A stretch of DNA of 64,000 nt from Acidobacteriota bacterium. GTDB taxonomy: Bacteria > Acidobacteriota > Terriglobia > Terriglobales > Acidobacteriaceae. Below, piece by piece: positions 1 to 64,000 of this stretch. The stretch spans positions 1 through 64,000 of the forward strand of contig JAJZME010000065.1 of assembly GCA_021803035.1 (NCBI GenBank). The letters are read 5' to 3'. Position 1 is the first letter of the stretch. Each line of letters begins with the position of its first letter. The notes below the pieces were generated by a model. It made no database searches. It saw only the letters and a list, made by a program, of their open reading frames with translations, and was not told the DNA's origin. Made by a program: the position numbers and the translations under genes.

Positions 1-249
1 TTTCAGTTGACAGGAGTACAAGCTGTCATACACGGGGCACAGCTCGGCGTTTTAAGACTCATGAGCAGTTCTTCACAGTTGTTGACCGGGCCACCTGCCA
101 CCAAAAGTACCACCAAAGAAATCCGATTGCGAGCGGACCGCCGTGGACACTGGCGAACAGATGATTGTTCGATAGCTAAGATTTATAAGGGGTTATGAAT
201 CGCATGATAGTTGGGCCTGTAACCCAAAGGTCGGGGATTTTAGAGGAAA
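1..249. other. Region without recognised gene, flanking tRNA-Ser 3' end
   Basis: I see no convincing coding sequence here. The only open frame is about 63 codons and has no family resemblance I recognise. The stretch lies just beyond the 3' end of the tRNA-Ser gene, a common integration site. It contains a short tandem motif (CCACCAAAAGTA followed by CCACCAAAG, about 97-117), which may be a trace of an old integration site. That reading is weak. Confidence 0.4.
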
Positions 250-341
250 TGGCGGAGAGGGAGGGATTCGAACCCCCGATAGCCTTACGACTATGCCTGA
301 TTTCGAGTCAGGTGCATTCAACCGGGCTCTGCCACCTCTCC
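250..341 (-). tRNA. tRNA-Ser (anticodon CGA)
   Basis: Read on the minus strand, the 7-bp acceptor stem GGAGAGG/CCTCTCC closes a 92-nt cloverleaf that ends in an encoded CCA (250-252). The anticodon loop CTCGAAA carries anticodon CGA, which reads UCG. A long variable arm, typical of class II tRNA-Ser, lies between the anticodon and T arms, and the T arm holds the GGTTCGAATCC sequence. Its 3' flank is the left end of the window. Confidence 0.95.
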
Positions 342-604
342 GCTCGTGAGGCCATGGTTTTCCGCAGCGCAGTTCCATGGCGAGGTTGGCTCCGTGCGCT
401 CAGGATCGATGATCGCCGGTTCGGATGCCAACTGGCAGGTTTAGGCCTTCCTCAGTCTAGATGGAAACCGGCGCCGATTGCAAAGGCGGAGACGCAATGT
501 TGGTGGCTGCGCTGTTGATCGGATCTGGCCGCAGGCGACAGGACGCTGCGCAGGTATTGCGCCGAGCGGGATAGTTGCCGGTGTTGCCGCCGCAGGGGCG
601 CTTG

Positions 605-844
605 TTAGCAAGCCACCGGCAATGACGATGAGCTGCGCGGAACAGGGCTGCCAATGCCGGTGGCCAAACCATCCGGACACTGGCGGAGTTGCAGAACCTC
701 CCGCCGAAGCTCCAGATTTTCCCGCTGCATGCGGAGGATGCAGTCCTGCGCTTCGATCACAAAGGCGCGCGCCTCCAAATGGCCGATTTCTTCGGCCATT
801 TGTTGAAGAGTAAGCAGGCGGGTGATCAGCACAGCCGGATCCAT
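605..844 (-). CDS. Small hypothetical coiled-coil protein
   Basis: This frame encodes 79 residues. I do not recognise the family. The first 55 or so residues are rich in Leu, Glu and Arg with heptad-like spacing (for example MQRENLELRREVLQLRQ), which suggests a short alpha-helical coiled coil. The rest is a Ser/Pro-rich tail. An AGAGG ribosome-binding sequence sits 10 nt before the ATG, which supports translation. The gene stands alone between tRNA-Ser and cimA. No membrane segment or signal peptide is visible. It could still be a chance frame, since the overlapping frames are also open. Confidence 0.5.
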   Translation of the reverse strand: MDPAVLITRLLTLQQMAEEIGHLEARAFVIEAQDCILRMQRENLELRREVLQLRQCPDGLATGIGSPVPRSSSSLPVAC

Positions 845-953
845 ATTCGTACAACCTCTATATGGTCAGTGTGCTGCAGAACTGGCAGCAGGCAAGTGAT
901 TTAAATCACACCATGGCATTCGCTGAATGGATTCAGTCGCTTGGCCACCTTCG

Positions 954-2603
954 CTATGCGGATTTTTTCAAGAGCCAGTAATGGAAGCCGTCAACGATAG
1001 CCATGAGGGCGGCCTGGTTGAGGTCGCTGCTGACGCCGGCGGTAACCCAGGGCTCACGGCCATCGGCGTTGAAGCTGACGGTGACGCGGACGTGGGCGGC
1101 GGAGTCGTGGGCGGAGATGTCGAGGGCGGTTACGGTGAAGGTGCCCAGGCGCATCTCGGCGAGCGCGGGATACCATTTCTCCAGCTCGCGGCGCATGGCT
1201 TTGGTGAGCGCGTCCACGGGGCCGGCGCCTTCAGCGCGGGTGGTGGCAACGGTCGAGTCGCCCACCGAGAGGGTCATGAAGGCCTGCACAAAGCGGTTGC
1301 CGATCTCGTCGGATTCGTCGAAGACGCGCCAACTGCGGATGGCGAACCAGTTGGGCAGCGTCTTGAGCACTTTCATGCAGGCCAGGCGGAAGGAGACTTC
1401 GCTGGCGGTGTAGCCGTCGCCTTCGATCATGGCCGGGTTGTTGTCCATGAGCTCCTGCGCCTGCGCGGCGGTGAGCGGCACGTCGAGCTTTTCAGACAAC
1501 AGCACGATGTTGGCGCGGCCGGACTGGGCATTGACGCCGATGGCGGGACTGGCGCCGACCAACGCGGGGTCGCACCAGAGGTAGGCGCCGGGATTTTTCT
1601 TTTCGCTGGAGCCGTGCATGCCCGCCCAGGTGCCGAAGGCGCCGGGGCCGACAATGGGCGCGCCATGCGGTGCCTCAAGGCCGAAGGCGGCATAGGCGGA
1701 ATGAGCCAGACTGGTGAGGCCGGCGAGCGAGGCTGCGGGAACGAACTCCGCTTCGCCACGGAGTTGCATGGCACCGACCACGGTGGTGAGATTCACGTTG
1801 CCGCAGCGCTCGCCTGTGCCCAGCAGTGTACCCTGCACGTGCATGGCTCCGGCCAAAATGGCGGCGCGGGTGTTGGCGATGCCCAGTCCGCGGTCCTGAT
1901 GGCCGTGAAAGCCGAAGTGAGCGTTGGGGTGGTTGCGCGTGAGCTCGGAGAAGAGGCTTGAAACCTCTTCGGGATTGGCGCCGCCGTTGGTGTCGCAGAC
2001 GACGACGCGGCTGACGCGCTGGGTGACGCATTGGGCGACGAGCTGATGGAAGTAGTCGTGGCTTAGGCGGGCGGCGTCCGGATCGCAGGGGATGCCGTTT
2101 TCGCGCCGGCCGCAGGCGGCGTCCATGGCGTGTTCAAGGTCAACGAGAACTTCGAGTCCGTGATCCTGGAGGCATTCGACGGTCTCGAAGGTCATGCGCA
2201 GGTTCTCATCGGGAGTGGTTTCAAGCGAGCGCGTGACGTCGAGCAGGCGCGACTTGACGACGACCACGGCGGCGGGAATGCGCTGGCGATGGGCGAGGAT
2301 GAATTGCACGTCGGGCCAGTCGGCAACCTTGGCGCCGCGTCCGCGCGTGCGGCCAAAGAGCGCGAGCTTGATGGGGCCGGTGTCAGCGTTGGCGAGCGCG
2401 GCGGTGAGATCGGAGACAAAGCGGGTGGCGCCGGCAAAGCCGATCTCGGCGTAGCGGACGCCGAAGGCCGACATGCGCTGCAGGAGTCCGACGGCATTGG
2501 GCAGGGAAATCTCAAGGCCCGGCTGTTGCAGGCCGTCGCGAAGGCTGGTGTCGAAGAGTTCGATGTGTCGGGCAGGGAATTCGGTCAAGCGCGTTGACTC
2601 CAA
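954..2603 (-). CDS. cimA: (R)-citramalate synthase (isopropylmalate synthase family)
   Basis: This 549-residue protein belongs to the alpha-isopropylmalate/homocitrate synthase family. The length and C-terminal region fit the CimA type, which condenses acetyl-CoA with pyruvate to citramalate on the threonine-independent route to isoleucine. The HMGL-like barrel spans about residues 12-285. It starts with the metal and substrate motif FDTSLRDG (about 17-24) and has the metal-binding HxH in FHGHQD and GTGERCGN near its end. A LeuA-type dimerisation/allosteric domain fills about 400-545 and is the expected site of isoleucine feedback. The start is TTG, because no in-frame ATG precedes the conserved motif; no strong ribosome-binding site is visible. 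The gene appears monocistronic. A different Claisen-type synthase specificity cannot be excluded from sequence alone. Confidence 0.85.
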   Translation of the reverse strand: MESTRLTEFPARHIELFDTSLRDGLQQPGLEISLPNAVGLLQRMSAFGVRYAEIGFAGATRFVSDLTAALANADTGPIKLALFGRTRGRGAKVADWPDVQFILAHRQRIPAAVVVVKSRLLDVTRSLETTPDENLRMTFETVECLQDHGLEVLVDLEHAMDAACGRRENGIPCDPDAARLSHDYFHQLVAQCVTQRVSRVVVCDTNGGANPEEVSSLFSELTRNHPNAHFGFHGHQDRGLGIANTRAAILAGAMHVQGTLLGTGERCGNVNLTTVVGAMQLRGEAEFVPAASLAGLTSLAHSAYAAFGLEAPHGAPIVGPGAFGTWAGMHGSSEKKNPGAYLWCDPALVGASPAIGVNAQSGRANIVLLSEKLDVPLTAAQAQELMDNNPAMIEGDGYTASEVSFRLACMKVLKTLPNWFAIRSWRVFDESDEIGNRFVQAFMTLSVGDSTVATTRAEGAGPVDALTKAMRRELEKWYPALAEMRLGTFTVTALDISAHDSAAHVRVTVSFNADGREPWVTAGVSSDLNQAALMAIVDGFHYWLLKKSA

Positions 2604-2851
2604 ATAGGTGAACTCTATTTTATTCTATGGGATCGTGCGGGATGCGCCCGGCAGCGTCAGCCTTTCTGGCTGGACAGGCGCCTTTGCAACCAGACTTGCA
2701 CTACAGGCCGGCAAGGCGGACGAGGAATGGCGGAAAAATGCATGGGCAGGCCAGCCGCCGCAATAGTAGACAGTACGTTGACAAAAACACGAAAGCCGAG
2801 CGCGTCAATGTTCGCTTGGCTTATCATTGCTCGATTTTTATTGGATTTGAA

Positions 2852-2928
2852 TGGTGCGCCCGGAGAGATTCGAACTCCCGACCTACTGATTCGTAGTCAG
2901 TCGCTCTATCCAGCTGAGCTACGGGCGC
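2852..2928 (-). tRNA. tRNA-Arg (anticodon ACG)
   Basis: Read on the minus strand, this is a 77-nt cloverleaf. The acceptor stem GCGCCCG/CGGGCGC is followed by A and an encoded CCA (2852-2854). The anticodon loop CTACGAA gives anticodon ACG, whose A34 would be deaminated to inosine to read CGU/CGC/CGA. The D and T arms are intact. Confidence 0.95.
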
Positions 2929-2999
2929 ACAATGGTGACGCGTGGATTGATATCCGACGGAACCTCTGTCAGAGTATCAGGGTTCCGGGCGGGGCGCAA

Positions 3000-3275
3000 T
3001 CAGGCCTTGGCGGCCGCAGGGGCAGGTTCTTCAGCCGGCGGCTGCGGCGGAATCAAGGGCACAATTTCAACGATGTCCAGGCCCGCCTGGCGGACCAGGC
3101 GGGTGATGGTGGGAGCGTTGAGGCGGCTGGCGTCGTAATCGACGCAGAGGGTGTGCGCGGCGCGGTCAAACCTGATGCCGCGAATGCCGTAGACGTCGCC
3201 GATACCGGCCAGCGCCAGCGCCACGGTATCGTTGGGCGGTGTTGCGTAGCGATAGACAATCTCCACCGTCGTCAT
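3000..3275 (-). CDS. Small HMA-like (ferredoxin-fold) protein without CxxC
   Basis: This 91-residue protein runs beta-alpha-beta-beta-alpha-beta over about residues 1-75. That pattern resembles heavy-metal-associated domains of copper chaperones and P-type ATPases. The CxxC metal site expected in the first loop is absent (the loop reads ATPPNDTVALAL), so metal binding by the classical site is unlikely. The tail is Pro/Ala/Glu-rich. It lies upstream of tRNA-Arg and downstream of the TlpA-like gene, all on the minus strand. The fold assignment is tentative and the function is unknown. Confidence 0.6.
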   Translation of the reverse strand: MTTVEIVYRYATPPNDTVALALAGIGDVYGIRGIRFDRAAHTLCVDYDASRLNAPTITRLVRQAGLDIVEIVPLIPPQPPAEEPAPAAAKA

Positions 3276-3330
3276 AAGAAGATGATAGCAAGGCGCGGGC
3301 AGGGCGCGATGGGAGCGGGCCGCCGGAAGC

Positions 3331-3858
3331 TCATGATTGCATGAGGTCCCTGATCATGGAGATGATTTCCGGATCGGTCCAGTTCTGGTTGCTGACGAAC
3401 TTATAGCGGATGACGCCGTTGCGGTCGATGAGGTAGGATTCGGGCCACATATCGGTGTGGAAGAGCGTGGGGATGGACTCGCTGGGATTGCGCGTGGTGA
3501 TGAAGGTCATGTGGTGCGAGGCAACGAATTTCTTGAAGTCGGCGCCGTTCTGGTCCACAGAGACAGCGATGATGACCAGCTTGGGCACTTTCTGGTGGAG
3601 CTGGACGAGCGAAGGAACCTCAGCGACACAGGGCGGGCACCAGGTGGCCCAGAAATTGACCAGCACCACATGACCCCTGAAGCTGGCCAGAGTCCGGGTG
3701 GTGCTGCCGTCAGTGAAGCTGAAATTAGGCGCCACCTTGCCGGGCTGCGGCGGACGGACATCACGGTTGCAGGCGGACAGCAAGGCCAACGGAGCAAGCA
3801 GAAACAAAATGAAAAATCGAGGCACCCGCACATTCTTATAATACGAGCGGAAGGGCAT
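3331..3858 (-). CDS. TlpA/ResA-like thiol-disulfide oxidoreductase lipoprotein
   Basis: This 175-residue protein has an N-terminal hydrophobic signal (about 15-30) ending in a lipobox LLSAC, so it is probably a lipid-anchored periplasmic protein. The rest is a peroxiredoxin/TlpA-type thioredoxin fold with the active site WCPPC (about residues 72-76). ResA/TlpA proteins reduce disulfides in apocytochromes or other extracytoplasmic proteins; which partner is used here cannot be told. The start is uncertain: the ATG at 3858 has a weak AGGG, and an internal GTG a few codons later would still leave a complete signal peptide. The next gene downstream is the small HMA-like protein, 55 bp away. Confidence 0.82.
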   Translation of the reverse strand: MPFRSYYKNVRVPRFFILFLLAPLALLSACNRDVRPPQPGKVAPNFSFTDGSTTRTLASFRGHVVLVNFWATWCPPCVAEVPSLVQLHQKVPKLVIIAVSVDQNGADFKKFVASHHMTFITTRNPSESIPTLFHTDMWPESYLIDRNGVIRYKFVSNQNWTDPEIISMIRDLMQS

Positions 3859-3937
3859 TTTGCCCTAGTGACGCAGATCACGCGGGTGGTTTCAAGCCCC
3901 GGTAAGCTGAAGAAAAATCAAGCGGAGAAGGCGCGAC

Positions 3938-5134
3938 GTGAAGAATGAAGACAAGCCGGCCGCGGCAGACCCCAGCAGGAAGCCGGTGCTGGGCCTTTCC
4001 GAAGGCCCCGGCGCAGAGTCGGAGCCGGAGGATTGGCGAAGCTGGGCGGCCCTTACGGTTCCGGGGACGGTCTTCGACCAGCCGGAGCCCGCGGAACTGA
4101 TGGAGCTGTCGGTGATTATCCCGGCGCGCAACGAGGAAGACACCATCGCAACGTGCCTGGAATCGCTGGTGAGGCAGTCGGAGGCGGTCTTTGAGCTGGG
4201 GCGCGATTGGGAGCTGATTGTGGTGGACGACCACTCGACCGACCGCACGGCCGAGATCGCGCGCGGCTTTGCCGGCGTCACCGTGATGCAGGCCGGCAAG
4301 CTGGAGCAGGGCTGGACGGGGAAGAACAATGCGATGTGGACGGCGGCCCGAAAGGCACGCGGCAAATGGCTGCTGTTTACCGACGCCGATACGATTCACG
4401 AGCCGGGTGACCTGCATCGTGCCATACACGAGGCCGTGCGCCATAAGGCTGGCATGCTGAGCTACTCGCCGCGGCAGCTTGTGAGCGGGCTGGCGCAGCG
4501 TTCGCTGATGCCGCTGATCTTTTGCGAGCTGGCACTGTCTTATCCGCCGGCGCTGGTCTCCGATCCCGGCGAGCGCGTGGCCGCCGCCAACGGGCAGTTT
4601 TTGCTGATCGAGCGCGAGGCTTACCGGCGGCTGGGTGGGCATGCCAGCGTGGCCCAGAATGTGCTTGAAGATGTGGAGCTGGCCTTCATCGCGAAACGGC
4701 GCCGGGTGGGGTTGCGCTTCCGCTATGCCGAGGACGCGGTGTCGACGCGCATGTACCGGTCATTTGGGGCGATGGTGGAAGGCTGGACGAAGAACCTGGC
4801 GCTGCTGTTTCACAATGCGCTCTCGCTGGCCCTCTGGCGGGCGCTGGACATCGCGCTGCTGGTGGGTTTGCCGGTGCTGGCCATCGAGCTTTGGAACGCG
4901 CAGTTTACCGTCCGGTCGCTGGAGTGGCTGGCGGCCGGCTGGGTGCTGGCGCTGTTGTGGGTGCGGACGCTGTTCCGCTTCTACGGCCGCGTGGCGAAGT
5001 CGAATTTTCCCTTTGTGGATTGTCTTTTGTCGCCGCTGGGGCTGCCGCTGTTCGTGTGGCTGCTCTACCGGAGCTGGTTTCAGCATCGCGTGCTGAAGCA
5101 GGTAAGCTGGAAGGGACGGAGTTATGCGGGGTAG
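3938..5134 (+). CDS. Family 2 glycosyltransferase (HpnB/CrtQ-like)
   Basis: This 398-residue protein starts at GTG with GGAGAAGG upstream. A GT-A domain covers about residues 55-285. It shows LSVIIPARNEE at the nucleotide-sugar site, the acidic pair in VVDDHS, and the metal-binding TDAD (DxD). GWTGKNNA is typical of the HpnB/CrtQ-like branch that acts on hopanoid or carotenoid lipids. The C-terminal 100 residues hold two or three hydrophobic segments, so it is a membrane-attached enzyme. The specific acceptor is unknown. About 55 residues before the GT domain are Glu/Pro-rich and look disordered. It stands upstream of the pterin operon, with a 123-bp gap. Confidence 0.8.
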   Translation: MKNEDKPAAADPSRKPVLGLSEGPGAESEPEDWRSWAALTVPGTVFDQPEPAELMELSVIIPARNEEDTIATCLESLVRQSEAVFELGRDWELIVVDDHSTDRTAEIARGFAGVTVMQAGKLEQGWTGKNNAMWTAARKARGKWLLFTDADTIHEPGDLHRAIHEAVRHKAGMLSYSPRQLVSGLAQRSLMPLIFCELALSYPPALVSDPGERVAAANGQFLLIEREAYRRLGGHASVAQNVLEDVELAFIAKRRRVGLRFRYAEDAVSTRMYRSFGAMVEGWTKNLALLFHNALSLALWRALDIALLVGLPVLAIELWNAQFTVRSLEWLAAGWVLALLWVRTLFRFYGRVAKSNFPFVDCLLSPLGLPLFVWLLYRSWFQHRVLKQVSWKGRSYAG

Positions 5135-5257
5135 TGAGCTGGCCCTGGCCCTGACCGAGGCAGCAAACCGGGGACTGTAAAGGACATCGCGAAGATTGTT
5201 CGCGTAACGCATGAAGCTATTCGAAGTCCTGCGGCATCTTGTCTTTAGAGGATTCAG

Positions 5258-5716
5258 ATGATTTTCCTTACGCGGCGGGCCACATTTTCCGCTTCGCATT
5301 ATTACTGGAACGAGGCGTGGACGAAGGAAAAGAACGAAGAGGTTTTTGGGCGCTGCGCCAACCGCAATGGCCACGGCCACAATTACACGCTTGAGGTGAC
5401 GGTGGCCGGCGAGCCGGATCCCGTGACCGGCTTTGTGGTCGATCTGAAATGGCTCAAGGACGTGATCGAGCGCCAGGTGCTGGCGGTCTACGATCATCGG
5501 CACCTGAATCTGGAGGCGCCGGAGTTCGCCACGGCAATTCCGACCACGGAAAATATCGCCATTGCGGCGTGGAAGCGGCTGGAACCGGCGGTAACAGCGG
5601 CCGGCGGAGCCCGGCTTAACCGCGTGCGCGTCTACGAGACGCCGGAGATCTTCGCCGAGTATTGGGGGCCGGACGGACAAGGGCCCGGCGGCGCAAAAGA
5701 CAGAGGTGAGCCGTGA
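5258..5716 (+). CDS. 6-pyruvoyl-tetrahydropterin synthase family, copy 1 (catalytic residues intact)
   Basis: This 152-residue protein is of the PTPS/QueD fold. The zinc histidines are in FSASHYYW (H14) and NGHGHNY (H39, H41). The catalytic cysteine is C33 in GRCANRNGHGH. The Asp-His pair is D79-H80 in YDHRHLN, and the substrate-binding Glu is in VYETPE near the end. The spacing C-x5-HGH matches the animal-type PTPS better than the short QueD type. The product could be 6-pyruvoyl- or 6-carboxy-tetrahydropterin. An AGAGGA sequence precedes the ATG. Its last four bases overlap the GTG of a second copy, and folE, which makes the substrate dihydroneopterin triphosphate, follows. Confidence 0.85.
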   Translation: MIFLTRRATFSASHYYWNEAWTKEKNEEVFGRCANRNGHGHNYTLEVTVAGEPDPVTGFVVDLKWLKDVIERQVLAVYDHRHLNLEAPEFATAIPTTENIAIAAWKRLEPAVTAAGGARLNRVRVYETPEIFAEYWGPDGQGPGGAKDRGEP

Positions 5717-6120
5717 AGGCCTACTTCGGCCGCCGCTGCATGCTGAGCGCCAGCCACCGGCTGCACGCGGAGCTGCTCAGCGCCGAAGAGAATCGCGCGG
5801 CGTATGGAAAGTGCAACAATCCTTACGGCCACGGGCACAATTATGTAGTGGAAGTCCTGGTGGGCGGACAGGTGGATGCGGAGACGGGCATGGTGCTGAA
5901 CCTGGCGGTGCTGGATGAGGTGCTGAAAAAGGCGGTGCTTGAGCGCTTTGACGGCGCGAATTTGAACCTGGACCCCATGTTTGCGAATCGTGTGCCGACC
6001 ACGGAGAATCTTTGTAGGGCGGTCTTCGAGCTGTTGAAGGGCTCGTTTGCGCCGGCCGAACTGGTGCGCGTGCGCGTCGAGGAGACGGAGAACAACTTCT
6101 TCGAGTATTGCGGAAATTGA
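5713..6120 (+). CDS. 6-pyruvoyl-tetrahydropterin synthase family, copy 2 (catalytic His replaced)
   Basis: This 135-residue paralogue starts at GTG and overlaps the previous stop by 4 bp (GTGA), so it is probably translationally coupled. The zinc site is intact (SASHRLH, H15; GHGHNY, H40 and H42), and so is the cysteine (C34 in GKCNNPYGHGH, nearly the animal PTPS motif). The Asp-His pair of the catalytic triad is broken: the motif reads FDGANLN, with glycine 81 where histidine is expected. Copy 1 keeps the pair. Copy 2 may be a structural partner in a mixed hexamer, or may catalyse a different reaction; this is inference. folE begins 52 bp downstream. Confidence 0.83.
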   Translation: MKAYFGRRCMLSASHRLHAELLSAEENRAAYGKCNNPYGHGHNYVVEVLVGGQVDAETGMVLNLAVLDEVLKKAVLERFDGANLNLDPMFANRVPTTENLCRAVFELLKGSFAPAELVRVRVEETENNFFEYCGN

Positions 6121-6172
6121 CACGGAAATTTGCCAGGTAGCCCTATTCCCCAGGGCAGGAGGAGGATGAAGA

Positions 6173-6799
6173 GTGGCGCAGCCGATAGCAGTGAGCAAGG
6201 CGGTTCGCAGAGTGGCGGAGGTTGACGAGGGCCTGAGCGGCTATAGCACCGCGGAGATTTACCGCGAGCTTTTGAGCCGGCTGGGCGAAGACCCCGCGCG
6301 CGAAGGCCTGCTGGCCACGCCCACGCGTGTCGAGAGGTCCATGGCTTTTCTGACCAAGGGCTACACGGAAGATCCGCACCGCATTCTGCGCGGTGCGCTG
6401 TTTGACGTCGCGTATGACGAGATGGTGATTGTCAAGGATATTGAGATGTTCTCGCTCTGCGAGCATCATCTGCTGCCATTCTTCGGCAAGGTGCATGTGG
6501 CGTATATTCCCAAGGGCAAGGTGATCGGGCTGAGCAAGATTCCGCGGCTGGTGGAGGTTTTTGCGCGGCGGCTGCAGGTGCAGGAGCGGCTGACGCGGCA
6601 GATTGCCGATGCCATTCAGGAGGCGATTGAGCCGCAGGGCGTGGGCGTGGTGATTGAGGCGCGGCACCTGTGCATGATGATGCGCGGCATTGAAAAACAG
6701 CATTCGTCCACGGTGACCTCGGCGATGGTGGGCTGCTTCCGGCAGAAGGAGACGCGGACGGAGTTCCTGTCGCTGGTGCGGGCGCAGGGGGCGGTGTAG
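6173..6799 (+). CDS. folE: GTP cyclohydrolase I
   Basis: This 208-residue protein converts GTP to 7,8-dihydroneopterin triphosphate, the entry step to folate and tetrahydropterins. The zinc ligands are visible in [20 protein letters not shown] (Cys and His) and [10 protein letters not shown] (second Cys). The length matches bacterial FolE. The start is GTG with a strong GGAGGAGG about 8-10 nt upstream; a nearby ATG is out of frame. It follows the two pterin synthase genes and precedes truB by 31 bp, so the four are probably one operon. The pairing suggests a dedicated pterin cofactor or deazapurine route. Confidence 0.95.
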
Positions 6800-6830
6800 C
6801 CGAACCCGGCAACTCGAATAGATTAGTTAA

Positions 6831-7715
6831 GTGAACGGCCTTTTAGTCATAGACAAACCCGGCGGCATGACCAGCCACGACGTTGTTGCGCGTTTGCGCA
6901 GGATTGCAGGCGAGCGGTCCATCGGGCATCTGGGGACGCTGGACCCGATGGCAACGGGCGTATTGCCGTTGCTATTGGGCAAATACACGCGCCTGGCGCA
7001 GTACTTTTCCACCGCTGAAAAAACCTACACGGGCGCGATCCGCTTTGGCTTTGCCACCGACACCTACGATGCCGACGGTGAGCCGACGGGGCCGGACAAC
7101 TGGACTCCGGGCGCGCTTGCGCTCGACATGGTTCGCGCAGCGGCGGCGCGCTTCCAGGGCGAGATGGAGCAGATGCCGCCGGCGTTTTCCGCCAAGAAGA
7201 TTGGCGGGAAGCCGGCCTACAAGCTGGCGCGCGAGGGCAAGCCGGTGGAGCTGAAGCCGGCAAAGATTCGCATTGCCGCCTTTGAGATTATTGCGCTGGA
7301 GGGCGCGGAAGCGAGCTTCATGATTTCAGTGAGCGCGGGTGGCTACGTGCGTTCGGTGGCGCACGAGCTGGGGCGCGATCTGGGAATTGGCGCACATCTG
7401 AGCCGGCTGCGGCGCACGCAGGCGGGGGTCTTCACGATTGAGCAGGCGCATATGCTGGATGAGCTGCAACCGCTGGCCGGAGACACGGCGGCGCTGGAGG
7501 CGCTGTGCGTGCATCCGCGCAGCCTGCTGCCGGAGATGCCGGCGGTGACCGGCGATCCGGTTGCGCTGGGCCGGCTGCGCAACGGCGCGCAGGCGAATCT
7601 GCCCGATTTTTCGCAGGCGCAGGTGGTGAAGGTCTTTGCCTCGCAGCGCGAAATGGTGGCAATTGCCAGGCGCGTGGCGGGGACGCTGTTTCAGCCGGTG
7701 GTGGTGATGGGGTGA
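6831..7715 (+). CDS. truB: tRNA pseudouridine(55) synthase
   Basis: This 294-residue protein makes the pseudouridine at position 55 of the tRNA T arm. The N-terminal motif NGLLVIDKPGGMTSHDVV and the catalytic-Asp segment HLGTLDPMATGVLPLLLG (about residues 36-53) are diagnostic. ARLxRxQAGxF-like residues (SRLRRTQAGVF) and a C-terminal PUA-like region follow. Translation starts at GTG. No strong ribosome-binding site is visible, consistent with coupling to folE just upstream. Confidence 0.95.
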   Translation: MNGLLVIDKPGGMTSHDVVARLRRIAGERSIGHLGTLDPMATGVLPLLLGKYTRLAQYFSTAEKTYTGAIRFGFATDTYDADGEPTGPDNWTPGALALDMVRAAAARFQGEMEQMPPAFSAKKIGGKPAYKLAREGKPVELKPAKIRIAAFEIIALEGAEASFMISVSAGGYVRSVAHELGRDLGIGAHLSRLRRTQAGVFTIEQAHMLDELQPLAGDTAALEALCVHPRSLLPEMPAVTGDPVALGRLRNGAQANLPDFSQAQVVKVFASQREMVAIARRVAGTLFQPVVVMG

Positions 7716-7830
7716 AGGCAGCTTGCAGGAGCGTATCGGAACCAGATTCCCCTGCGATGAAGTTCATACGGAGGAGAAGCGGCGCCCGATATGGGATGCG
7801 GCTGCGGGCGAGAGCCTGGTTTCCGACGCG

Positions 7831-7974
7831 GTGAACCCGTCGCTGCTGTTTACGCCTTCGTTGCACGGGTGGCTTCCGGAGGTGCATTTGGCGCGGTTTC
7901 TGGTGGACGTGGTGGCGGCACTGAACCAGAGCGCGATCTGCTCTTTCTGCGAGGAACAGGACGGCCGAGGTTAG
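7831..7974 (+). pseudogene. Transposase N-terminal remnant (IS1182/IS5-like)
   Basis: About 47 codons in one frame resemble the conserved start of IS1182-type transposases: an LLFTPSLHGWLPEVHLARF segment followed by VDVVAALNQSAI and ending at DGRG, where the family normally continues into a PPYxPxxMxxxLLYGY block. Here a stop codon follows directly, and the next several hundred bases show no continuation. No terminal inverted repeats are evident. This is therefore a decayed fragment rather than an active insertion sequence. The family match is from memory of the motif and needs a database check. Confidence 0.5.
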
Positions 7975-8068
7975 TTAGCAAGCGGAATGAGGCATTCCAT
8001 GTCTCAGTAGCGGGGCATGAGGCACCTGGCCCGCTATTTGCGTTTGGGGTTGACGAAAAAATAACCGG

Positions 8069-8276
8069 CAAAAAAATCTGTGGAAAAGAAAATATTTTAG
8101 GGGGGGTGCGTTCACGGGCTGGCGGTTGGGGCTTGCGGCGTATGCTCTGCGGTCCCTGAGCGGAATGCGGAATGGATCGGCTCGGTCATGATCGTGTTCT
8201 CCGTGGACTGGCGTGTGGAACTGCTGATGGTTCTATTGTCGGCGATGGGGGAGAAATTATCTGCAACGGTAAGTTG
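8069..8276. repeat. Bipartite repeat, copy A
   Basis: The two conserved blocks are 8069-8107 (an A-rich run, then ATCTGTGGAAAAGAAA, ATATTTTAG and a G run) and 8231-8276 (TCTATTGTCGG through GAGAAATTAT to AACGGTAAGTTG). Both recur in the same order and orientation at 19329-19366 and 19513-19557. The roughly 125-150 bp between the blocks differs between copies. Small frames inside do not look coding. The region from 7975 to 8617 otherwise holds no recognisable gene. Confidence 0.65.
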
Positions 8277-8617
8277 ATGGATTCGCGGTGGTTGTGGTGC
8301 ACGGGGCTTGACGAGTTCGGAAGACACGGCAAGGTGAGGCGTTTTCCTGCTTTTGCGGAGGTGGAGCGGGACGGTTGGGCTGGCTGGGGAAAAGTGGCAA
8401 AGGTCAGAATTGCCGGAAGTCCGCGATTCGGGGTTTTATCCACAAAGGAGGAGGTGTGCGGCCTCATGCGCCTTAATCGTGAGCGCGCGGCTCAGAACTC
8501 CTTAGACGGTCTACAGGATTGAAAGCTTCCGCGGGACCGGAATGCGGGAGGGAACAGAAATCCTGGGTCGTATCTTCCGAAAAAATCGGATAATCTCCTC
8601 TGGGAAGGATACCGATC

Positions 8618-9439
8618 ATGTTGCTGCGCAAATGTTTGCTGTTCGCAATGCTGTCCACGATTGTTGGTCTGGCGGCGTACGGAGGAGTCCACGCTCGCCA
8701 GGCGAGATTGGATGTGGCGAAGCCGAACACGCGGTTGCCCGCTCCCATGCCTGCCGCTTCTGCATCGCGCTGGTACGGCAGCGAGGCGGGAAACAAGCCC
8801 GGCGGATGGTCCGGGACATTGCGCAGGCAAGCGGAATTGTTGCCGGCGTCCTTTGTTCCCATTCAATTCAAGGACCCCAGGGATTTGGGCGCTGGAAAGC
8901 TGCTGGTGGCCAGCCGCAGTCTCCGTGACCCGAATTTCGCTCAGACCGTGGTCCTTCTGGTTAAATACGATGAAAGAGGCGCACTCGGGCTGATTCTCAA
9001 CCGGCGCACCAATGTGCCACTTTCTCAAGTTTTAGATCTCCAGGCCGCGAAAAACCGCTCCGCTCCGATCTATCTCGGGGGTCCTGTGGATCCTTCAGCC
9101 GTATTTGGACTGTATCAGTCACCGGTCAAGATCAATAACGCCGAGAACATCTTCAGTGGGCTTTATTTGATTTCCGACAAAGACCTCTTTGAAAAAGTTC
9201 TTTCGTCCCGCCCGGCGCCTAACGTATTTCACGTTTATCTGGGATATGCCGGATGGGCGCCAGGTCAATTACAGGCTGAAGTGGAATCGGGCGCGTGGTA
9301 CGTCTTTCCGGCAGAAACCGCCGCAGTATTCAATTCCGATCCGAATTCCCTGTGGTCGAAGATGATTGAAGAGACACAGTGGCGACAGGCGCAACTTGAG
9401 CCCTTCGCAGAATCCTCTTCACCAACGGTCGTGTTTTGA
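8618..9439 (+). CDS. YqgE/AlgH-family protein with signal peptide
   Basis: This 273-residue protein has a YqgE/AlgH domain over about residues 90-255. It begins LVASRSLRDPNFAQTVVLL and continues GALGLILNRRT, the family hallmark, then YLGGPVD and the Trp-rich GYAGWAPGQL. Most family members are about 190 residues and cytoplasmic. This one has an N-terminal extension starting MLLRKCLLFAMLSTIVGLAA that looks like a secretion signal or membrane anchor, followed by about 60 residues of linker. GGAAGG lies 8 nt before the ATG. It is monocistronic. The biochemical role of YqgE is not established. Confidence 0.85.
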   Translation: MLLRKCLLFAMLSTIVGLAAYGGVHARQARLDVAKPNTRLPAPMPAASASRWYGSEAGNKPGGWSGTLRRQAELLPASFVPIQFKDPRDLGAGKLLVASRSLRDPNFAQTVVLLVKYDERGALGLILNRRTNVPLSQVLDLQAAKNRSAPIYLGGPVDPSAVFGLYQSPVKINNAENIFSGLYLISDKDLFEKVLSSRPAPNVFHVYLGYAGWAPGQLQAEVESGAWYVFPAETAAVFNSDPNSLWSKMIEETQWRQAQLEPFAESSSPTVVF

Positions 9440-9722
9440 TCAATGCGCAGCGATTCGCCAAGCCGAAGGAAGATCCCGCCTGCTGGTTCGCTCGACAGGA
9501 GCTGTGCGCCGGCATGAGGCTCCACGAACGTTCGGCGTAGGAGGTCCTGCTGGCGGGATTGCCGAATGGGGAGTGGCACGATCTGAATTTTTTGCGAGGT
9601 TATAGGCGGCCGGGAGGCCGTCCTCTCCTTTTTGAGCCCGAGGCGGGCGCATGGAGGGGGTCTGGTGAATCGCGAAAAGGCTGAAGATGCCTTCAGTCTC
9701 ATCTTGTATTGGAAAACGAGAT

Positions 9723-9750
9723 TGCTTTTTATTCGCCGGCCATTTAAAAT
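9723..9750 (+). promoter_or_regulatory. Sigma70-like promoter for the sulfite reductase leader
   Basis: TTGCTT (9723-9728) and TAAAAT (9745-9750) are separated by 16 bp and form a good vegetative promoter. Seven bases separate the -10 box from the ATG at 9758, so transcription would be expected to begin at or within a base of that ATG, giving a leaderless mRNA. This is predicted from sequence only. Confidence 0.6.
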
Positions 9751-9757
9751 TCTTTCC

Positions 9758-9796
9758 ATGCAAACTCTGACCTGTTGTCGCTGCTGTACGCTGTAA
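9758..9796 (+). CDS. Cysteine-rich leader peptide (putative attenuator uORF)
   Basis: The short frame encodes MQTLTCCRCCTL followed by TAA; 4 of 12 residues are cysteine, in a CCRCC cluster (codons TGT TGT CGC TGC TGT). There is no Shine-Dalgarno sequence, and the predicted transcription start coincides with the ATG, so it may be translated leaderless. An intrinsic terminator lies 60 nt downstream and the sulfite reductase gene 118 nt downstream. Ribosome stalling at the Cys codons when cysteinyl-tRNA is scarce would be expected to favour readthrough. Analogous leaderless polycysteine leaders are known in mycobacteria. Function here is inferred. Confidence 0.7.
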   Translation: MQTLTCCRCCTL

Positions 9797-9855
9797 CGCG
9801 CGCGCAGGTGATGTGGGTCTGACAGTTTGCTCCAAAATCCACGGTTTCTCTGACG

Positions 9856-9887
9856 CCCGCGATTGAGCCTTCGCCCTCGCGGGTTTT
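9856..9887 (+). terminator. Intrinsic terminator/attenuator in the sulfite reductase leader
   Basis: CCCGCGA (9856-9862) and TCGCGGG (9877-9883) form a perfect 7-bp GC-rich stem with a 14-nt loop, directly followed by TTTT. It lies between the cysteine-rich leader ORF and the start of the sulfite reductase gene, with no gene in between to terminate, which points to attenuation. I could not identify a convincing antiterminator partner. Confidence 0.65.
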
Positions 9888-9914
9888 CTATTGCACAAAT
9901 CAAATGAGGACAAG

Positions 9915-11612
9915 ATGACGGGACCGAATTCTGCGAAAGAGACCAAAGCGCAGCGCACGGAACGGCTGAAGCACGAAAAGAACCCCTGGGAGGTATTCGA
10001 CGAGGTGCGAGCCTTTGCGCGCGAAGGGCGCGGCAGCGTGCTGCCGGAGTGGGCTTCGCTTTACTTCAAGTGGTGGGGCATTTATACGCAGGGCGATGGC
10101 GCGGGCGTTACCGGAGGCAAGGGCGGCGAAGGACTGGCGACGGAGTGGTTCATGATGCGCATCGGCATCCCGAATGGCATTGTTTCGGCGCGCCAACTCC
10201 GCACCATTGGCGGGCTGGCGCGCAGGTATGGGCGCAATCTGGCGGATATTACGGTGCGGCAGAATATTCAGCTTCACTGGCTGACGGTCGAGTCGCTGCC
10301 GGAGGTGGTGGACGCGCTCAATGCAATTGGGCTTTCGCCCAAGGGCGCATGCGGCGATGTGGTGCGCAATGTGACCGGCTGCCCGCTGGCGGGAATCGCG
10401 GCCGATGAGAGGATTGACGCCTCGCCGATTGCGCTCGAGGTTGCGAAGAGGCTGGTTGGCAATTCCGAGCTTTATAACCTGCCACGCAAGTTCAAGATCT
10501 CCGTTACCGGGTGCCCGAGCTGGTGCAGCTATCCCGAGATCAACGATATTGCCCTGACGCCGGCGGAGCGCGATGGCGAGGCGGGGTTTTCGCTGCGCGT
10601 GGGTGGAGGGCTGTCGAAGGAGCCGCATCTTGCCGAGCGGCTTGACGCATTTGTTGGCCCGCAGCAGGCGGTGCGGGTGACGCAGGCGGTGGCGGAGATC
10701 TTCCGCGACCAGATGGGGCTACGCGAAAGCCGCGACCGGGCGAGACTGAAGTACCTGTTCCTGAAGGAAGGCTGGACGGCGGAGCGTTTTCTGGCGGAGT
10801 TGCAGGGGCGGCTGGAGTTCGCGCTGGAACCAGCCGGCGATGAGCAGGTCCCCGACGATGTGCATCGCGATCATGCCGGGATTCATCCGCAGCGGCAGCC
10901 GGGGCTGGCTTATGTGGGCGCTTCGGTGCTGCGCGGGCGGGTGACCGGCGAACAGCTAGAGGCGGCGGCGGAGCTGGCCGAGCGCTTCGGCAGCGGCGGG
11001 CTGCGCGCCACGGTTTCGCAGAACCTGATCTTCACCGACGTTCTCTATAGCAAGACCGGAGAGCTGGCGCGAGAGCTGGAGCAGATCGGCTTGCGGGTGG
11101 AGGGCTCGCCGTTCTGGCGCGGGGCGATTGCGTGCACAGGCACGGAGTTCTGCAAGCTGGCGATTACGGAGACCAAGGGCTTTACACGGTGGCTGGTGGA
11201 GGAGATGGAAGAGCGGCTGCCGCAGTTCGACGAGCAGCTCAAGCTGCACGTGACCGGCTGCCCGAACGGGTGCGGCCAGCACTGGATTGCGGATATCGGG
11301 CTGGAAGGCAAGAAGATCAAGCACGACGGCGCGATGACCGACGCTTACTACTTCTGCCTGGGCGGCGCGGTGGGCAGGCACGCGGGGATTTCGCGTCCGG
11401 TGGGCTACCGGTGCCCGGCGGCGCTTGTTCCGGACGCCATTGAGCGGCTGCTGCGGCAGTACCTGGCCGGGCGCGGGCGGGGTGAGAATCTGCGCGAGTG
11501 GTTCGGGCGGCATACGAACGATGAGCTGCGGGCCCAGCTCGCCGGTGAAGAGCTGGAGCCGGTGGAACGCGACCTGCCATCGGGGCATGTGCCGGTTGCC
11601 ATGGCGGAGTGA
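9915..11612 (+). CDS. Ferredoxin-dependent assimilatory sulfite reductase (siroheme/4Fe-4S)
   Basis: This 565-residue protein contains two ferredoxin-like half-domains and two siroheme/4Fe-4S half-domains. The cluster cysteines are visible in CTGTEFCKLA (about 407-413) and GCPNGCGQ (about 448-454), the C-x5-C and C-x3-C pattern. The family includes both nitrite and sulfite reductases (NirA/SirA). Sulfite is favoured here by the Cys-rich leader and by the siroheme synthase directly downstream; nitrite remains possible. I chose the ATG at 9915 because GAGGA lies upstream, over a TTG eight codons earlier. Expected reaction: sulfite to sulfide with six electrons from ferredoxin, in the cytoplasm. 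Confidence 0.88.
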   Translation: MTGPNSAKETKAQRTERLKHEKNPWEVFDEVRAFAREGRGSVLPEWASLYFKWWGIYTQGDGAGVTGGKGGEGLATEWFMMRIGIPNGIVSARQLRTIGGLARRYGRNLADITVRQNIQLHWLTVESLPEVVDALNAIGLSPKGACGDVVRNVTGCPLAGIAADERIDASPIALEVAKRLVGNSELYNLPRKFKISVTGCPSWCSYPEINDIALTPAERDGEAGFSLRVGGGLSKEPHLAERLDAFVGPQQAVRVTQAVAEIFRDQMGLRESRDRARLKYLFLKEGWTAERFLAELQGRLEFALEPAGDEQVPDDVHRDHAGIHPQRQPGLAYVGASVLRGRVTGEQLEAAAELAERFGSGGLRATVSQNLIFTDVLYSKTGELARELEQIGLRVEGSPFWRGAIACTGTEFCKLAITETKGFTRWLVEEMEERLPQFDEQLKLHVTGCPNGCGQHWIADIGLEGKKIKHDGAMTDAYYFCLGGAVGRHAGISRPVGYRCPAALVPDAIERLLRQYLAGRGRGENLREWFGRHTNDELRAQLAGEELEPVERDLPSGHVPVAMAE

Positions 11613-11677
11613 AAGACAGGGACTGGAAACCAGGGACTTGGGGACCAGGGCTTCGGATCTAACAGGAGAGCACGCGG

Positions 11678-13054
11678 ATGAGCTTGTTGCCCATCTTTTT
11701 GAAACTCGATGGCCGGCGGGGGCTGGTGGTGGGTGCGGGCGCGGTGGCGCAGGACAAGATCGCCAGCCTGCTGAAGAGCGGCGTGCGACTGCGCGTGGTT
11801 GCGCCTGAGGCGCGGGCCGAGGTGCGGGCATTGGCCGGTGAAGGCAAGCTGGAATGGATTGCGCGGGGCTTTGAGCCGGGAGATCTGGAGGGCAGCTTTG
11901 TGGTGATTGCGGCGACGGATTCGCCGCAGGTGAACGCGGAGGTGTATCGCGAAGCCGTGGGGCGCGGGATTCTGTGCAACAGCGTGGACGATGTTCCGCA
12001 CTGCGATTTCTTCTTCGGCTCAGTGGTGAGCCGGGGCGAGCTGCAGATTGCCATTTCGACGGCGGGCGAAAGCCCGGCTGTGGCGCAGCGGCTGCGGCGG
12101 GAGATCGACGAGCAGTTGCCGGCGGATCTGGGGCCGTGGCTGGCCAGGTTGGGTGAGCTGAGGCGCGAGGTACTGGTTACGCATCCGCGCGGCGAAGAGC
12201 GCCGGCTGCTGCTGCACGAACTGGCGCGGCGGCAGATTTGCGATTCGGCACAGTGCTCGACGAAGCAACTGGCGCGGACGGGCAGGGAAGCGACGCGGGC
12301 GGCGGCGGGGCGGGTCTATCTGGTTGGCGCAGGGCCGGGCGATCCGGAGTTGCTAACGGTGAAGGCATTGCGGCTGATCGAGTCCGCCGACGTGGTGCTG
12401 CACGACGATCTGGTGCCGCGGGCGATTCTGGATCTGGCCGCGCCGGAGGCTGAGATTGTGAATGTGGGCAAGCGCTGCGGTGTGAAGCGGATTACGCAGG
12501 AAGAGATCAACGAGCTGATGATTGCGCATGCGCAGGCCGGACGGAGCGTGGTGCGGCTGAAGAGCGGCGACCCGCTGCTGTTTGGGCGCGCCGCCGAGGA
12601 GATGGGCGCGCTGGGCGAGGCGGGCGTGGATTTTGCGGTGGTTCCGGGCATTTCGGCTGGTTTTGCGGCGGCCGCGTCGCTGGGGCGCTCGCTGACCGAC
12701 CGCGAGTGGGCATCGAGCGTGACGTTTTCCGCGGGGCATCATGCGCAGTCGCATAACCGGTCGCAGTTGCCGGCCGCGGAAGATGCGACCCGCGTGGTCT
12801 ATATGCCGGGGCGCGACCTGCGGCTGCTGGCCGAGCAGTGGCTTGTGGAAGGACTGCCGGCCGATCTTCCCTGCGCCGTGGTTGCGCACGTTTCGCAGGC
12901 GGACGAACAGGTGCATTACACCACGCTTGGTGCGCTGGGCGATGCTGAGCAGATGCCGGCGCCCAGCGTGCTGATTGCCGGCTGGGCGGTTCGGGAGATG
13001 GCGGCGAATGCGAGGGGCGAATCGGGCGCACCGGCGGCCGTATGCGTAAAGTAA
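11678..13054 (+). CDS. cysG: Siroheme synthase, fused CysG type
   Basis: This 458-residue bifunctional enzyme has an N-terminal precorrin-2 dehydrogenase/sirohydrochlorin ferrochelatase region (about 1-200) with the NAD-binding GLVVGAGAVAQDK. A uroporphyrinogen-III C-methyltransferase domain (about 212-450) shows VYLVGAGPGDPELLTVKA, VVRLKSGDPLLFGRAAEE and the PGISAG motif. Together they convert uroporphyrinogen III to siroheme, the prosthetic group of the upstream reductase. AGGAGA lies about 9 nt before the ATG. The 65-bp gap to the upstream gene suggests co-transcription under the same leader. Confidence 0.93.
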   Translation: MSLLPIFLKLDGRRGLVVGAGAVAQDKIASLLKSGVRLRVVAPEARAEVRALAGEGKLEWIARGFEPGDLEGSFVVIAATDSPQVNAEVYREAVGRGILCNSVDDVPHCDFFFGSVVSRGELQIAISTAGESPAVAQRLRREIDEQLPADLGPWLARLGELRREVLVTHPRGEERRLLLHELARRQICDSAQCSTKQLARTGREATRAAAGRVYLVGAGPGDPELLTVKALRLIESADVVLHDDLVPRAILDLAAPEAEIVNVGKRCGVKRITQEEINELMIAHAQAGRSVVRLKSGDPLLFGRAAEEMGALGEAGVDFAVVPGISAGFAAAASLGRSLTDREWASSVTFSAGHHAQSHNRSQLPAAEDATRVVYMPGRDLRLLAEQWLVEGLPADLPCAVVAHVSQADEQVHYTTLGALGDAEQMPAPSVLIAGWAVREMAANARGESGAPAAVCVK

Positions 13055-13162
13055 TAAAAATCACGAAATCAATTTGATAGCGACGAAAAGCTAGATATAG
13101 TTTTAACTTTTTCAGTTCAGTGAAAAGAAGAGTGTGGGCGGCGTTTAGCCCGGCGCTACGAT

Positions 13163-13399
13163 GTGCTTGCTGCGCATCGGCTGGTGATGAGCGCATTGGT
13201 GGGCTTCGCCGTGAGTATCGTTTCGGGCGTTGTGGTGGTGTACCTTGCGATCATGCGGCTTCCCCGCGTGCGTGGAGCACACCTGGCGGTGGGGGTTCTG
13301 ACGAGGGACCACTTTATCCTTGCGGCCCTGGTTATGCTGGCATCCTTCGTCTGCGCGGCTTTTCTCTACGGGTTCATGCTGAGGTGGTGCGGGAAGTAG
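13163..13399 (+). CDS. Small hypothetical membrane protein
   Basis: This frame encodes 78 residues from a GTG, or 70 from the ATG at 13187, which I consider the likelier start. Two hydrophobic segments (about residues 10-30 and 52-72), separated by a short basic loop, predict a two-helix inner-membrane protein. I recognise no family. The AT-rich stretch at 13045-13115 upstream could contain a promoter. It lies between cysG and purQ on the same strand. Confidence 0.5.
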   Translation: MLAAHRLVMSALVGFAVSIVSGVVVVYLAIMRLPRVRGAHLAVGVLTRDHFILAALVMLASFVCAAFLYGFMLRWCGK

Positions 13400-13556
13400 T
13401 TTTTCTCCGGAATGCCCTCGATAGGGATTTTGAGGGAAGCGAAGACTTGCCCTCGCAGGCGGAGCAGCACGCTGGGCTGATGAAGGGGTTTCATGCCGCG
13501 CCGTGGAAGGCAAAATATCATCGCCGAACTTGGCCCGGCGCTGTTAGCCTGAAGGT

Positions 13557-14252
13557 ATGAAATTCGGTGTATTGGTATTTCCGGGATCAAACTGCGATCA
13601 CGATACGCAGCATGTGCTTGCGGAGATTGCAGGGCAGCCGGTTACGTTTCTGTGGCACGACTCCGAAGAGCTGGCCGGAGTGGACGCGGTGCTTGTGCCT
13701 GGCGGCTTTGCCTATGGCGACTATTTGCGCACGGGCGCCATCGCGCGGTTTTCCCCGGTGATGCAGTCGGTGAAGCGCTTTGCCGAGGGCGGAGGGCTGG
13801 TGCTGGGTATCTGTAACGGATTCCAGATTCTGACCGAGGCCGGCCTGCTGCCCGGCGCGCTGATGCGCAATGCGGGCCTGAAGTACATATGCAGGCAGGT
13901 TCACCTGCGCGTTGAGACCGCGGATACCCCGTTCAGTAACCAGATGAAGAAGGGCGAGGTGCTGCAGATGCCCATCGGGCACATGGAAGGGAATTACTTT
14001 TGCGATGCGGAGGTGCTGCGGCGGCTGAAGGCCGAGGATCGCATCGTGTTCCGCTACTCGACGCCCGAGGGCCAGATCACGGCGGAGGCGAATCCTAATG
14101 GATCGCTTGAGAATATTGCTGGTATCTTGAACGAACAAAGGAATGTTCTGGGGATGATGCCGCATCCCGACCGGTCAAGCGAGGCGCTGTTGGGATCGGC
14201 GGACGGATGGAAGGTTTTTGCGTCGATGGTCGAGAGTCTGGCCACTTATTAG
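13557..14252 (+). CDS. purQ: Phosphoribosylformylglycinamidine synthase, glutaminase subunit
   Basis: This 231-residue class I glutamine amidotransferase supplies ammonia from glutamine to PurL in the fourth step of purine synthesis. The start [15 protein letters not shown], the [13 protein letters not shown] oxyanion region, the nucleophile in LGICNGFQ and the His-Glu pair in [10 protein letters not shown] are characteristic. GAAGG lies close to the ATG. purL and purS are not in the window, so this gene is separated from its partners here. It precedes the PHP phosphatase by 36 bp. Confidence 0.95.
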
Positions 14253-14288
14253 TGCTTTCGCTGTTTGAAGGAAAGAGAATAAGGCACC

Positions 14289-15161
14289 GTGATCGATATT
14301 CATCACCATCTGATTTACGGCGTGGATGACGGCTCTCCCGATATGGAGACTTCGCTGACCCTGGCTCAGACGGCGGCTGAAGAGGGCGTGACGCATATTG
14401 TCTGCACGCCTCATGCCAGCGACCGGTATCCCTACCAGACGGAGTTGATTGAGGCGCGGTTTGCCGAACTGCGCGAGCGGCTGAGCGGCGTTGTGGAACT
14501 GAGCCTGGCGTGCGACTTCCACCTGACCGCGGAGAATGTGGCGGATGCGTCGCTCAACCCTTTGCGGTATTCGATCGATGGCAAAGGATACCTGCTGATC
14601 GAGTTCCCTGACGCATTTATTCCGCCGCAACTGGAACACGCTTTGTTCAGGCTGCAGTCGTCGGGGTATACGCTGATCGTGACCCACCCGGAGCGGTATA
14701 CGGCGGTGCAGCAAAGGCCGGAAATGCTGGCCGACTGGGTGCGCAAGGGATGCCTGGTGCAGGTGACCGGAAGCGCGCTCTACGGACGGTTTGGAAGGGC
14801 CGCGGAGGCCTTTGCCAACGAGCTGCTGGAACGCAATTGGATCCACTTTCTCGCCACCGACGCGCACCACCCGGTCTGGCGGCCGCCCCACCTGAAGCGC
14901 GCCTATGAGTACGTGGCGAAGAGGGCCGGCGAAGAGACGGCGCGGAGGCTTTGCGAGCTGAATGCGCGCGCAGCCATCGAAGGGGCTCCGCTGCCACCGC
15001 AGCCCGAAGCGGTGGGATTATGGGAGCAAAAGCCGCTGAAATTCGATCTGAAGCAAGTTGCCGCGCGCAAAAAAAACGAGGCGGGCAAAAAACGTTCCGG
15101 CGCTGAGGGTGAGGTCAAAGAGAGCCCGAAGGGGTTCTGGAACCGGCTCTTTGTGCGGTAA
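14289..15161 (+). CDS. CpsB/CapC-type PHP-fold phosphatase
   Basis: This 290-residue protein begins at GTG. The PHP metal-binding motifs are DIHHHL (residues 3-8), TPHAS, the ACDFH region, THPER and TDAHH. That set matches the CpsB/YwqE family of manganese-dependent tyrosine phosphatases that regulate capsule and exopolysaccharide assembly. The last 60 residues are Lys-rich and probably disordered, which is not usual in the core family. No cognate BY-kinase is nearby. A GAAAGAGAA sequence precedes the start. Confidence 0.85.
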
Positions 15162-15182
15162 GCCCGAGCGGGGAAGAGGCGC

Positions 15183-15920
15183 TTAGACGAGCCCCAGGCC
15201 GCCATCGACGGCCAGGATCTGGCCGGTAATAAACGCCGGCCCCGTGGCAAAAAAGAGCACAGCCCGTGTTACATCCTCCATCGTGCCATTGCGCTGCAGG
15301 GGCGTTTTGGCCGCAAAGTGCGCGGCTCTTTCTTGGGATTCCTGATCCAGCTCGATCCAGCCGGGGGCTACGCAGTTGACGCTGATCCGGGGCGCAAAGG
15401 CTTTGGCCATGGCTTGCGTGAGCATGTGCAGGGCGGCCTTGGAGGCGCAGTAGTGCGCGTGACCGGCCCAGGGACGAATCCCACCCAGCGAACCGATGTT
15501 GACGATGCGGCCGCCAGCGGCGCGCAGGTGGGGCAGCGCCTCGCGCGCAACCAGGAAAGGGCCGCGCGTGTTGGTTTCAAAGACCGCATCCCAGCGGTCG
15601 AGGCTGAGCGCATCAAGGGGCGCCGATTCGAAGAGAGCTGCATTGTTGACGATGAGGTCGAGCCGGCCGAATTGGGCAACCGCGGCGGCGATCATGGCGC
15701 GAACCGAGGACTCGGAGCGCACATCGCATTGCAGCGCGAGGGCACGGCGTCCCAGAGCTTCGATTTCAGCGGCGGTAGCGGCGGCTTCGGACAGTGAGCG
15801 AAGACAGGTGATGGCGACATCGGCGCCTGAGGAGGCCAGCGCCAGCGCAATTCCGCGGCCCAGACGCCGCGCTCCGCCGGTGACGATTGCCGCTTTACCG
15901 CTGAGGAGCGAGGTGGACAT
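15183..15920 (-). CDS. Short-chain dehydrogenase/reductase
   Basis: This 245-residue classical SDR has the Rossmann motif VTGGARRLGRGIA (TGxxxRxG, about 14-22), NNAA at about 90, and the catalytic Ser-Tyr-Lys in GSLGG and HYCASKAAL. The TGGARRLGR variant and the overall form resemble pteridine reductase/FolM and FabG-like enzymes. The pterin genes at 5-7 kb make a pteridine role conceivable, but they are not adjacent. The substrate is otherwise unknown. It converges on the PHP phosphatase gene with a 21-bp gap. Confidence 0.85.
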   Translation of the reverse strand: MSTSLLSGKAAIVTGGARRLGRGIALALASSGADVAITCLRSLSEAAATAAEIEALGRRALALQCDVRSESSVRAMIAAAVAQFGRLDLIVNNAALFESAPLDALSLDRWDAVFETNTRGPFLVAREALPHLRAAGGRIVNIGSLGGIRPWAGHAHYCASKAALHMLTQAMAKAFAPRISVNCVAPGWIELDQESQERAAHFAAKTPLQRNGTMEDVTRAVLFFATGPAFITGQILAVDGGLGLV

Positions 15921-16048
15921 GGGAGATCGGCTGGTTCCTGTTATGCAGGGTGCGAGCGGTACGGGTGAGTCGGCGCCTCAAAGAAAGGTGGCGGCGCGAA
16001 ACTCAGCGACACGGCTAACCTGCGGCCAGGGTTCAGCCGCAGGCGCTG

Positions 16049-16642
16049 TCATTGCTTTGGAGAAGCCGGTGATTTCTGGTTCTCCGAAGGTTTCTGGTTG
16101 GATGAGCTCTTGGAGCCGTTGCCGGAATCCTTTGTTGTGGGCGCGCTGCTGCCGCTCTTGCCCTGTGCCGTATAACTGCCGTTCGTCTCGTACTTGCCAC
16201 CGGCGCCCGATGCCGAGCCGTGCTCCTGATAGGTTGAGTACTGGGAAACGGGAAGTTTTACCCGAACATTGATGGCCATCTTATCCTTCTCGACTTTGTA
16301 GACCTGTCCGTAGGTCTGATAGCCGCGTGCGATTACCTGCACCAGAATGGTGTCGCCGATGGGGATGACGGTCATGACGGCCTTGCCGTACTGGTTGGTC
16401 CTCAGCTCCATTCCACCCCTGAAACGACCACGGATGTAGGGCTGAAAAACGACGCCCGCGTTCCGGACGGGAGTGCCGGTGTCGTTGCGCAGCACGGTGA
16501 CCGTAATATTCGAGGTGGGTGGTGGCGGCTTGAATCGGCCGCGGTACTCCCTTCGCTGCCGCGCGCTGAGGGCTAAGGGACTGGCGACCAGTACGACAAG
16601 GGTCGCAATGACACCCAGGCGGGAGAGAAAACGACTTGACAT
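16049..16642 (-). CDS. Exported protein with carboxypeptidase-regulatory-like domain
   Basis: This 197-residue protein has an N-terminal signal peptide (hydrophobic run LGVIATLVVLVASPLALSA). A roughly 80-residue beta-sandwich region follows (ITVTVLRNDTGTPVRNAGV to MAINVRVKLP), reminiscent of CarboxypepD_reg/DUF4198-type domains common in acidobacterial exported proteins. The C-terminal 65 residues are Ser/Gly/Lys-rich and low in complexity. I chose the second ATG, which has GGAG five bases upstream. The function is unknown. Confidence 0.65.
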   Translation of the reverse strand: MSSRFLSRLGVIATLVVLVASPLALSARQRREYRGRFKPPPPTSNITVTVLRNDTGTPVRNAGVVFQPYIRGRFRGGMELRTNQYGKAVMTVIPIGDTILVQVIARGYQTYGQVYKVEKDKMAINVRVKLPVSQYSTYQEHGSASGAGGKYETNGSYTAQGKSGSSAPTTKDSGNGSKSSSNQKPSENQKSPASPKQ

Positions 16643-16834
16643 GATCTCCATTGTAGTCGTTTCCGCCTACGCGATGAAGGGTCTCAATGGCGTACGGTGC
16701 CGTTGCCTTTGCGCGCAAGAATCCGGAGAGATGCGGAGGAGGAGATTTCGGGGGCTTGAGCCGGGAAGAAATAGATGACTCTGAAGATGGCATACTATAT
16801 GAGCGATAAACGCTAAGATTTTAACAATTCACGC

Positions 16835-16863
16835 TTGACAAAGCCGTCCAGTTTTCCTATTGT
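16835..16863 (+). promoter_or_regulatory. Sigma70 promoter of groESL
   Basis: A consensus TTGACA (16835-16840) and TATTGT (16858-16863) are separated by 17 bp. The CIRCE-like operator overlaps the last base of the -10 element and covers the expected transcription start. Confidence 0.75.
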
Positions 16864-16889
16864 TAGCAATTGGAAAGCGAGAGTGCTAG
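16863..16889 (+). promoter_or_regulatory. CIRCE-like operator (HrcA site)
   Basis: TTAGCAATT (16863-16871), a 9-bp spacer, and GAGTGCTAG (16881-16889) match the CIRCE consensus TTAGCACTC-N9-GAGTGCTAA with 6 of 9 and 8 of 9 bases in the arms and the exact spacer length. The position just after the -10 box implies repression by HrcA, relieved on heat shock. hrcA is not in the window. The left arm is degenerate. Confidence 0.8.
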
Positions 16890-17036
16890 CAATTTGCCGG
16901 ATGGAGTGCTGGATGGTCCACCCGGTTCGGCATTCGACCGTGGCTGCATTCCGCAGCTTTCAACGTTTTACTTCAAAAATCACTCAAAGCCCGCGGCGGG
17001 TTTTGCCCTGTCCGCGTGTGAAGGAGAAGCGAAGCA

Positions 17037-17348
17037 ATGGCAGCAACATCTGTAACGACCACATTCACCCCGCTCCACGACCGCATCCTCGTCCGCCGGG
17101 TGGAAGAGACCGAGACCATCCGGGGCGGCATCATCATTCCCGACAGCGCCAAGGAAAAGCCGCAGGAGGGCGAAGTCATCTCTGTGGGCAAAGGCAAGTC
17201 GAACGACGAAGGCAAGGTTTTCCCGCTGGATGTGAAGGCGGGCGATCGCGTGCTGTTTGGCAAGTATTCCGGAACCGAGATCAAGATTGACGGCGAGGAA
17301 TACCTGATCATGCGCGAGGAAGAGGTCCTCGGCATTATCAAGAAGTAG
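17037..17348 (+). CDS. groES: Co-chaperonin GroES
   Basis: This 103-residue Cpn10 begins with the conserved [17 protein letters not shown], followed by the mobile loop [19 protein letters not shown] that contacts GroEL, then [20 protein letters not shown]. The length is standard. It caps the GroEL chamber in ATP-dependent folding. GAAGC just before the ATG is a modest ribosome-binding site. It lies 148 bp downstream of the CIRCE operator and 136 bp upstream of groEL. Confidence 0.97.
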
Positions 17349-17375
17349 CGCGGTAAGTGCGAGATCACGGTTTGC

Positions 17376-17473
17376 AGTTCACAGTTCCTGGTGGAACGTG
17401 ACTGCGGAGGAACTGTAGCTCGCCTTGCCTCAGGAATTTTCAATTGTGAACCAAGAACCGAGAACTGTGAACT
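17376..17473. repeat. 12-bp perfect inverted repeat between groES and groEL
   Basis: AGTTCACAGTTC (17376-17387) and GAACTGTGAACT (17462-17473) are exact reverse complements, 74 nt apart. The right arm ends 11 nt before the groEL ATG and partly overlaps the ribosome-binding region. In the transcript the pair could form a large stem-loop between the two genes. It has no T run and is unlikely to be a terminator. Confidence 0.7.
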
Positions 17474-17475
17474 AG

Positions 17476-19152
<1,677 letters not shown>

Positions 19153-19226
19153 GCAATAGCCGGCGATGAGCGGCTGGCCTGAGCGGCTGGCTGCTCCGCG
19201 CAGGCGAGGACAATGGCTGTAAGCGC

Positions 19227-19262
19227 AAAAGAGCCTCCGGTTTGTTCCGGAGGCTCTTTTTT
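19227..19262 (+). terminator. Intrinsic terminator of the groESL operon
   Basis: AAAAGAGCCTCCGG (19227-19240) pairs perfectly with CCGGAGGCTCTTTT (19247-19260) across a 6-nt loop, and a T run continues to 19262. It lies 75 nt after the groEL stop. Confidence 0.93.
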
Positions 19263-19328
19263 GCGCGTCACAATGCGGGAAGTGTAGCCATCCGGATCGG
19301 TGCTTTTCGCTGGAAACAAAATTGCCTG

Positions 19329-19557
19329 CAAAAAATCTGTGGAAAAGAAAAATATTTTAGGGGGGTGGTCAAGCTTGCAGAGTTGGCGGGATTGGCAGAG
19401 TTCGTGGGGTTGGCGGAGTTGGCGGGTTCGGGCTGGTCATAGGTTGCTCTTTGGCGAATCAGCAAGTTAGCGAGTTGGCAAGCTGGCGGCTGCGACCTGG
19501 CTGGCGATCTGTTTCCATTGTAGGGAAAAGGAGGGAAATTACCGGCAATGGTAAGTT
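19329..19557. repeat. Bipartite repeat, copy B
   Basis: The blocks 19329-19366 and 19513-19557 match the two blocks of copy A at 8 kb in sequence, order and orientation. Between them lies a low-complexity stretch (about 19377-19431) built from degenerate units like GAGTTGGCGGGATTGGCA. No gene is recognisable from 19263 to 19803. Confidence 0.65.
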
Positions 19558-19716
19558 GTTGTGGGAGTGATAGTTGTTGGTTTCTTCTCTTGACTTCGTG
19601 CTGCGCGGCCCAAGAGGCGGCTCTCTGCGCTGAAAGCAACGCGGCGACCGAGGCCGCCGCGTTGGGTAGGGTTGATCGATGTCTTTGAGCGGATGATTTT
19701 GCACCGGGTGATGAGA

Positions 19717-19750
19717 GATCCCGGGTCCGAAAATCCGGACCCGGGGCACC
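19717..19750. repeat. Palindromic repeat (GGTCC/GGACC type), copy 1
   Basis: GATCCCGGGTCC, a short A-rich loop, then GGACCCGGGGCACC. The arms are self-complementary. The layout GATCCCxGGTCC...GGACCxGGGGCACC is shared with 51662-51695 inside gcvPB, so this looks like one small dispersed palindromic element. Confidence 0.6.
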
Positions 19751-19803
19751 TTCACACCCTGTCACCCTGGCCGGTACGACTGCAAACGGTCAGGGAGGGG
19801 GTT

Positions 19804-22800
19804 TCAGAAGTTCAAGCGCGCGCTGATTTCAATATTGCGCGGCGTATACAGGAAACCGCTGCTGTTGGAGTTGTTGGGCACCATAAACGATTTGTTGCCG
19901 GTGCCGTTCACTCCCGTGTAAGTCAGCGTGGTTCCCGACAAGTTGTACAGGTAGCTGGCTTCGAAGCCAGTGACGTTCTGGTGGTTGGCGACGTTGAAGG
20001 CGTTGAGCATGAGCTGCAGGCTGCGTCCGCCCTCCATGGAGAATGACTTCTGCAAGCGAGCGTCATCCACGATGTGGCGCGGATAACGGTAGGTGTTGGT
20101 GCCGATTTGCGGAATGACGGATGTACCGCCGGCGCCGTTCAAATCGCCGCTGATGGCGCCGCTGGGTTTGCCGTTCACGCCCGCCGTAAAGGGCAAGCCG
20201 TTCTGCATCTGGAAGCTGTCATCGAGGCTCCAGCCGTTGACCACATACCGCGTCCAGGCGCTGGTGTGAAGACCCGGGAAGTGGTAGACGGCATAGGCCA
20301 CGAAGCGGTTGGGCACGTTGTAGTTGGAGTTTCCGTAATTGACGCGCGGATCGCCGTAGGGATTGTACCAGGCATTCGTTGTGCCTTGCGTGGTCTCAGC
20401 CTGGCCATAATCCAAGGCATGGGACCATGTGTAGTTGGCGTCGAACTGAACACTGTGCAATGTGTTGTTCTGAATTTCGGCTACAAAGCCGTTGTAGCTG
20501 GAATTGACGTTGCTGACCATTTCGGTAATGGCCTGGAAGTTTTTAGCCACGGTTCCGAAGCGCCGCGTGTTTCCGTATTTGGTATAGACCGGGACGGTGA
20601 TTTTGCTGCTATTGGAGCCGAGTGGGCCTTTGCCATTTGGATCGCCCGCGACCGTGAGAGTCACTTGCTTTACCGTAGCCGGATCGAGGTTGACGTCAAG
20701 GAAGTTCGGCAATTCACGGCCGAGCGCTCCGAGGTAGGTAAGCGCAAGGACGGTGCCCTTGCCGAGGGCCTGCTGCACCTCCAGATCGAACTCCTGAACT
20801 TGCGGCAGCTTCAAATCAGGCGAGAGGAAATAGGAGCTGGGTGTGGAGGATGGAGCACCAGCGGACATGATGTTCGGAAATACCGGCGCACCCGATTGGT
20901 CGTTGTACCAGACCTGGGTGAATTGTCCGTGGGGGCTGCCGGTGTTCAGGCGGACATTTTCCAGGTTGCCGTTGGTGATGCGGCCGTAATAGATGCCGTA
21001 GCCGCCGCGCAGGATCATCGATTTGCCGGAGCCGAACATCTCGTATGCGAATCCGATGCGTGGACCAAAGGCCGTATTATCGGAGGGATTGTTGGTGAGG
21101 CCGGGGTAGGGCACGAAATTTCCGGTGGCCGTGGTCAGATTGGGATCCGGGCCGGGGAGTGTCTCTTTGTCCCAGCGCAGGCCAAGTTCCAGGGTCAGGC
21201 GCGGAGAGAACTTCCAGTTATCCTGCACGAAGGCGCCAAAGTCCAGGGTGCTGATTTGGTAGACCGGGTTGCCGAATCCCTGCGTGAAGTTGTAGTAGCA
21301 GGGATAGGTTCCGGTGACTGGATGATTCTTATTCCCCGCGTAGTTTTCCGAGCCATAGGAGTTGCATCCGGTTCCGGCGGTTACGGGATTCACGCCATTT
21401 TTCATGTTCAGCAGGTCGTTGAAGTAGTTGCCGACGTAGTCGTAGCTGAAGTCTCCATTGCTCTTGTAGGTGTTGTTCATCAGGTCGTTATTGTGCACGG
21501 TATCGATGCCGAACTTGATGGTGTGATTGCCGCGCATGTAGTAGAGGACATCGCCGATCTGCCATTTGTACTCCTCGGGATAGGCGAGGCGGTGGGCATA
21601 GTACATCGATCCGGCATCGAAGCCGTTGTAATACCCCGCTTCGATTTGCGGAACGTTACCGCCTGGGCCCGTGAGGTCGGACATGGTATAGGGCGTGTAG
21701 GGCTGCTGGGTCTCGTAATCGAGCTCGCGGCTGAACTGGTAAAGCAGTTCGTTGCTGAGGCTGTTGGTGATCATGCTGGTCAGCTTGGTTATGCCGTAGT
21801 CCACCTTGACGAAGTCGTTACCTTGGGCGTCCTGAGCATAGTGGTCGGGATTAGCGGTCTGCACGCCGCCGGGTGAGTCCCAGCGCAGGCGATTATAGAT
21901 AACGCTCCAATGCTCTTTGGGATTGATCTGCCAGTCGAGCTTGGGCATGTTGATTTCCTGGTAGCCGAAGCGGGGCGCCTGTCCGATGTCGGAGACGAGG
22001 CCCAGGTCGTTGATTGTCTGGACGGCGCCGTAGTTAGACGCATTGATGTTCTTGCTGCCGTCGAGCAAGGCCGCCCAGTCATAGGAAGCTTGCGCATAGG
22101 TGATGTGCTGACGCGCGGCCAGCGCGCAGGCATTCGCATCGTTGATGGCCCCCGCGGGCGCGTTGTCAAGTTCGCCGGTTGTGGTGTTACAGGTTTCTCC
22201 GGTGGTCAGTGTTGCCTGGGGCAGTGTGTAGAACTGCAAGGGGTTATATGGAACGCCGATGACTGGAAAAACGTGGGTGTGCTGGTCGAAGGTGTAGATC
22301 CAGAAAAGCTTGTTCTTGATGAGCGGACCGCCGGCGGTGAAGCCATAGATTTTGCGCAGATCCTCGGGCTTGATGTGGGAGCTGACGTTTTGACCATTCA
22401 CCAGTCTGGTGACCATGCTGTAGTTGTTATAAGCAGCCCAGTTGCTTTCGCGGTCCCAGAAGTAGGCCTGGCCGTGGATGTGGTTGGTGCCGCTTTTGGT
22501 GACGGAGGTGATGACGCCGCCGGCAGCGCGGCCATATTGAGCCGAGTAGACGCCGGTATCGACGGCAAATTCGCGAACGGCGGCGCCGGCGGTGGAATAT
22601 GCTTCACGGGTGCGGCCGCGTTCTTCAGAGAAGAAGGCCTGGTTGTCGTCCGCGCCGTCGATCTCGACGTTGTTCATCAGCGGACTGATGCCGTGAATGC
22701 TGACCAGACCGTAGCCGCTGGCATCGGAGACGACGCCGGGCGTCATCATGGACAGGCTTGACCAGCGGCGGTTGTTGATGGGGATCGACTGCAGCGCCCG

Positions 22801-23241
22801 CATATTGAGCTGGGAGCTGAAGGAGGGCGATTCCGTGTTCATGATGGGCGTCTGCTCGGTGACTACCACCGATGCGGAAGAAGACGCGACAGCCAGACGG
22901 GGTGAAAGGGTGGTTACCTGGCCGACGAACACGGTGACGGATTCGGCACGATAGTCGGCAAAGCCTTGAGCGGCGACTGAAACGGTATAGGTGCCCGGCT
23001 CAAGAAGCGGGGCTCTGTAATTGCCGCTGCTGTCCGTGGTGAGATGGGTAACGAAATTGGTTGCCGTATTTTGTATGGTGACGGCGGCGCCCGGAACCAC
23101 AGCTCCTGTGGGATCTAAGACGGTGCCCGCAATGGAGCCCTGCGTAGTCGATTGCGCATTGAGGCCCGCAGCGCCGAGAAACACGGTGATGGTGAATAGC
23201 GCCAGGCAGACGACGCCGCGGCGGATTCGATTGATGGTCAT
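19804..23241 (-). CDS. Oar-like TonB-dependent outer-membrane receptor
   Basis: This 1145-residue protein begins with a signal peptide (MTINRIRRGVVCLALF to LNAQ). A carboxypeptidase-regulatory-like domain follows (GSIAGTVLDPTGAVVPGAAV to about residue 115), then a TonB plug (NMRALQSIPINNRRW to about 260) and a large beta-barrel ending in an aromatic residue (SARLNF). This is the Oar-type architecture greatly expanded in Acidobacteriota and thought to import large carbohydrates or peptides. The ligand is unknown. I chose the ATG at 23241, with GGGAGAG upstream, over longer in-frame starts that would bury the signal peptide. The gene is monocistronic. Confidence 0.92.
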   Translation of the reverse strand: MTINRIRRGVVCLALFTITVFLGAAGLNAQSTTQGSIAGTVLDPTGAVVPGAAVTIQNTATNFVTHLTTDSSGNYRAPLLEPGTYTVSVAAQGFADYRAESVTVFVGQVTTLSPRLAVASSSASVVVTEQTPIMNTESPSFSSQLNMRALQSIPINNRRWSSLSMMTPGVVSDASGYGLVSIHGISPLMNNVEIDGADDNQAFFSEERGRTREAYSTAGAAVREFAVDTGVYSAQYGRAAGGVITSVTKSGTNHIHGQAYFWDRESNWAAYNNYSMVTRLVNGQNVSSHIKPEDLRKIYGFTAGGPLIKNKLFWIYTFDQHTHVFPVIGVPYNPLQFYTLPQATLTTGETCNTTTGELDNAPAGAINDANACALAARQHITYAQASYDWAALLDGSKNINASNYGAVQTINDLGLVSDIGQAPRFGYQEINMPKLDWQINPKEHWSVIYNRLRWDSPGGVQTANPDHYAQDAQGNDFVKVDYGITKLTSMITNSLSNELLYQFSRELDYETQQPYTPYTMSDLTGPGGNVPQIEAGYYNGFDAGSMYYAHRLAYPEEYKWQIGDVLYYMRGNHTIKFGIDTVHNNDLMNNTYKSNGDFSYDYVGNYFNDLLNMKNGVNPVTAGTGCNSYGSENYAGNKNHPVTGTYPCYYNFTQGFGNPVYQISTLDFGAFVQDNWKFSPRLTLELGLRWDKETLPGPDPNLTTATGNFVPYPGLTNNPSDNTAFGPRIGFAYEMFGSGKSMILRGGYGIYYGRITNGNLENVRLNTGSPHGQFTQVWYNDQSGAPVFPNIMSAGAPSSTPSSYFLSPDLKLPQVQEFDLEVQQALGKGTVLALTYLGALGRELPNFLDVNLDPATVKQVTLTVAGDPNGKGPLGSNSSKITVPVYTKYGNTRRFGTVAKNFQAITEMVSNVNSSYNGFVAEIQNNTLHSVQFDANYTWSHALDYGQAETTQGTTNAWYNPYGDPRVNYGNSNYNVPNRFVAYAVYHFPGLHTSAWTRYVVNGWSLDDSFQMQNGLPFTAGVNGKPSGAISGDLNGAGGTSVIPQIGTNTYRYPRHIVDDARLQKSFSMEGGRSLQLMLNAFNVANHQNVTGFEASYLYNLSGTTLTYTGVNGTGNKSFMVPNNSNSSGFLYTPRNIEISARLNF

Positions 23242-23930
23242 GATTGGCTCTCCCAACAGCAAGTTGCATTCGGTAGTCATTCGTTCGTAAAGAGCTACGC
23301 AGCCTTGCAGTGACAACTGGCGAAGGCTTGCGCGCCAGGCCCGATGGGATTGCCACGCCGATGTGTGTGGACGCAGCCGCAGGAAGCGGCCCGGCGTAGC
23401 GCGACGTTGTGATTGATGTATGCTCCAAAGCTACACCAAATCCGTTAATACGCTGTCAATGGCGGCTGAATTTCTTGCATCATCGCCGTCGCCCTTGCCG
23501 CGCCTGGTGCGCGGCCCGATTGAGTGCGGCAGAGACCATAGCGGAAGACAATGCGGCTGCGGCTCAACACGCACGTTCCCTCTTTGCGGGCAAACACCCG
23601 CTCTGGCGGCCGCCAAGGTTGAACCTGAAGAGGAACAGCCGGTGATACCGCACTCGGGTATGAGCTCATGCCCCGGCGTTACCGAGGAGAGAGTTCATAT
23701 CCAACCCGATGGGAGAATGGTTCAATATAGCGCGCTTGAACGGGACCTTGCAATACAAACCATAGCTGCGGGCGATTTTTTTGTTGAAAGCGGTGCACTA
23801 ATTCAGGTTTTATGGGTTTTTCCGGGCAGAGCGCACCAGGGGAAGATCCGGTTTTCGCAGAGATTAGCGCGTCAGCCTGCATGCATGGAGGCTGTTTTGG
23901 CGGCGGGGGGCGTTGCGCGGCTCGCCGGTG
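23242..23930. other. Intergenic region, no recognised gene
   Basis: This is 689 bp between the TonB receptor start and the hemQ stop. Several frames are open, including one of about 190 codons on the plus strand that runs into hemQ. None has a recognisable motif or a good ribosome-binding site. It presumably contains the promoter of the receptor gene near its left end. Confidence 0.5.
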
Positions 23931-24761
23931 CTAAAGCGCCCCGGCGAGCCATGAGGCGAGCCTTTCGATGGGCAGGCGCAGGGCGATGAAGAATTGGCCG
24001 AAGAGGGCGTAGACGGCGCTTACCTGGTCGAAGCGCATCTCGTAGATGAGCTTTTTGAAGATCACGGGGTCGTCGGCGAAGAGATCGACGCCCCATTCCC
24101 AGTCGTCCATGCCGAGGGAGCCGGAGATAATCTGGCGCACCTGGCCGCCGTAGCGGCGGCCGATGAGGCCGTGCTCATGCATCATGCGCTGGCGCTCGGC
24201 AAAGGGGACGGTGTACCAGTTGAGCTGCTCGCCGCGCTTGCGGTCCATGGGATAGAAGCAGAGGTATTTTGACTCGGGGACGGCGGGATAGAGGCGCGGG
24301 GCCATGGCTTCGGAGGCGCGCTGGAGCGAGGCGGCGATTTCGGCGTCCCATTCGGGCGAGTGCGGCTCGAAGCCTTTGGCGGATGCGGCCTCGTAGGTCT
24401 TGCGGCTGGACTCGTAGAGGCCGAGCTCGACGACGGAGACGTAGGAGTGGCGCAGGTCGAGGTAGTCGTAGAGCGCGGTTTGGGCCAGGTCGAGCTCGAT
24501 CTGGTTGAGCGCCTCCAGCGATTCGCGGAAATGGACGAGGATCAGGTCGCCCTTGTGGCCGAGCTGCGAGAAGAGCGCGGTGCGGATGGGCGCATCGGGG
24601 CGGGCGCGTTCGAGGTGGCGCAGGGTTTCGCCAGCGGCGGTGGTGATGCGCTCGCGCTCGGCGGGAGGCGTGGCACGCCAGGATTTCCAGTCGAAGCGGA
24701 AGAACTGGTGGAGGACGCTGGAACCTTCAAGCGTAAGCGGAACGGGCGGATGATCGGCCAA
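23931..24761 (-). CDS. hemQ: Coproheme decarboxylase (chlorite dismutase-like, HemQ/ChdC)
   Basis: This 276-residue member of the chlorite dismutase superfamily has the HemQ features: YPMDRKRGEQLNWY with the catalytic tyrosine, MHEHGLIGRRYGG carrying the proximal histidine, and SGSLGMDDWEWGVDLFADDP followed by KKLIYEMRFDQVSAVYA. HemQ decarboxylates coproheme III twice to give heme b in the coproporphyrin-dependent pathway. It lies 73 bp downstream of a histidine kinase gene, with cyaY (frataxin) upstream of that, all on the minus strand, suggesting an iron/heme-linked unit. The start has no strong ribosome-binding site. Confidence 0.9.
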   Translation of the reverse strand: MADHPPVPLTLEGSSVLHQFFRFDWKSWRATPPAERERITTAAGETLRHLERARPDAPIRTALFSQLGHKGDLILVHFRESLEALNQIELDLAQTALYDYLDLRHSYVSVVELGLYESSRKTYEAASAKGFEPHSPEWDAEIAASLQRASEAMAPRLYPAVPESKYLCFYPMDRKRGEQLNWYTVPFAERQRMMHEHGLIGRRYGGQVRQIISGSLGMDDWEWGVDLFADDPVIFKKLIYEMRFDQVSAVYALFGQFFIALRLPIERLASWLAGAL

Positions 24762-24834
24762 GGGGAAGCACCTCGGAAAATGGCAGTCGAATCAACCCCA
24801 TCGTAGCAAATGGGGGCGGTGCGGCAGGGGAGGG

Positions 24835-26271
<1,437 letters not shown>

Positions 26272-26370
26272 CCGGGAACCTCCGAGGCGCTGCTTCAGAA
26301 TAGCCGAATTGGGTGGGCAGGATGAGCAGCGGGTTGATGGCGCGGCAGCAACCGGACTGGACGCTGGCGC

Positions 26371-26694
26371 CTATCCTTGCACGCACTCTTCAATGAGACG
26401 TTCGACGAGCGGAATCAGCGTTTCGCCGGTGCGCGGCAGGACAAAATCCCGCGCCGCCGCGTCCCAGTCAAGTTTGAAGCTGGTTGCCAGGGCGGAGATC
26501 CAGATCTGGCGCACCGGCGTGTTGGGCGTGATGACGAACTTGCCGCCCTGCTGTTCGAAGAGTATGTGCAGCGCACCGCTCTGCTCCTCGACTTCAAAGC
26601 CGGCATCCTCTTCTTCTTCGCGGGCAATCAACTGGCGCTTCAGCGCCTCCAGAGCAGCGTCGACGACCCGGCGGAATTCCTGTTCATCCAGCAT
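26371..26694 (-). CDS. cyaY: Frataxin-like iron-binding protein CyaY
   Basis: This 107-residue protein has the alpha-beta sandwich pattern of frataxin. An acidic first helix (MLDEQEFRRVVDAALEAL) is followed by EEEEDAGFEVE, strands through GALHILFEQQGGKFVITPN, the conserved QIWISA, LDWDAAARDFVLPRTGE, and a last helix LVERLIEECV. CyaY binds iron and modulates Fe-S cluster assembly on IscS/IscU. I chose the ATG that begins the family homology; a longer frame upstream is non-homologous. It is the first gene of a possible cyaY-kinase-hemQ unit. Confidence 0.82.
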   Translation of the reverse strand: MLDEQEFRRVVDAALEALKRQLIAREEEEDAGFEVEEQSGALHILFEQQGGKFVITPNTPVRQIWISALATSFKLDWDAAARDFVLPRTGETLIPLVERLIEECVQG

Positions 26695-26889
26695 GGCCCC
26701 AGTGTAGCAACTCCGGCGGCTGCGCGGGGCAGGGGCGTTGGGCCGTACAATGGCGGCTCGGGATTCGATACGCGTTCTTAGAACCGGCGCGCATGTGCAG
26801 GAACGCAACAGGAATTCTAAGAGAAAGCTAAAGCTTGGCCTCCAGCCGCCGATAACCGCAACAACGGCGCAGCACGCCGAGGGGTGGCT

Positions 26890-27135
26890 ATGGAGATTGG
26901 CCCGATTCCCGGACTTCGCATGATGCCCGCGCCCAAGACGCCTCGGGCTGGCGAGGATATAGCCGCCGTCTTCAACGTGGAGGCGCTGACGCGCCCCGCC
27001 GACGACACGTGGGAGAGCGCCGACCAGAAAGCCGCCGCCGGCCAGGACGCGGATGACCTAGTGACCGAAGAATCCGAGCAGGCCGAGACGCCTGGCGAAG
27101 ACGCACCGTTGCGCCGCGTAAATCTGTTTGCCTGA
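26890..27135 (+). CDS. Small conserved hypothetical protein
   Basis: This 81-residue acidic protein begins MEIGPIPGLRMMPAPK. The N-terminal motif looks familiar from short acidobacterial hypothetical proteins, though I cannot name a function. The sequence is Ala/Glu/Asp-rich with no cysteines, signal or membrane helix, and is probably largely disordered. GAGGGG lies 7 nt before the ATG. It is divergent from cyaY and convergent with the beta-propeller gene. Confidence 0.55.
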   Translation: MEIGPIPGLRMMPAPKTPRAGEDIAAVFNVEALTRPADDTWESADQKAAAGQDADDLVTEESEQAETPGEDAPLRRVNLFA

Positions 27136-27209
27136 AAGCGAGCCGCCAGCTTTTCACGCGGAATGGCGCGGCTATTCGTTTGCGGTCATGGGAGAATCTC
27201 CTGCTATAT

Positions 27210-28298
27210 TCACTGAACCTTGAACACAAGCATCACCGGGGGCCGCTTGCTGCCATAGGGCATTGGCGGGCGGAGCTGCGCATGTTGCGAAACGGCAACG
27301 AAGAGTTCGTTCCAGGCGGGGACAAACAGAGCAGTGTGCCCGCCGTTACGCTCCCGCACCCGCGCGAGGCGCGTGTAATGATTGGCGTCTTTTTGCGCCA
27401 TGACCTGGATGTAGCCATCGGCACCCAACACGTAGATGCGCCGGCGCGCGGCGTCATAGTACATGTCGTCGCTGACGCCGATGGACGGAATGGGGATTGA
27501 CTGGACGAGTTTGCCGGTCTGTGTGTCAAAGACCAGAAAGGTTGGCGCTTTCCGGCAGACGGAGAACAGGCGGTGATCGGCTTGATCGAGAGCCATATCG
27601 AAATTGCCTGTGCAGGGAACGTGCCAGCGCGCGAGGATGCGATGAGTTACGAGATTGCCCACCTCAATCTCATGATGGTCGGGGACATTGATGAACACGC
27701 GAGCGCCGTTATTCTCGATTTCGAAGGCTTCCGGGTGAGCATCCACGGAAAGCAACGCTCCATGATCGCCGTTCGGTTTCACATAGCCGAGAGCGCCGTC
27801 TCCCTCGCCGCCCGGTCCTTTGTGGGGCTTGCCGTCAAAGAATTTCTGGCCGCTGTATCCAACAATGACTGTTTTTGTTTTTGGGTCAAATCGTGCATCG
27901 TCGGCGTCAATGGTGAATTTGGCCGTGGCCAGGAGCTTGAAATTGGTACCGTTGAAAATCTTGACAGTGCCGTCGTCACCGCTATCAACGTAGAGCCGGT
28001 TTTGGTAGAAGTAGTTGCCCTGGGGTTCGCCAAAGCCCGTGAGTATGTGTACCACCTTATCTGAAGCGGTATCGACCACATACACGCTGCCATTGCCAAC
28101 GTCTGAGGCAAAGACACGCTTCCCCTTCAAGTCCACGCTCATATGGTCCATGCGGCCCCTGGCGCCGGGCAGCGGGATAACGGCTTTCAGTACGAGCGGG
28201 CCGCCGCTGGCGGCGCGGTTTTGGGCAGCCTGCGCCAGGGCGCTGCCAGCGAACAGAAGGGTCGTCAGCAAGAACAGTGTGGCGATGCAGTGTTTCAT
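27210..28298 (-). CDS. Exported YncE-like beta-propeller protein
   Basis: This 362-residue protein has a signal peptide (MKHCIATLFLLTTLLFAGSALAQ cleaved after ALA) and repeated blade motifs of the YVTN/YncE type: MDHMSVDLKGKRVFASDVGN, VYVVDTASDKVV, TVKIFNGTNFK, and FLVFDTQTGKLVQS near the end. Such periplasmic propellers bind partners or substrates; the partner is unknown here. I chose the start with AGAGG upstream. It has no operon partners. Confidence 0.8.
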   Translation of the reverse strand: MKHCIATLFLLTTLLFAGSALAQAAQNRAASGGPLVLKAVIPLPGARGRMDHMSVDLKGKRVFASDVGNGSVYVVDTASDKVVHILTGFGEPQGNYFYQNRLYVDSGDDGTVKIFNGTNFKLLATAKFTIDADDARFDPKTKTVIVGYSGQKFFDGKPHKGPGGEGDGALGYVKPNGDHGALLSVDAHPEAFEIENNGARVFINVPDHHEIEVGNLVTHRILARWHVPCTGNFDMALDQADHRLFSVCRKAPTFLVFDTQTGKLVQSIPIPSIGVSDDMYYDAARRRIYVLGADGYIQVMAQKDANHYTRLARVRERNGGHTALFVPAWNELFVAVSQHAQLRPPMPYGSKRPPVMLVFKVQ

Positions 28299-28682
28299 GT
28301 TTGCCTCTTGTAAATTGCGCACAGCAAAATTTCCGATATTTTACCAGAGCCTTGATCTCGTGCTGGTAGACCGACCCGGCGTCCGGGTCAGGGCAGAACC
28401 CTTGAAAACTGGTTGCCGGCTGCCCCCGCGCATCTACCAGTAGCACCATGAATTCACGCCGCTTCGCAGAGTTCTGCGCAGAGGCGGAAAAACACCATAC
28501 AGCCTAGCTTCCCTGGCGGCGAGCGTCCTTAAAAGTTCCTTAAAGAGATCTAAAAGATTTATTGTGCGTGTTGGCTGCGCGAACTGAAGCCATCCACCTG
28601 GAAGGCACGGGGCTTTTCGCGGCCTGTAACGTTGTTCCGTTTGAAAAAGCCGGCTAGCAGCGCGCGCTGCCAAGCTGCTTCA
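28299..28682. other. Intergenic region, no recognised gene
   Basis: This 384-bp stretch lies between the propeller gene and the ABC permease stop. It contains a perfect GC hairpin (GACCCGG 28373-28379 with CCGGGTC 28383-28389) without a T run. I see no gene. Confidence 0.5.
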
Positions 28683-29795
28683 TTACAAGGTGCGCTTGAA
28701 CAGCGGCGTTGCCAGCAAGAGCGTGCCGACGCCGAAGGCTGCGAGGAAGAGCAGGTCGCGATAGATGGCGCCGAAGCCGCCGCTCTTGAGGAGCACTTCC
28801 TTCAGGCTGCGGATGGCGTAGGTAAAGGGATCGACTATGGCAATAGCGCGGAGCCACTTGGGAAACGCGGCGATGGGATAAATGGCGCCCGACGGGAAGA
28901 ACAGCAGCGTGTTAAGAACGCCGAACATGGCGCGTGGCACCAGCGGGTCTTCGACGCGCACCATCATCAGAAACATCATTCCATTGAAGGCGATGGACGT
29001 GGCCACGAGGATGCAGAGCAGCTCCAGGTCCAGGATGGGATGGAAGATGACGCCGAGGCCGGCCAGGAGCGAGCCGATGACGGTGAGCGAAATGCCGGCG
29101 AGCACGGCCTTGATGGCGCCGGCGATATTCATTCCCATCACCAGTTCGAGGCCGGTGATGGGCGTGACCAGGTAGCCTTCGTGCACGCCGCGCGCCTTGT
29201 CATCGATGTAGAGCATGCCGCCGCCGATCATGACCGAGACATACATGGCCAGTGCGACGGAGCCGGCGAGGAGGAACTTCATGTAGGCGATGTAGGGATA
29301 AAGCTCTACGACCTCGAGTGCGATGCTGTTGGAGATGCGCGGCGGCAGGACCGGGGCATTGAGGGCGGCGACCACCGACTGCATGGTGCTTTCAATGGCG
29401 CTGGACATGAATTGATCGGAGTTATCGACGACGAGGCCCAGTTGGGGGTCATCCTGCGAGAGAACACGCTGCGAGTAGGATGCGGGAATGATGATGGCCG
29501 CATCGAGCTTGCCGGACTGCACGGCTTTGCGTGCCGCCCGCTCGTTGAGATAGGGGATGGCCGTAAAGGTCCTTTCGTTGGCTTCGACGGCGTCGATGTC
29601 TTCGAGGACCTTGACCGCCTGCGGCCCATGATCGTAATCGACCACGCCGACGCGGGCATTCTTGATCTTGCCGCCGAAGGCATTGCCCAAGACGACCAAT
29701 TGCACCAGGGGCAGCATCATAGACATGATCATGAGCACGGGCGAGCGGAAGAACTTGCGCATCTCGCGCTCGACGATGGCCAGCATCCTGTTCAT
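28683..29795 (-). CDS. ABC-2 type transporter permease
   Basis: This 370-residue protein has one N-terminal membrane segment (residues about 20-40), a large external domain (about 40-180), and five or so C-terminal membrane helices (for example PYIAYMKFLLAGSVALAMYV, then VTPITGLELVMGMNIAG). This is the ABC2_membrane_3 form found in YbhS/YbhR-type multidrug exporters. Its ATG overlaps the stop of the ATPase gene (TAATG), so the two are coupled. Only one permease gene is present, so it probably acts as a homodimer. The substrate is unknown. Confidence 0.87.
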   Translation of the reverse strand: MNRMLAIVEREMRKFFRSPVLMIMSMMLPLVQLVVLGNAFGGKIKNARVGVVDYDHGPQAVKVLEDIDAVEANERTFTAIPYLNERAARKAVQSGKLDAAIIIPASYSQRVLSQDDPQLGLVVDNSDQFMSSAIESTMQSVVAALNAPVLPPRISNSIALEVVELYPYIAYMKFLLAGSVALAMYVSVMIGGGMLYIDDKARGVHEGYLVTPITGLELVMGMNIAGAIKAVLAGISLTVIGSLLAGLGVIFHPILDLELLCILVATSIAFNGMMFLMMVRVEDPLVPRAMFGVLNTLLFFPSGAIYPIAAFPKWLRAIAIVDPFTYAIRSLKEVLLKSGGFGAIYRDLLFLAAFGVGTLLLATPLFKRTL

Positions 29796-30832
29796 TAGTT
29801 GGACCCTCCGCGCGGCATCATGGCCCAGGAAGCCAATGCGGGTTTCACCTGCTCGTCGCGGAGCTGGCGGCCCGTGTAGTGAACAAAGACGTCGTCGAGC
29901 GTGGTGTTTTGCACGCTGAGGGAAGTGATGGCTTCGCCCATTTGCGCCGCCATGGTCACCAGCTCCATGGTGGTTTGCGAGCCGGAGGAGGTGACGACGC
30001 GATAGAAGCCCGCGCTCTCCGGCTGCACACTGGTGACGCCCGCAAGCTGCTCCAGGCGCGCTTTCCACTCTTCCGCTTCGCGGGCGAACTCGACTTCAAT
30101 CACGTTGGCGCCGGCTACGCTGTTTTTCAGCTCGACGGGCGTGCCAAGGGCCACCAGATGGCCGTGATCGACGATGGCGATGCGGTCGCAGAGCTTGTCG
30201 GCCTCTTCCATGTAGTGGGTGGTGAGCAGCATGGTGAGGTTGCGCGTGGCTTTGAGGTTGTTGAGCATCTCCCAGACGGCGATGCGGGAGACGGGATCGA
30301 GGCCGGTGGTGGGCTCGTCGAGGAAGAAGATGCGGGGATCGTGCACGAGGCCGCGCGCGATCTCAAGCCTGCGGCGCATGCCGCCGGAGAGGGTTTTGGT
30401 CTGCGCGCCGCGCCATTTGAGGAGGTCGACGGCTTCGAGCACCTCGGCGATGTTCTTTTCGCGCTGGCCGCGCGGCACGCTGTAAAGCTTGGCGTAGATG
30501 AGCAGGTTCTCTTCCACCGTGAGGTCTGGGTCGCTGGTAAGCGCCTGGGGAATGACGCCGATTTGCCGCCTCACGGCGTCGGGATCCTTACTGACATCGC
30601 AGCCCGCCACGATGGCTTTTCCAGCGGTGACGGGAATGAGCGTGGTCATCATGCGGATGAGGGTGCTCTTGCCGGCCCCGTTGGGACCGAGCAGGCCGAA
30701 GATCTCGCCCTCGGCAACGCTGAAGTTGACGCCCTTGACGGCCTCAAAATCGCCGTAGCGCTTGACGATGTTTTCCACCGCCATGGCCACGGGCTGTTGC
30801 GGCATGGCGCCGTTGATGGCAGGCCCGCTCAT
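29795..30832 (-). CDS. ABC transporter ATP-binding protein (drug-export type)
   Basis: This 345-residue protein has a single ABC ATPase domain over about residues 17-240: Walker A GPNGAGKST, Q-loop PQA, signature LSGGMRRRLE, Walker B FFLDEPTTGLD and the switch TTHYMEEAD. A C-terminal domain of about 90 residues resembles those of DrrA-type exporters. The E. coli relative YbhF has two ATPase domains; this protein has one. Its ATG overlaps the stop of the membrane-fusion gene upstream by 4 bp (ATGA). Confidence 0.9.
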   Translation of the reverse strand: MSGPAINGAMPQQPVAMAVENIVKRYGDFEAVKGVNFSVAEGEIFGLLGPNGAGKSTLIRMMTTLIPVTAGKAIVAGCDVSKDPDAVRRQIGVIPQALTSDPDLTVEENLLIYAKLYSVPRGQREKNIAEVLEAVDLLKWRGAQTKTLSGGMRRRLEIARGLVHDPRIFFLDEPTTGLDPVSRIAVWEMLNNLKATRNLTMLLTTHYMEEADKLCDRIAIVDHGHLVALGTPVELKNSVAGANVIEVEFAREAEEWKARLEQLAGVTSVQPESAGFYRVVTSSGSQTTMELVTMAAQMGEAITSLSVQNTTLDDVFVHYTGRQLRDEQVKPALASWAMMPRGGSN

Positions 30833-31893
30833 TTTTTCACCAGCCAGCTTCTGGGGACGTAGATTTCGGCGGTCATGCCGGGCACGAATTCTTCGCCGGG
30901 GTTGGGGATGAGGAGCTTGAACTGTACGGTGCGGATGTCGCGCTTGCGGCGGCTGACATCGCGCTGCGTGGCGAAATCCGCCTCGGTGCGCTTGGCGATG
31001 ACGGTGCCGTAGACGGTGGCGCCGCTGGGCATGACGACGCGCAGCTTGTCACCGAGCCTGACGGCGTCGGCATCGGTTTCGGGCACGGGCGCGTAGACCC
31101 AGGTTTGCTTCAGATCCATGATGGTGACGATGGGCGTGCCCGCGCTGACGACTTCGCCCCGGCGGGCGGCCCACTCGTTTACCACGCCGGTGTCGGGAGC
31201 GTAGATGCGGGCGTAGCTTTCATTTACTTTGGCTTCGTGCACCAGTGCAAGGGCGTTGTTCAGGTCGGCGCGGGACTGATTGACGGTTCGCTCTGAAACC
31301 GTAGTGAGGATTTGATGCGCGCGGGCCTGTTTGAGCGAAGCTTGCGCGGCGTTGAGGTTGCTTTGCGCGGCTCTGACAGCGGCCTGGTCGGCCTGGAGAC
31401 TGGCGATGGCTTCGTCCTTGGCTTCGATGCTCATGATGCCCATGTTGGCGAGCGCGACGGTGCGCGTCGAGGAGGCGCGCTGGTAGGCCAACTCCGCCCT
31501 GGCCTGCGCCAGGGTGGCCTTGGCTGCCCTGACCTGCGCTTGAGAGGCCAAGGTTGCGCTGCCGGTTTCGCCACGGTTCTGGCGGACGGTCGCTTCGGCC
31601 TGGCTGAGCTTCCATGCGTCGCCGGCGGCTGTGGCCTGGGCCGCTTTGAGAGCTGCCTGCAGGTCGCGGCTCTCGATGACGGCGATCAGTTCGCCCTTGG
31701 TCACCTTTTGGCCTTCGGTGACGGTAAGCGTCTGGATGCGGCCGGGAATTTTGGAGCTGACGACGATTTCGTTGGCGTCCACGGTGCCGATCAGTTTCAG
31801 AGCCTTGTTGGACGGCACAGTGAGGAAATAGAAGGTCAAGGAGCCGACCGTCAGAAGCGCGAGGATGAGGAAGACCCGGTTGCGCGCGTTCAC
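30829..31893 (-). CDS. HlyD-type membrane-fusion protein
   Basis: This 354-residue protein has an N-terminal membrane anchor (VFLILALLTVGSLTFYFL), then a biotinyl/lipoyl-like half-motif (IVVSSKIPGRIQTLTVTEG). A long alpha-helical hairpin covers about 75-225, rich in Ala/Gln. The returning lipoyl half follows (YARIYAPDTGVVNEW), then a beta-barrel. It links the inner-membrane exporter to an outer-membrane channel; no TolC gene is in the window. It overlaps the TetR gene stop by 4 bp, so the four genes form one tight operon. Confidence 0.9.
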   Translation of the reverse strand: MNARNRVFLILALLTVGSLTFYFLTVPSNKALKLIGTVDANEIVVSSKIPGRIQTLTVTEGQKVTKGELIAVIESRDLQAALKAAQATAAGDAWKLSQAEATVRQNRGETGSATLASQAQVRAAKATLAQARAELAYQRASSTRTVALANMGIMSIEAKDEAIASLQADQAAVRAAQSNLNAAQASLKQARAHQILTTVSERTVNQSRADLNNALALVHEAKVNESYARIYAPDTGVVNEWAARRGEVVSAGTPIVTIMDLKQTWVYAPVPETDADAVRLGDKLRVVMPSGATVYGTVIAKRTEADFATQRDVSRRKRDIRTVQFKLLIPNPGEEFVPGMTAEIYVPRSWLVKK

Positions 31894-32645
31894 TTCTGTT
31901 TCACCTCGATTCCGTTGAGTTCCGCAGGCTTGATTGCCTCGCTGCGAGGCATGGGCGAATCGGCCAGTACGCGGGCCGCCAGCTCCGCGCCGCGGCGCCG
32001 GTCAATGAAGATCGCCTGGCCGAGAAACTCGACGAGCGCGATTCTCCGCTTGAGCAACTCCTTCTGCTCGAAGGGCTCGAAGGGGATCACCAGACGCCAG
32101 ACGGGTGCGCTGAGGAAGTAAAAGACGTTGGCGCCAAGAGCGGCCAGCGGAAACTGCATCCAGTCAACGTCGATGAGCTCACCCGAGGCGATGCCTTCGC
32201 GGACGATCGATCGAAACATTTCGTGGAGCGGGGCAAAAACCCGCTTCACCAGCACCGGCAGCGCGCCTTCCTGGCCCTGGTGCAGGCGCATCATCTCCTG
32301 CTGCATCAGGCTCTGGAACTCGCGCTGGGTGAGGATGCGGTCAAAGTGCTCCAGGGCCGCGCGCAGGAGGCGCTCGCCGGGGCTAGCGTCGCGCAGCAAG
32401 ACGGCCATGGAGCGGTCGCGGACGCGGCCGGCGGCCATTTCAAGCGCGGCGAGGTAGAGCTTCTCTTTACTCTCGAAGTGATAGTAAAGCAGGGCTTTAT
32501 TGACGCCAGCGGCGGAAGCGATCTGCTCGGTGCGGGCCCCGGCGAGACCGTTGGCGCTGAACTCGTGGAGGGCAGCGTCGAGAATGCGGGCGCGCGTCTC
32601 AGCGGAGCGGTCCGGCGAAGCATCATTGGGGACTTGGGCGGGCAT
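31890..32645 (-). CDS. TetR/AcrR-family regulator of the efflux operon (CecR-like)
   Basis: This 251-residue protein has an N-terminal helix-turn-helix (TRARILDAALHEFSANGLAG, TEQIASAAGVNKALLYYHF, about residues 17-62) and a helical ligand-binding C-terminus. Its position as first gene of a regulator-MFP-ATPase-permease operon parallels E. coli cecR-ybhGFSR. A 6-2-6 palindrome lies five bases upstream of its ATG and is the probable autoregulatory site. The inducer is unknown. Confidence 0.88.
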   Translation of the reverse strand: MPAQVPNDASPDRSAETRARILDAALHEFSANGLAGARTEQIASAAGVNKALLYYHFESKEKLYLAALEMAAGRVRDRSMAVLLRDASPGERLLRAALEHFDRILTQREFQSLMQQEMMRLHQGQEGALPVLVKRVFAPLHEMFRSIVREGIASGELIDVDWMQFPLAALGANVFYFLSAPVWRLVIPFEPFEQKELLKRRIALVEFLGQAIFIDRRRGAELAARVLADSPMPRSEAIKPAELNGIEVKQK

Positions 32646-32650
32646 AATTA

Positions 32651-32664
32651 ACTAACCAGTTAGT
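32651..32664. promoter_or_regulatory. Palindromic operator, probable TetR-family site
   Basis: ACTAAC-CA-GTTAGT is a perfect 6-bp inverted repeat around a 2-bp centre. It extends by further complementary T/A pairs outside one mismatch. It lies immediately upstream of the TetR-family start codon in an AT-rich patch, where a bound repressor would block transcription or initiation. The assignment is by position and symmetry. Confidence 0.7.
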
Positions 32665-32731
32665 AAAATACATTAGCGAAGCGCTGGGTGGCAACTATTG
32701 CGGGCGAAATTTGCATCGGAGCGGCGAACGA

Positions 32732-33595
32732 TTAGACCGCATCAAGCAGGGCGACGATCATGCGATTGAGCGGCGTGGGGATACCATGCTTTTCGCCCTT
32801 GCGCACGATGACGCCGTTGCGCGCATCGGTTTCCATGCGTCGTCCGGCGCGGCGGTCGGCGAGCAGGGAATTGACGGAATCGGGGGGCAGACGCCGGTAG
32901 TGATCGAGCACCCGCTGGCCGATGGCATCGTCGAGTCGCGCACCTTCAGCACGTCCGACGGCCGCGCATTCTTCGACGATGGCCAGAGCCACGCGGCTCA
33001 TGGCATCGCCCCAGAGCACGCTGGTGGGCTTTTGCGCCAGCGCGCACAGCGCGCCGGTGGAATTGATGCAGAGCTTGGACCATGCGGCGGTTGTCATGTC
33101 CGGGGTCAGACGAATGGCAACGGGACTGCCGGTGAAGAGCGCGGCGAATGCGCATCCCAGCGCGCTGTCTTCAATCTGCATGGTTGCGGCGCCGCGCACG
33201 CGCACATTGCCATCAGCGGTGCGTTCCACGGGGCACTCGATGATGACGGGCAGCAGGCGGCCGGCGGAAATATGGCGGGAGAACCGCTCGCGGTGCTCCA
33301 CGCCGTTTTGCACCACGGCCACCGGCGCGCCGGTGGCGCCCAGTGCGGGAAACCAGCGGGCGGCGCCCTCGGCGTCATAGGTTTTTGTGGCAACGATGAT
33401 CCAATCGACAGGGCCGGCCTGTTCTGGTTGGGTTGCATTGCGTGCCTGCACACGGATCACGGCGTCAGGGGAGTTGACGGTGAGCTGCTGCAGCGGCCGC
33501 CTGGTACAGAGGATCAGTTCATGGCCACCTGCAGTTTCCAGCATGGCGGCCAAGGCGCCGCCGATGGCTCCTACACCCACTACTGCGATGCGCAT
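32732..33595 (-). CDS. panE: 2-dehydropantoate 2-reductase (ketopantoate reductase)
   Basis: This 287-residue protein begins with an NADPH-binding Rossmann motif (MRIAVVGVGAIGGALA). It shows ATKTYDAE and VVQNGVEH at the nucleotide domain end, and the Lys in WSKLCINS with the Asn/Ser/Glu pattern of the helical domain. The enzyme reduces ketopantoate to pantoate for CoA synthesis. I chose the ATG at 33595, the first residue of the Rossmann strand, with GGAGG about 12 nt upstream. Some family members act on other alpha-keto acids. Confidence 0.85.
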   Translation of the reverse strand: MRIAVVGVGAIGGALAAMLETAGGHELILCTRRPLQQLTVNSPDAVIRVQARNATQPEQAGPVDWIIVATKTYDAEGAARWFPALGATGAPVAVVQNGVEHRERFSRHISAGRLLPVIIECPVERTADGNVRVRGAATMQIEDSALGCAFAALFTGSPVAIRLTPDMTTAAWSKLCINSTGALCALAQKPTSVLWGDAMSRVALAIVEECAAVGRAEGARLDDAIGQRVLDHYRRLPPDSVNSLLADRRAGRRMETDARNGVIVRKGEKHGIPTPLNRMIVALLDAV

Positions 33596-33842
33596 CTCTT
33601 TCTTTTTCCTCCCGGGGAGCTTTCTATTCCACCCTACATCTTTGGCTTGCAAGCGCGCGTGCGCTGGCGGTTCTCACATGACGAGATCGTCACGCAATCC
33701 ATTGATAACGTTGAGGAACGGTTAACGTCAATTCATACAGTGAGCAAGAGGCGCATGAGCGCGCTCAAGCGTTGGGTTGTGCCTGGTTCCCCGACTTGCA
33801 TCGAACCACCAGATCTATGCGGCAGGCATCCCAGGAGATAGC

Positions 33843-35150
33843 ATGTCTTTTCGCGTTTGTGCCGTAGCAATACCCCGGCCCAGCTTTGTTCGACCTTTTT
33901 TTTCATCAACAAACCGCTCGAGTTTCAGATTGAGTCCGGAATTTCGCAGTCCTTCCTGGAAGGCTGGCGCATTTGTGTGCCTGGGACTTCTGGCGCTGGC
34001 CGGCGGGCTGACGCGGAGCGCCAGCGCGCAGTTGGCGCCCGTGAATACGACCGCGGCTACCAGCGCGCCGGGTCCGGCTTCGAGCGCCAGCAGCGCAGTC
34101 GCAGGGGCTAGCGCGCCGAAGCCAAACGCAGGGGCAGCAGGCGTGGGTGGCGTAACCGGAGCCGCGAATGCGAGCGATCCCGCGCAGCAGGTGAGGAAGC
34201 GGAGACCGCGGGGCGCATTCTACGGCACTGTTGTTGACAGCAATGGAGCCGAACTTGCCGGGGCGAACGTGGCGCTGTCGGGTCCGGTGACGGACACTTC
34301 CACATCCAACTCCAACGGCGAGTTCTCCTTCATGCATCTGCCGGCCGGCACGTACAATATCACGGTCACCGGGCTGGGCATGAACCCGTCGCATATGCGG
34401 GACATTACGCTGCGCCCGGGCGGCGTTCGGTTCCTAGCTCCCATCATGCTGTCGGTTGCCGCCGCAAGCACCAGCGTGCAGGTGTTTGCCAACCCGGAAG
34501 AACTGGCGCAGGAACAGCTTGACCTGCAGTTGAAACAGCGCGTTCTGGGATTTCTGCCGAATTATTACAGCAGTTATGACTGGAACGCGGTGCACCTGTG
34601 GCCGAAGCAGAAATTCGAGATGGGATACCGGTCGGAGATCGATCCGGTAACCCTGTTCATTATTGGCGCGGAAGCGGGCATCGAACAGGGTTACGATCGC
34701 TTTCCCTCTTTTGGACAAGGGGTAGAAGGCTACGCGAAGCGCTACGGCTCCGCATATGCCACGGACTTTACCGGCACGATGATCGCCGACGTTTCGCTGC
34801 CGATCATCTTTCATCAGGATCCGCGTTACTTCTACTCCGGGAAGGGCAGTTTTGGTTCGCGGGCTGTGTACGCCGTCTCGCGCACGCTGATTTGCCGGAA
34901 CGACAACCGCAAATGGCGGTTTGATTACTCGCGGGTCATAGGCGACTTTGCCGCCGGGGGAATCTCAAATTTTTATTACCCGGCAAGCGACCGCGGCGTG
35001 TCACTGGCACTCACCAATGGCGCGATCGATCTGGCCGCCAATGCGGCCACGAACCTGCTACGGGAGTTTGTCCTGCCCGGACTGACGCCACGCGCGCCTG
35101 CCAGCGTGAAGAAGGGTTCGATTCATCTCCATGTGCCCCATCTGTTCTGA
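33843..35150 (+). CDS. Exported protein with carboxypeptidase-regulatory-like domain and acidobacterial C-terminal domain
   Basis: This 435-residue protein has an N-terminal hydrophobic signal (AFVCLGLLALAGGL) and an Ala/Ser/Pro-rich linker. A CarboxypepD_reg-like domain follows (FYGTVVDSNGAELAGANVAL to about residue 215). The C-terminal region of about 200 residues is rich in aromatics and contains GYAKRYGSAYA, LPIIFHQDPRYFYSGKG and SNFYYPASDRG. I associate that region with acidobacterial exported proteins of unknown role. AGGAGA lies upstream of the chosen ATG. It is divergent from panE. Confidence 0.75.
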   Translation: MSFRVCAVAIPRPSFVRPFFSSTNRSSFRLSPEFRSPSWKAGAFVCLGLLALAGGLTRSASAQLAPVNTTAATSAPGPASSASSAVAGASAPKPNAGAAGVGGVTGAANASDPAQQVRKRRPRGAFYGTVVDSNGAELAGANVALSGPVTDTSTSNSNGEFSFMHLPAGTYNITVTGLGMNPSHMRDITLRPGGVRFLAPIMLSVAAASTSVQVFANPEELAQEQLDLQLKQRVLGFLPNYYSSYDWNAVHLWPKQKFEMGYRSEIDPVTLFIIGAEAGIEQGYDRFPSFGQGVEGYAKRYGSAYATDFTGTMIADVSLPIIFHQDPRYFYSGKGSFGSRAVYAVSRTLICRNDNRKWRFDYSRVIGDFAAGGISNFYYPASDRGVSLALTNGAIDLAANAATNLLREFVLPGLTPRAPASVKKGSIHLHVPHLF

Positions 35151-35272
35151 CAAGGCAAGTGCAACTTTGCACCATGGGGAATCCTTTGGCGGGCAGGAGC
35201 GGCCACCTTTCTTAATTGAGTTCCGCATCCTACAATAGAAACCTGAAGCTCACAGACCGAGGACCCTCTGCC

Positions 35273-35455
35273 ATGCCGCTTTCCGGAGAAGCAATCCGCC
35301 TTATGAATTACATCGATGATGTTGCCGTAACACTGCGACGCGTGCTGGCCGCGGTGCCGTCTCTTTCCATCGAGGAACGGGCGCGCGTGGCAGAACACCT
35401 GCAGCAGGCCCATCCCAGCGCGGCGGATGTTCTGAACGCCCTGGCTGGCAAGTAA
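35273..35455 (+). CDS. Small hypothetical helical protein
   Basis: This 60-residue protein (MPLSGEAIRLMNYIDDVAVT and so on) is predicted helical and slightly acidic, with no membrane segment or cysteine. I recognise no family. A GAGGA sequence is about 12 nt before the ATG. Its stop is 7 bp before the next gene, so the two are probably co-transcribed. Confidence 0.55.
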   Translation: MPLSGEAIRLMNYIDDVAVTLRRVLAAVPSLSIEERARVAEHLQQAHPSAADVLNALAGK

Positions 35456-35462
35456 GGCTCCG

Positions 35463-36011
35463 TTGACATTGACCGTAGCCATTATCGGAGCCGGACCGCT
35501 CGGGCGCCGGTTAGCCCTGGAGGCCGCCCGCGCCGGGTATCGTGTGTTCCTTGAAGACGTGATGCCTTCCAATCTGGAGCACGCCCGCGAGGCCATACGG
35601 CGCGAACTGAACGCGGAAACACTGAGCCGCGAATCGGGCGCGCGCATTGGCTTTGTTTCCACGGTTGAGGACGCAGTCCGCGAAGCCGACCTGGCGATCG
35701 ACTGTGTTCCGGACGAGCTTGAATCCAAGCTGGAGATCCTCTGGCTTCTGGACCGCATGGCGCCGCCGCACACCGTCTTCGCCACGCCGAGCACCAGCCT
35801 TTCGATCACCGACCTGGGCTCCTGCACATATCGCCCTGAAAGATGCATCGCCATTGCGGCCGCACCCACGGCGCTTGCGGATCTGGCTTCAAAGCCGGGC
35901 TCGGAGATCGTGCTAAGCGCGGCTGCCGCCACGACCGCGGAGACGGCGGCTCTGGTCGAGGAATTCTGGCGGCGTCTTGGGTTCACTGCGACAATTGAGC
36001 GCACGAATTGA
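35463..36011 (+). CDS. 3-hydroxyacyl-CoA dehydrogenase NAD-binding domain protein (lacks C-terminal domain)
   Basis: This 182-residue protein begins at TTG and contains only the Rossmann domain: VAIIGAGPLGRRLALEAARA, then IDCVPDELESKLEI and FATPSTSLSITDL. Full enzymes are about 285 residues and carry a C-terminal 3HCDH domain for substrate and dimer contacts, which is missing. The Ser/His/Asn catalytic set is incomplete (the His of the usual HxFNP motif is replaced in AIAAAPTALAD). It may be non-catalytic or have a different role. There is no frameshift evidence nearby. Confidence 0.75.
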   Translation: MTLTVAIIGAGPLGRRLALEAARAGYRVFLEDVMPSNLEHAREAIRRELNAETLSRESGARIGFVSTVEDAVREADLAIDCVPDELESKLEILWLLDRMAPPHTVFATPSTSLSITDLGSCTYRPERCIAIAAAPTALADLASKPGSEIVLSAAAATTAETAALVEEFWRRLGFTATIERTN

Positions 36012-36029
36012 GCCCGGCCGAGCGGCGGA

Positions 36030-37805
36030 TTATTCGCCGGCAAAGTCGCGATATCGCTCCAGCACATCGTGCTCCGTGATGATGCCTTCCAGCTTGTTGA
36101 AATCGGCGCGGCTCACGACGGGCACCAGCGGCCAGCGGTCCACGTAGCGCAGGGCGATATCGAGGGGCTGATCGGGATGCACAACGGGGACCTGGCGCTC
36201 GGCGAACAACTCGTCTGTGTTGAGGCCGTCCCGGTCGCTTTGGATGATGGACCGAAGCTCGTCGCGGGTCAGGCTGCTCCAGCCATTGGGACGGAGGCGC
36301 ACGAGCATGACCTCCGGCATTTCGCTTTTGGCAAATTGGGTGCCCCATTTTGCCAGGTCGTCGGCATCGATGACAGGTGTCCTGGGCGGCTGCATCGCGT
36401 CCTCTACGCGCAGGATGCTTTCCTCGCGCTGTTCTTCCATGGAAGGCAATTCGAGTCCGTCCTGGCGGGTGAGCATGTCGAAGATTGCCACCGGCTGCAG
36501 AGCGCGCGAAATGACGTAGGCGAAGGTGTTGGCCACGATGACGGGAAGAATGATGGAATAGTTGCCGCTGACTTCGAGGACCATGAATACCGAGGTCATG
36601 GGAACGCGCAGGAAACCGGCGAAGAGCACGCCTATACCCACCAAGGCATAGGTGCCCGGCGACCAGGCCAGATGCGGGAACAGTGCGTGTTGCGCTCCGC
36701 CCACAGCCGCGCCGAACATGGCGCCGATGAACATGACGGGAGCAAACATGCCGCCCGGTGTTCCACTGACAAAGGAAAGCATGGTGGCGACAATTTTTAC
36801 GACGGCAAGGATGGCCAGGAACTGCCAGGTGAACTGCCCGTGCATGGCCTGGTCGATGTACTCATAGCCGGCGCCCATCACCTGGGGTGCGCCGAGCGCC
36901 GCGACGCAGCCGATGATCAGGCCGGCCAATGCGGGCTGAAAGTACTGCGTCCACCGCGGCAAGGCCCGGCAGCGCGGGCGCAAATAGCCAATGCCGCTTG
37001 ACAGCGCTACCGAGGCGAATCCGCCGATGATGCCCAGGATGCTGTAGGCGAGCAACTCCGTGGGTTGCTGCATCCGGACGGTGGGAATGCGGAAGAGCGA
37101 CTCGGAGCCCATGAACCAGCGCAGGACAACCACGCTCGACACGGAAGCCAGCACGACCGAGCCCAGGATGCCGGCGGTCCAGCGGCCGATTACTTCCTCA
37201 ATGACAAACAGGACAGCGGAGATGGGGGCGTTGAATGCGGCCGCAAGTCCGGCTGCGGCGCCCACCGGGGCGATGAGCCGCATGCGTTCGCGGGAAAGGC
37301 GCAGACGCCTTCCCAGCGCAGAGGCCAGCGCGGCGCCGATTTGCAGCGAAGGATCTTCAGGTCCGAGCGACTGACCGGAACCGATGGCCAGGGCCGCAGT
37401 GATAAATTTGCCCACGGCGGTCCGGATGGGGATGTATCCGTTGTAGATAAAGAGAGCTGCCTTGGTCTGATTCACTCCGCTGCCGCGCGCCAGCGGAAAG
37501 ACGTGAATGACGAGGAGGGCAATGATCAGGCCGACAATGGTTGGAGCCAGCAAGAGCCGCCACGGAGAGAGCTGCGCACCTGTTCCCAGCACATAAATGC
37601 GGCACCAGTCGATGGCATATCGAAAGCAAACGACGGAAAGTCCGGAAAAGATCCCGATGAAGACGCTTAATACCAGGAAGAATCTGTCTTCGCGAAAGAA
37701 CGAACCCAAAAAAGACCCGGCGCCGTGGCCGGCTTCCTGCTCATCATGCTCAGCCAGGCCGTCTTCCATCAATGCTCCGGAATGGGGATTGGATATTGGC
37801 TCCAC
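36030..37805 (-). CDS. ClC-type chloride channel/antiporter with C-terminal CBS pair
   Basis: This 591-residue protein has about ten to twelve membrane segments (residues about 40-440) and a cytoplasmic CBS region to the end (VEDAMQPPRTPVIDADDLAK; VPVVHPDQPLDIALRYVD). The ion-pathway motifs are variant. GSGIP is replaced by GSGVN (about 108) and GREGP by GPEDP, which keeps the gating Glu; GGMFAP is intact. Conduction of anions is likely, but selectivity cannot be read. It starts at GTG, with GAGGGG upstream, one base after the TPR gene stop, so the two are coupled. Confidence 0.88.
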   Translation of the reverse strand: MEPISNPHSGALMEDGLAEHDEQEAGHGAGSFLGSFFREDRFFLVLSVFIGIFSGLSVVCFRYAIDWCRIYVLGTGAQLSPWRLLLAPTIVGLIIALLVIHVFPLARGSGVNQTKAALFIYNGYIPIRTAVGKFITAALAIGSGQSLGPEDPSLQIGAALASALGRRLRLSRERMRLIAPVGAAAGLAAAFNAPISAVLFVIEEVIGRWTAGILGSVVLASVSSVVVLRWFMGSESLFRIPTVRMQQPTELLAYSILGIIGGFASVALSSGIGYLRPRCRALPRWTQYFQPALAGLIIGCVAALGAPQVMGAGYEYIDQAMHGQFTWQFLAILAVVKIVATMLSFVSGTPGGMFAPVMFIGAMFGAAVGGAQHALFPHLAWSPGTYALVGIGVLFAGFLRVPMTSVFMVLEVSGNYSIILPVIVANTFAYVISRALQPVAIFDMLTRQDGLELPSMEEQREESILRVEDAMQPPRTPVIDADDLAKWGTQFAKSEMPEVMLVRLRPNGWSSLTRDELRSIIQSDRDGLNTDELFAERQVPVVHPDQPLDIALRYVDRWPLVPVVSRADFNKLEGIITEHDVLERYRDFAGE

Positions 37806-37806
37806 T

Positions 37807-38949
37807 TCACAGCCCCTCGTGTAATTTGGCGATCAAAAGCAGAGCATTGTCGGTATCCGTCGAACCGCCGCACATGCCGCTGGTCTCGCGCTCAATGTCG
37901 AACACCGTGGCCATGGCCGTATTGACCAGGTCGGGATTTCGGCTCAGTTCCCATAAAGTGATATGTGGTTTCAACTGAGTCCATTTCTGTGTAAGGCTCG
38001 TCAGGGTGGCGCCTGGCATGGCGAACGAACCGGGCGCCGTGCAGGCCTTCAGGCGCACGCCGGCCGCTGCAAACGCGGCGAGCACGATACGGCGGCGCTC
38101 GGAGCTAGTCACCTGCGACCGGAACGGATCCAACTGGAGCACCAGCTTAGTGAGCTTGAGTTTCGTCTCACTGGACTTGTCACCGTGCCACACGGCGAGT
38201 TGAAGATATCGTTCGGCCACAACATATTGACCGAGATTGAATGCCGCATTGCCTGCTCCTGCCATTGCCCGTGCATTGCGTGGCGAGCGGCGCAAGGTGA
38301 GGCGAAACTGCTCCAGGGCCCGCGGGAAATCCTGCGCTTGAAGAAACAACTGGCCTGCGAGCTCATGCTCCGCCGGCTCGTTGCCGAGGTTACCTGCCAG
38401 TGCGATCAATTGCGAATCGGCCTGTGCCCTGTCGCCGATGCGCAGGAGCATGTGGATCAGCTCGAGGCGTGTATTACGCCTTGCTACATCCTGGTTTCCG
38501 GGCCAGACGGCGTAGACTGCATTGTTGTAATAACGCAGCGCGCTATTGGTTTGGCCGCGTTCCGCTGCGATGCGCGCCAGTTCCAGGTTGACCAGGCCGT
38601 TCTCAGGTTGGCGGTCCCAGAGGTTGATGAGATAGTTGTAGGCCTCGTTGATGCGATTCTCTCCGAGCAGGGCTTCGGCCAGGTTCAGCTGATAGGAGTA
38701 GTTGTCGCGCGAGTAAAGCAGCGAGGTGCGGAAATCAATCACAGCCGCGCCATAACTCTTTGCATCAAGAGCTGCATGGCCGCGTGTAGCCCATCTCGTG
38801 GCCAGTGAATTCTGCTGCTGATGATACAGGCGAGACAAGCCGGCTACCGCGCCGAACATCATGATCGCCAAACCCGACAAAAGTGCCAGCGTTACCGGCT
38901 CACGTCTCAGATAAGGTTGGAGATCAAATCGCTTACCCTGCTTCGACAT
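37807..38949 (-). CDS. Membrane-anchored TPR-repeat protein
   Basis: This 380-residue protein has one N-terminal membrane helix (LALLSGLAIMMFGAVAGL, about 22-40) and then roughly six tetratricopeptide repeats over about 50-265 (for example YQLNLAEALLGENRINEAYN and NARAMAGAGNAAFNLGQY). The rest has no recognised domain. TPR proteins mediate protein contacts; the partner is unknown. A strong AGGAGAAAGG precedes the ATG. It is upstream of and adjacent to the ClC gene. Confidence 0.8.
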   Translation of the reverse strand: MSKQGKRFDLQPYLRREPVTLALLSGLAIMMFGAVAGLSRLYHQQQNSLATRWATRGHAALDAKSYGAAVIDFRTSLLYSRDNYSYQLNLAEALLGENRINEAYNYLINLWDRQPENGLVNLELARIAAERGQTNSALRYYNNAVYAVWPGNQDVARRNTRLELIHMLLRIGDRAQADSQLIALAGNLGNEPAEHELAGQLFLQAQDFPRALEQFRLTLRRSPRNARAMAGAGNAAFNLGQYVVAERYLQLAVWHGDKSSETKLKLTKLVLQLDPFRSQVTSSERRRIVLAAFAAAGVRLKACTAPGSFAMPGATLTSLTQKWTQLKPHITLWELSRNPDLVNTAMATVFDIERETSGMCGGSTDTDNALLLIAKLHEGL

Positions 38950-39353
38950 CCTTTCTCCTGAAGGTCAGCACACGACCCCACGCGGGGCGTTCACACTGCG
39001 CTGAATCACCCTGAATAGCGAGTGGGCACGAGACAAGAGGGAAGAGGCCGAGCGCCTTAGCGACCTTCCATGCGACTCAACGGTATGGAACAAGATTTCC
39101 CGCTACCTAGTTTACTGCATGGTTTCTTGGGATGTCATCCGCAACTGCCGAGCAAAGGACTTGAGCGCAGCGATGATCGAGGCGCATGGCGCGAGGCGGG
39201 CCTCCCGGATCGAAGCCTTTTGGGAACCTGCAACTCTCTGGGAAATTCGCTGCCACCCAGGCAGAGTAGGAGTGCGCAATGATGAAGAGAAATAAATGTT
39301 GTCAGTTTGGTTACCCGCGTGCATAATACAAGGTCAACGGAGGCAGGAAATAC
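38950..39353. other. Intergenic region, no recognised gene
   Basis: This is 404 bp between the divergent TPR gene and the small membrane-protein gene. No frame here has a motif or ribosome-binding site I trust. It presumably holds both promoters. Confidence 0.5.
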
Positions 39354-39629
39354 ATGGTGCTGAGGATGCTGATTTTAAAACATATCGTACATGTGGTTTT
39401 GTATTGTGCCCTATTTCTAGTTGGGACCATGATGGTTTTTGATCGCAATGCATGGGCAAAGAAGCTGACGCGTGGTCAGAACTCGGCCAATCGGGTGAGT
39501 AAATTGTTCCATTACAGCGGAAGAATCTTCCAGGTCACAGGCGCAGTATTCGGTTTTCTGGAGATTGTAGCGGTCATGATTCTAATTGGCGGATGGATGA
39601 TCGACTTGCTGGTGGGCTTTGCTGTCTGA
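39354..39629 (+). CDS. Small hypothetical membrane protein
   Basis: This 91-residue protein has two hydrophobic segments (about 8-28, VHVVLYCALFLVGTMMV, and 63-85, FGFLEIVAVMILIGGWMIDL) around a basic loop. GGAGG lies about 11 nt before the ATG. The base composition is lower in GC than its neighbours, which may mean recent acquisition. No family is recognised. It converges on bshA with a 26-bp gap. Confidence 0.55.
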   Translation: MVLRMLILKHIVHVVLYCALFLVGTMMVFDRNAWAKKLTRGQNSANRVSKLFHYSGRIFQVTGAVFGFLEIVAVMILIGGWMIDLLVGFAV

Positions 39630-39655
39630 GAGAGGGCTGTTCGACCTATTCAGAA

Positions 39656-40795
39656 TCAATTTTTGAGCACTTGTTCGTAGTAGCGAACATACTGGGGCAC
39701 CACGAGCGAGGCGCAAAAACGCTTTTGAGCATCGCGTCTCGCCGCGTCCCGCATTCTACTGAAGCGCTGACGGTCGCCGAGCAGCTCCAGGGCGCCGCGG
39801 GCCATGGCTTCTACCTCACCTGGAGCGTAAAGCAGCCCGGTTACACCATGCTCGACCACCTCGGGCAGTCCACCCACATGCGTAGCGATTGATGGCACCT
39901 TGCAGGCCATGGCTTCCAGCGCAGCCAGTCCGAAGGACTCCAACTGGCTGGGCAAGAGCAGGAGATCGGCCAGCGGCAACAGCTCGCTTACGCGCTCCTG
40001 CTTGCCGAGAAAATGGACGTGCGTATGAATACCGAGATCGTGAGCCAGCCACTCGGCCGCGGAGCGGTCGGGACCGTCGCCGATCATCACAAGCTGCGCC
40101 GGTATCTCCCGCGCCACTGCGGCGAAAATCCTGATCACGTCGATTACGCGCTTGACCGGCCTGAAGTTCGACAGGTGCATCAGGATCGCGTCTTCCGGCG
40201 CGGCCAGGTGACGGCGGGCCCGTGCGCGCTCCGTTTCGTCCCTGATGGGTGCGTAGACGTCGCAGTTGACGAAGTTTGTGATCACCTCGATGGGCCGCTC
40301 CAAGCCGAAATCGGCGAGGGTCTTCTCTTTCAGGTATTTCGAGATACTGGTGACACCGTCGCTCTCCTGAATGCTGTGCCGGGTAATGGGCAAGTAGCTG
40401 CGGTCCAGCCCGACCAGGGTAATGTCGGTTCCGTGCAGGGTGGTGACAAAGGGCAGCCTGCGGCCGCTTCGCGCCAGCATTTGCCGCGCCAGGAGCGCGC
40501 TGACCGAGTGGGGAATGGCATAGTGAACGTGCAGCAGATCGAGATCGTAAAATTCAGCCACTTCCGCCATGCGCGAGGCCAGCGCCAAGTCGTAAGGCGG
40601 AAACTCGAAGAGCGGATAATTCGACACCGGGACTTCGTGATAAAAGATGCCTTCGTTGCGTCCGTTCAGACGGAAGGGCGCCGAGTAGGAAATAAAGTGC
40701 ACCTCGTGGCCCAGGGCGGCCAGCTCGATACCGAGCTCGGTGGCCACGACGCCGGACCCGCCGTAGGTGGGGTAACACGTAATTCCAATGCGCAT
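39656..40795 (-). CDS. bshA: N-acetyl-alpha-D-glucosaminyl L-malate synthase (bacillithiol pathway)
   Basis: This 379-residue GT4 glycosyltransferase begins MRIGITCYPTYGGSGVVATE, then YPLFEFPPYDLALASRMAEV and HVHYAIPHSVSALLARQM, the BshA signature. A C-terminal UDP-binding fold carries SNFRPVKRV and ESFGLAALEAMA. It joins UDP-GlcNAc and L-malate in the first step of bacillithiol synthesis. I chose the ATG with AGAAGG just upstream, where homology starts. bshB and bshC are not in the window; the deacetylase upstream is of the YdjC type, not the LmbE type usual for BshB. Confidence 0.93.
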   Translation of the reverse strand: MRIGITCYPTYGGSGVVATELGIELAALGHEVHFISYSAPFRLNGRNEGIFYHEVPVSNYPLFEFPPYDLALASRMAEVAEFYDLDLLHVHYAIPHSVSALLARQMLARSGRRLPFVTTLHGTDITLVGLDRSYLPITRHSIQESDGVTSISKYLKEKTLADFGLERPIEVITNFVNCDVYAPIRDETERARARRHLAAPEDAILMHLSNFRPVKRVIDVIRIFAAVAREIPAQLVMIGDGPDRSAAEWLAHDLGIHTHVHFLGKQERVSELLPLADLLLLPSQLESFGLAALEAMACKVPSIATHVGGLPEVVEHGVTGLLYAPGEVEAMARGALELLGDRQRFSRMRDAARRDAQKRFCASLVVPQYVRYYEQVLKN

Positions 40796-40898
40796 AAAAC
40801 CTTCTCGCAGAAAGAAGTCAAGGAAAGTGCCTTGTGTATACACACTTTGGACGCTCTGGCGTCCACTGAAGATGCAGCCGTTTCGATCAGGAGCCGAA

Positions 40899-41768
40899 TC
40901 AGGGATCGGCGCGCGCTGTTGCGGGTGCATGAAGCGCGGCGAATGAGAGCAGCTCGATTGCGGGAAATTCGCGGATCGCGTCGAGCGCCCGGCGCTCGAT
41001 CTCCCGCGATTCCTTGAGTCGTGTGCGGATCAGCGCCAGATCGGCATCGTTGTAGCCGGGGTGCGTAACCAGCTCCCAGGTGCCTGCGGGAAGCTGCCCG
41101 AGCAGGGAACGGACTGCGCCGGCGTCGAGAGTGCCGGTGCCCACTACGGCAACGGTTCCATCGGTGGTTGCGAAGCCCTCCTGCGCGATAATGCGCCGCA
41201 GCGCCGGCTCAAAGCGGCGCAGCGCGGCCTCTTCGGCGCGCCGCACCAGCGGAGCATGCGGCGTGGCGCGCACCGCCCATACGGGCTCGAATGGGTTGCG
41301 TACGGCTCCGATACCCGCAGCGCGGGCGGCGCGCAGCAGCGGCCTGAGGACGGCGGGAAACATGTGCGTGTGCTTGTGCGTGTCAATGTGGGTCAGGCGG
41401 ACGCCGCGCCCTCTAAGCAGGCCGATCTGGGCGGCTGCTTCGGCTTCGATTTCGCTGGCGCGCATGCGTCCCGTGAACAGGCGGCGCAGGAATTCGCCCA
41501 ACTTTTGCGGAAAGCGGCCGGTTTGCGGATCAACGAGCGAGGGAATCTCATGCGGCGGCAGCACCGGCTCGCCGTCGGCCAGCACCACATGGCAACCCAC
41601 GCCGAGCGTCGGCGCGGCAAGCGCAAGCCGGATGGCCTCATCCGTTGCCTGCGCTCGCGCCATCAGGGTGGTGCTGGTGAGCACGCCGTCACGGTGCAAC
41701 TCCACGATGGCGCGGTTCACTCCGGCCGTCAGGCCAAAGTCGTCGGCATTTACAATCAATCGGCTCAC
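40899..41768 (-). CDS. ChbG/HpnK-family (YdjC) carbohydrate deacetylase
   Basis: This 289-residue protein begins RLIVNADDFGLTAGVNRAI, the YdjC metal-binding signature, followed by GCHVVLADGEPV and THIDTHKHTHMFP with further metal His residues, and THPGYND near the end. Family members deacetylate chitooligosaccharides (ChbG) or hopanoid glucosamine (HpnK). The HpnB/CrtQ-like glycosyltransferase at 4 kb hints at lipid glycosylation, but the genes are far apart. It lies 103 bp upstream of bshA on the same strand. Confidence 0.82.
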   Translation of the reverse strand: MSRLIVNADDFGLTAGVNRAIVELHRDGVLTSTTLMARAQATDEAIRLALAAPTLGVGCHVVLADGEPVLPPHEIPSLVDPQTGRFPQKLGEFLRRLFTGRMRASEIEAEAAAQIGLLRGRGVRLTHIDTHKHTHMFPAVLRPLLRAARAAGIGAVRNPFEPVWAVRATPHAPLVRRAEEAALRRFEPALRRIIAQEGFATTDGTVAVVGTGTLDAGAVRSLLGQLPAGTWELVTHPGYNDADLALIRTRLKESREIERRALDAIREFPAIELLSFAALHAPATARADP

Positions 41769-41862
41769 CGGCTGAGTGTATCAATTAAGCGCGAGGCTGC
41801 GCGGGAGGGCAAGTGCGCTGGTATCATAGATTCACGGCTGCATTGCCATTCCGGCCGGGCGG

Positions 41863-41939
41863 GGGCGGTTAGCTCAGCTGGTTAGAGCGCCTGCCTTACA
41901 AGCAGGAAGTCGGGGGTTCGAGTCCCTCACTGCCCACCA
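41863..41939 (+). tRNA. tRNA-Val (anticodon TAC)
   Basis: This 77-nt cloverleaf has acceptor stem GGGCGGT/ACTGCCC, discriminator A and an encoded CCA (41937-41939). The anticodon loop CTTACAA gives TAC (reads GUA and relatives). The T arm has GGTTCGAGTCC. An integrase remnant begins 15 bp beyond its 3' end. Confidence 0.96.
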
Positions 41940-41953
41940 TGCAAATCAATAAG

Positions 41954-42330
41954 TTAGTTCAAAGTAGTTCTATTCGCCGCGGACGACTGCGGGGGAATTT
42001 GCGGGTACTCCGCCGCAAATTCCGGTTTGGCGGTGACGCTGATCGATTCCACCGCGCTCCGCAGTTCTTCGATTCCGAAGTGACCATAGCGCGCGGCCAT
42101 CTTCGCCATTGTGCCCGGTGACCATCCAACGATTTTCGCAATCATGGGAATCGGGACGCGGGCCGCAATCATTCGAGAGACGGCGCTGTGTCTCAAGTCA
42201 TGGAAGCGAAGGCGAGTCAACCCGGCAGGCAATTCCGACGTTTGAAAATTACACCCTTCGCAGACGTACCCGGTTGCTGTTTTCTCGCAGTCTGTCTGAG
42301 CTTTTTTGAGATGGCGGAATGCGGTAAAGG
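41954..42330 (-). pseudogene. Tyrosine recombinase (integrase) C-terminal remnant
   Basis: The readable part ends LTRLRFHDLRHSAVSRMI, with the HxxR box (HDLRHS), then IVGWSPGTMAKMAARYGHFG, where the Tyr of ARYGH is the likely nucleophile and the usual His of the LGH box is Trp. The homology covers roughly the last 120 residues of an integrase. The N-terminal and core-binding regions are missing, and upstream sequence runs into repeat-like DNA, so it cannot be a working gene. Its place next to the tRNA-Val 3' end is typical of an old integration. Confidence 0.7.
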
Positions 42331-42459
42331 CGACCGCAGATGTTTCGACTCCGCTCAACAGGACAACCCGCTTTTGGGAGTGGCGGTCGTGCCATTGGCA
42401 GGCCGGAGATTGCCGCCAGGCAGCTTGCAGATGCGCAAGCCTGCTCCTGGGGCACGACG

Positions 42460-42500
42460 GAAGCCGTGCCTTGTTGCAAAGCCTCACCGGGGGCTTTAGA
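42460..42500. repeat. REP-like fragment at the tdh 3' end
   Basis: GAAGCCGTGCCTTGTTGCAAAGCC followed by GGGGGCTTTAG closely matches the outer part of the inverted REP-like repeats that flank the RAYT transposase at 52.7-53.4 kb. The tdh stop codon lies inside the GGCTTTAG part. Confidence 0.5.
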
Positions 42501-43527
42501 TTTTGGTCCAGTCGAGGATGACCTTGCCGGCCTGGCCGGAGAGCATGGCACGGAAGCCCTGCTCGAAATCGGAGTAGGCGAAGCGATGCGTGATGACCGG
42601 CGCAATGTCCACGCCGGTCTCGAGCATGACGGTCATCTTGTACCAGGTCTCGTACATCTCGCGGCCATAGATGCCTTTGATGGTGATCATGTTGAAGATG
42701 ACCTGGCGCCAGTCCATGGGCGTTTCGCCGGCGGGAATGCCGAGGATGGCGATTTTGCCGCCGTGGCTCATGTTGGCGATCATCTCGCGCAGCGCCTGCG
42801 GGCTGCCAGACATCTCCAATCCCACGTCGAAGCCCTCCAACATGCCGAGCTGCTTTTGCGCCTGGGCAAGCGGCGTCTGGTTCGGGTTGATGGCCAGCGT
42901 TGCGCCCATTTTGCGCGCAAGCTCCAGGCGGAAGGGATTGAGATCGGTGATGACGACGTGCCGGGCGCCGGCGTGCCGCACTACCGGAATGGCCATGATG
43001 CCGATGGGACCGGCGCCGGTGATGAGGACGTCTTCGCCGAGGACCGGGAACGACAGCGCAGTGTGCACGGCGTTGCCGAAGGGATCGAAGATGGCGGCCA
43101 CTTCCTGATTGATTCCGTGATTGTGGCGCCAGATGTTCGACATGGGCAGGGCGATCAGCTCGGCAAAGGCGCCGGGACGGTTGACGCCCACGCCCTGCGT
43201 CGCGGCGCAGAGATGACGGCGGCCGGCGAGGCAGTTGCGGCAGCGGCCGCAGACGACGTGTCCCTCGCCGCTGACGATGTCGCCGGGGAAGAAGTCATTG
43301 ACGTTCGATCCGACGGCGACGATTTCGCCGACGAATTCGTGGCCGACGACCATGGGCACGGGAATGGTTTTCCGCGCCCACTCATTCCACTCGTAGATGT
43401 GAACGTCGGTGCCGCAGATGCCGGTGTAGCGCACGCTCACCAACACGTCGTTGATTCCGATTCGGGGTTCGTCAACGTCTTCGAGCCACAGGCCGGGCTC
43501 GGCCTTGCTTTTCACCAGCGCCTTCAT
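42496..43527 (-). CDS. tdh: L-threonine 3-dehydrogenase
   Basis: This 343-residue zinc-dependent medium-chain dehydrogenase has the catalytic-zinc cysteine in [21 protein letters not shown], and four structural-zinc cysteines in [15 protein letters not shown]. The NAD site is [12 protein letters not shown]. It oxidises threonine to 2-amino-3-ketobutyrate, which Kbl cleaves to glycine. The glycine cleavage genes are 8 kb away, so a threonine-to-glycine-to-C1 route is plausible; kbl is not in the window. I chose the ATG at 43527 with GAGGG upstream. The length matches E. coli Tdh (341). Confidence 0.93.
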
Positions 43528-43639
43528 CGGCTGCCCTCCGATTCTTAACCGTGACATGACAAAACGGATTGTATGTACTCTATAACATGCCGAAGCGGGG
43601 CGAGCGATGATGATGGGTACAGCCGTAGACTAAGCGCAT

Positions 43640-44185
43640 ATGAGGCTGTTTATCGGGATTTCTCTAGCGGACGCGGTTCGCGCCGAGGTTGCCGCGATGG
43701 TGGCAAAGCTGCGGCGGGGCGCGGAAGGTTTGCGCTGGACTGCGCCTGCGTCCTGGCATATCACGCTTCAATTTCTGGGCAACAGCGAACGGGAGCAGTA
43801 TGAGAGGCTGCTGGCGCGGCTTGGCGAAGTGCGCTCGCCGCCTGTGCCGGTGCGGCTGACCGGGCTGGAGACTTTTGACCGTGCCGGCATTGTTTATGTG
43901 GGGGTGGAGGTTGCGCCGGAGCTTGCCGAACTTCAGCGGCGAGTTACGGAAGTGACGGCGCGGTGCGGCTTTGTCCCGGAAGAGCGTGCTTTTCATCCGC
44001 ATATCACGCTTGCCAGGAGCAAGGGGCACGGGCGTGGAGCGCGGACACCGCTGCCGTGGCTGCGCAAAGAGGGTTCGCCGGCCTTTACGCTGTTTACGGC
44101 CCGGGATTTTGTGCTTTTCGAGAGCTTTCTTGAGCGGGACGGGGCGCGTTATGAGGTTCGCGGGCGGTTTGCGCTGGGAAGCTGA
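43640..44185 (+). CDS. thpR: RNA 2',3'-cyclic phosphodiesterase (LigT/ThpR)
   Basis: This 181-residue 2H phosphoesterase begins MRLFIGISLADAV. The two HxTx motifs are WHITLQFLG (about 39) and HPHITLAR (about 122), which line the active site. Family enzymes hydrolyse 2',3'-cyclic phosphates to 2'-phosphates. The length is normal. It is monocistronic and divergent from tdh. Confidence 0.9.
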   Translation: MRLFIGISLADAVRAEVAAMVAKLRRGAEGLRWTAPASWHITLQFLGNSEREQYERLLARLGEVRSPPVPVRLTGLETFDRAGIVYVGVEVAPELAELQRRVTEVTARCGFVPEERAFHPHITLARSKGHGRGARTPLPWLRKEGSPAFTLFTARDFVLFESFLERDGARYEVRGRFALGS

Positions 44186-44224
44186 GAGCGGAATGGGATT
44201 GCGGCGCGCTGGCTGTGGGCGTTT

Positions 44225-44260
44225 CCCACCCCTGCGGCAAAAGACACCGCAAGGGTGGGG
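44225..44260. repeat. Palindromic repeat, CCCACCC type
   Basis: CCCACCCCTGCGG (44225-44237) pairs with CCGCAAGGGTGGG (44247-44259) with one wobble position. It lies between the converging thpR and lipoprotein genes and could also act as a transcription barrier. The form resembles small palindromic repeats I associate with acidobacterial genomes. Confidence 0.55.
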
Positions 44261-44281
44261 CAGTCAGGTTGTCTTCCGCTA

Positions 44282-45037
44282 TTACTCGGTGATGCGGACC
44301 GAGTGGTCGAGGCGGAAGGTGAGCAGAGTTTCGGCGGGCACGAAGATCGGCTTGTTGCCGGTGAACGCGCTGCCTGCGGTTCCGGCGCCACCGCCGGCGA
44401 GAGCGCCGATAAGTGCGCCCTTTCCGCCGCCGGCCAGGCCGCCGATGAGAGCGCCAAGCCCGGCGCCGCCGCCGGCCATGATGGCCGTGCGCCGGCCCTT
44501 GCCCCTTTGAACCTGGGAAATGGAACTGGTGGCAACGGGGTAGCTTCCCCACTGCGTCCTGATGCGCTCCAGGCGCACTGCAAGCTCCGCGTTGCCCCCG
44601 AGGCGGCCCAGCGGCTTGGCGTAGATGACTGTTCCTTCGGCGCTCGCGCCCTGGGGAATCACCGTTTGGCCGTTGACGGTCACGGGGTTGGCGACGGTGG
44701 CGCTAAACATATCGCCTGTGTGGTTGATGTTCGACCCCAGATCCTGGCTGGTGCGGATGCGAATGTAGGTGCCAGCGGGCAGGACCACGACGGGGGGCTG
44801 CGGCGGCGCCTGCGGAGCGGCAGCCTGCATGGGAGCAGCCTGCTGTGGCGTGGAGTAGGCCGGCGCAGCCTGCTGTGGAGCGGCGGCTTGTTGCATGTTC
44901 TGCGCTGGTTGCGCGGCCGCGGGAGATTGGGCGCTCGCGGTGCTTGCCGGCTTCGAGCTGGACTTGCATCCGTTCAACGCGACCACTGACAAGGCCGCCA
45001 CTACGGCAATGGGGAGAAATTTGCGACGGACGTTCAT
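44282..45037 (-). CDS. Lipoprotein with glycine-zipper region
   Basis: This 251-residue protein has a lipoprotein signal ending VALNGC (residues about 9-22). A Gln/Ala/Pro-rich linker runs to about 90. A beta-rich domain follows (AGTYIRIRTSQDLGSNINHT to about 190), and a glycine-zipper stretch covers about 185-225 (AGGGAGLGALIGGLAGGG repeated). The domain resembles TrbI/VirB10-like or SH3-like outer-membrane-associated segments, but I cannot name the family. AAGGAG lies before the chosen ATG. Confidence 0.75.
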   Translation of the reverse strand: MNVRRKFLPIAVVAALSVVALNGCKSSSKPASTASAQSPAAAQPAQNMQQAAAPQQAAPAYSTPQQAAPMQAAAPQAPPQPPVVVLPAGTYIRIRTSQDLGSNINHTGDMFSATVANPVTVNGQTVIPQGASAEGTVIYAKPLGRLGGNAELAVRLERIRTQWGSYPVATSSISQVQRGKGRRTAIMAGGGAGLGALIGGLAGGGKGALIGALAGGGAGTAGSAFTGNKPIFVPAETLLTFRLDHSVRITE

Positions 45038-45361
45038 ATCACGCGCTCCTTCAAGGGAAATTCCGGTCTGTCTCGCGCCGGAGGGGTGGAAGCTGGTACG
45101 CCTAGGACAAAGTGCTTCTCCATTAAATGACAGGAGTGGACCTTCCGGCAATAGTTTTCGGAAGAATTGCGGCGGCGGCGGCCCGGGGGCCGCAGGAGAC
45201 GCGGCAGATGACGGCTCTGTCAGACGCGGTTTGGGGAATCAACGGGTTGCAGGGAAGATGCGGGACGCGGCGAGCGGATTGGAGCTTGCGGTGTGCGCGG
45301 CGGCCGCCGTCCACGCGAGCGCGGCGGCGGCCATCCATGCCCTGTGCCTGGTGTTGTTGCC
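45038..45361. other. Intergenic region, no recognised gene
   Basis: This is 324 bp between the class III aminotransferase stop and the lipoprotein start, both minus strand. It is GC-rich with simple GCGGCGG runs near 45170-45200. I see no gene; it should hold the lipoprotein promoter. Confidence 0.5.
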
Positions 45362-46756
45362 TCAGACGGCTGCCGCCGCGGGCGAGGCGGTTTGAGCGAA
45401 TTCCCGTTCGGCCTGGGCGAGCGCGTCTTCAAGGATGTCGAGCGCTACGGTGGCTTCTTCCTTGCTGACGACGAGCGGCGGCGAGAGGCGGAGCGTGGTC
45501 TGGCCGCAGCCCAGCACCATAAGGCCGCGTTCGAAGGCCAGGGTTTCAACGCGGTTGCGGAACTCGGCGGCGGGCTCGCGGGTAGCCTTGTCTTTGACCA
45601 TCTCGATGCCGATCATCAGGCCGCGTCCGCGGACATCGCCGACCAGCGGATGCGTGCGCACCCAGCCGCGCAGCCGCTCCAGCATGAAAGCGCCGACGCT
45701 GGCGGCGTTGGCCATGGCTTCGCGGTTGATGATGTCCATGGTGGCGAGTGCGGCGGCGATGGAGACGGGATTTCCGCCGAAGGTGGAGGCGTGCGAGCCG
45801 GGCGCCCAATCCATGATCTCGGCGCGGCTCATGCAGATGCCGAGCGGCATGCCGCTGGCGATGCCTTTGGCGATGCAGACGATGTCCGGCTGGACGCCGG
45901 AGTGCTCGACGGCCCACCACTTGCCGGTGCGCCCGCAGCCGCATTGCACTTCGTCAACGACCAGGAGAATACCGTGCCGGTCGCAGATGGCGCGCAGCTC
46001 GCGCATGAAGTTGTCAGGCGCCACGATGTAACCGCCTTCGCCCTGAATGGGCTCGATGAAGATGGCGGCCACCTCTTCGGCTGGCAGGATGGTTTTGAAG
46101 AGCACGTCTTCGATATAGCGCGCACAGCCCATGCTGTAGGCTTCCTGATCCTGCGCGCCGCCGGTGCAGCCGCGGTAGACGTAGGGATAGCGGACATGGG
46201 TTACGCCAGGCACCAGCGGCGCGAAGCGGCGCTTCTGCTGCGGCTTGGAGCCGGTGAGGGCCAGGGCGCCCATGGTGCGGCCATGGAAGGCGCCGAAGAA
46301 GGAGATGACGTGCTGGCGGCCGGTGTGGTAGCGGGCCAGCTTGAAGGCGCACTCGATGGCCTCGGCGCCGGAGTTGCCGTAGAAGAAGCGATGCGGACCG
46401 GGCATGGGCGCTACGGCGGAAAGCTGCTCGGCGAGGTCGGTGAGCGGTTGGTTGTAAAAGTCGGTACCGGAGATGTGCAGCAGTTCGCCGGCCTGTTTGC
46501 GGATGGCCTCAACCACCTCGGGGTGGCAGTGGCCGGTGGAAACGGCGGCGATGCCGGCGGCGAAGTCGAGAAACTCGTTGCCGTCGGCGTCTTCGACGCG
46601 AACGCCATGCCCGCGGCGGGCGACCAGCGGGTAGGAGCGGGTATAGCTGGGCGAGATGAGGCGGTGATCGGCCTCAACCGCGGCGCGGGCGCGTGGGCCG
46701 GGCAGCGGGCACACAAGTTTGGGTCCGTATTTTGCATGCATTTCTTGCTTGGTCAT
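45362..46756 (-). CDS. Class III PLP aminotransferase (4-aminobutyrate/ornithine type)
   Basis: This 464-residue fold-type I enzyme has the phosphate-binding FFYGNSGAEAIECAFKLAR, FFGAFHGRTMGALALTGSK, the PLP Asp in LVVDEVQCGCGRTGKWW and the Schiff-base Lys in IVCIAKGIASGMPLG. The length and motifs fit GabT/acetylornithine-type transaminases acting on an omega-amino group; the exact donor is not resolved. I chose the ATG with GAGGAG 8 nt upstream. It is apparently monocistronic. Confidence 0.87.
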   Translation of the reverse strand: MTKQEMHAKYGPKLVCPLPGPRARAAVEADHRLISPSYTRSYPLVARRGHGVRVEDADGNEFLDFAAGIAAVSTGHCHPEVVEAIRKQAGELLHISGTDFYNQPLTDLAEQLSAVAPMPGPHRFFYGNSGAEAIECAFKLARYHTGRQHVISFFGAFHGRTMGALALTGSKPQQKRRFAPLVPGVTHVRYPYVYRGCTGGAQDQEAYSMGCARYIEDVLFKTILPAEEVAAIFIEPIQGEGGYIVAPDNFMRELRAICDRHGILLVVDEVQCGCGRTGKWWAVEHSGVQPDIVCIAKGIASGMPLGICMSRAEIMDWAPGSHASTFGGNPVSIAAALATMDIINREAMANAASVGAFMLERLRGWVRTHPLVGDVRGRGLMIGIEMVKDKATREPAAEFRNRVETLAFERGLMVLGCGQTTLRLSPPLVVSKEEATVALDILEDALAQAEREFAQTASPAAAAV

Positions 46757-47122
46757 CGGCGGTCTCCTCGGCAGATTTTGTTGTGGTGCGCGGCTTGCGG
46801 CGGATGAATCCGGCCGGATGCGGCGCGGCCACTGATCCCGGCACATGGGATCTTTCAGTTTTATTCGCCCATCAGGGCAGGGGTAAGCAGGTAAGGAACG
46901 TTGCGGGACCGGCTCTAATCGCTTGCGAAGAGGCTAGGTCGGGTGCGGGTGGGCAGCACGCGCAGGTGGCGCCGCGGGCAGATGGAGCGCGCACGCAACC
47001 GCGACCAGCGCCTGGTAGGCGTGAGCATCGGTGCATTGGCGACGCGCATGTGCATGGAAACCCTGCTCCCCTGAGGATAGCACGCAGACTGCGCGCCGCT
47101 CCAGCAGGATGGCCCGAACGGG
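46757..47122. other. Intergenic region, no recognised gene
   Basis: This 366-bp stretch upstream of the aminotransferase gene contains a small perfect hairpin (GATCCC 46834-46839, GGGATC 46847-46852) followed by a mixed T-rich stretch. No gene is recognised. Confidence 0.5.
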
Positions 47123-47758
47123 CTAGGAGGGCTTCTTATCGAATGCGCTGGCGGGGACAAGGGCAGTGGCGGGTTTGCCGTCGAGCCTAACTGCTCCGTT
47201 TTCAAACGCCCGCAAGCCGCTGGCGCCGGCAGCCATGGTCATCCAGCATGCGGCGCCTTTCTTGAGCAAACCGCAGGCGATTTCAATGGTGTACAGGGAA
47301 GTGGGATGGCCTATGGGCGCACCTTTGGCGCGCTCGATCCACATGGGGTGGGTATCGAGCTTGTAGCTGCCGTAGACGGGGTCGGCCAGATCGAAGTGCT
47401 GCTTGAGTCCAGCTTCGGCGCCGGTGGCGAAGCCGGAAAGGTCCTGGGCGGTGATGGTTTGGCCGTAGCAGGCGAAGGGCAGCTCTGTAATGACGATAAT
47501 GCTGGCGGGGCTGCCGTGGCGGGCGGTAAAGACAACCTGCGCGCAGTCTGCTTCTCTGTTTTTGCTCTTTGTTCTGGCGGATCTTTCCGCGGGCGGCGTG
47601 GCCGGGGGCGCGGCGGCCGGAGCCTTCACCATCGTCCAGCCGGGCGGCAGGGTGTAGGTGAAGCCGAGCGGGCTCGAGTAGGTCAACGGCGACTGCACTT
47701 GCGCGGCGAGCGGCACGCAGCCCAGCACAAGCGCCGTTACTAAAAGGAAGATCCTCAT
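47123..47758 (-). CDS. Secreted hypothetical protein
   Basis: This 211-residue protein has a signal peptide (MRIFLLVTALVLGCVPLAAQ). The mature part starts with a short beta segment (YSSPLGFTYTLPPGWTM), and an Ala/Pro-rich, basic linker follows. It contains paired cysteines (DCAQ, FACYG, ACGL, ACWM) suited to disulfides outside the cytoplasm. I do not recognise the family. It lies 58 bp downstream of cysS on the same strand. Confidence 0.65.
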   Translation of the reverse strand: MRIFLLVTALVLGCVPLAAQVQSPLTYSSPLGFTYTLPPGWTMVKAPAAAPPATPPAERSARTKSKNREADCAQVVFTARHGSPASIIVITELPFACYGQTITAQDLSGFATGAEAGLKQHFDLADPVYGSYKLDTHPMWIERAKGAPIGHPTSLYTIEIACGLLKKGAACWMTMAAGASGLRAFENGAVRLDGKPATALVPASAFDKKPS

Positions 47759-47816
47759 ACAGCAATTCGCGCGGGGCTGTTTCAGCCAAGAGTTGAAAGC
47801 TAATCGCCAAGAGCTT

Positions 47817-49322
47817 TCATTTTCGCTTCCAGCGCACTCCATCCCTGGAGTCTTCAAGGACAACTCCTTTCGCCGCCAGGTCGTTGCGGATCTGGTCGGC
47901 GCGGGCAAAGTTGCGCTGCTTTTTGGCCTGGGTGCGCTCGGCGACCAGCGCTTCAATCTCTTCATCGGTGATGGACTGGCTGGCGAGCAAAGCGGGAGCG
48001 ATGCCGGCTTCGCGGCCCGAGCGTTTGGCCCACTCGACGGCCCGCCGCGTGGGCTCGGCGTCGCGATCCGCGATGACGTCAAAGACCGCGTCGAAATCCT
48101 TCAGCACTGCCAGAATTGCGTCGCGGTCGCCGGCCAGAAGCTGTCCCTGATCGATGGCCGTGTTGGCGGCGCGAACCAGTTCGAAGATCGGGGCGCGAGC
48201 TTCGGCGGTGTTCAGATCGTTGGCCAATGCGGCCATGTACTCGGCTTGCGCCTTCGCGGCGGCCGCTTGGAGTTCCGGATCTTCGCCGGCGGGAAATTGG
48301 CCGGTGAGGAGCCGCTGATGGAAGGTTCTGAGCCGCTCGATGGCGCTGGTGGCGTCTGTCAGGCCTTCGAAGGTGAAGTTGAGCTGGTGACGATAGGGCA
48401 CCGAGATGAGCGCCAGGCGGATGGCGGACGCCTTGTAGCCCTTGAGGAGCAGGTCGCGGAGGGTGAAAAAGTTGCCCTCGCTCTTGGACATCTTGCGCCC
48501 ATCGACCAGCAGAAAGCGGACGTGCATCCAATGGCGCGCGAAGGGCTTGTGCGTGACCGTCTCGCTCTGGGCGATCTCGTTTTCATGATGGGGAAACATC
48601 AGGTCTTCGCCGCCGGCGTGCAGGTCGAAGCTGTCGCCCAGGTAGGCCATGGCCATGGCCGAGCACTCGATGTGCCAGCCGGGACGACCGCGGCCGATGG
48701 GCGTTTCCCAGGAGGCTTCGCCGGGCCTGGCTGCCTTCCAGAGAGCAAAGTCGCGGGCGGAGTCCTTTTCGTATTCATCGACGTCGACGCGCGCGCCGTC
48801 TTCAATGCCGCTGAGATCTTTCTTGCTGAGCTTGCCGTACTCGGGGAAGGCTGAGAGGCGGAAGTACCAGGAACCATCGTCGGTTTGATACGCGGCGCCC
48901 GCGGCGGCGAGCTTCTGCACCAGTTCGACCATGCGGCCGATGTGCTCAGTGGCGCGGGCAATCTGCTCGGGCCGCTCGATGCGCAGGGCCTCCAGGTCCT
49001 CGAAGAACGCATCGACAAACGGGGGGGTGTATTCGCCGATAGGGATGCCGGCCTGGGCCGCGTTGCGGATGATTTTGTCGTCCACGTCGGTGATGTTCAT
49101 GACATGGAAAATTGGGATGCCCGTGAGCCTGAGGAAGCGGCGGAGGACGTCGATTTCGAGGAAGGTGCGGAAGTTGCCGATATGGCCGTAATCGTAGACC
49201 GTGGGCCCGCAGGCGTACATGCGGAGGGTTTTCCCGTCGGAAGGGACGAGGGGATCAAGTTGTCCCGTCAAGGTGTTGAAAAGCCGGAGGGTCATTGGTT
49301 CGGCGTCGGGCGTCTTGCTCAT
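47817..49322 (-). CDS. cysS: Cysteinyl-tRNA synthetase
   Basis: This 501-residue class Ia synthetase has the first zinc Cys and HIGN signature in YACGPTVYDYGHIGNFRTF. Further zinc ligands lie in GWHIECSAMA and LMFPHHENE, and KMSKS is in GRKMSKSEGN. It charges tRNA-Cys; the charged level would be the signal read by the Cys-rich leader at 9.8 kb. I chose the ATG of MSKTPDAEP; a second ATG nine codons later is also possible. It is divergent from a histidine kinase gene. Confidence 0.95.
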   Translation of the reverse strand: MSKTPDAEPMTLRLFNTLTGQLDPLVPSDGKTLRMYACGPTVYDYGHIGNFRTFLEIDVLRRFLRLTGIPIFHVMNITDVDDKIIRNAAQAGIPIGEYTPPFVDAFFEDLEALRIERPEQIARATEHIGRMVELVQKLAAAGAAYQTDDGSWYFRLSAFPEYGKLSKKDLSGIEDGARVDVDEYEKDSARDFALWKAARPGEASWETPIGRGRPGWHIECSAMAMAYLGDSFDLHAGGEDLMFPHHENEIAQSETVTHKPFARHWMHVRFLLVDGRKMSKSEGNFFTLRDLLLKGYKASAIRLALISVPYRHQLNFTFEGLTDATSAIERLRTFHQRLLTGQFPAGEDPELQAAAAKAQAEYMAALANDLNTAEARAPIFELVRAANTAIDQGQLLAGDRDAILAVLKDFDAVFDVIADRDAEPTRRAVEWAKRSGREAGIAPALLASQSITDEEIEALVAERTQAKKQRNFARADQIRNDLAAKGVVLEDSRDGVRWKRK

Positions 49323-49606
49323 AGCGCGGCTGCGTTGGACCGCAAGGCGGCCTATTCGATTGTAGCAGCGGCGGTTGCAGCGGGCGGCCCAGACAACCAA
49401 TTCCGCGCGGGAAGCGTCCTACAGCCCGATTTGCTTGCGCGCAATTTCCCGCCGCCGAGGGCTCCGAAGCAACCTATGCCCATGTCCCAAGTTCCGATGC
49501 CTGTGTTTTGTTTCGCCACCGCGCGCCGCGCCTGCCCAGCGCGGCATCTTCCGCTTCTGCGTGCCGCTGCTGGGGTAGAAGGCGCCTCGCCGCCGGAGGC
49601 TATGGC

Positions 49607-51076
49607 ATGAGTTTCTGGAATGCCCGCACCATATCCGGCAAGCTGAGGCGCATCAACCTGTTGATGAGCGGCACGGCCCTGGTGCTCGCTTATGTCTCCT
49701 TCCTGGCCTACGATCTCTATACGCTGCGCCGCGACCTTATTACCTCGATTACCGCCGAGGCGGGCATTCTGGGCACGAACTGCGCTACGGCACTGATTTT
49801 TGACGATCAGCAGGCGGCGAGAGCCACGCTTTCGGCATTGCACAACGCGCCTGAGATACGCTGGGCGGCGGTGGTAAATCCAGGCGGCGACATATTTGCG
49901 CGCTATGTCCGCGACGCATCGAATCCGCTGGAGATCAGCGACAAGCTTGCACCCGATCGGAGACTTGGATATTGGAGGCGCGGGCGCGACATCCTGCTGG
50001 CAAAGCGGATTGAATTTCATGGGAAATCGCTGGGTGTGGTGTATCTCGATGCCGAGACCACCGATCTGGCGCACAGCGCGATGGAATTCGGCCTCATTTC
50101 AGCGGGCATTCTGCTGCTCTGTTATCTCATCGCGTTGCTTGCCACCTCGGCTATCCGGCGTTTGCTTACCGAGCCCTTGAGCGGGCTTGCCGGGACCGCG
50201 CAGGCGGTTACCAGAGAGAAAGACTACTCGGTGCGCGCAAAAACGCCGCGCAGCGGCGACGAGCTTGCCGTTCTGGTGCAGTCGTTCAACGAGATGCTGG
50301 AACAGATTCAGCAACGCGATCGGGCGCTGGAGCAATCGCGCAGCGAATTGGAGCAGAGAGTACATGAGCGCACGGCCGAATTGATCGAGGCGAACAAGGA
50401 ACTGGAGGCATTCAACTATTCGGTGGCGCACGACCTGAGAGGGCCGCTGCAGCAGATCAACAATGTCAGCTATCTGCTGGCGCAGCCTGATTCGCAGGCG
50501 ATGTCGGATCCCGGCACCCGCGCACTGATTCACAAGCTGAGCGACGGCAGCAAGCGGATGTCGGCGCTGATCGACGACCTGCTCAACCTGTCCCGCGCAT
50601 CCAGCACGCCGTTGCGCCGCGCTCCCATCGATTTGGGCAACATGGCCGAGGGCATTCTGGACGCGCTGAAGACGGAAGATCCGCACAGACAGGTGGAAGT
50701 GAAGGTGACGCGGGGGGCGCGCGCCATTGCGGACGAGGGCCTGATCCATCTGGTGCTGGAAAACCTGCTGCGCAATGCGTGGAAGTATACCTCGAAGAGC
50801 GATGCGGCCCGGATCGAGTTCGGCTATACGGAGGAGGCGGTGGGGCCGGTGTTCTTTGTGCGCGACAACGGCGCCGGCTTCAATCCGCGCTATGCGGACC
50901 GTCTCTTCAAGCCCTTTCAGCGGCTGCACTCGCAAAACGAATTTCCCGGCACGGGCGTGGGGCTGGCAACCGCGTCGCGCATTATTGCCCGCCACGGAGG
51001 AAAGATCTGGGCCAAGAGCAAAACGGACGGCGGCGCGGAGTTCTTCTTTACGCTGCCGTATGAAGCGGGAGCGTGA
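49607..51076 (+). CDS. Membrane sensor histidine kinase (CHASE8-like sensor, HAMP)
   Basis: This 489-residue protein has a first membrane helix at about 18-38 (LLMSGTALVLAYVSFLAYDL). A periplasmic domain of about 120 residues is of the CHASE8 type, with SITAEAGILGTNCATALIFD. A second membrane helix is at about 165-185, followed by HAMP, a coiled coil and HisKA (SVAHDLRGPLQQINN, His about 278). The HATPase follows (NLLRNAWKYTS, VRDNGAGFNPRYA, GTGVGLATASRII). GGAGG precedes the ATG. No response regulator is adjacent, so the partner is unknown. Confidence 0.9.
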   Translation: MSFWNARTISGKLRRINLLMSGTALVLAYVSFLAYDLYTLRRDLITSITAEAGILGTNCATALIFDDQQAARATLSALHNAPEIRWAAVVNPGGDIFARYVRDASNPLEISDKLAPDRRLGYWRRGRDILLAKRIEFHGKSLGVVYLDAETTDLAHSAMEFGLISAGILLLCYLIALLATSAIRRLLTEPLSGLAGTAQAVTREKDYSVRAKTPRSGDELAVLVQSFNEMLEQIQQRDRALEQSRSELEQRVHERTAELIEANKELEAFNYSVAHDLRGPLQQINNVSYLLAQPDSQAMSDPGTRALIHKLSDGSKRMSALIDDLLNLSRASSTPLRRAPIDLGNMAEGILDALKTEDPHRQVEVKVTRGARAIADEGLIHLVLENLLRNAWKYTSKSDAARIEFGYTEEAVGPVFFVRDNGAGFNPRYADRLFKPFQRLHSQNEFPGTGVGLATASRIIARHGGKIWAKSKTDGGAEFFFTLPYEAGA

Positions 51077-51110
51077 TCCGCGCCGGGAAGGCGGGAACGC
51101 AGCCGGGCTC

Positions 51111-52676
51111 TTACTTTGCAGGCCGCCAACGCAGTACCGGCTTGCGGGCGGCCTGCACCTCGTCGAGCCGCGAAACGCGCGTGGAGTGCGGCGCGTTTTT
51201 TACCAGATCCGGCGTCTCCTGGCATTCGCGCGCGATGGAGCGCATGGCTTCAATGAAGAGATCCAGCTCTTCGAGCGATTCGCTTTCCGTCGGCTCGATC
51301 ATGAGCGCGCCGTGCACGATAAGCGGGAAGCTGACGGTGTAGGGATGGAAGCCGTAGTCGATGAGGCGCTTGGCGATGTCGCCCGTCTTGACGCCGTGCG
51401 CGGCCTGGAGCTTGTCGCTGAAGACGACTTCGTGCATGGACGGGGTTCGGTAGGGCAGATCGTAAAAGCCTTCGAGCTTTTTGCGGATGTAGTTGGCGTT
51501 GAGCACGGCGTCTTCAGTGGTCTGGCGCAGGCCGTCGGGGCCGTTGGCCAGAATGTAGGCCAGGGCGCGGATGAACATGCCCATGTTGCCGTAAAAGGCG
51601 CGCACGCGGCCGATGGATTGCGGACGGTTGTAATTCCAGGAGAAAGAAACTGAAGGATTCTGATCCCAGGTCCCAGAAACGGGACCTGGGGCACCCGGAT
51701 TTACCTGAGTACGGGTAAGCACGGGGATGGGCAGGAACGGCTCCAGAAAAGCCTTGCAGGCAACAGGGCCGGAACCGGGTCCGCCGCCGCCGTGGGGTGT
51801 GGAGAAAGTCTTGTGCAGGTTCAGGTGCATCACGTCCACGCCGAAATCGCCGGGGCGCACCTTGCCAACGAGGGCGTTCATGTTGGCGCCATCCATGTAG
51901 AGCAGCGCGCCGCGCTCGTGGAGGATGTCGGCGATTTTGTGGATCTGGTGTTCGAAGACGCCCAGCGTGGATGGATTGGTGAGCATGAGGGCGGCGGTTT
52001 CGCTGTCGGCCTGGCGCGCGAGGGCTTCAAGGTCGATGCAGCCGTCGCCGTTGGACTTGATGTTCTCGACGGCGTAGCCGCAGATGGCGGCGGTGGCGGG
52101 GTTGGTGCCGTGGGCTGAATCGGGAATGAGAATCTTGCGGCGGGGATTGCCCTGCGATTCGTGCCAGGCGCGGGTGAGCAGGATGCCGGTGAACTCGCCG
52201 TGCGCGCCGGCGGCGGGCTGGAGGGTGATGGCGTCCATGCCGGTGATCGCAAGCAGGCAACGCTGCAGCAGGTCGATGACTTCAAGCGCGCCCTGGGCAT
52301 GCGATTCGGGGCGGTAGGGGTGGGCTTCGGCGAGGCCCTCGATGCGGGCGACAACTTCATTGACGCGCGGGTTGTACTTCATGGTGCAGGAGCCGAGCGG
52401 GTACATGCCGAGGTCGATGGCGTAGTTCCAGGTGGAGAGGCGCGTGAAGTGGCGGATGATTTCGATCTCGCTCAGCTCGGGGAGTTCGGCGGGCGTTTCG
52501 CGACACGCGGAACCGAGAAGGGCGGCGGCATCGACTGCGGGCACGTCGAGCGGGGGCATTTTATAGGCGCGCTTGCCGGGCGAGGATTTTTCGAAGACGA
52601 GGGCTTCGTTTTGCGTGGGGTGGGGGCGGATTTTGGGGGTGGTGCGGGGGGCTGCTGTCTCTGAATCTGTCGCCAT
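51111..52676 (-). CDS. gcvPB: Glycine dehydrogenase (decarboxylating) subunit 2
   Basis: This 521-residue protein is the PLP-binding half of split glycine decarboxylase. The Schiff-base Lys is in NLHKTFSTPHGGGGPG, and the substrate region is GSCTMKYNPRVNE. With GcvPA it decarboxylates glycine and passes the aminomethyl group to GcvH. Residues about 325-345 (TQVNPGAPGPVSGTWDQNPS) are not expected from the family and coincide with a palindromic repeat at 51662-51695. I chose the ATG with GAGAGG upstream. It is separated from gcvPA by a small gene and a RAYT transposase gene. Confidence 0.93.
   Translation of the reverse strand: MATDSETAAPRTTPKIRPHPTQNEALVFEKSSPGKRAYKMPPLDVPAVDAAALLGSACRETPAELPELSEIEIIRHFTRLSTWNYAIDLGMYPLGSCTMKYNPRVNEVVARIEGLAEAHPYRPESHAQGALEVIDLLQRCLLAITGMDAITLQPAAGAHGEFTGILLTRAWHESQGNPRRKILIPDSAHGTNPATAAICGYAVENIKSNGDGCIDLEALARQADSETAALMLTNPSTLGVFEHQIHKIADILHERGALLYMDGANMNALVGKVRPGDFGVDVMHLNLHKTFSTPHGGGGPGSGPVACKAFLEPFLPIPVLTRTQVNPGAPGPVSGTWDQNPSVSFSWNYNRPQSIGRVRAFYGNMGMFIRALAYILANGPDGLRQTTEDAVLNANYIRKKLEGFYDLPYRTPSMHEVVFSDKLQAAHGVKTGDIAKRLIDYGFHPYTVSFPLIVHGALMIEPTESESLEELDLFIEAMRSIARECQETPDLVKNAPHSTRVSRLDEVQAARKPVLRWRPAK
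51662..51695. repeat. Palindromic repeat (GGTCC/GGACC type), copy 2, inside gcvPB
   Basis: GATCCCAGGTCC, a CAGAAAC loop, then GGGACCTGGGGCACC. It shares its layout and most bases with 19717-19750. It lies inside the gcvPB frame and does not interrupt it. Confidence 0.6.
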
Positions 52677-52739
52677 CTGTTTCTGCCTCTCAAAGCTCAA
52701 TGACGTTGTGGTGTCTCATATCAATTCGCGTTACCGTGG

Positions 52740-52809
52740 TTTGTAACAAGGGCACGCCTTTAGCCGGGCCGTCAATACTCGCAGAAGGTCTTGGGGCTTT
52801 AGCTCCTGC
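52740..52809. repeat. Inverted REP-like repeat, left copy, flanking RAYT gene
   Basis: TTTGTAACAAGGGCACGCC, TTTAGCCGGGCCG, a variable middle, and GGGGCTTTAGCTCCTGC. It is nearly identical to the reverse complement of 53289-53359. Each copy contains two short hairpin units around CTTTAG. The RAYT stop codon lies within this copy. Confidence 0.85.
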
Positions 52810-53287
52810 TATTCTTCATCTCCGCTTTTCTCTTCGCCAGGTGCCGGAAACAAAAAGGAAACTCATCCGCGGCTGCCGCTAATCCCGCCTTCAGCGGGTT
52901 CTGCGCGATATATTCGCGATGCGCGTCAAGGCTCTCAGGGTTCATCACCTGTTCCTCGGTGAATCCTCTCTGCCACACCTCGCCTAGATAGCCGAATTCG
53001 TGCGACAGGCGATGCGAGAATCGTCCTTTGATCAACTGCATGGCCTTTTCGATGGTCATCTCGTCATAAACGGTCAGGAGCCAATGGACATGATCTGGCA
53101 TTACGACAAAATCGTGGAGTTCGAATTTATGTTCCGCAACGAGCGAGCGCAGGACATCGATGAGCAACTCCGCATTGCGCTCCGACTGCAGGAGTCTTCG
53201 CCCCATGCTCGTCCCCGTCGTCGCGAAAAACGTTCGCGACGGGTTGAGGATGTTCGCAGCGGAAGCATTTCTGCCGGGATGCGCCAT
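52799..53287 (-). CDS. REP-associated tyrosine transposase (RAYT, IS200/Y1-like)
   Basis: This 162-residue Y1 transposase has the HUH motif in VVMPDHVHWLL (H66, H68) and the nucleophile Tyr in AHREYIAQNPLKAGL (Y126). It also shows GEVWQRGFTEEQVM, typical of RAYTs. These single-copy enzymes cleave single-stranded REP palindromes and are associated with REP spread. Inverted REP-like repeats lie at both ends of the gene, one overlapping its stop. It sits between the small conserved gene and gcvPB within the glycine cleavage cluster, on the same strand. Confidence 0.9.
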   Translation of the reverse strand: MAHPGRNASAANILNPSRTFFATTGTSMGRRLLQSERNAELLIDVLRSLVAEHKFELHDFVVMPDHVHWLLTVYDEMTIEKAMQLIKGRFSHRLSHEFGYLGEVWQRGFTEEQVMNPESLDAHREYIAQNPLKAGLAAAADEFPFCFRHLAKRKAEMKNSRS

Positions 53288-53288
53288 T

Positions 53289-53359
53289 GCAGGGGCTAAA
53301 GCCCTTTTCCTTTCTTCCGAACTGTTGCGGCCCGGCTAAAGCCGTGCCCTTGTTACAAA
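53289..53359. repeat. Inverted REP-like repeat, right copy, flanking RAYT gene
   Basis: GCAGGGGCTAAAGCCC, a variable middle, GGCCCGGCTAAAGCCGTGCC, then CTTGTTACAAA. This is the reverse complement counterpart of 52740-52809, with the outer and inner blocks conserved. It begins 2 bp upstream of the RAYT start codon. Confidence 0.85.
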
Positions 53360-53372
53360 GCCTTCGGTTCGG

Positions 53373-53759
53373 TCATTTCCGGGTCAAAGATGTTGCATCT
53401 GGACGATTCATCGTTGAGAGCGAAGCCTGTGAGCGTGACTTCCATTCCGGCTTCCTGCGGATCCCCGTCCAAGATTCTTCGCGTACGTCCTCATCGATTT
53501 CTATAGGCCAATCGCTCTTATACAATCGGTCGGCTCCATCTCTCCTTGGCCCCGATATCCAATATTGTTGGCCAGTTTCTACGTCATAGTAGTTCGCTTT
53601 GAAGCCACTGCCTTTCAAGCTCTGAAATGTCTTACCTTGGTAGTGAAGCGTTGCACCGGTCCGGCTGAAGGTGACACGGCCAATTCTTGCAGGTCCGTGC
53701 AGACCATCCACTTTGCACTCGATATACATGATGCGTGGAGGATATTTTCCTTTCGACAT
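53373..53759 (-). CDS. Small conserved hypothetical protein in the gcv cluster
   Basis: This 128-residue protein has a core (about 6-105) reading PRIMYIECKVDGLHGPARIG, VTFSRTGATLHYQGKTFQSL, FKANYYDVETGQQYWISGP and IDEDVREESW. I recognise it as a small conserved family of unknown function seen in many bacteria. The last 20 or so residues are Ser/Arg-rich and may derive from neighbouring repeat DNA. GAGGTGA precedes the ATG, 18 bp after the gcvPA stop, so it is probably co-transcribed with gcvPA. Confidence 0.7.
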   Translation of the reverse strand: MSKGKYPPRIMYIECKVDGLHGPARIGRVTFSRTGATLHYQGKTFQSLKGSGFKANYYDVETGQQYWISGPRRDGADRLYKSDWPIEIDEDVREESWTGIRRKPEWKSRSQASLSTMNRPDATSLTRK

Positions 53760-53777
53760 GGCTTCACCTCGACCGCA

Positions 53778-55127
53778 CTACGCCTCCGCCGGACCGGCGG
53801 CTAGCGCGTTGGCTGTTGCGTCGATCTGTTCGCGGGTGATTACTTCCGTGGCGCACCAGAGGGTGCAGTTGGCTAGCTCCGGATACCAGCGGCTCAAGTC
53901 GATGCCACCGACGATGTTTTCGTCGAGGAGGCGCTTGCTCCAGTGTTCGGGCGATTCCTTGGTGCGCAGGACGAACTCGTGAAAATGCGGCGCGCGGGTG
54001 AAAAGCAGCTCCGCGCCGGGCTGGCCGCCAAGCTTCTTTGCGGCGTAATCGGCTTTGGCCAGGTTGTGCCCGGCCAGTTCGCGAATGCCTTCCTTGCCGT
54101 AGACCGTGAGGAAGATGGTGGCCATGAGCGCAACCAGCGCCTGGTTGGTGCAGATGTTGGAGGTGGCCTTTTCGCGGCGGATGTGCTGCTCGCGTGTGGC
54201 CAGCGTGAGGACGAAGCCGCGGTTGCCGGCGGCGTCGATGGTTTGGCCGGCGAGACGGCCGGGCATCTGGCGCACGTACTTCTCTTTGGTTGCGATGACG
54301 CCGCAGAAGGGACCGCCGTAGCTGAGGGCTACGCCGAAGGACTGCGCTTCCATGCTGACGATGTCGGCTTCGACCGGTGGGCGGACGATGCCGAGCGAGA
54401 CCGCTTCGGCAATCGAAACGATGAGCAAAGCACCGCGGGCATGGGCGATCTCCGCGATGGCCGGAATGTCTTCAATGACGCCGAAGAAGTTGGGGCTTTG
54501 CACCAGCACGGCGGCGGTTTCTTCGGTCACGGCGGCTGCGAGAGATTTCAGATCGAGGCGGCCGGTTTGGGCGTCGTAGCCGACGAGCGTGGCGGGCAGG
54601 CCCTGGTGCTTCGCGTAAGTTGCCATGACTTCGCGGTACTCGGGATGAACGGAGCGGGCGATGGCGGTCTGGTGGCGGCCGGTGATGCGCGCGGCCATCA
54701 TCACCGCTTCGGCCGCGCCGGTCGAGCCGTCGTACATGCTGGCGTTGGCCAGGTCCATGCCGGTCAGCTCGGCGATCATGGTCTGGAACTCGAAGATGGC
54801 CTGCAGCGTGCCTTGCGTGATTTCGGCCTGGTAGGGCGTGTAGCTGGTGAGGAATTCGCCGCGCTGGACGAGGGCGTCGATGATGACCGGGCGGTAGTGG
54901 CGATAGGCGCCGGCACCCAGGAAGCTTGCGTAGCCGGTCGAATTTTTGCGGCCGGCGGCGCGGAAGTAGTCCACGATCTCGCTTTCGGCCTGCTGGGGGG
55001 GGACGTTCAGGCCGCCGGTCAGCCGGTACTCGTCGGGGATCGCGGAGAAAAGATCGTCAATGGAGCGTGCGCCGATTTCGGCCAGCATCCGTTGGCGCTC
55101 AGCGGGAGATTTGGGAAGGTAGCGCAT
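53778..55127 (-). CDS. gcvPA: Glycine dehydrogenase (decarboxylating) subunit 1
   Basis: This 449-residue protein is the first half of split GcvP. It shows [59 protein letters not shown] and [20 protein letters not shown], all standard. With GcvPB it forms the P-protein heterotetramer. It lies 145 bp downstream of gcvH, in a gap containing short AGCTTCCAGC-type repeats. Confidence 0.95.
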
Positions 55128-55272
55128 TTCAGCTTCCAGCCTCTAGCTTCCAGCTTCTGGCCAGAAGCGCATGGGCGAGCCGCAGCGAACTCGCCGAATG
55201 AAAATACCAACGTGAAAAGCGGCAGCTTCGAATGCCGCTGTCAAGCGAAGAGCTAAAGGTCAGAAGCGGCTT

Positions 55273-55662
55273 TCAGCTTTCCGTTTCTTCCGAGATAAAC
55301 GCCTCGTAGGCGGCGGCGTCGAGCAGTTTGTCGAGTTCGGCGGGATCGGCGAGCTCGACTTTGATGATCCATGTGCCGTGCGCGTCCTGGTTGATCTTGT
55401 CGGGCTCGTTCTTCAGCGTTTCGTTGACGGCGGTGACTTTGCCGCTGACCGGCGAAAAGAGGTCGCTGACGGCCTTTACGCTTTCGACCGAGCCGAAGGT
55501 GGCATTGGCGGTGACGGAATCGCCGACTTTGGGGGCGTCCACGTAGACGATGTCGCCGAGCGAGTTCTGGGCGTAGTCAGTGATGCCGATGGTGCCGATG
55601 TTGCCTTCGACCGAGATCCATTCGTGTTCGCGGGTGTAGCGGTAGTCCGTGGGGTAGGGCAT
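55273..55662 (-). CDS. gcvH: Glycine cleavage system H protein
   Basis: This 129-residue carrier has the lipoylation Lys at 63 in FGSVESVKAVSDLFSP, preceded by IGITDYAQNSLGDIVYVDAP and followed by PVSGKVTAVNE. It shuttles the aminomethyl group between P, T and L proteins. AAAGGAG lies upstream. It is the first gene of the cluster. I looked for a glycine riboswitch in the 94-bp upstream gap and saw none. gcvT is not in the window. Confidence 0.97.
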   Translation of the reverse strand: MPYPTDYRYTREHEWISVEGNIGTIGITDYAQNSLGDIVYVDAPKVGDSVTANATFGSVESVKAVSDLFSPVSGKVTAVNETLKNEPDKINQDAHGTWIIKVELADPAELDKLLDAAAYEAFISEETES

Positions 55663-55756
55663 GACGCTTCTGCTCCTTTAACTAGACAGCGAAATCCTAG
55701 TTTACGTCCTTGGGCGGGACGGGTTGAGGAAAAGCGGGCTTTCCTTTTCTGCGCGT

Positions 55757-57097
55757 TTAGTGCATGAAGTACTTTCCGTGCCCGCCGTTTTTCCAGGGGT
55801 CGTAGTGCTCGGCGAAGGTGGCGCGTTGCTGGATGCTGGGATGGCTGCCCAGCCAGAACTGGAAGAAGGGATTGGGATGGGGATTTGAAAGCCAGGCGCG
55901 GCCCAGGGCGTTGAAGGCGGCTACGACGGTCTTTTGCGGGTTGGGGACGATGCCGTGGATGGCCTCCTGGCCGTAGATGTCGGCCTGGTGCTCGAAGTGC
56001 CGGCTGACGGCGTTACTCACCGGCTCCAGCAGAAAGCCGGCGAGCGACAGCGTGAGCAGCAGCACCACAAATCCGGTGCGGCTGGCCAGCCCAGTGGCGC
56101 CCCAGCGCGGCCCAAACCGGCGGGCCAGCCACCCGGCGAAGACGGCACACCCCCAGTAAACGAAGAAAAGGCCTGCGCCCGCCAGAGTCAGCCCCTTGGC
56201 GATGTGGTGCAGGACGTAATGGCCGGTTTCGTGGCCGAAGATGAAGAGGATTTCGTTGTCGGGAATGCGGTTGATGGTGGTATCCCATACCACGATGCGC
56301 TTGCTGGGTCCAAAGCCGGTCACGTAGGCGTTGATGCCGTTGGTTTTGGTACTGGCTTTCATCAGGAACATGCGGCTGGGCGGGATGTCGATTCCGGTCC
56401 GCTTCACGACCTTTTCAAGCTGCTGGACCAGGGCGGGGTCGGTTTTCTGAAGCGGCTCGAATTTGTTGAAGAGGGGGTCGATGACGAGCGGCTCGGCAAA
56501 GGTGGCAAGCAGCATGAGCGGCAGCGTGATGAGCCAGGCGCAGAGCCAGAAGCGGCGCGGCCAGCGGCGCACCATCCAGTTGAAAAAGAGCAGCAGAGGC
56601 GCGCCAACGAGGAGGCTCAAGCCAAGCGATTTGCCTTCCTCGCCCAGCCAGCTTGCCCAGCCCTGCACGCTGATTCCGTAGCGGCGGCTGGCGAGGTGGC
56701 CGATCACGTCGAGCGGCAGGCCGGCGAGGAAGACGGCGATGAGAAAGAGGGCAAAAAAGATCAGGCCCTGGAGCCAGGGGCGGCGCGCGATGCGTTGCGT
56801 CCAGCTTTCCACGCTGGATGAGGCGCGGGTGGCCAAGAGAAGCCAGAGAAAGGCAATGCCCCAGAGCGAGCCGACGATGGCGAGAATGTCGCTGATGCGG
56901 CTGAGCGCGACGGCCTTGGCCAGCTCGCCGGGCGGCAGTGTGTAGGCCTGCTTCGGCTCCGGTGGCCGGGCGGTTGGCTGAGAGGTGGGAGTGGGGACAG
57001 CTTGGGCCGCTGCGAGCGGAGCGCAGGTCAAGGGAACAAATGCGGCCAGCAGGACAGCTAAACCGAGCGCCGAACGCCAACGGCGGGCCAATGTCAT
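55757..57097 (-). CDS. M48-family membrane metallopeptidase (Ste24-like)
   Basis: This 446-residue protein has an N-terminal signal or anchor, then several membrane segments (about 65-90, 105-125, 155-200). The zinc motif is HETGH in FGHETGHYVLHH (about 294), two more helices follow, and the third ligand Glu lies in FEHQADIYGQEA. This is the CAAX-prenyl-protease/Ste24 layout used in membrane-protein quality control. A long Pro/Thr linker follows the signal. It is monocistronic, 94 bp upstream of gcvH's start in the opposite sense of reading order. Confidence 0.88.
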   Translation of the reverse strand: MTLARRWRSALGLAVLLAAFVPLTCAPLAAAQAVPTPTSQPTARPPEPKQAYTLPPGELAKAVALSRISDILAIVGSLWGIAFLWLLLATRASSSVESWTQRIARRPWLQGLIFFALFLIAVFLAGLPLDVIGHLASRRYGISVQGWASWLGEEGKSLGLSLLVGAPLLLFFNWMVRRWPRRFWLCAWLITLPLMLLATFAEPLVIDPLFNKFEPLQKTDPALVQQLEKVVKRTGIDIPPSRMFLMKASTKTNGINAYVTGFGPSKRIVVWDTTINRIPDNEILFIFGHETGHYVLHHIAKGLTLAGAGLFFVYWGCAVFAGWLARRFGPRWGATGLASRTGFVVLLLTLSLAGFLLEPVSNAVSRHFEHQADIYGQEAIHGIVPNPQKTVVAAFNALGRAWLSNPHPNPFFQFWLGSHPSIQQRATFAEHYDPWKNGGHGKYFMH

Positions 57098-57210
57098 GGA
57101 AGCTCCCTCCGGTTGCTGCGGACTCTGCGAGAATTGTGCCTACCAATGCTTATACCCGAAAGCTCCGATTTTGTGTGCGGTGAAGCCCGGATTGCGTTTA
57201 GGGCTTATTC

Positions 57211-58020
57211 TTGAACGCGGACCAAACGATGCGGCCTGATCCTGCTGGTAAAACGACGAAGGGAAGCGCGCTCCAGCTCTGGTGGGCGTACCCGGACGAT
57301 CTGCTGCGCGCGGAGGCCGCCGAAGCCTGCGCCGCGCTTTTGAGCGACGACGAGCGGGAGCGGTGGCAGCGGTTCCGGTTCGAACATACGCGCCGCGAGT
57401 ATCTGGCCACGCACGCGCTGGCCCGGACTGCGCTGGCACGGTTCTGCGGTGCCGCGCCCGAGGAGCTGCGCTTTGTGCCGAACGCGCACGGCAAGCCTGC
57501 CCTGGAGCCGGATTGCGGAGTGCGGTTCAATCTTTCCAACTCCGCCGGGCTGGTGGTTTGCTTCGCGGCGGCAGGAAGTGCGGAAGTGGGCGTTGACGTG
57601 GAGTCTTTTGCCCGCGCGGGACAAATTGCCGCCGTGGCGCACAAAGTGCTGTCCGCGCAGGAACGGATGCAGCTTGAGGCGCTGCCGGAAGATGAAAGAC
57701 GCGGCCGCGTTTTGTCGCTTTGGACGCTGAAAGAGGCTTACATCAAGGCGCGGGGCATGGGCATGTCGCTGCCCATGCACAGGGCCTCTTTTCTGTTTGA
57801 CGCGGCGGGCGCCATCCGGCTGGAACTGGAGCCGTCGCTGCGCGACGATGCCCGGCGCTGGCGTTTTTGCCTGGTCGATCACGCGCAGCATCGCATTGCG
57901 CTGATGGTGGAAGGCGCGGCGTTACGCGTGCTGGAGGTGTGGGAAGCGCGCCCGCCGTCGGGTACGCCTGTGCCGCTCAAGCTGCCAGCAGGCGCATGGT
58001 TTTGCGCGCCGCGCGGCTGA
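57211..58020 (+). CDS. 4'-phosphopantetheinyl transferase (Sfp type)
   Basis: This protein has 269 residues from TTG, or 263 from an ATG at 57229; neither start has a strong ribosome-binding site. The family motifs are GVDVES (magnesium Asp/Glu), FNLSNSAGLVV upstream, and WTLKEAYIKARGMGMSLP. The two-domain length matches Sfp/EntD enzymes that load phosphopantetheine onto carrier proteins of polyketide, peptide or fatty-acid synthases. No synthase is nearby. It is divergent from the M48 protease. Confidence 0.87.
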   Translation: MNADQTMRPDPAGKTTKGSALQLWWAYPDDLLRAEAAEACAALLSDDERERWQRFRFEHTRREYLATHALARTALARFCGAAPEELRFVPNAHGKPALEPDCGVRFNLSNSAGLVVCFAAAGSAEVGVDVESFARAGQIAAVAHKVLSAQERMQLEALPEDERRGRVLSLWTLKEAYIKARGMGMSLPMHRASFLFDAAGAIRLELEPSLRDDARRWRFCLVDHAQHRIALMVEGAALRVLEVWEARPPSGTPVPLKLPAGAWFCAPRG

Positions 58021-58104
58021 ATGCGGCAGCCGGCGCGATAATCTCGCGCCGGCGAATGCGGCCGTTGGGGGGACAGCTTTGCGCGCGCCGCCAGGCGGCG
58101 GGGA

Positions 58105-58782
58105 TTACTTGCTGGTGCCCATCTCAGCTTCGACCCGGTCGATGTCCTGGAAGAGGTGTTGGGGATCCAGCACTTCCGTGTAAGGCGGCGCCTTGGTGCC
58201 GGCGGTGACGATGAAGATCGTCGGCGTGTGATTGATGCCGATGCGCTGACCCAGGGCGCGATCGGCCTTCACTTCGTCGGCCAGCTTGCCTGTGGGATCG
58301 ATCATAAACGGCAATTGGAGCCCATGTTGCGCGGCGAACTTCTGCGTAAAGGACAGGAGGACGCGCTTGTTGATGATGGAGGGCTGATTGGCGAAGACCG
58401 CGTTGCGATATTCATAGGCCAGCTTCTTGCTGTGAGCCTGGAACCAGCGCGCGTAGACAGATGCCTCGAAGCTCCACGGGTGGAAGGGAAGCGGGAAGTC
58501 GTGGCGGATCCACGGGATGTGGTACTGGTTGTGAGCCTGTATCAGGATCGGGTTGGCGGCCGCGCAGTCAGGACACTCCATGTCGTCGAACTCGATGATG
58601 GCGATCTTGTCGCCTGGCGGCGGCTTCAGGGCGGCGGCATCGTGTACTTGAGTACGATCCGGGCCGCCGAATTGAGCGTGTGCGGCGGGCACGATGAAGA
58701 GAAGCGTGGCAAGGCTCAGCAGTAACCCCGCGCGCTTGCCAAGGGCGCGGGTCAAGGAAACGGATGGGACGAAACTACGCAT
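58105..58782 (-). CDS. Exported DsbA-like thioredoxin-fold protein (CPDC)
   Basis: This 225-residue protein has a signal peptide (LLLSLATLLFIVPAAHAQ) and a thioredoxin fold with the active site CPDC in DDMECPDCAAANPILIQ (about 71-74). The helical insert and cis-Pro region NHTPTIFIV resemble DsbA/DsbG-like enzymes (Thioredoxin_4). It probably forms or isomerises disulfides in the periplasm. I chose the ATG nearest the signal; a longer frame exists. It converges with the transferase gene. Confidence 0.82.
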   Translation of the reverse strand: MRSFVPSVSLTRALGKRAGLLLSLATLLFIVPAAHAQFGGPDRTQVHDAAALKPPPGDKIAIIEFDDMECPDCAAANPILIQAHNQYHIPWIRHDFPLPFHPWSFEASVYARWFQAHSKKLAYEYRNAVFANQPSIINKRVLLSFTQKFAAQHGLQLPFMIDPTGKLADEVKADRALGQRIGINHTPTIFIVTAGTKAPPYTEVLDPQHLFQDIDRVEAEMGTSK

Positions 58783-59140
58783 CGCTATGGAATAACCCCC
58801 AATCTTGATTGTAACGGCAGCGGTCTCGAAGTCCATATTTCCCGCGGCCGCGGTTTGAGTAATTCATTACCGTCACTTGCGGCCGGCAGGCAACGAGCCG
58901 GCTGGGACATAACGGCGAAGACGACAGAAAAATCCGATTGCATGAACAGCCGATACGGTGATCCGCGAAGGGCGTCAGCGTCCTGCCAGGAGCGGCGTGA
59001 AGGCGCCTGGAATCGCTTTGAGCCGCGGCCGCGGATGCCCGGCGGTGAACGCCGCGCAGGGGGGGAAATCGGCGGTCATTTGATAGATGCGATCGGTCTT
59101 CCGATCGTAAGCCATGGTGGGTGCGGTGCGATGAACTCTT
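58783..59140. other. Intergenic region, no recognised gene
   Basis: This is 358 bp between the DsbA-like gene start and the histidine kinase stop. A plus-strand frame of about 120 codons crosses it, but it has no recognisable motif and overlaps the kinase end. Confidence 0.5.
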
Positions 59141-60622
59141 TCATCCGGTTCTCAGCCATGCGGAAGCGGGAGATGCCTCAGCGCCTGGGTGGGGCACAAG
59201 CGGCAGGCTTACCGTGACGGTTGTGTCCTGGGCGGGGCGGCTGGCGAGTACAATCGATCCGCCGGCGCGTTCCACGACGGCCTTGCAGATGGCCAGGCCG
59301 AGGCCCGCGCCCCCCGTGGAACGGGCGCGTGACGGGTCGCCGCGATAAAAGCGCTCGAGGACATGAGGCAAAGCGGCGGGATCGATTCCGTCGCCGTGAT
59401 CTTCCACGCGGAATTCGACGGTCCCCGGCTGCTGCCCGAGAGTTACGCGCAGATGCACGCTGGACTCGGGCGGGCTGTGCTGAATGGCGTTGAGGAGCAG
59501 GTTCGAGATCAGCATGGAGCAGTCTTCCTGGGTGAGCGGAACGGCCGCGCGGCTGCCGGCGGGCACTTCGGTCTCCATCCGCACGCGGCGCAGCTCCGCC
59601 ACGCTCGCCAGTTGCGCTACGCCCTGATGTACGCATTCGGCCAGATCGGCGACGGCGGGCGGGCCGGAGGTGGCGCTGCTATCCTCGACGCGGGCCAGGG
59701 TGAGCATCTTGGCTACGAGTTCCTCCAGCCGCTCGATATCGGCCAGGCTGCGGTCGAGCCCGGCCTGGTACTCATGCGGAGTGCGCTGCCGAAGCCCCAA
59801 CAGTTGCAGCGACGATTTGACCACGGCAACGGCGGTCTTCAGCTCGTGGGCGGCGTCGGAGACGAAGGTGCGCTGCTGCGTGAAGGAGCGTTCGAGGCGC
59901 TGCAAGACGCTTTCCATGGCGGTGGTCAGGGGCGCCAGCTCCGGCGTAGTGCGGGCGCTTGCCGGAGGCGAAAACTGCCAGGAATCGGCTGAGACGCGCG
60001 AAGCCAGCGCCGCCAACTGGCGCAAAGGCAGCAGGCCGCGGTGCAGCAGCCAGGCGATCAGGGGCCCGGTCACGGCGAGAAGCAGGATGCTGCCGGCGGC
60101 GTAAAACTCCACCGCAGCGCGAATGGCGTGCCACAGCCGGGCAGTGGGCGCACCGTAGAGCACGGTTATGTGGCGGAGCTTGCCGCCGCCCGGGGCGCCG
60201 GCATCCACGGTGCGCGAGCCGCGGCACACAAGCACGCGGTATTGCTGCCCGCTGAGCACCAGGTGAAAGTATCTATCGTGGTGGTGCGGCGGCTCGGGCA
60301 ATGGGGCGCTCATGCCGTGCCAGTTGGATGAGCGGCCCAGCACGCGGCCCTGCGCATCGTAGACCTCGTAGATGTCGTCTTTGGGGAAGTGCAGGTCGGT
60401 CTTGTCGAGGATGACGTTGTCCTGCGTGTCTTCGGCGTCCTGGACGGCGCCCAGCACGGAGGCGACGCGCCCGTGCAGGATGGCGTCGAAGGCCAGAAAG
60501 TGAATGTGCCGCTCATAGCCGAACGACAGAAATCCGATCAGCAACGCGGAAAGCAGTTCGACGGCGAGCACGGCCGCGATCAGGCGGAAGGCGATAGAGT
60601 GGCTTTTCTTAGCTTTGGACAA
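59141..60622 (-). CDS. Two-component sensor histidine kinase
   Basis: This 493-residue protein has two membrane helices (about 12-32, LIAAVLAVELLSALLIGFLS, and about 165-185) around a periplasmic domain. HAMP and HisKA follow (SDAAHELKTAVAVVKSSLQL), then HATPase (NLLLNAIQHS, VEDHGDGID, GGAGLGLAICKAVV). The likely start is a TTG at 60622, giving a 14-bp overlap with the response-regulator gene, because no ATG lies between that stop and the first membrane helix. The QseC/PmrB-like layout suggests an envelope signal; the ligand is unknown. Confidence 0.9.
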   Translation of the reverse strand: MSKAKKSHSIAFRLIAAVLAVELLSALLIGFLSFGYERHIHFLAFDAILHGRVASVLGAVQDAEDTQDNVILDKTDLHFPKDDIYEVYDAQGRVLGRSSNWHGMSAPLPEPPHHHDRYFHLVLSGQQYRVLVCRGSRTVDAGAPGGGKLRHITVLYGAPTARLWHAIRAAVEFYAAGSILLLAVTGPLIAWLLHRGLLPLRQLAALASRVSADSWQFSPPASARTTPELAPLTTAMESVLQRLERSFTQQRTFVSDAAHELKTAVAVVKSSLQLLGLRQRTPHEYQAGLDRSLADIERLEELVAKMLTLARVEDSSATSGPPAVADLAECVHQGVAQLASVAELRRVRMETEVPAGSRAAVPLTQEDCSMLISNLLLNAIQHSPPESSVHLRVTLGQQPGTVEFRVEDHGDGIDPAALPHVLERFYRGDPSRARSTGGAGLGLAICKAVVERAGGSIVLASRPAQDTTVTVSLPLVPHPGAEASPASAWLRTG

Positions 60623-61313
60623 CGGCTTGCTCCGGCCCGATGGCCATGCGGTAACCCCGCCCGCGCAGTGTTTCGATGACCGGCTCGGCGCCGGGCAGGA
60701 CCGCGTCGAGCTTTTTGCGCAGATTGGAGACATGCGCTTCGATCACGTTGGAATGGTGTTCCCAGTTGTAGTCGTAGAGGTGCTCCAGCAGTTCGCGCTT
60801 GGAAAAGATGCGGCGCGGGTGATGGATCAGGTATTCGAGGATCCGGTACTCGGTGGGCGAAAGATCCACAAGCACGCCGTTGCGCCGCACGGTTTGCTCC
60901 AGGGTGTTCACTTCCAGGCCCGGCACGGCGAAGAGGGGATGGGCTGCGCCCTTGCCGCGGCGAATGAGGGCCTTGGCGCGTGCGATCAGCTCGCCCAGGT
61001 CAAAGGGTTTGGCCAGGTAATCGTCGGCGCCGGCGTTGAGCAGCTCCACGATGGTCTCTTTGCCCTCTTTGGCGGTGAGGATGAGCACGGGCGTCGCATC
61101 TTCGCGGGCGCGCAGGCGCTGCAGCAGACCGTGGCCGTCCAGCCTGGGCAGCATCAGGTCGAGGATGATCAGGTCGTAGCAGCGGTTACCGGCCATCCTG
61201 TCGCCGTCCAGCCCATCCAGGGCGCAGTCCACGGCGAAGCCCGGCCCATCCCGCAGGGCGTCGGCCAGGTTGTCTGCCAGACGAACCTCGTCTTCCACCA
61301 ACAGCACGCGCAT
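60609..61313 (-). CDS. OmpR-family response regulator
   Basis: This 234-residue protein has a receiver domain with the acidic pair in LLVEDE, the phospho-acceptor Asp in LIILDLMLPRLDG (about 52) and the Lys in DDYLAKPFDLGE. A winged-helix DNA-binding domain covers about 135-225 (LSPTEYRILEYLIHHPRRIF, VSNLRKKLDA, TLRGRGYRM). It is the cognate regulator of the overlapping kinase gene downstream. The target promoters are unknown. Confidence 0.95.
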   Translation of the reverse strand: MRVLLVEDEVRLADNLADALRDGPGFAVDCALDGLDGDRMAGNRCYDLIILDLMLPRLDGHGLLQRLRAREDATPVLILTAKEGKETIVELLNAGADDYLAKPFDLGELIARAKALIRRGKGAAHPLFAVPGLEVNTLEQTVRRNGVLVDLSPTEYRILEYLIHHPRRIFSKRELLEHLYDYNWEHHSNVIEAHVSNLRKKLDAVLPGAEPVIETLRGRGYRMAIGPEQAVVQS

Positions 61314-61607
61314 CGATTTACCCGCTTATGCAAGTATCGCTGCCGGCGGCTTAAACCTGGCTGAAGATCAGAAGATTCCTGGCTGGCCGCCGGAGGAGAT
61401 AGAACGGCTTTGCCCTCCAGAATACGCCCTTCCTGAGCGTGCCAAATGGATGTGCCGGGAAGGGTTTGTGCCGCAAGTTGCAAATTCCAGGGCCGCAGGT
61501 GTAACTTCCCGGGTTCCCGGCGTGGCCGAGAGGGTCGAGCAACCGCTGCGATTGTGCAACTATCGGTTATAGAAAGATCTGTCCGCGCGACTCGCATGGA
61601 GGTTCAC

Positions 61608-62144
61608 ATGTCCATCTGCCGCCGGTTTGCTTCCTGCTTTTTACCGGCTCTTTGTATCGCCGTACTGCTTCTTGCTCCATCGGCTGCTTGTGCTGCAACG
61701 GGCGCCAACATCTTTTTGGGCTACAGCCGCACCGGGAACAACACCTTTTCCGGCAATGCGGGGAGCCTGAACGGATGGGACGCCTCGGCGTGCATCCGCA
61801 CGGGCTTGCTGTTGGGCTTCGAGGGCGACGTTTCCCATTACGGACTAGGCACCAGCTCGGTTGTGCCCCGCACCACCAGTGTTCTCTTTGGTCCGCGTCT
61901 GACGCTGGGCACCATGGGGATCCAGGTCTTTGTTCATGCGCTTGTGGGCGGTGAGCACTCCGCGAACAGTTCTGCGCCCCGCATTTCCTCAGGGGGACTT
62001 GCGTATGCCTTGGGTGGCGGCATCGATCTTCCCATTTCGCCGTTTTTTGCGTGGAGGGTTGAGGGCGACCGCATCAGTTCCACGGCTTCGCCCGCCAACG
62101 GCACGCCGGCCCGCTTCAGCACGGGGCTGGTTTTCCGGTTCTAA
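61608..62144 (+). CDS. Outer-membrane beta-barrel protein
   Basis: This 178-residue protein has a signal peptide (FLPALCIAVLLLAPSAACA). The mature chain alternates Gly/aromatic strands (IFLGYSRTGNNTFSG, GLLLGFEGDVSHYGLG, FFAWRVEGDRI) and ends in FSTGLVFRF, an outer-membrane barrel signature with terminal Phe. The size suits an 8-strand OmpA/OmpW-like barrel. GGAGG lies 6 nt before the ATG. It is divergent from the two-component operon, which may control it; that is a guess from position. Confidence 0.78.
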   Translation: MSICRRFASCFLPALCIAVLLLAPSAACAATGANIFLGYSRTGNNTFSGNAGSLNGWDASACIRTGLLLGFEGDVSHYGLGTSSVVPRTTSVLFGPRLTLGTMGIQVFVHALVGGEHSANSSAPRISSGGLAYALGGGIDLPISPFFAWRVEGDRISSTASPANGTPARFSTGLVFRF

Positions 62145-62394
62145 GCGCAGGGAGCCGGACGGCACGCGGTCCGAGTTTCAGCCTTACCTTGGTAAGTTCC
62201 GGTTGCCGGCTTGGTAACGTATCTTTGGCGATGCTCAGGGTGCCGGAACGGCTGCCGGCCGGTTTGACCCGCCCAGCAAACCCCCTTACCATGAATAAGG
62301 TACTCATCCCGGGGGGAGCGGCCGTGTATCTACTTTCCCGGCGACCTCCAGGGGTGGTTAAAATTGGCGCCTGGGGCGCCCGGAAGGTACAACT

Positions 62395-63786
62395 TTGAGT
62401 TCTACTGAAACCCTCGAAGGCAATTCTCAACCTGCACCCATTGAGGACGCGCCTGCCCAGGAAGGCCATGACCACGAGCATGAAGGTCATGATCACGAGC
62501 ATGGTCCCGTTCTGAACCCCGAATGCACCCGCGAGCTGACGCTCGACGTGCCTGCCGAAGAGGTCTCGAAGACCTATAGCTCGGTTACGGGCAGCTTCAG
62601 GAAATACGCCAAGATTCCCGGCTTTCGCCCCGGTAAAGTGCCTGAATCGGTGATCCGCCGGCGCTTTGCCGCCGACATTCGCAAGGAAGTCATCGACAAG
62701 CTGCTGCCTGTGCGCTTCAACCAGGCCATTGCAGAAGCGGGTGTTCGGCCCGTGGGCCAGCCCCAGGTGACGGAATTGACTGTCGAAGACGGCCAGCCGT
62801 TGCATGTGAAGGCGATTTTTGAGTACATTCCGCCGTTTTCCATCGAGGGCTACAAGGACGTCACGGTGGAGAAGCCTTCCGCCGAGGTGACCAGGGAAGA
62901 GTTCGAGCGGGAGATGGCCGAGTTGCAGGAGTCGCGCGCCACGATTGAGCCAGTGGAAGAAGATCGCGCTCTTGTGAACGGCGACTGGGCGCAGATCAGC
63001 TATGCGGGCCGGATTGACGGCGAGACGGACGGCGAGGCGGAGCCGCTGAAAGGCGAGGATACGCTGCTGGAGATCGGCGGCAAAAACACCGTGGAGGCCT
63101 TTACCACGGCTCTGCTTGGCGCCAAGCCGGGACAGGAATTGAAGGCCGAGGTGGTCTACCCGGCCGATTATCCCGAGGCGAAGCTGGCCGGCAAGACCGT
63201 GGCCTACGAGATTCAGGTGAAGGGCATCAAGAAGCGCAACGTTCCCGAGCTGAACGACGATTTTGCCAAAGAGCTGGGCAACTATGAGACGCTGGCCGAG
63301 CTGGAGGACCGCGTGCGCGAGCATATGGACAACCGCAAGCGGCGCGATGTGGCAAGCGAAACGCGCAACCGGCTGTTTGCGGCGCTCGCCGAGCGGTTCT
63401 CGTTCGCGGTGCCTGAATCGCTGGTGCAGGATCAGATCGACACGCGCCTGGAGCGCGGTCTGCGCGCCTTGGCGGCGCAGGGAATGCAGACCGAGCAGAT
63501 GCGCAAGCTCGACTTTGGCCGCCTGCGCACGGCGCAGCGCGAGGGCGCCATTGCCGAAGTAAAGACCTCGATCCTGCTGGACCGCATTGCAGACGAGGAA
63601 AACATCATCGTCAGCGAAGAGGAGCTGGACCGCGAGGTGGAGATGGCGGCCCTGCAAACACGCGAGAATATTGAGACTTTGCGCGCGCGATTGACTGAGG
63701 ACGGCGGACTCGCTAGAATCCGGGAGCAATTGAGACGCGAGAAAACCGCGAATTTGCTTTACGAACGGCTGCCCGCTGCGGGGTAG
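62395..63786 (+). CDS. tig: Trigger factor (ribosome-associated chaperone/PPIase)
   Basis: This 463-residue protein has an N-terminal ribosome-binding domain with the contact motif GFRPGKVPES (about 72-81). An FKBP-like PPIase domain covers about 195-280 (VNGDWAQISYAGRIDGE), and a long helical C-terminal chaperone domain follows. An unusual N-terminal extension of about 40 residues contains six histidines (H25-H36, GHDHEHEGHDHEHG), a potential nickel or zinc site. It starts at TTG with GGAAGG upstream. clpP follows 105 bp downstream, the usual order. Confidence 0.95.
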   Translation: MSSTETLEGNSQPAPIEDAPAQEGHDHEHEGHDHEHGPVLNPECTRELTLDVPAEEVSKTYSSVTGSFRKYAKIPGFRPGKVPESVIRRRFAADIRKEVIDKLLPVRFNQAIAEAGVRPVGQPQVTELTVEDGQPLHVKAIFEYIPPFSIEGYKDVTVEKPSAEVTREEFEREMAELQESRATIEPVEEDRALVNGDWAQISYAGRIDGETDGEAEPLKGEDTLLEIGGKNTVEAFTTALLGAKPGQELKAEVVYPADYPEAKLAGKTVAYEIQVKGIKKRNVPELNDDFAKELGNYETLAELEDRVREHMDNRKRRDVASETRNRLFAALAERFSFAVPESLVQDQIDTRLERGLRALAAQGMQTEQMRKLDFGRLRTAQREGAIAEVKTSILLDRIADEENIIVSEEELDREVEMAALQTRENIETLRARLTEDGGLARIREQLRREKTANLLYERLPAAG

Positions 63787-63891
63787 CAGGAATTCAACAG
63801 CGCGGCCCGGAGCCGGAACGTGTGCGGCGCCGGGAAGCCCACTGATCGCGGGGCGCAAGCGGCTCCGAAGGGAAAACAGGAAGAATACTCG

Positions 63892-64000
63892 ATGGCTTTA
63901 GTTCCCATGGTAGTGGAGCAGACGACGCGGGGCGAACGTGCCTACGATATCTACTCGCGTCTGCTGCGCGACAACATCATCTTTCTGGGCACGCCCATTG
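63892..64000 (+). CDS. clpP: ATP-dependent Clp protease proteolytic subunit (partial)
   Basis: Only the first 36 codons are inside the window; the gene runs off the right edge. The start [20 protein letters not shown] followed by [16 protein letters not shown] is characteristic of ClpP N-termini, including the axial loop residues and the first strand. The catalytic Ser-His-Asp residues lie beyond the edge. AGGAAG precedes the ATG. Its place after tig is conserved in many bacteria. Confidence 0.93.

Follow-up and report, generated by a model that had tools for sequence, protein, structure and literature searches.

A predicted cysteine-responsive attenuator with an inferred leaderless leader peptide upstream of a sulfite reductase-type gene and cysG in Acidobacteriaceae

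The DNA described here, a stretch of 64,000 nucleotides that we refer to as the window (assembly GCA_021803035.1, contig JAJZME010000065.1), comes from a member of the Acidobacteriaceae with a genome size of 3.9 Mb. It contains, on the forward strand, a gene for a reductase of the NIR/SIR family and the siroheme synthase gene cysG, preceded by a very short open reading frame (ORF) rich in Cys codons, promoter-like hexamers and an intrinsic terminator (Table 1). An earlier note on this DNA, made from the sequence alone, had named the two genes sulfite reductase and cysG. The cysG assignment is upheld by its profile score, whereas the reductase stays below every NCBIfam equivalog cut-off (the best model, for nitrite reductase, reaches 373.4 against a cut-off of 594), so that the name 'sulfite reductase' rests on context only and is inferred from the adjoining cysG and from the other genes that share this type of leader.

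Table 1. Positions of the features upstream of and within the reductase-cysG locus (window coordinates).
Feature	Position	Strand	Basis
-35-like hexamer TTGCTT	9722..9727	+	sequence; TTG at this place in >90% of genus-alignment rows
-10-like hexamer TAAAAT	9745..9750	+	sequence; 7 nt upstream of ATG
Leader peptide ORF MQTLTCCRCCTL, inferred leaderless	9758..9796	+	sequence; conserved in relatives
Regulatory codon cluster TGT TGT CGC TGC TGT (Cys Cys Arg Cys Cys)	9773..9787	+	sequence; codon table of relatives
Predicted antiterminator, 5' arm	9797..9818	+	fold of the segment not covered by a ribosome placed on the first Cys codon; pair counts
Predicted antiterminator, 3' arm (overlaps terminator 5' arm)	9837..9861	+	same fold; pair counts
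Intrinsic terminator CCCGCGA 9856-9862 / TCGCGGG 9877-9883, TTTT 9884-9887	9856..9887	+	sequence; genus conservation; shuffle control
TGAGGA, possible Shine-Dalgarno sequence for the reductase gene	9905..9910	+	read from sequence, inference
NIR/SIR-family reductase, inferred assimilatory sulfite reductase	9915..11612	+	Pfam NIR_SIR 4.6e-47
Siroheme synthase CysG	11678..13054	+	NCBIfam PRK10637, 433.5 bits vs cut-off 400

Direct reading of the sequence bears out the 12-residue ORF with four clustered Cys codons: beginning with the ATG at 9758, its 12 codons translate as MQTLTCCRCCTL*, with Cys codons at 9773 (TGT), 9776 (TGT), 9782 (TGC) and 9785 (TGT). The promoter that had been proposed, TTGCTT and TAAAAT separated by 16 nt, stands only in part, as both hexamers are present and the spacer is 17 nt. 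A consensus promoter scan gives no site at these hexamers (TTGCTT agrees with TTGACA at 3/6 positions), so that the promoter of the window rests on comparison with relatives. The ORF alone is likewise weak evidence, because a Cys-cluster ORF, defined as an ATG-initiated ORF of 8-40 codons with at least three Cys within six codons, no more than 300 nt upstream of the gene, also turns up in 37/2000 dinucleotide-shuffled versions of the window's 300-nt upstream sequence. It becomes strong evidence because it is conserved in relatives.

Counting fragments and distant paralogues, a match to the reductase was found in 75/80 genomes of the same genus at E <= 0.001. Leaving out five genomes in which the match was only fragmentary or distant (G005, G020, G033, G052 and G072), 70 loci were read and 68 of these gave a leader; L071 has a divergent reductase unlike the rest, and L025, with 90 nt upstream, was too short to enter the ORF count. 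In the remaining 69 upstream regions the Cys-cluster ORF occurs 65 times, compared with 19/1380 shuffles and 3/69 antisense strands; the misses are L030 and L059 (only two Cys), L057 (Cys spread out) and L068 (a stop codon before the cluster). According to the earlier note, its reading would fail if close relatives did not keep the Cys cluster; they do keep it, with exchange between TGT and TGC. In a second collection, scored by the ORF rule only and without regard to terminators, the ORF is present in 64/79 loci (the eightieth, L207, is without upstream sequence) and absent by the rule in the other 15, as against 24/1580 shuffles and 1/79 antisense strands. The two counts are not independent, because the collections overlap, some of their contigs being of equal length. 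Most of the loci with a reductase most like the window's in the second collection are Acidobacteriaceae metagenome-assembled genomes; the passes include entries of Edaphobacter, Granulicella and Candidatus Sulfotelmatobacter, among them the reductase genes of the cultivated Edaphobacter modestus and Granulicella rosea, and two further Granulicella entries and one Terriglobus entry fail. A search of the family added, by eye, a leader at 20 of the 24 reductase loci listed, two of which are genus members already counted.

The leader is not confined to reductase genes. A covariance model built from the genus reductase leaders (R1) finds 35 further sites in the same genus at E <= 3.1e-5, all of which were read; together with five sites from other genera, the only ones read there, these make 40, followed by cysD (18), an outer-membrane receptor gene (13), cysH (2), YeiH (2), a 1-Cys peroxiredoxin (2), Porin_O_P (1), the remnant of a cysG-bearing reductase (1) and, at L158, the end of the contig. 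None of the 39 sites with a visible gene stands before cysS. Representatives of the downstream genes, cysD and cysH among them, were confirmed by profile, a protein search confirmed cysD at 16 of its sites, and the rest were assigned by eye. One of the YeiH sites (L143) has the Cys tract and the terminator and no ATG leader, although a GTG start would fit. Two full-length receptors combine CarboxypepD_reg with OMP_b-brl_4 and belong to a type that we take to be Oar-like and TonB-type; the neighbours of two receptor genes point to no clear substrate. Conversely, a model built from the other classes without any genus reductase leader (R2) recovers the window's leader at E = 7.6e-5 and has matches at E <= 0.001 in 62/80 genus genomes. 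The match to the window is not fully independent, because the cysD, cysH and receptor rows of R2 came via R1. Of 247 genomes across the phylum, eight have an R2 match at E <= 0.01, and all eight belong to the window's family; the range of the element may be wider, because divergent leaders recognised by the ORF rule escape R2. The window's genome has no second site for R1 (E <= 0.1) or R2 (E <= 0.001); its cysD carries a different Cys leader, which represents a second cysD leader type. The element is thus genuine, conserved and larger in extent than first noted, and because elements of the same layout precede other sulfur genes in relatives, the one in the window is, as far as sequence comparison can tell, probably part of a cysteine regulon. 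The recurrence of the ORF upstream of genes of one pathway also bears on the idea that it encodes a functional Cys-rich micropeptide or a short metal-binding protein and not a regulator. Conservation of the Cys cluster would suit such a product, which we nevertheless consider scarcely credible, since a terminator stands between ORF and gene and the leaders differ widely in length and tail from class to class.

For the analyses that follow, 120 leaders were retained: 65 of genus reductases, 18 of cysD, 13 of receptors, 17 of family reductases and seven others, omitting L025, L046, L057, L068 and L071 of the genus and, from the other classes, L073-L075, L079, L080, L093, L095, L143 and L158. They contain 536 Cys codons, of which 400 are TGT and 136 TGC. 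Within the genus TGTTGTCGC is near-invariant, and both the Cys tract and the downstream CGCGCGCACAGGTGACCTGGG are highly conserved at the nucleotide level, which could be read as the signature of a conserved RNA, that is, of a metabolite-binding riboswitch using the same terminator, with the Cys ORF as a by-product. Across classes, however, it is the nucleotides that vary and the Cys residues that are kept: TGT and TGC are exchanged, the codon between the Cys pairs may be Arg, Ala, Gly, Cys, Pro or others, and a leader of the family type resembles MSLCPTPVxCCACCCALRRTCG. Moreover, the 65 genus leaders that satisfy the ORF rule correspond to 63 distinct peptides, and Rfam 15 offers no match at E <= 1 in 9650-9950 (the only hits in the window at gathering scores are three tRNAs), so we think a riboswitch very unlikely. 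A count of reading frames, with 101/101 ATGs in frame, was set aside as evidence; it is circular, because the leaders were selected as in-frame ORFs.

That the leader is translated from the very 5' end of its transcript is inferred from the position of the -10 element. A TANNNT hexamer ends 6, 7 or 8 nt upstream of the chosen ATG in 60, 33 and 5 of the 120 leaders, respectively (98 in total); other gaps of up to 30 nt are rare (4 nt in eight leaders, 12 nt in four, 1 nt in three and six further gaps in one leader each). A gap of 6-8 nt would place the first transcribed nucleotide on or beside the A of the ATG, and this is the start that we infer for the window as well, where it has not been mapped. 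The distribution is partly selected, because in the other classes the start was picked among nested ATGs by -10 score; that score played no part in choosing the 65 genus reductase starts.

The 7-bp perfect stem followed by TTTT that had been reported downstream of the ORF is confirmed: GC-rich, with a loop of 14 nt, it begins 59 nt from the stop codon. Six of its seven pairs are each retained in at least 63 of the 64 genus sequences, and a stem with a T-rich tail is present 3' of the leaders kept for folding. Over these 120 leaders, 7/1200 shuffles reach the score of the real terminator (2/650 for genus reductases, 0/180 for cysD, 0/130 for receptors, 4/170 for family reductases and 1/70 for the others); none of the ten shuffles of the window does so.

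The earlier note had found no obvious antiterminator, a statement that no longer holds, as one is predicted in the segment between the Cys codons and the terminator loop (Table 1). In the genus, the fold of the ribosome-free part up to the terminator 5' arm gives one arrangement, and in the other classes the antiterminator has a different sequence with the same layout. Its 5' arm coincides in most genus relatives with the coding tail of the leader and lies just past the stop codon in the window. The tail of the peptide (PLRAHR in the genus, ALRRTCG elsewhere) appears to be conserved because its RNA encodes this arm; in the window a TAA ends the peptide ahead of the tail, yet the tail bases persist.

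Covariation in the predicted antiterminator was assessed in two alignments, A1 with 64 of the 68 genus leaders (without L046, L049, L057 and L071) and A2 with 46 of 49 leaders from other classes (without L072, L076 and L165; L182 had been dropped earlier). RNAalifold applied to the full alignments gives the terminator only in A1 and the terminator plus a hairpin around the Cys tract in A2, missing the antiterminator because it cannot form together with the terminator. The antiterminator consensus was therefore obtained by omitting the terminator 3' arm, which means that the percentage of pairing is partly built in: 88.0% of cells are paired in A1, compared with 29-54% when the arms are slid, and 81.8% in A2, compared with 39-57%. 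A2 contains 29 double-changed cells, against 16.2 in shuffled alignments (reached in 0/500) and 8-20 in slid versions, and has a covariation score of 0.197, against 0.140 (0/500) and 0.063-0.134. In A1 the covariation score is 0.135, against 0.121 in shuffles (reached in 3/500) and 0.033-0.115 in slid versions; its 14 double-changed cells, against 4.4 in shuffles (0/500), lend no support, because slid versions have 11-22, and its six pairs showing a double change fall within the range of the slid versions (3-8). Shuffles equal the real alignment in the count of double-changed pairs in 41/500 cases for A1 and 35/500 for A2, and in the count of further pair types in 13/500 and 25/500. It should be kept in mind that kinship alone can lift related sequences above shuffles without any structure. 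Support from covariation for the predicted pairing is thus clear in A2 and mixed in A1. Folding energy relative to shuffles is informative for the receptor leaders (mean z -2.5) and partly so for those of family reductases (-1.3); leaders of genus reductases (-0.54) and of cysD (-0.28) do not stand out, nor does the window itself (0.14).

Taken together, the conserved Cys ORF, the spacing of the -10 element, the terminator, the predicted antiterminator with its covariation and the recurrence before other genes form the computed basis on which we regard a cysteine-responsive, ribosome-mediated transcription attenuator with a leaderless leader peptide as highly probable. This interpretation, already put forward in the earlier note, is strengthened by the terminator and the predicted antiterminator, through comparison only and without experiment; in the absence of expression data, the start site, translation, stalling, switching and the response to cysteine all remain inferences. 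In the proposed model, RNA polymerase would start at or next to the leader ATG and a ribosome would load at the 5' end of the transcript. When Cys-tRNA is scarce, the ribosome would stall on the first Cys codons and leave the segment from 9797 free to pair with 9837-9861, consuming the 5' arm of the terminator and allowing read-through into the reductase and cysG genes. When Cys-tRNA is plentiful, the ribosome would reach the stop codon and mask some of the antiterminator 5' arm, and the terminator (9856-9887) would fold. In the window, a ribosome on the stop codon covers only the base of that arm, because the leader ends five codons earlier than in most relatives.

At equilibrium, the calculated probability of the window's terminator is 0.99 for the RNA free of ribosomes, falls to 0.17 when a ribosome occupies the first Cys codon and is again 0.99 when it occupies the stop codon; the switch is lost again when the ribosome is placed on the last Cys codon (0.86). 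Defining a switch as a terminator probability below 0.5 with the ribosome stalled at the first Cys codon and above 0.5 with the ribosome at the stop codon, 25 of the 120 leaders, the window's included, switch at equilibrium (9/65 genus reductase, 8/13 receptor, 5/17 family reductase, 1/18 cysD and 2/7 others). In the remaining leaders the terminator still wins despite the stalled ribosome, and we infer that here the antiterminator, being transcribed first, would have to form first. The weak equilibrium switching of most leaders leaves room for a different use of the same cysteine-sensing leader, in which control would be exerted on translation or by Rho and the hairpin would be incidental. Such an arrangement has precedents in mycobacteria, whose cys leaders lack a conserved terminator (PMC1262725) and have been described as attenuating translation (PMC13236596, PMC9031893), as far as the portions of these papers available to us go. 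It is hard to reconcile with a stem and T-rich tail after the leaders that so few shuffles match, and with the start codon of the window's reductase, which lies 27 nt past the T-run and outside the hairpin; we accordingly judge it improbable, though not negligible, and retain transcription attenuation as the preferred reading.

The logic of the proposed element is that of the trp and his attenuators, in which regulatory codons govern the choice between a mutually exclusive antiterminator and terminator, here predicted. The differences are that there is no Shine-Dalgarno sequence for the leader, that the start is inferred to lie at the ATG and that the amino acid sensed would be cysteine. At its 5' end the element resembles the leaderless polycysteine short ORFs of mycobacteria (Canestrari et al. 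2020, as cited in PMC13236596, PMC9031893 and PMC9094748), six of which have been predicted in M. tuberculosis (PMC9094748). Both are short Cys-rich ORFs, leaderless in mycobacteria and by inference here, and precede genes whose response to cysteine is described there and predicted here; in contrast to the Acidobacteriaceae element with its terminator and predicted antiterminator, the mycobacterial leaders, to judge from the excerpts of these sources at hand, attenuate translation without a conserved terminator. They belong to a different phylum, and the likeness does not come from sequence comparison. With its terminator, the element is not a member of that family as described. Cys leader peptides without terminators have also been predicted before cys operons of Mycobacterium and others (PMC1262725, consulted in part). 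Another parallel is uORFC-8-2 of Rhodobacterales, a proposed ribosome-mediated attenuator of cysS with tandem Cys codons in a leader ORF, an intrinsic terminator and the same proposed logic (PMC8632094). In the sections of that paper accessible to us, it concerns one gene, that of cysteinyl-tRNA synthetase, has two Cys codons, usually at positions 14-15, and is presented without mention of a leaderless start, whereas the element described here has an inferred leaderless start, precedes the reductase and cysG in the window and is found before several sulfur genes in the family. For the phylum as a whole, one survey, seen in part, reports almost no predicted attenuators with known function in phyla such as Acidobacteria (PMC2965389), and another counts leader genes in Acidobacteria without the word cysteine occurring in the text available (PMC4833913). 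A literature search that did not extend to most subscription journals or to the attenuation survey of Lopatovskaya et al. 2010 (cited in PMC4833913) brought up no cysteine attenuator described in Acidobacteriota, and the combination of a leaderless polycysteine leader with a terminator/antiterminator switch was not found in the literature searched.

On the present evidence we consider it likely that a sulfur-assimilation regulon of the Acidobacteriaceae, comprising sulfite reductase-cysG, cysDN, cysH, the Oar-like, TonB-type receptor, YeiH, the 1-Cys peroxiredoxin and the porin, is run by a single family of attenuators that combine leaderless polycysteine leaders with terminator/antiterminator switches and together would act as a distributed sensor of Cys-tRNA charging. 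If true, this would give the Acidobacteria phylum a defined family of amino-acid attenuators, reveal a multi-operon cysteine regulon outside mycobacteria and establish that an attenuator switching between terminator and antiterminator can be driven from a leaderless transcript; the point mutations specified by the model are open to test in cultured strains. Oar-like receptors are numerous in Acidobacteria and their substrates are mostly unknown. Membership in such a regulon would mark the outer-membrane receptor as an importer of sulfur compounds and would thereby assign a role in sulfur metabolism to one group of these proteins.

In the lineage to which the window belongs, a second type of Cys leader, with the consensus CCxLSNIFDGC, was seen upstream of 11 of 14 cysD genes, and the three upstream regions in which it was missed include a truncated one (L279). 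The window genome's own cysD carries this second type, reading MNRESRHFSCCRLSNILDGCPR. By eye, the ACGGGTG segment of this leader is complementary to a CACCCGT segment further downstream, the latter standing ahead of a GCCGG/CCGGC hairpin.

At the reductase, no Cys leader of this kind was present within 350 nt upstream of the gene at two loci of genus g62 (L079 and L093), apparently through loss or the use of a different promoter. In genome G019 (locus L068, contig C40) a stop codon precedes the Cys cluster of the reductase leader (MQG*) and the terminator is retained; judged from sequence, this is a naturally broken version of the predicted leader. The same genome has a further copy of the element (L180), located upstream of a reductase remnant fused to cysG.

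The receptor under the Cys leader is a full-length protein with CarboxypepD_reg and OMP_b-brl_4 domains at both loci read (L301 and L302). No clear substrate can be read from the neighbouring genes at these loci: in one genome they encode an isochorismatase and two MFS transporters, and in the second the domains found nearby are VWA and MEDS. Within the window, a tandem pair of ORFs resembling 6-pyruvoyl-tetrahydropterin synthases is followed by ORFs resembling GTP cyclohydrolase I and truB, all named by eye.

Positions of the cysD gene and of the window ORFs
Feature	Sequence	Positions	Strand
cysD of the window's genome (L285)	G000:C77	35662-36609	-
Tandem ORF pair and the ORFs after it	window	5258-7715	

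At two further loci (L161 and L175), a Cys-rich ORF and terminator precede a 1-Cys peroxiredoxin gene, an identity supported by a profile match for L161 only; this arrangement possibly links peroxide defence to cysteine supply.
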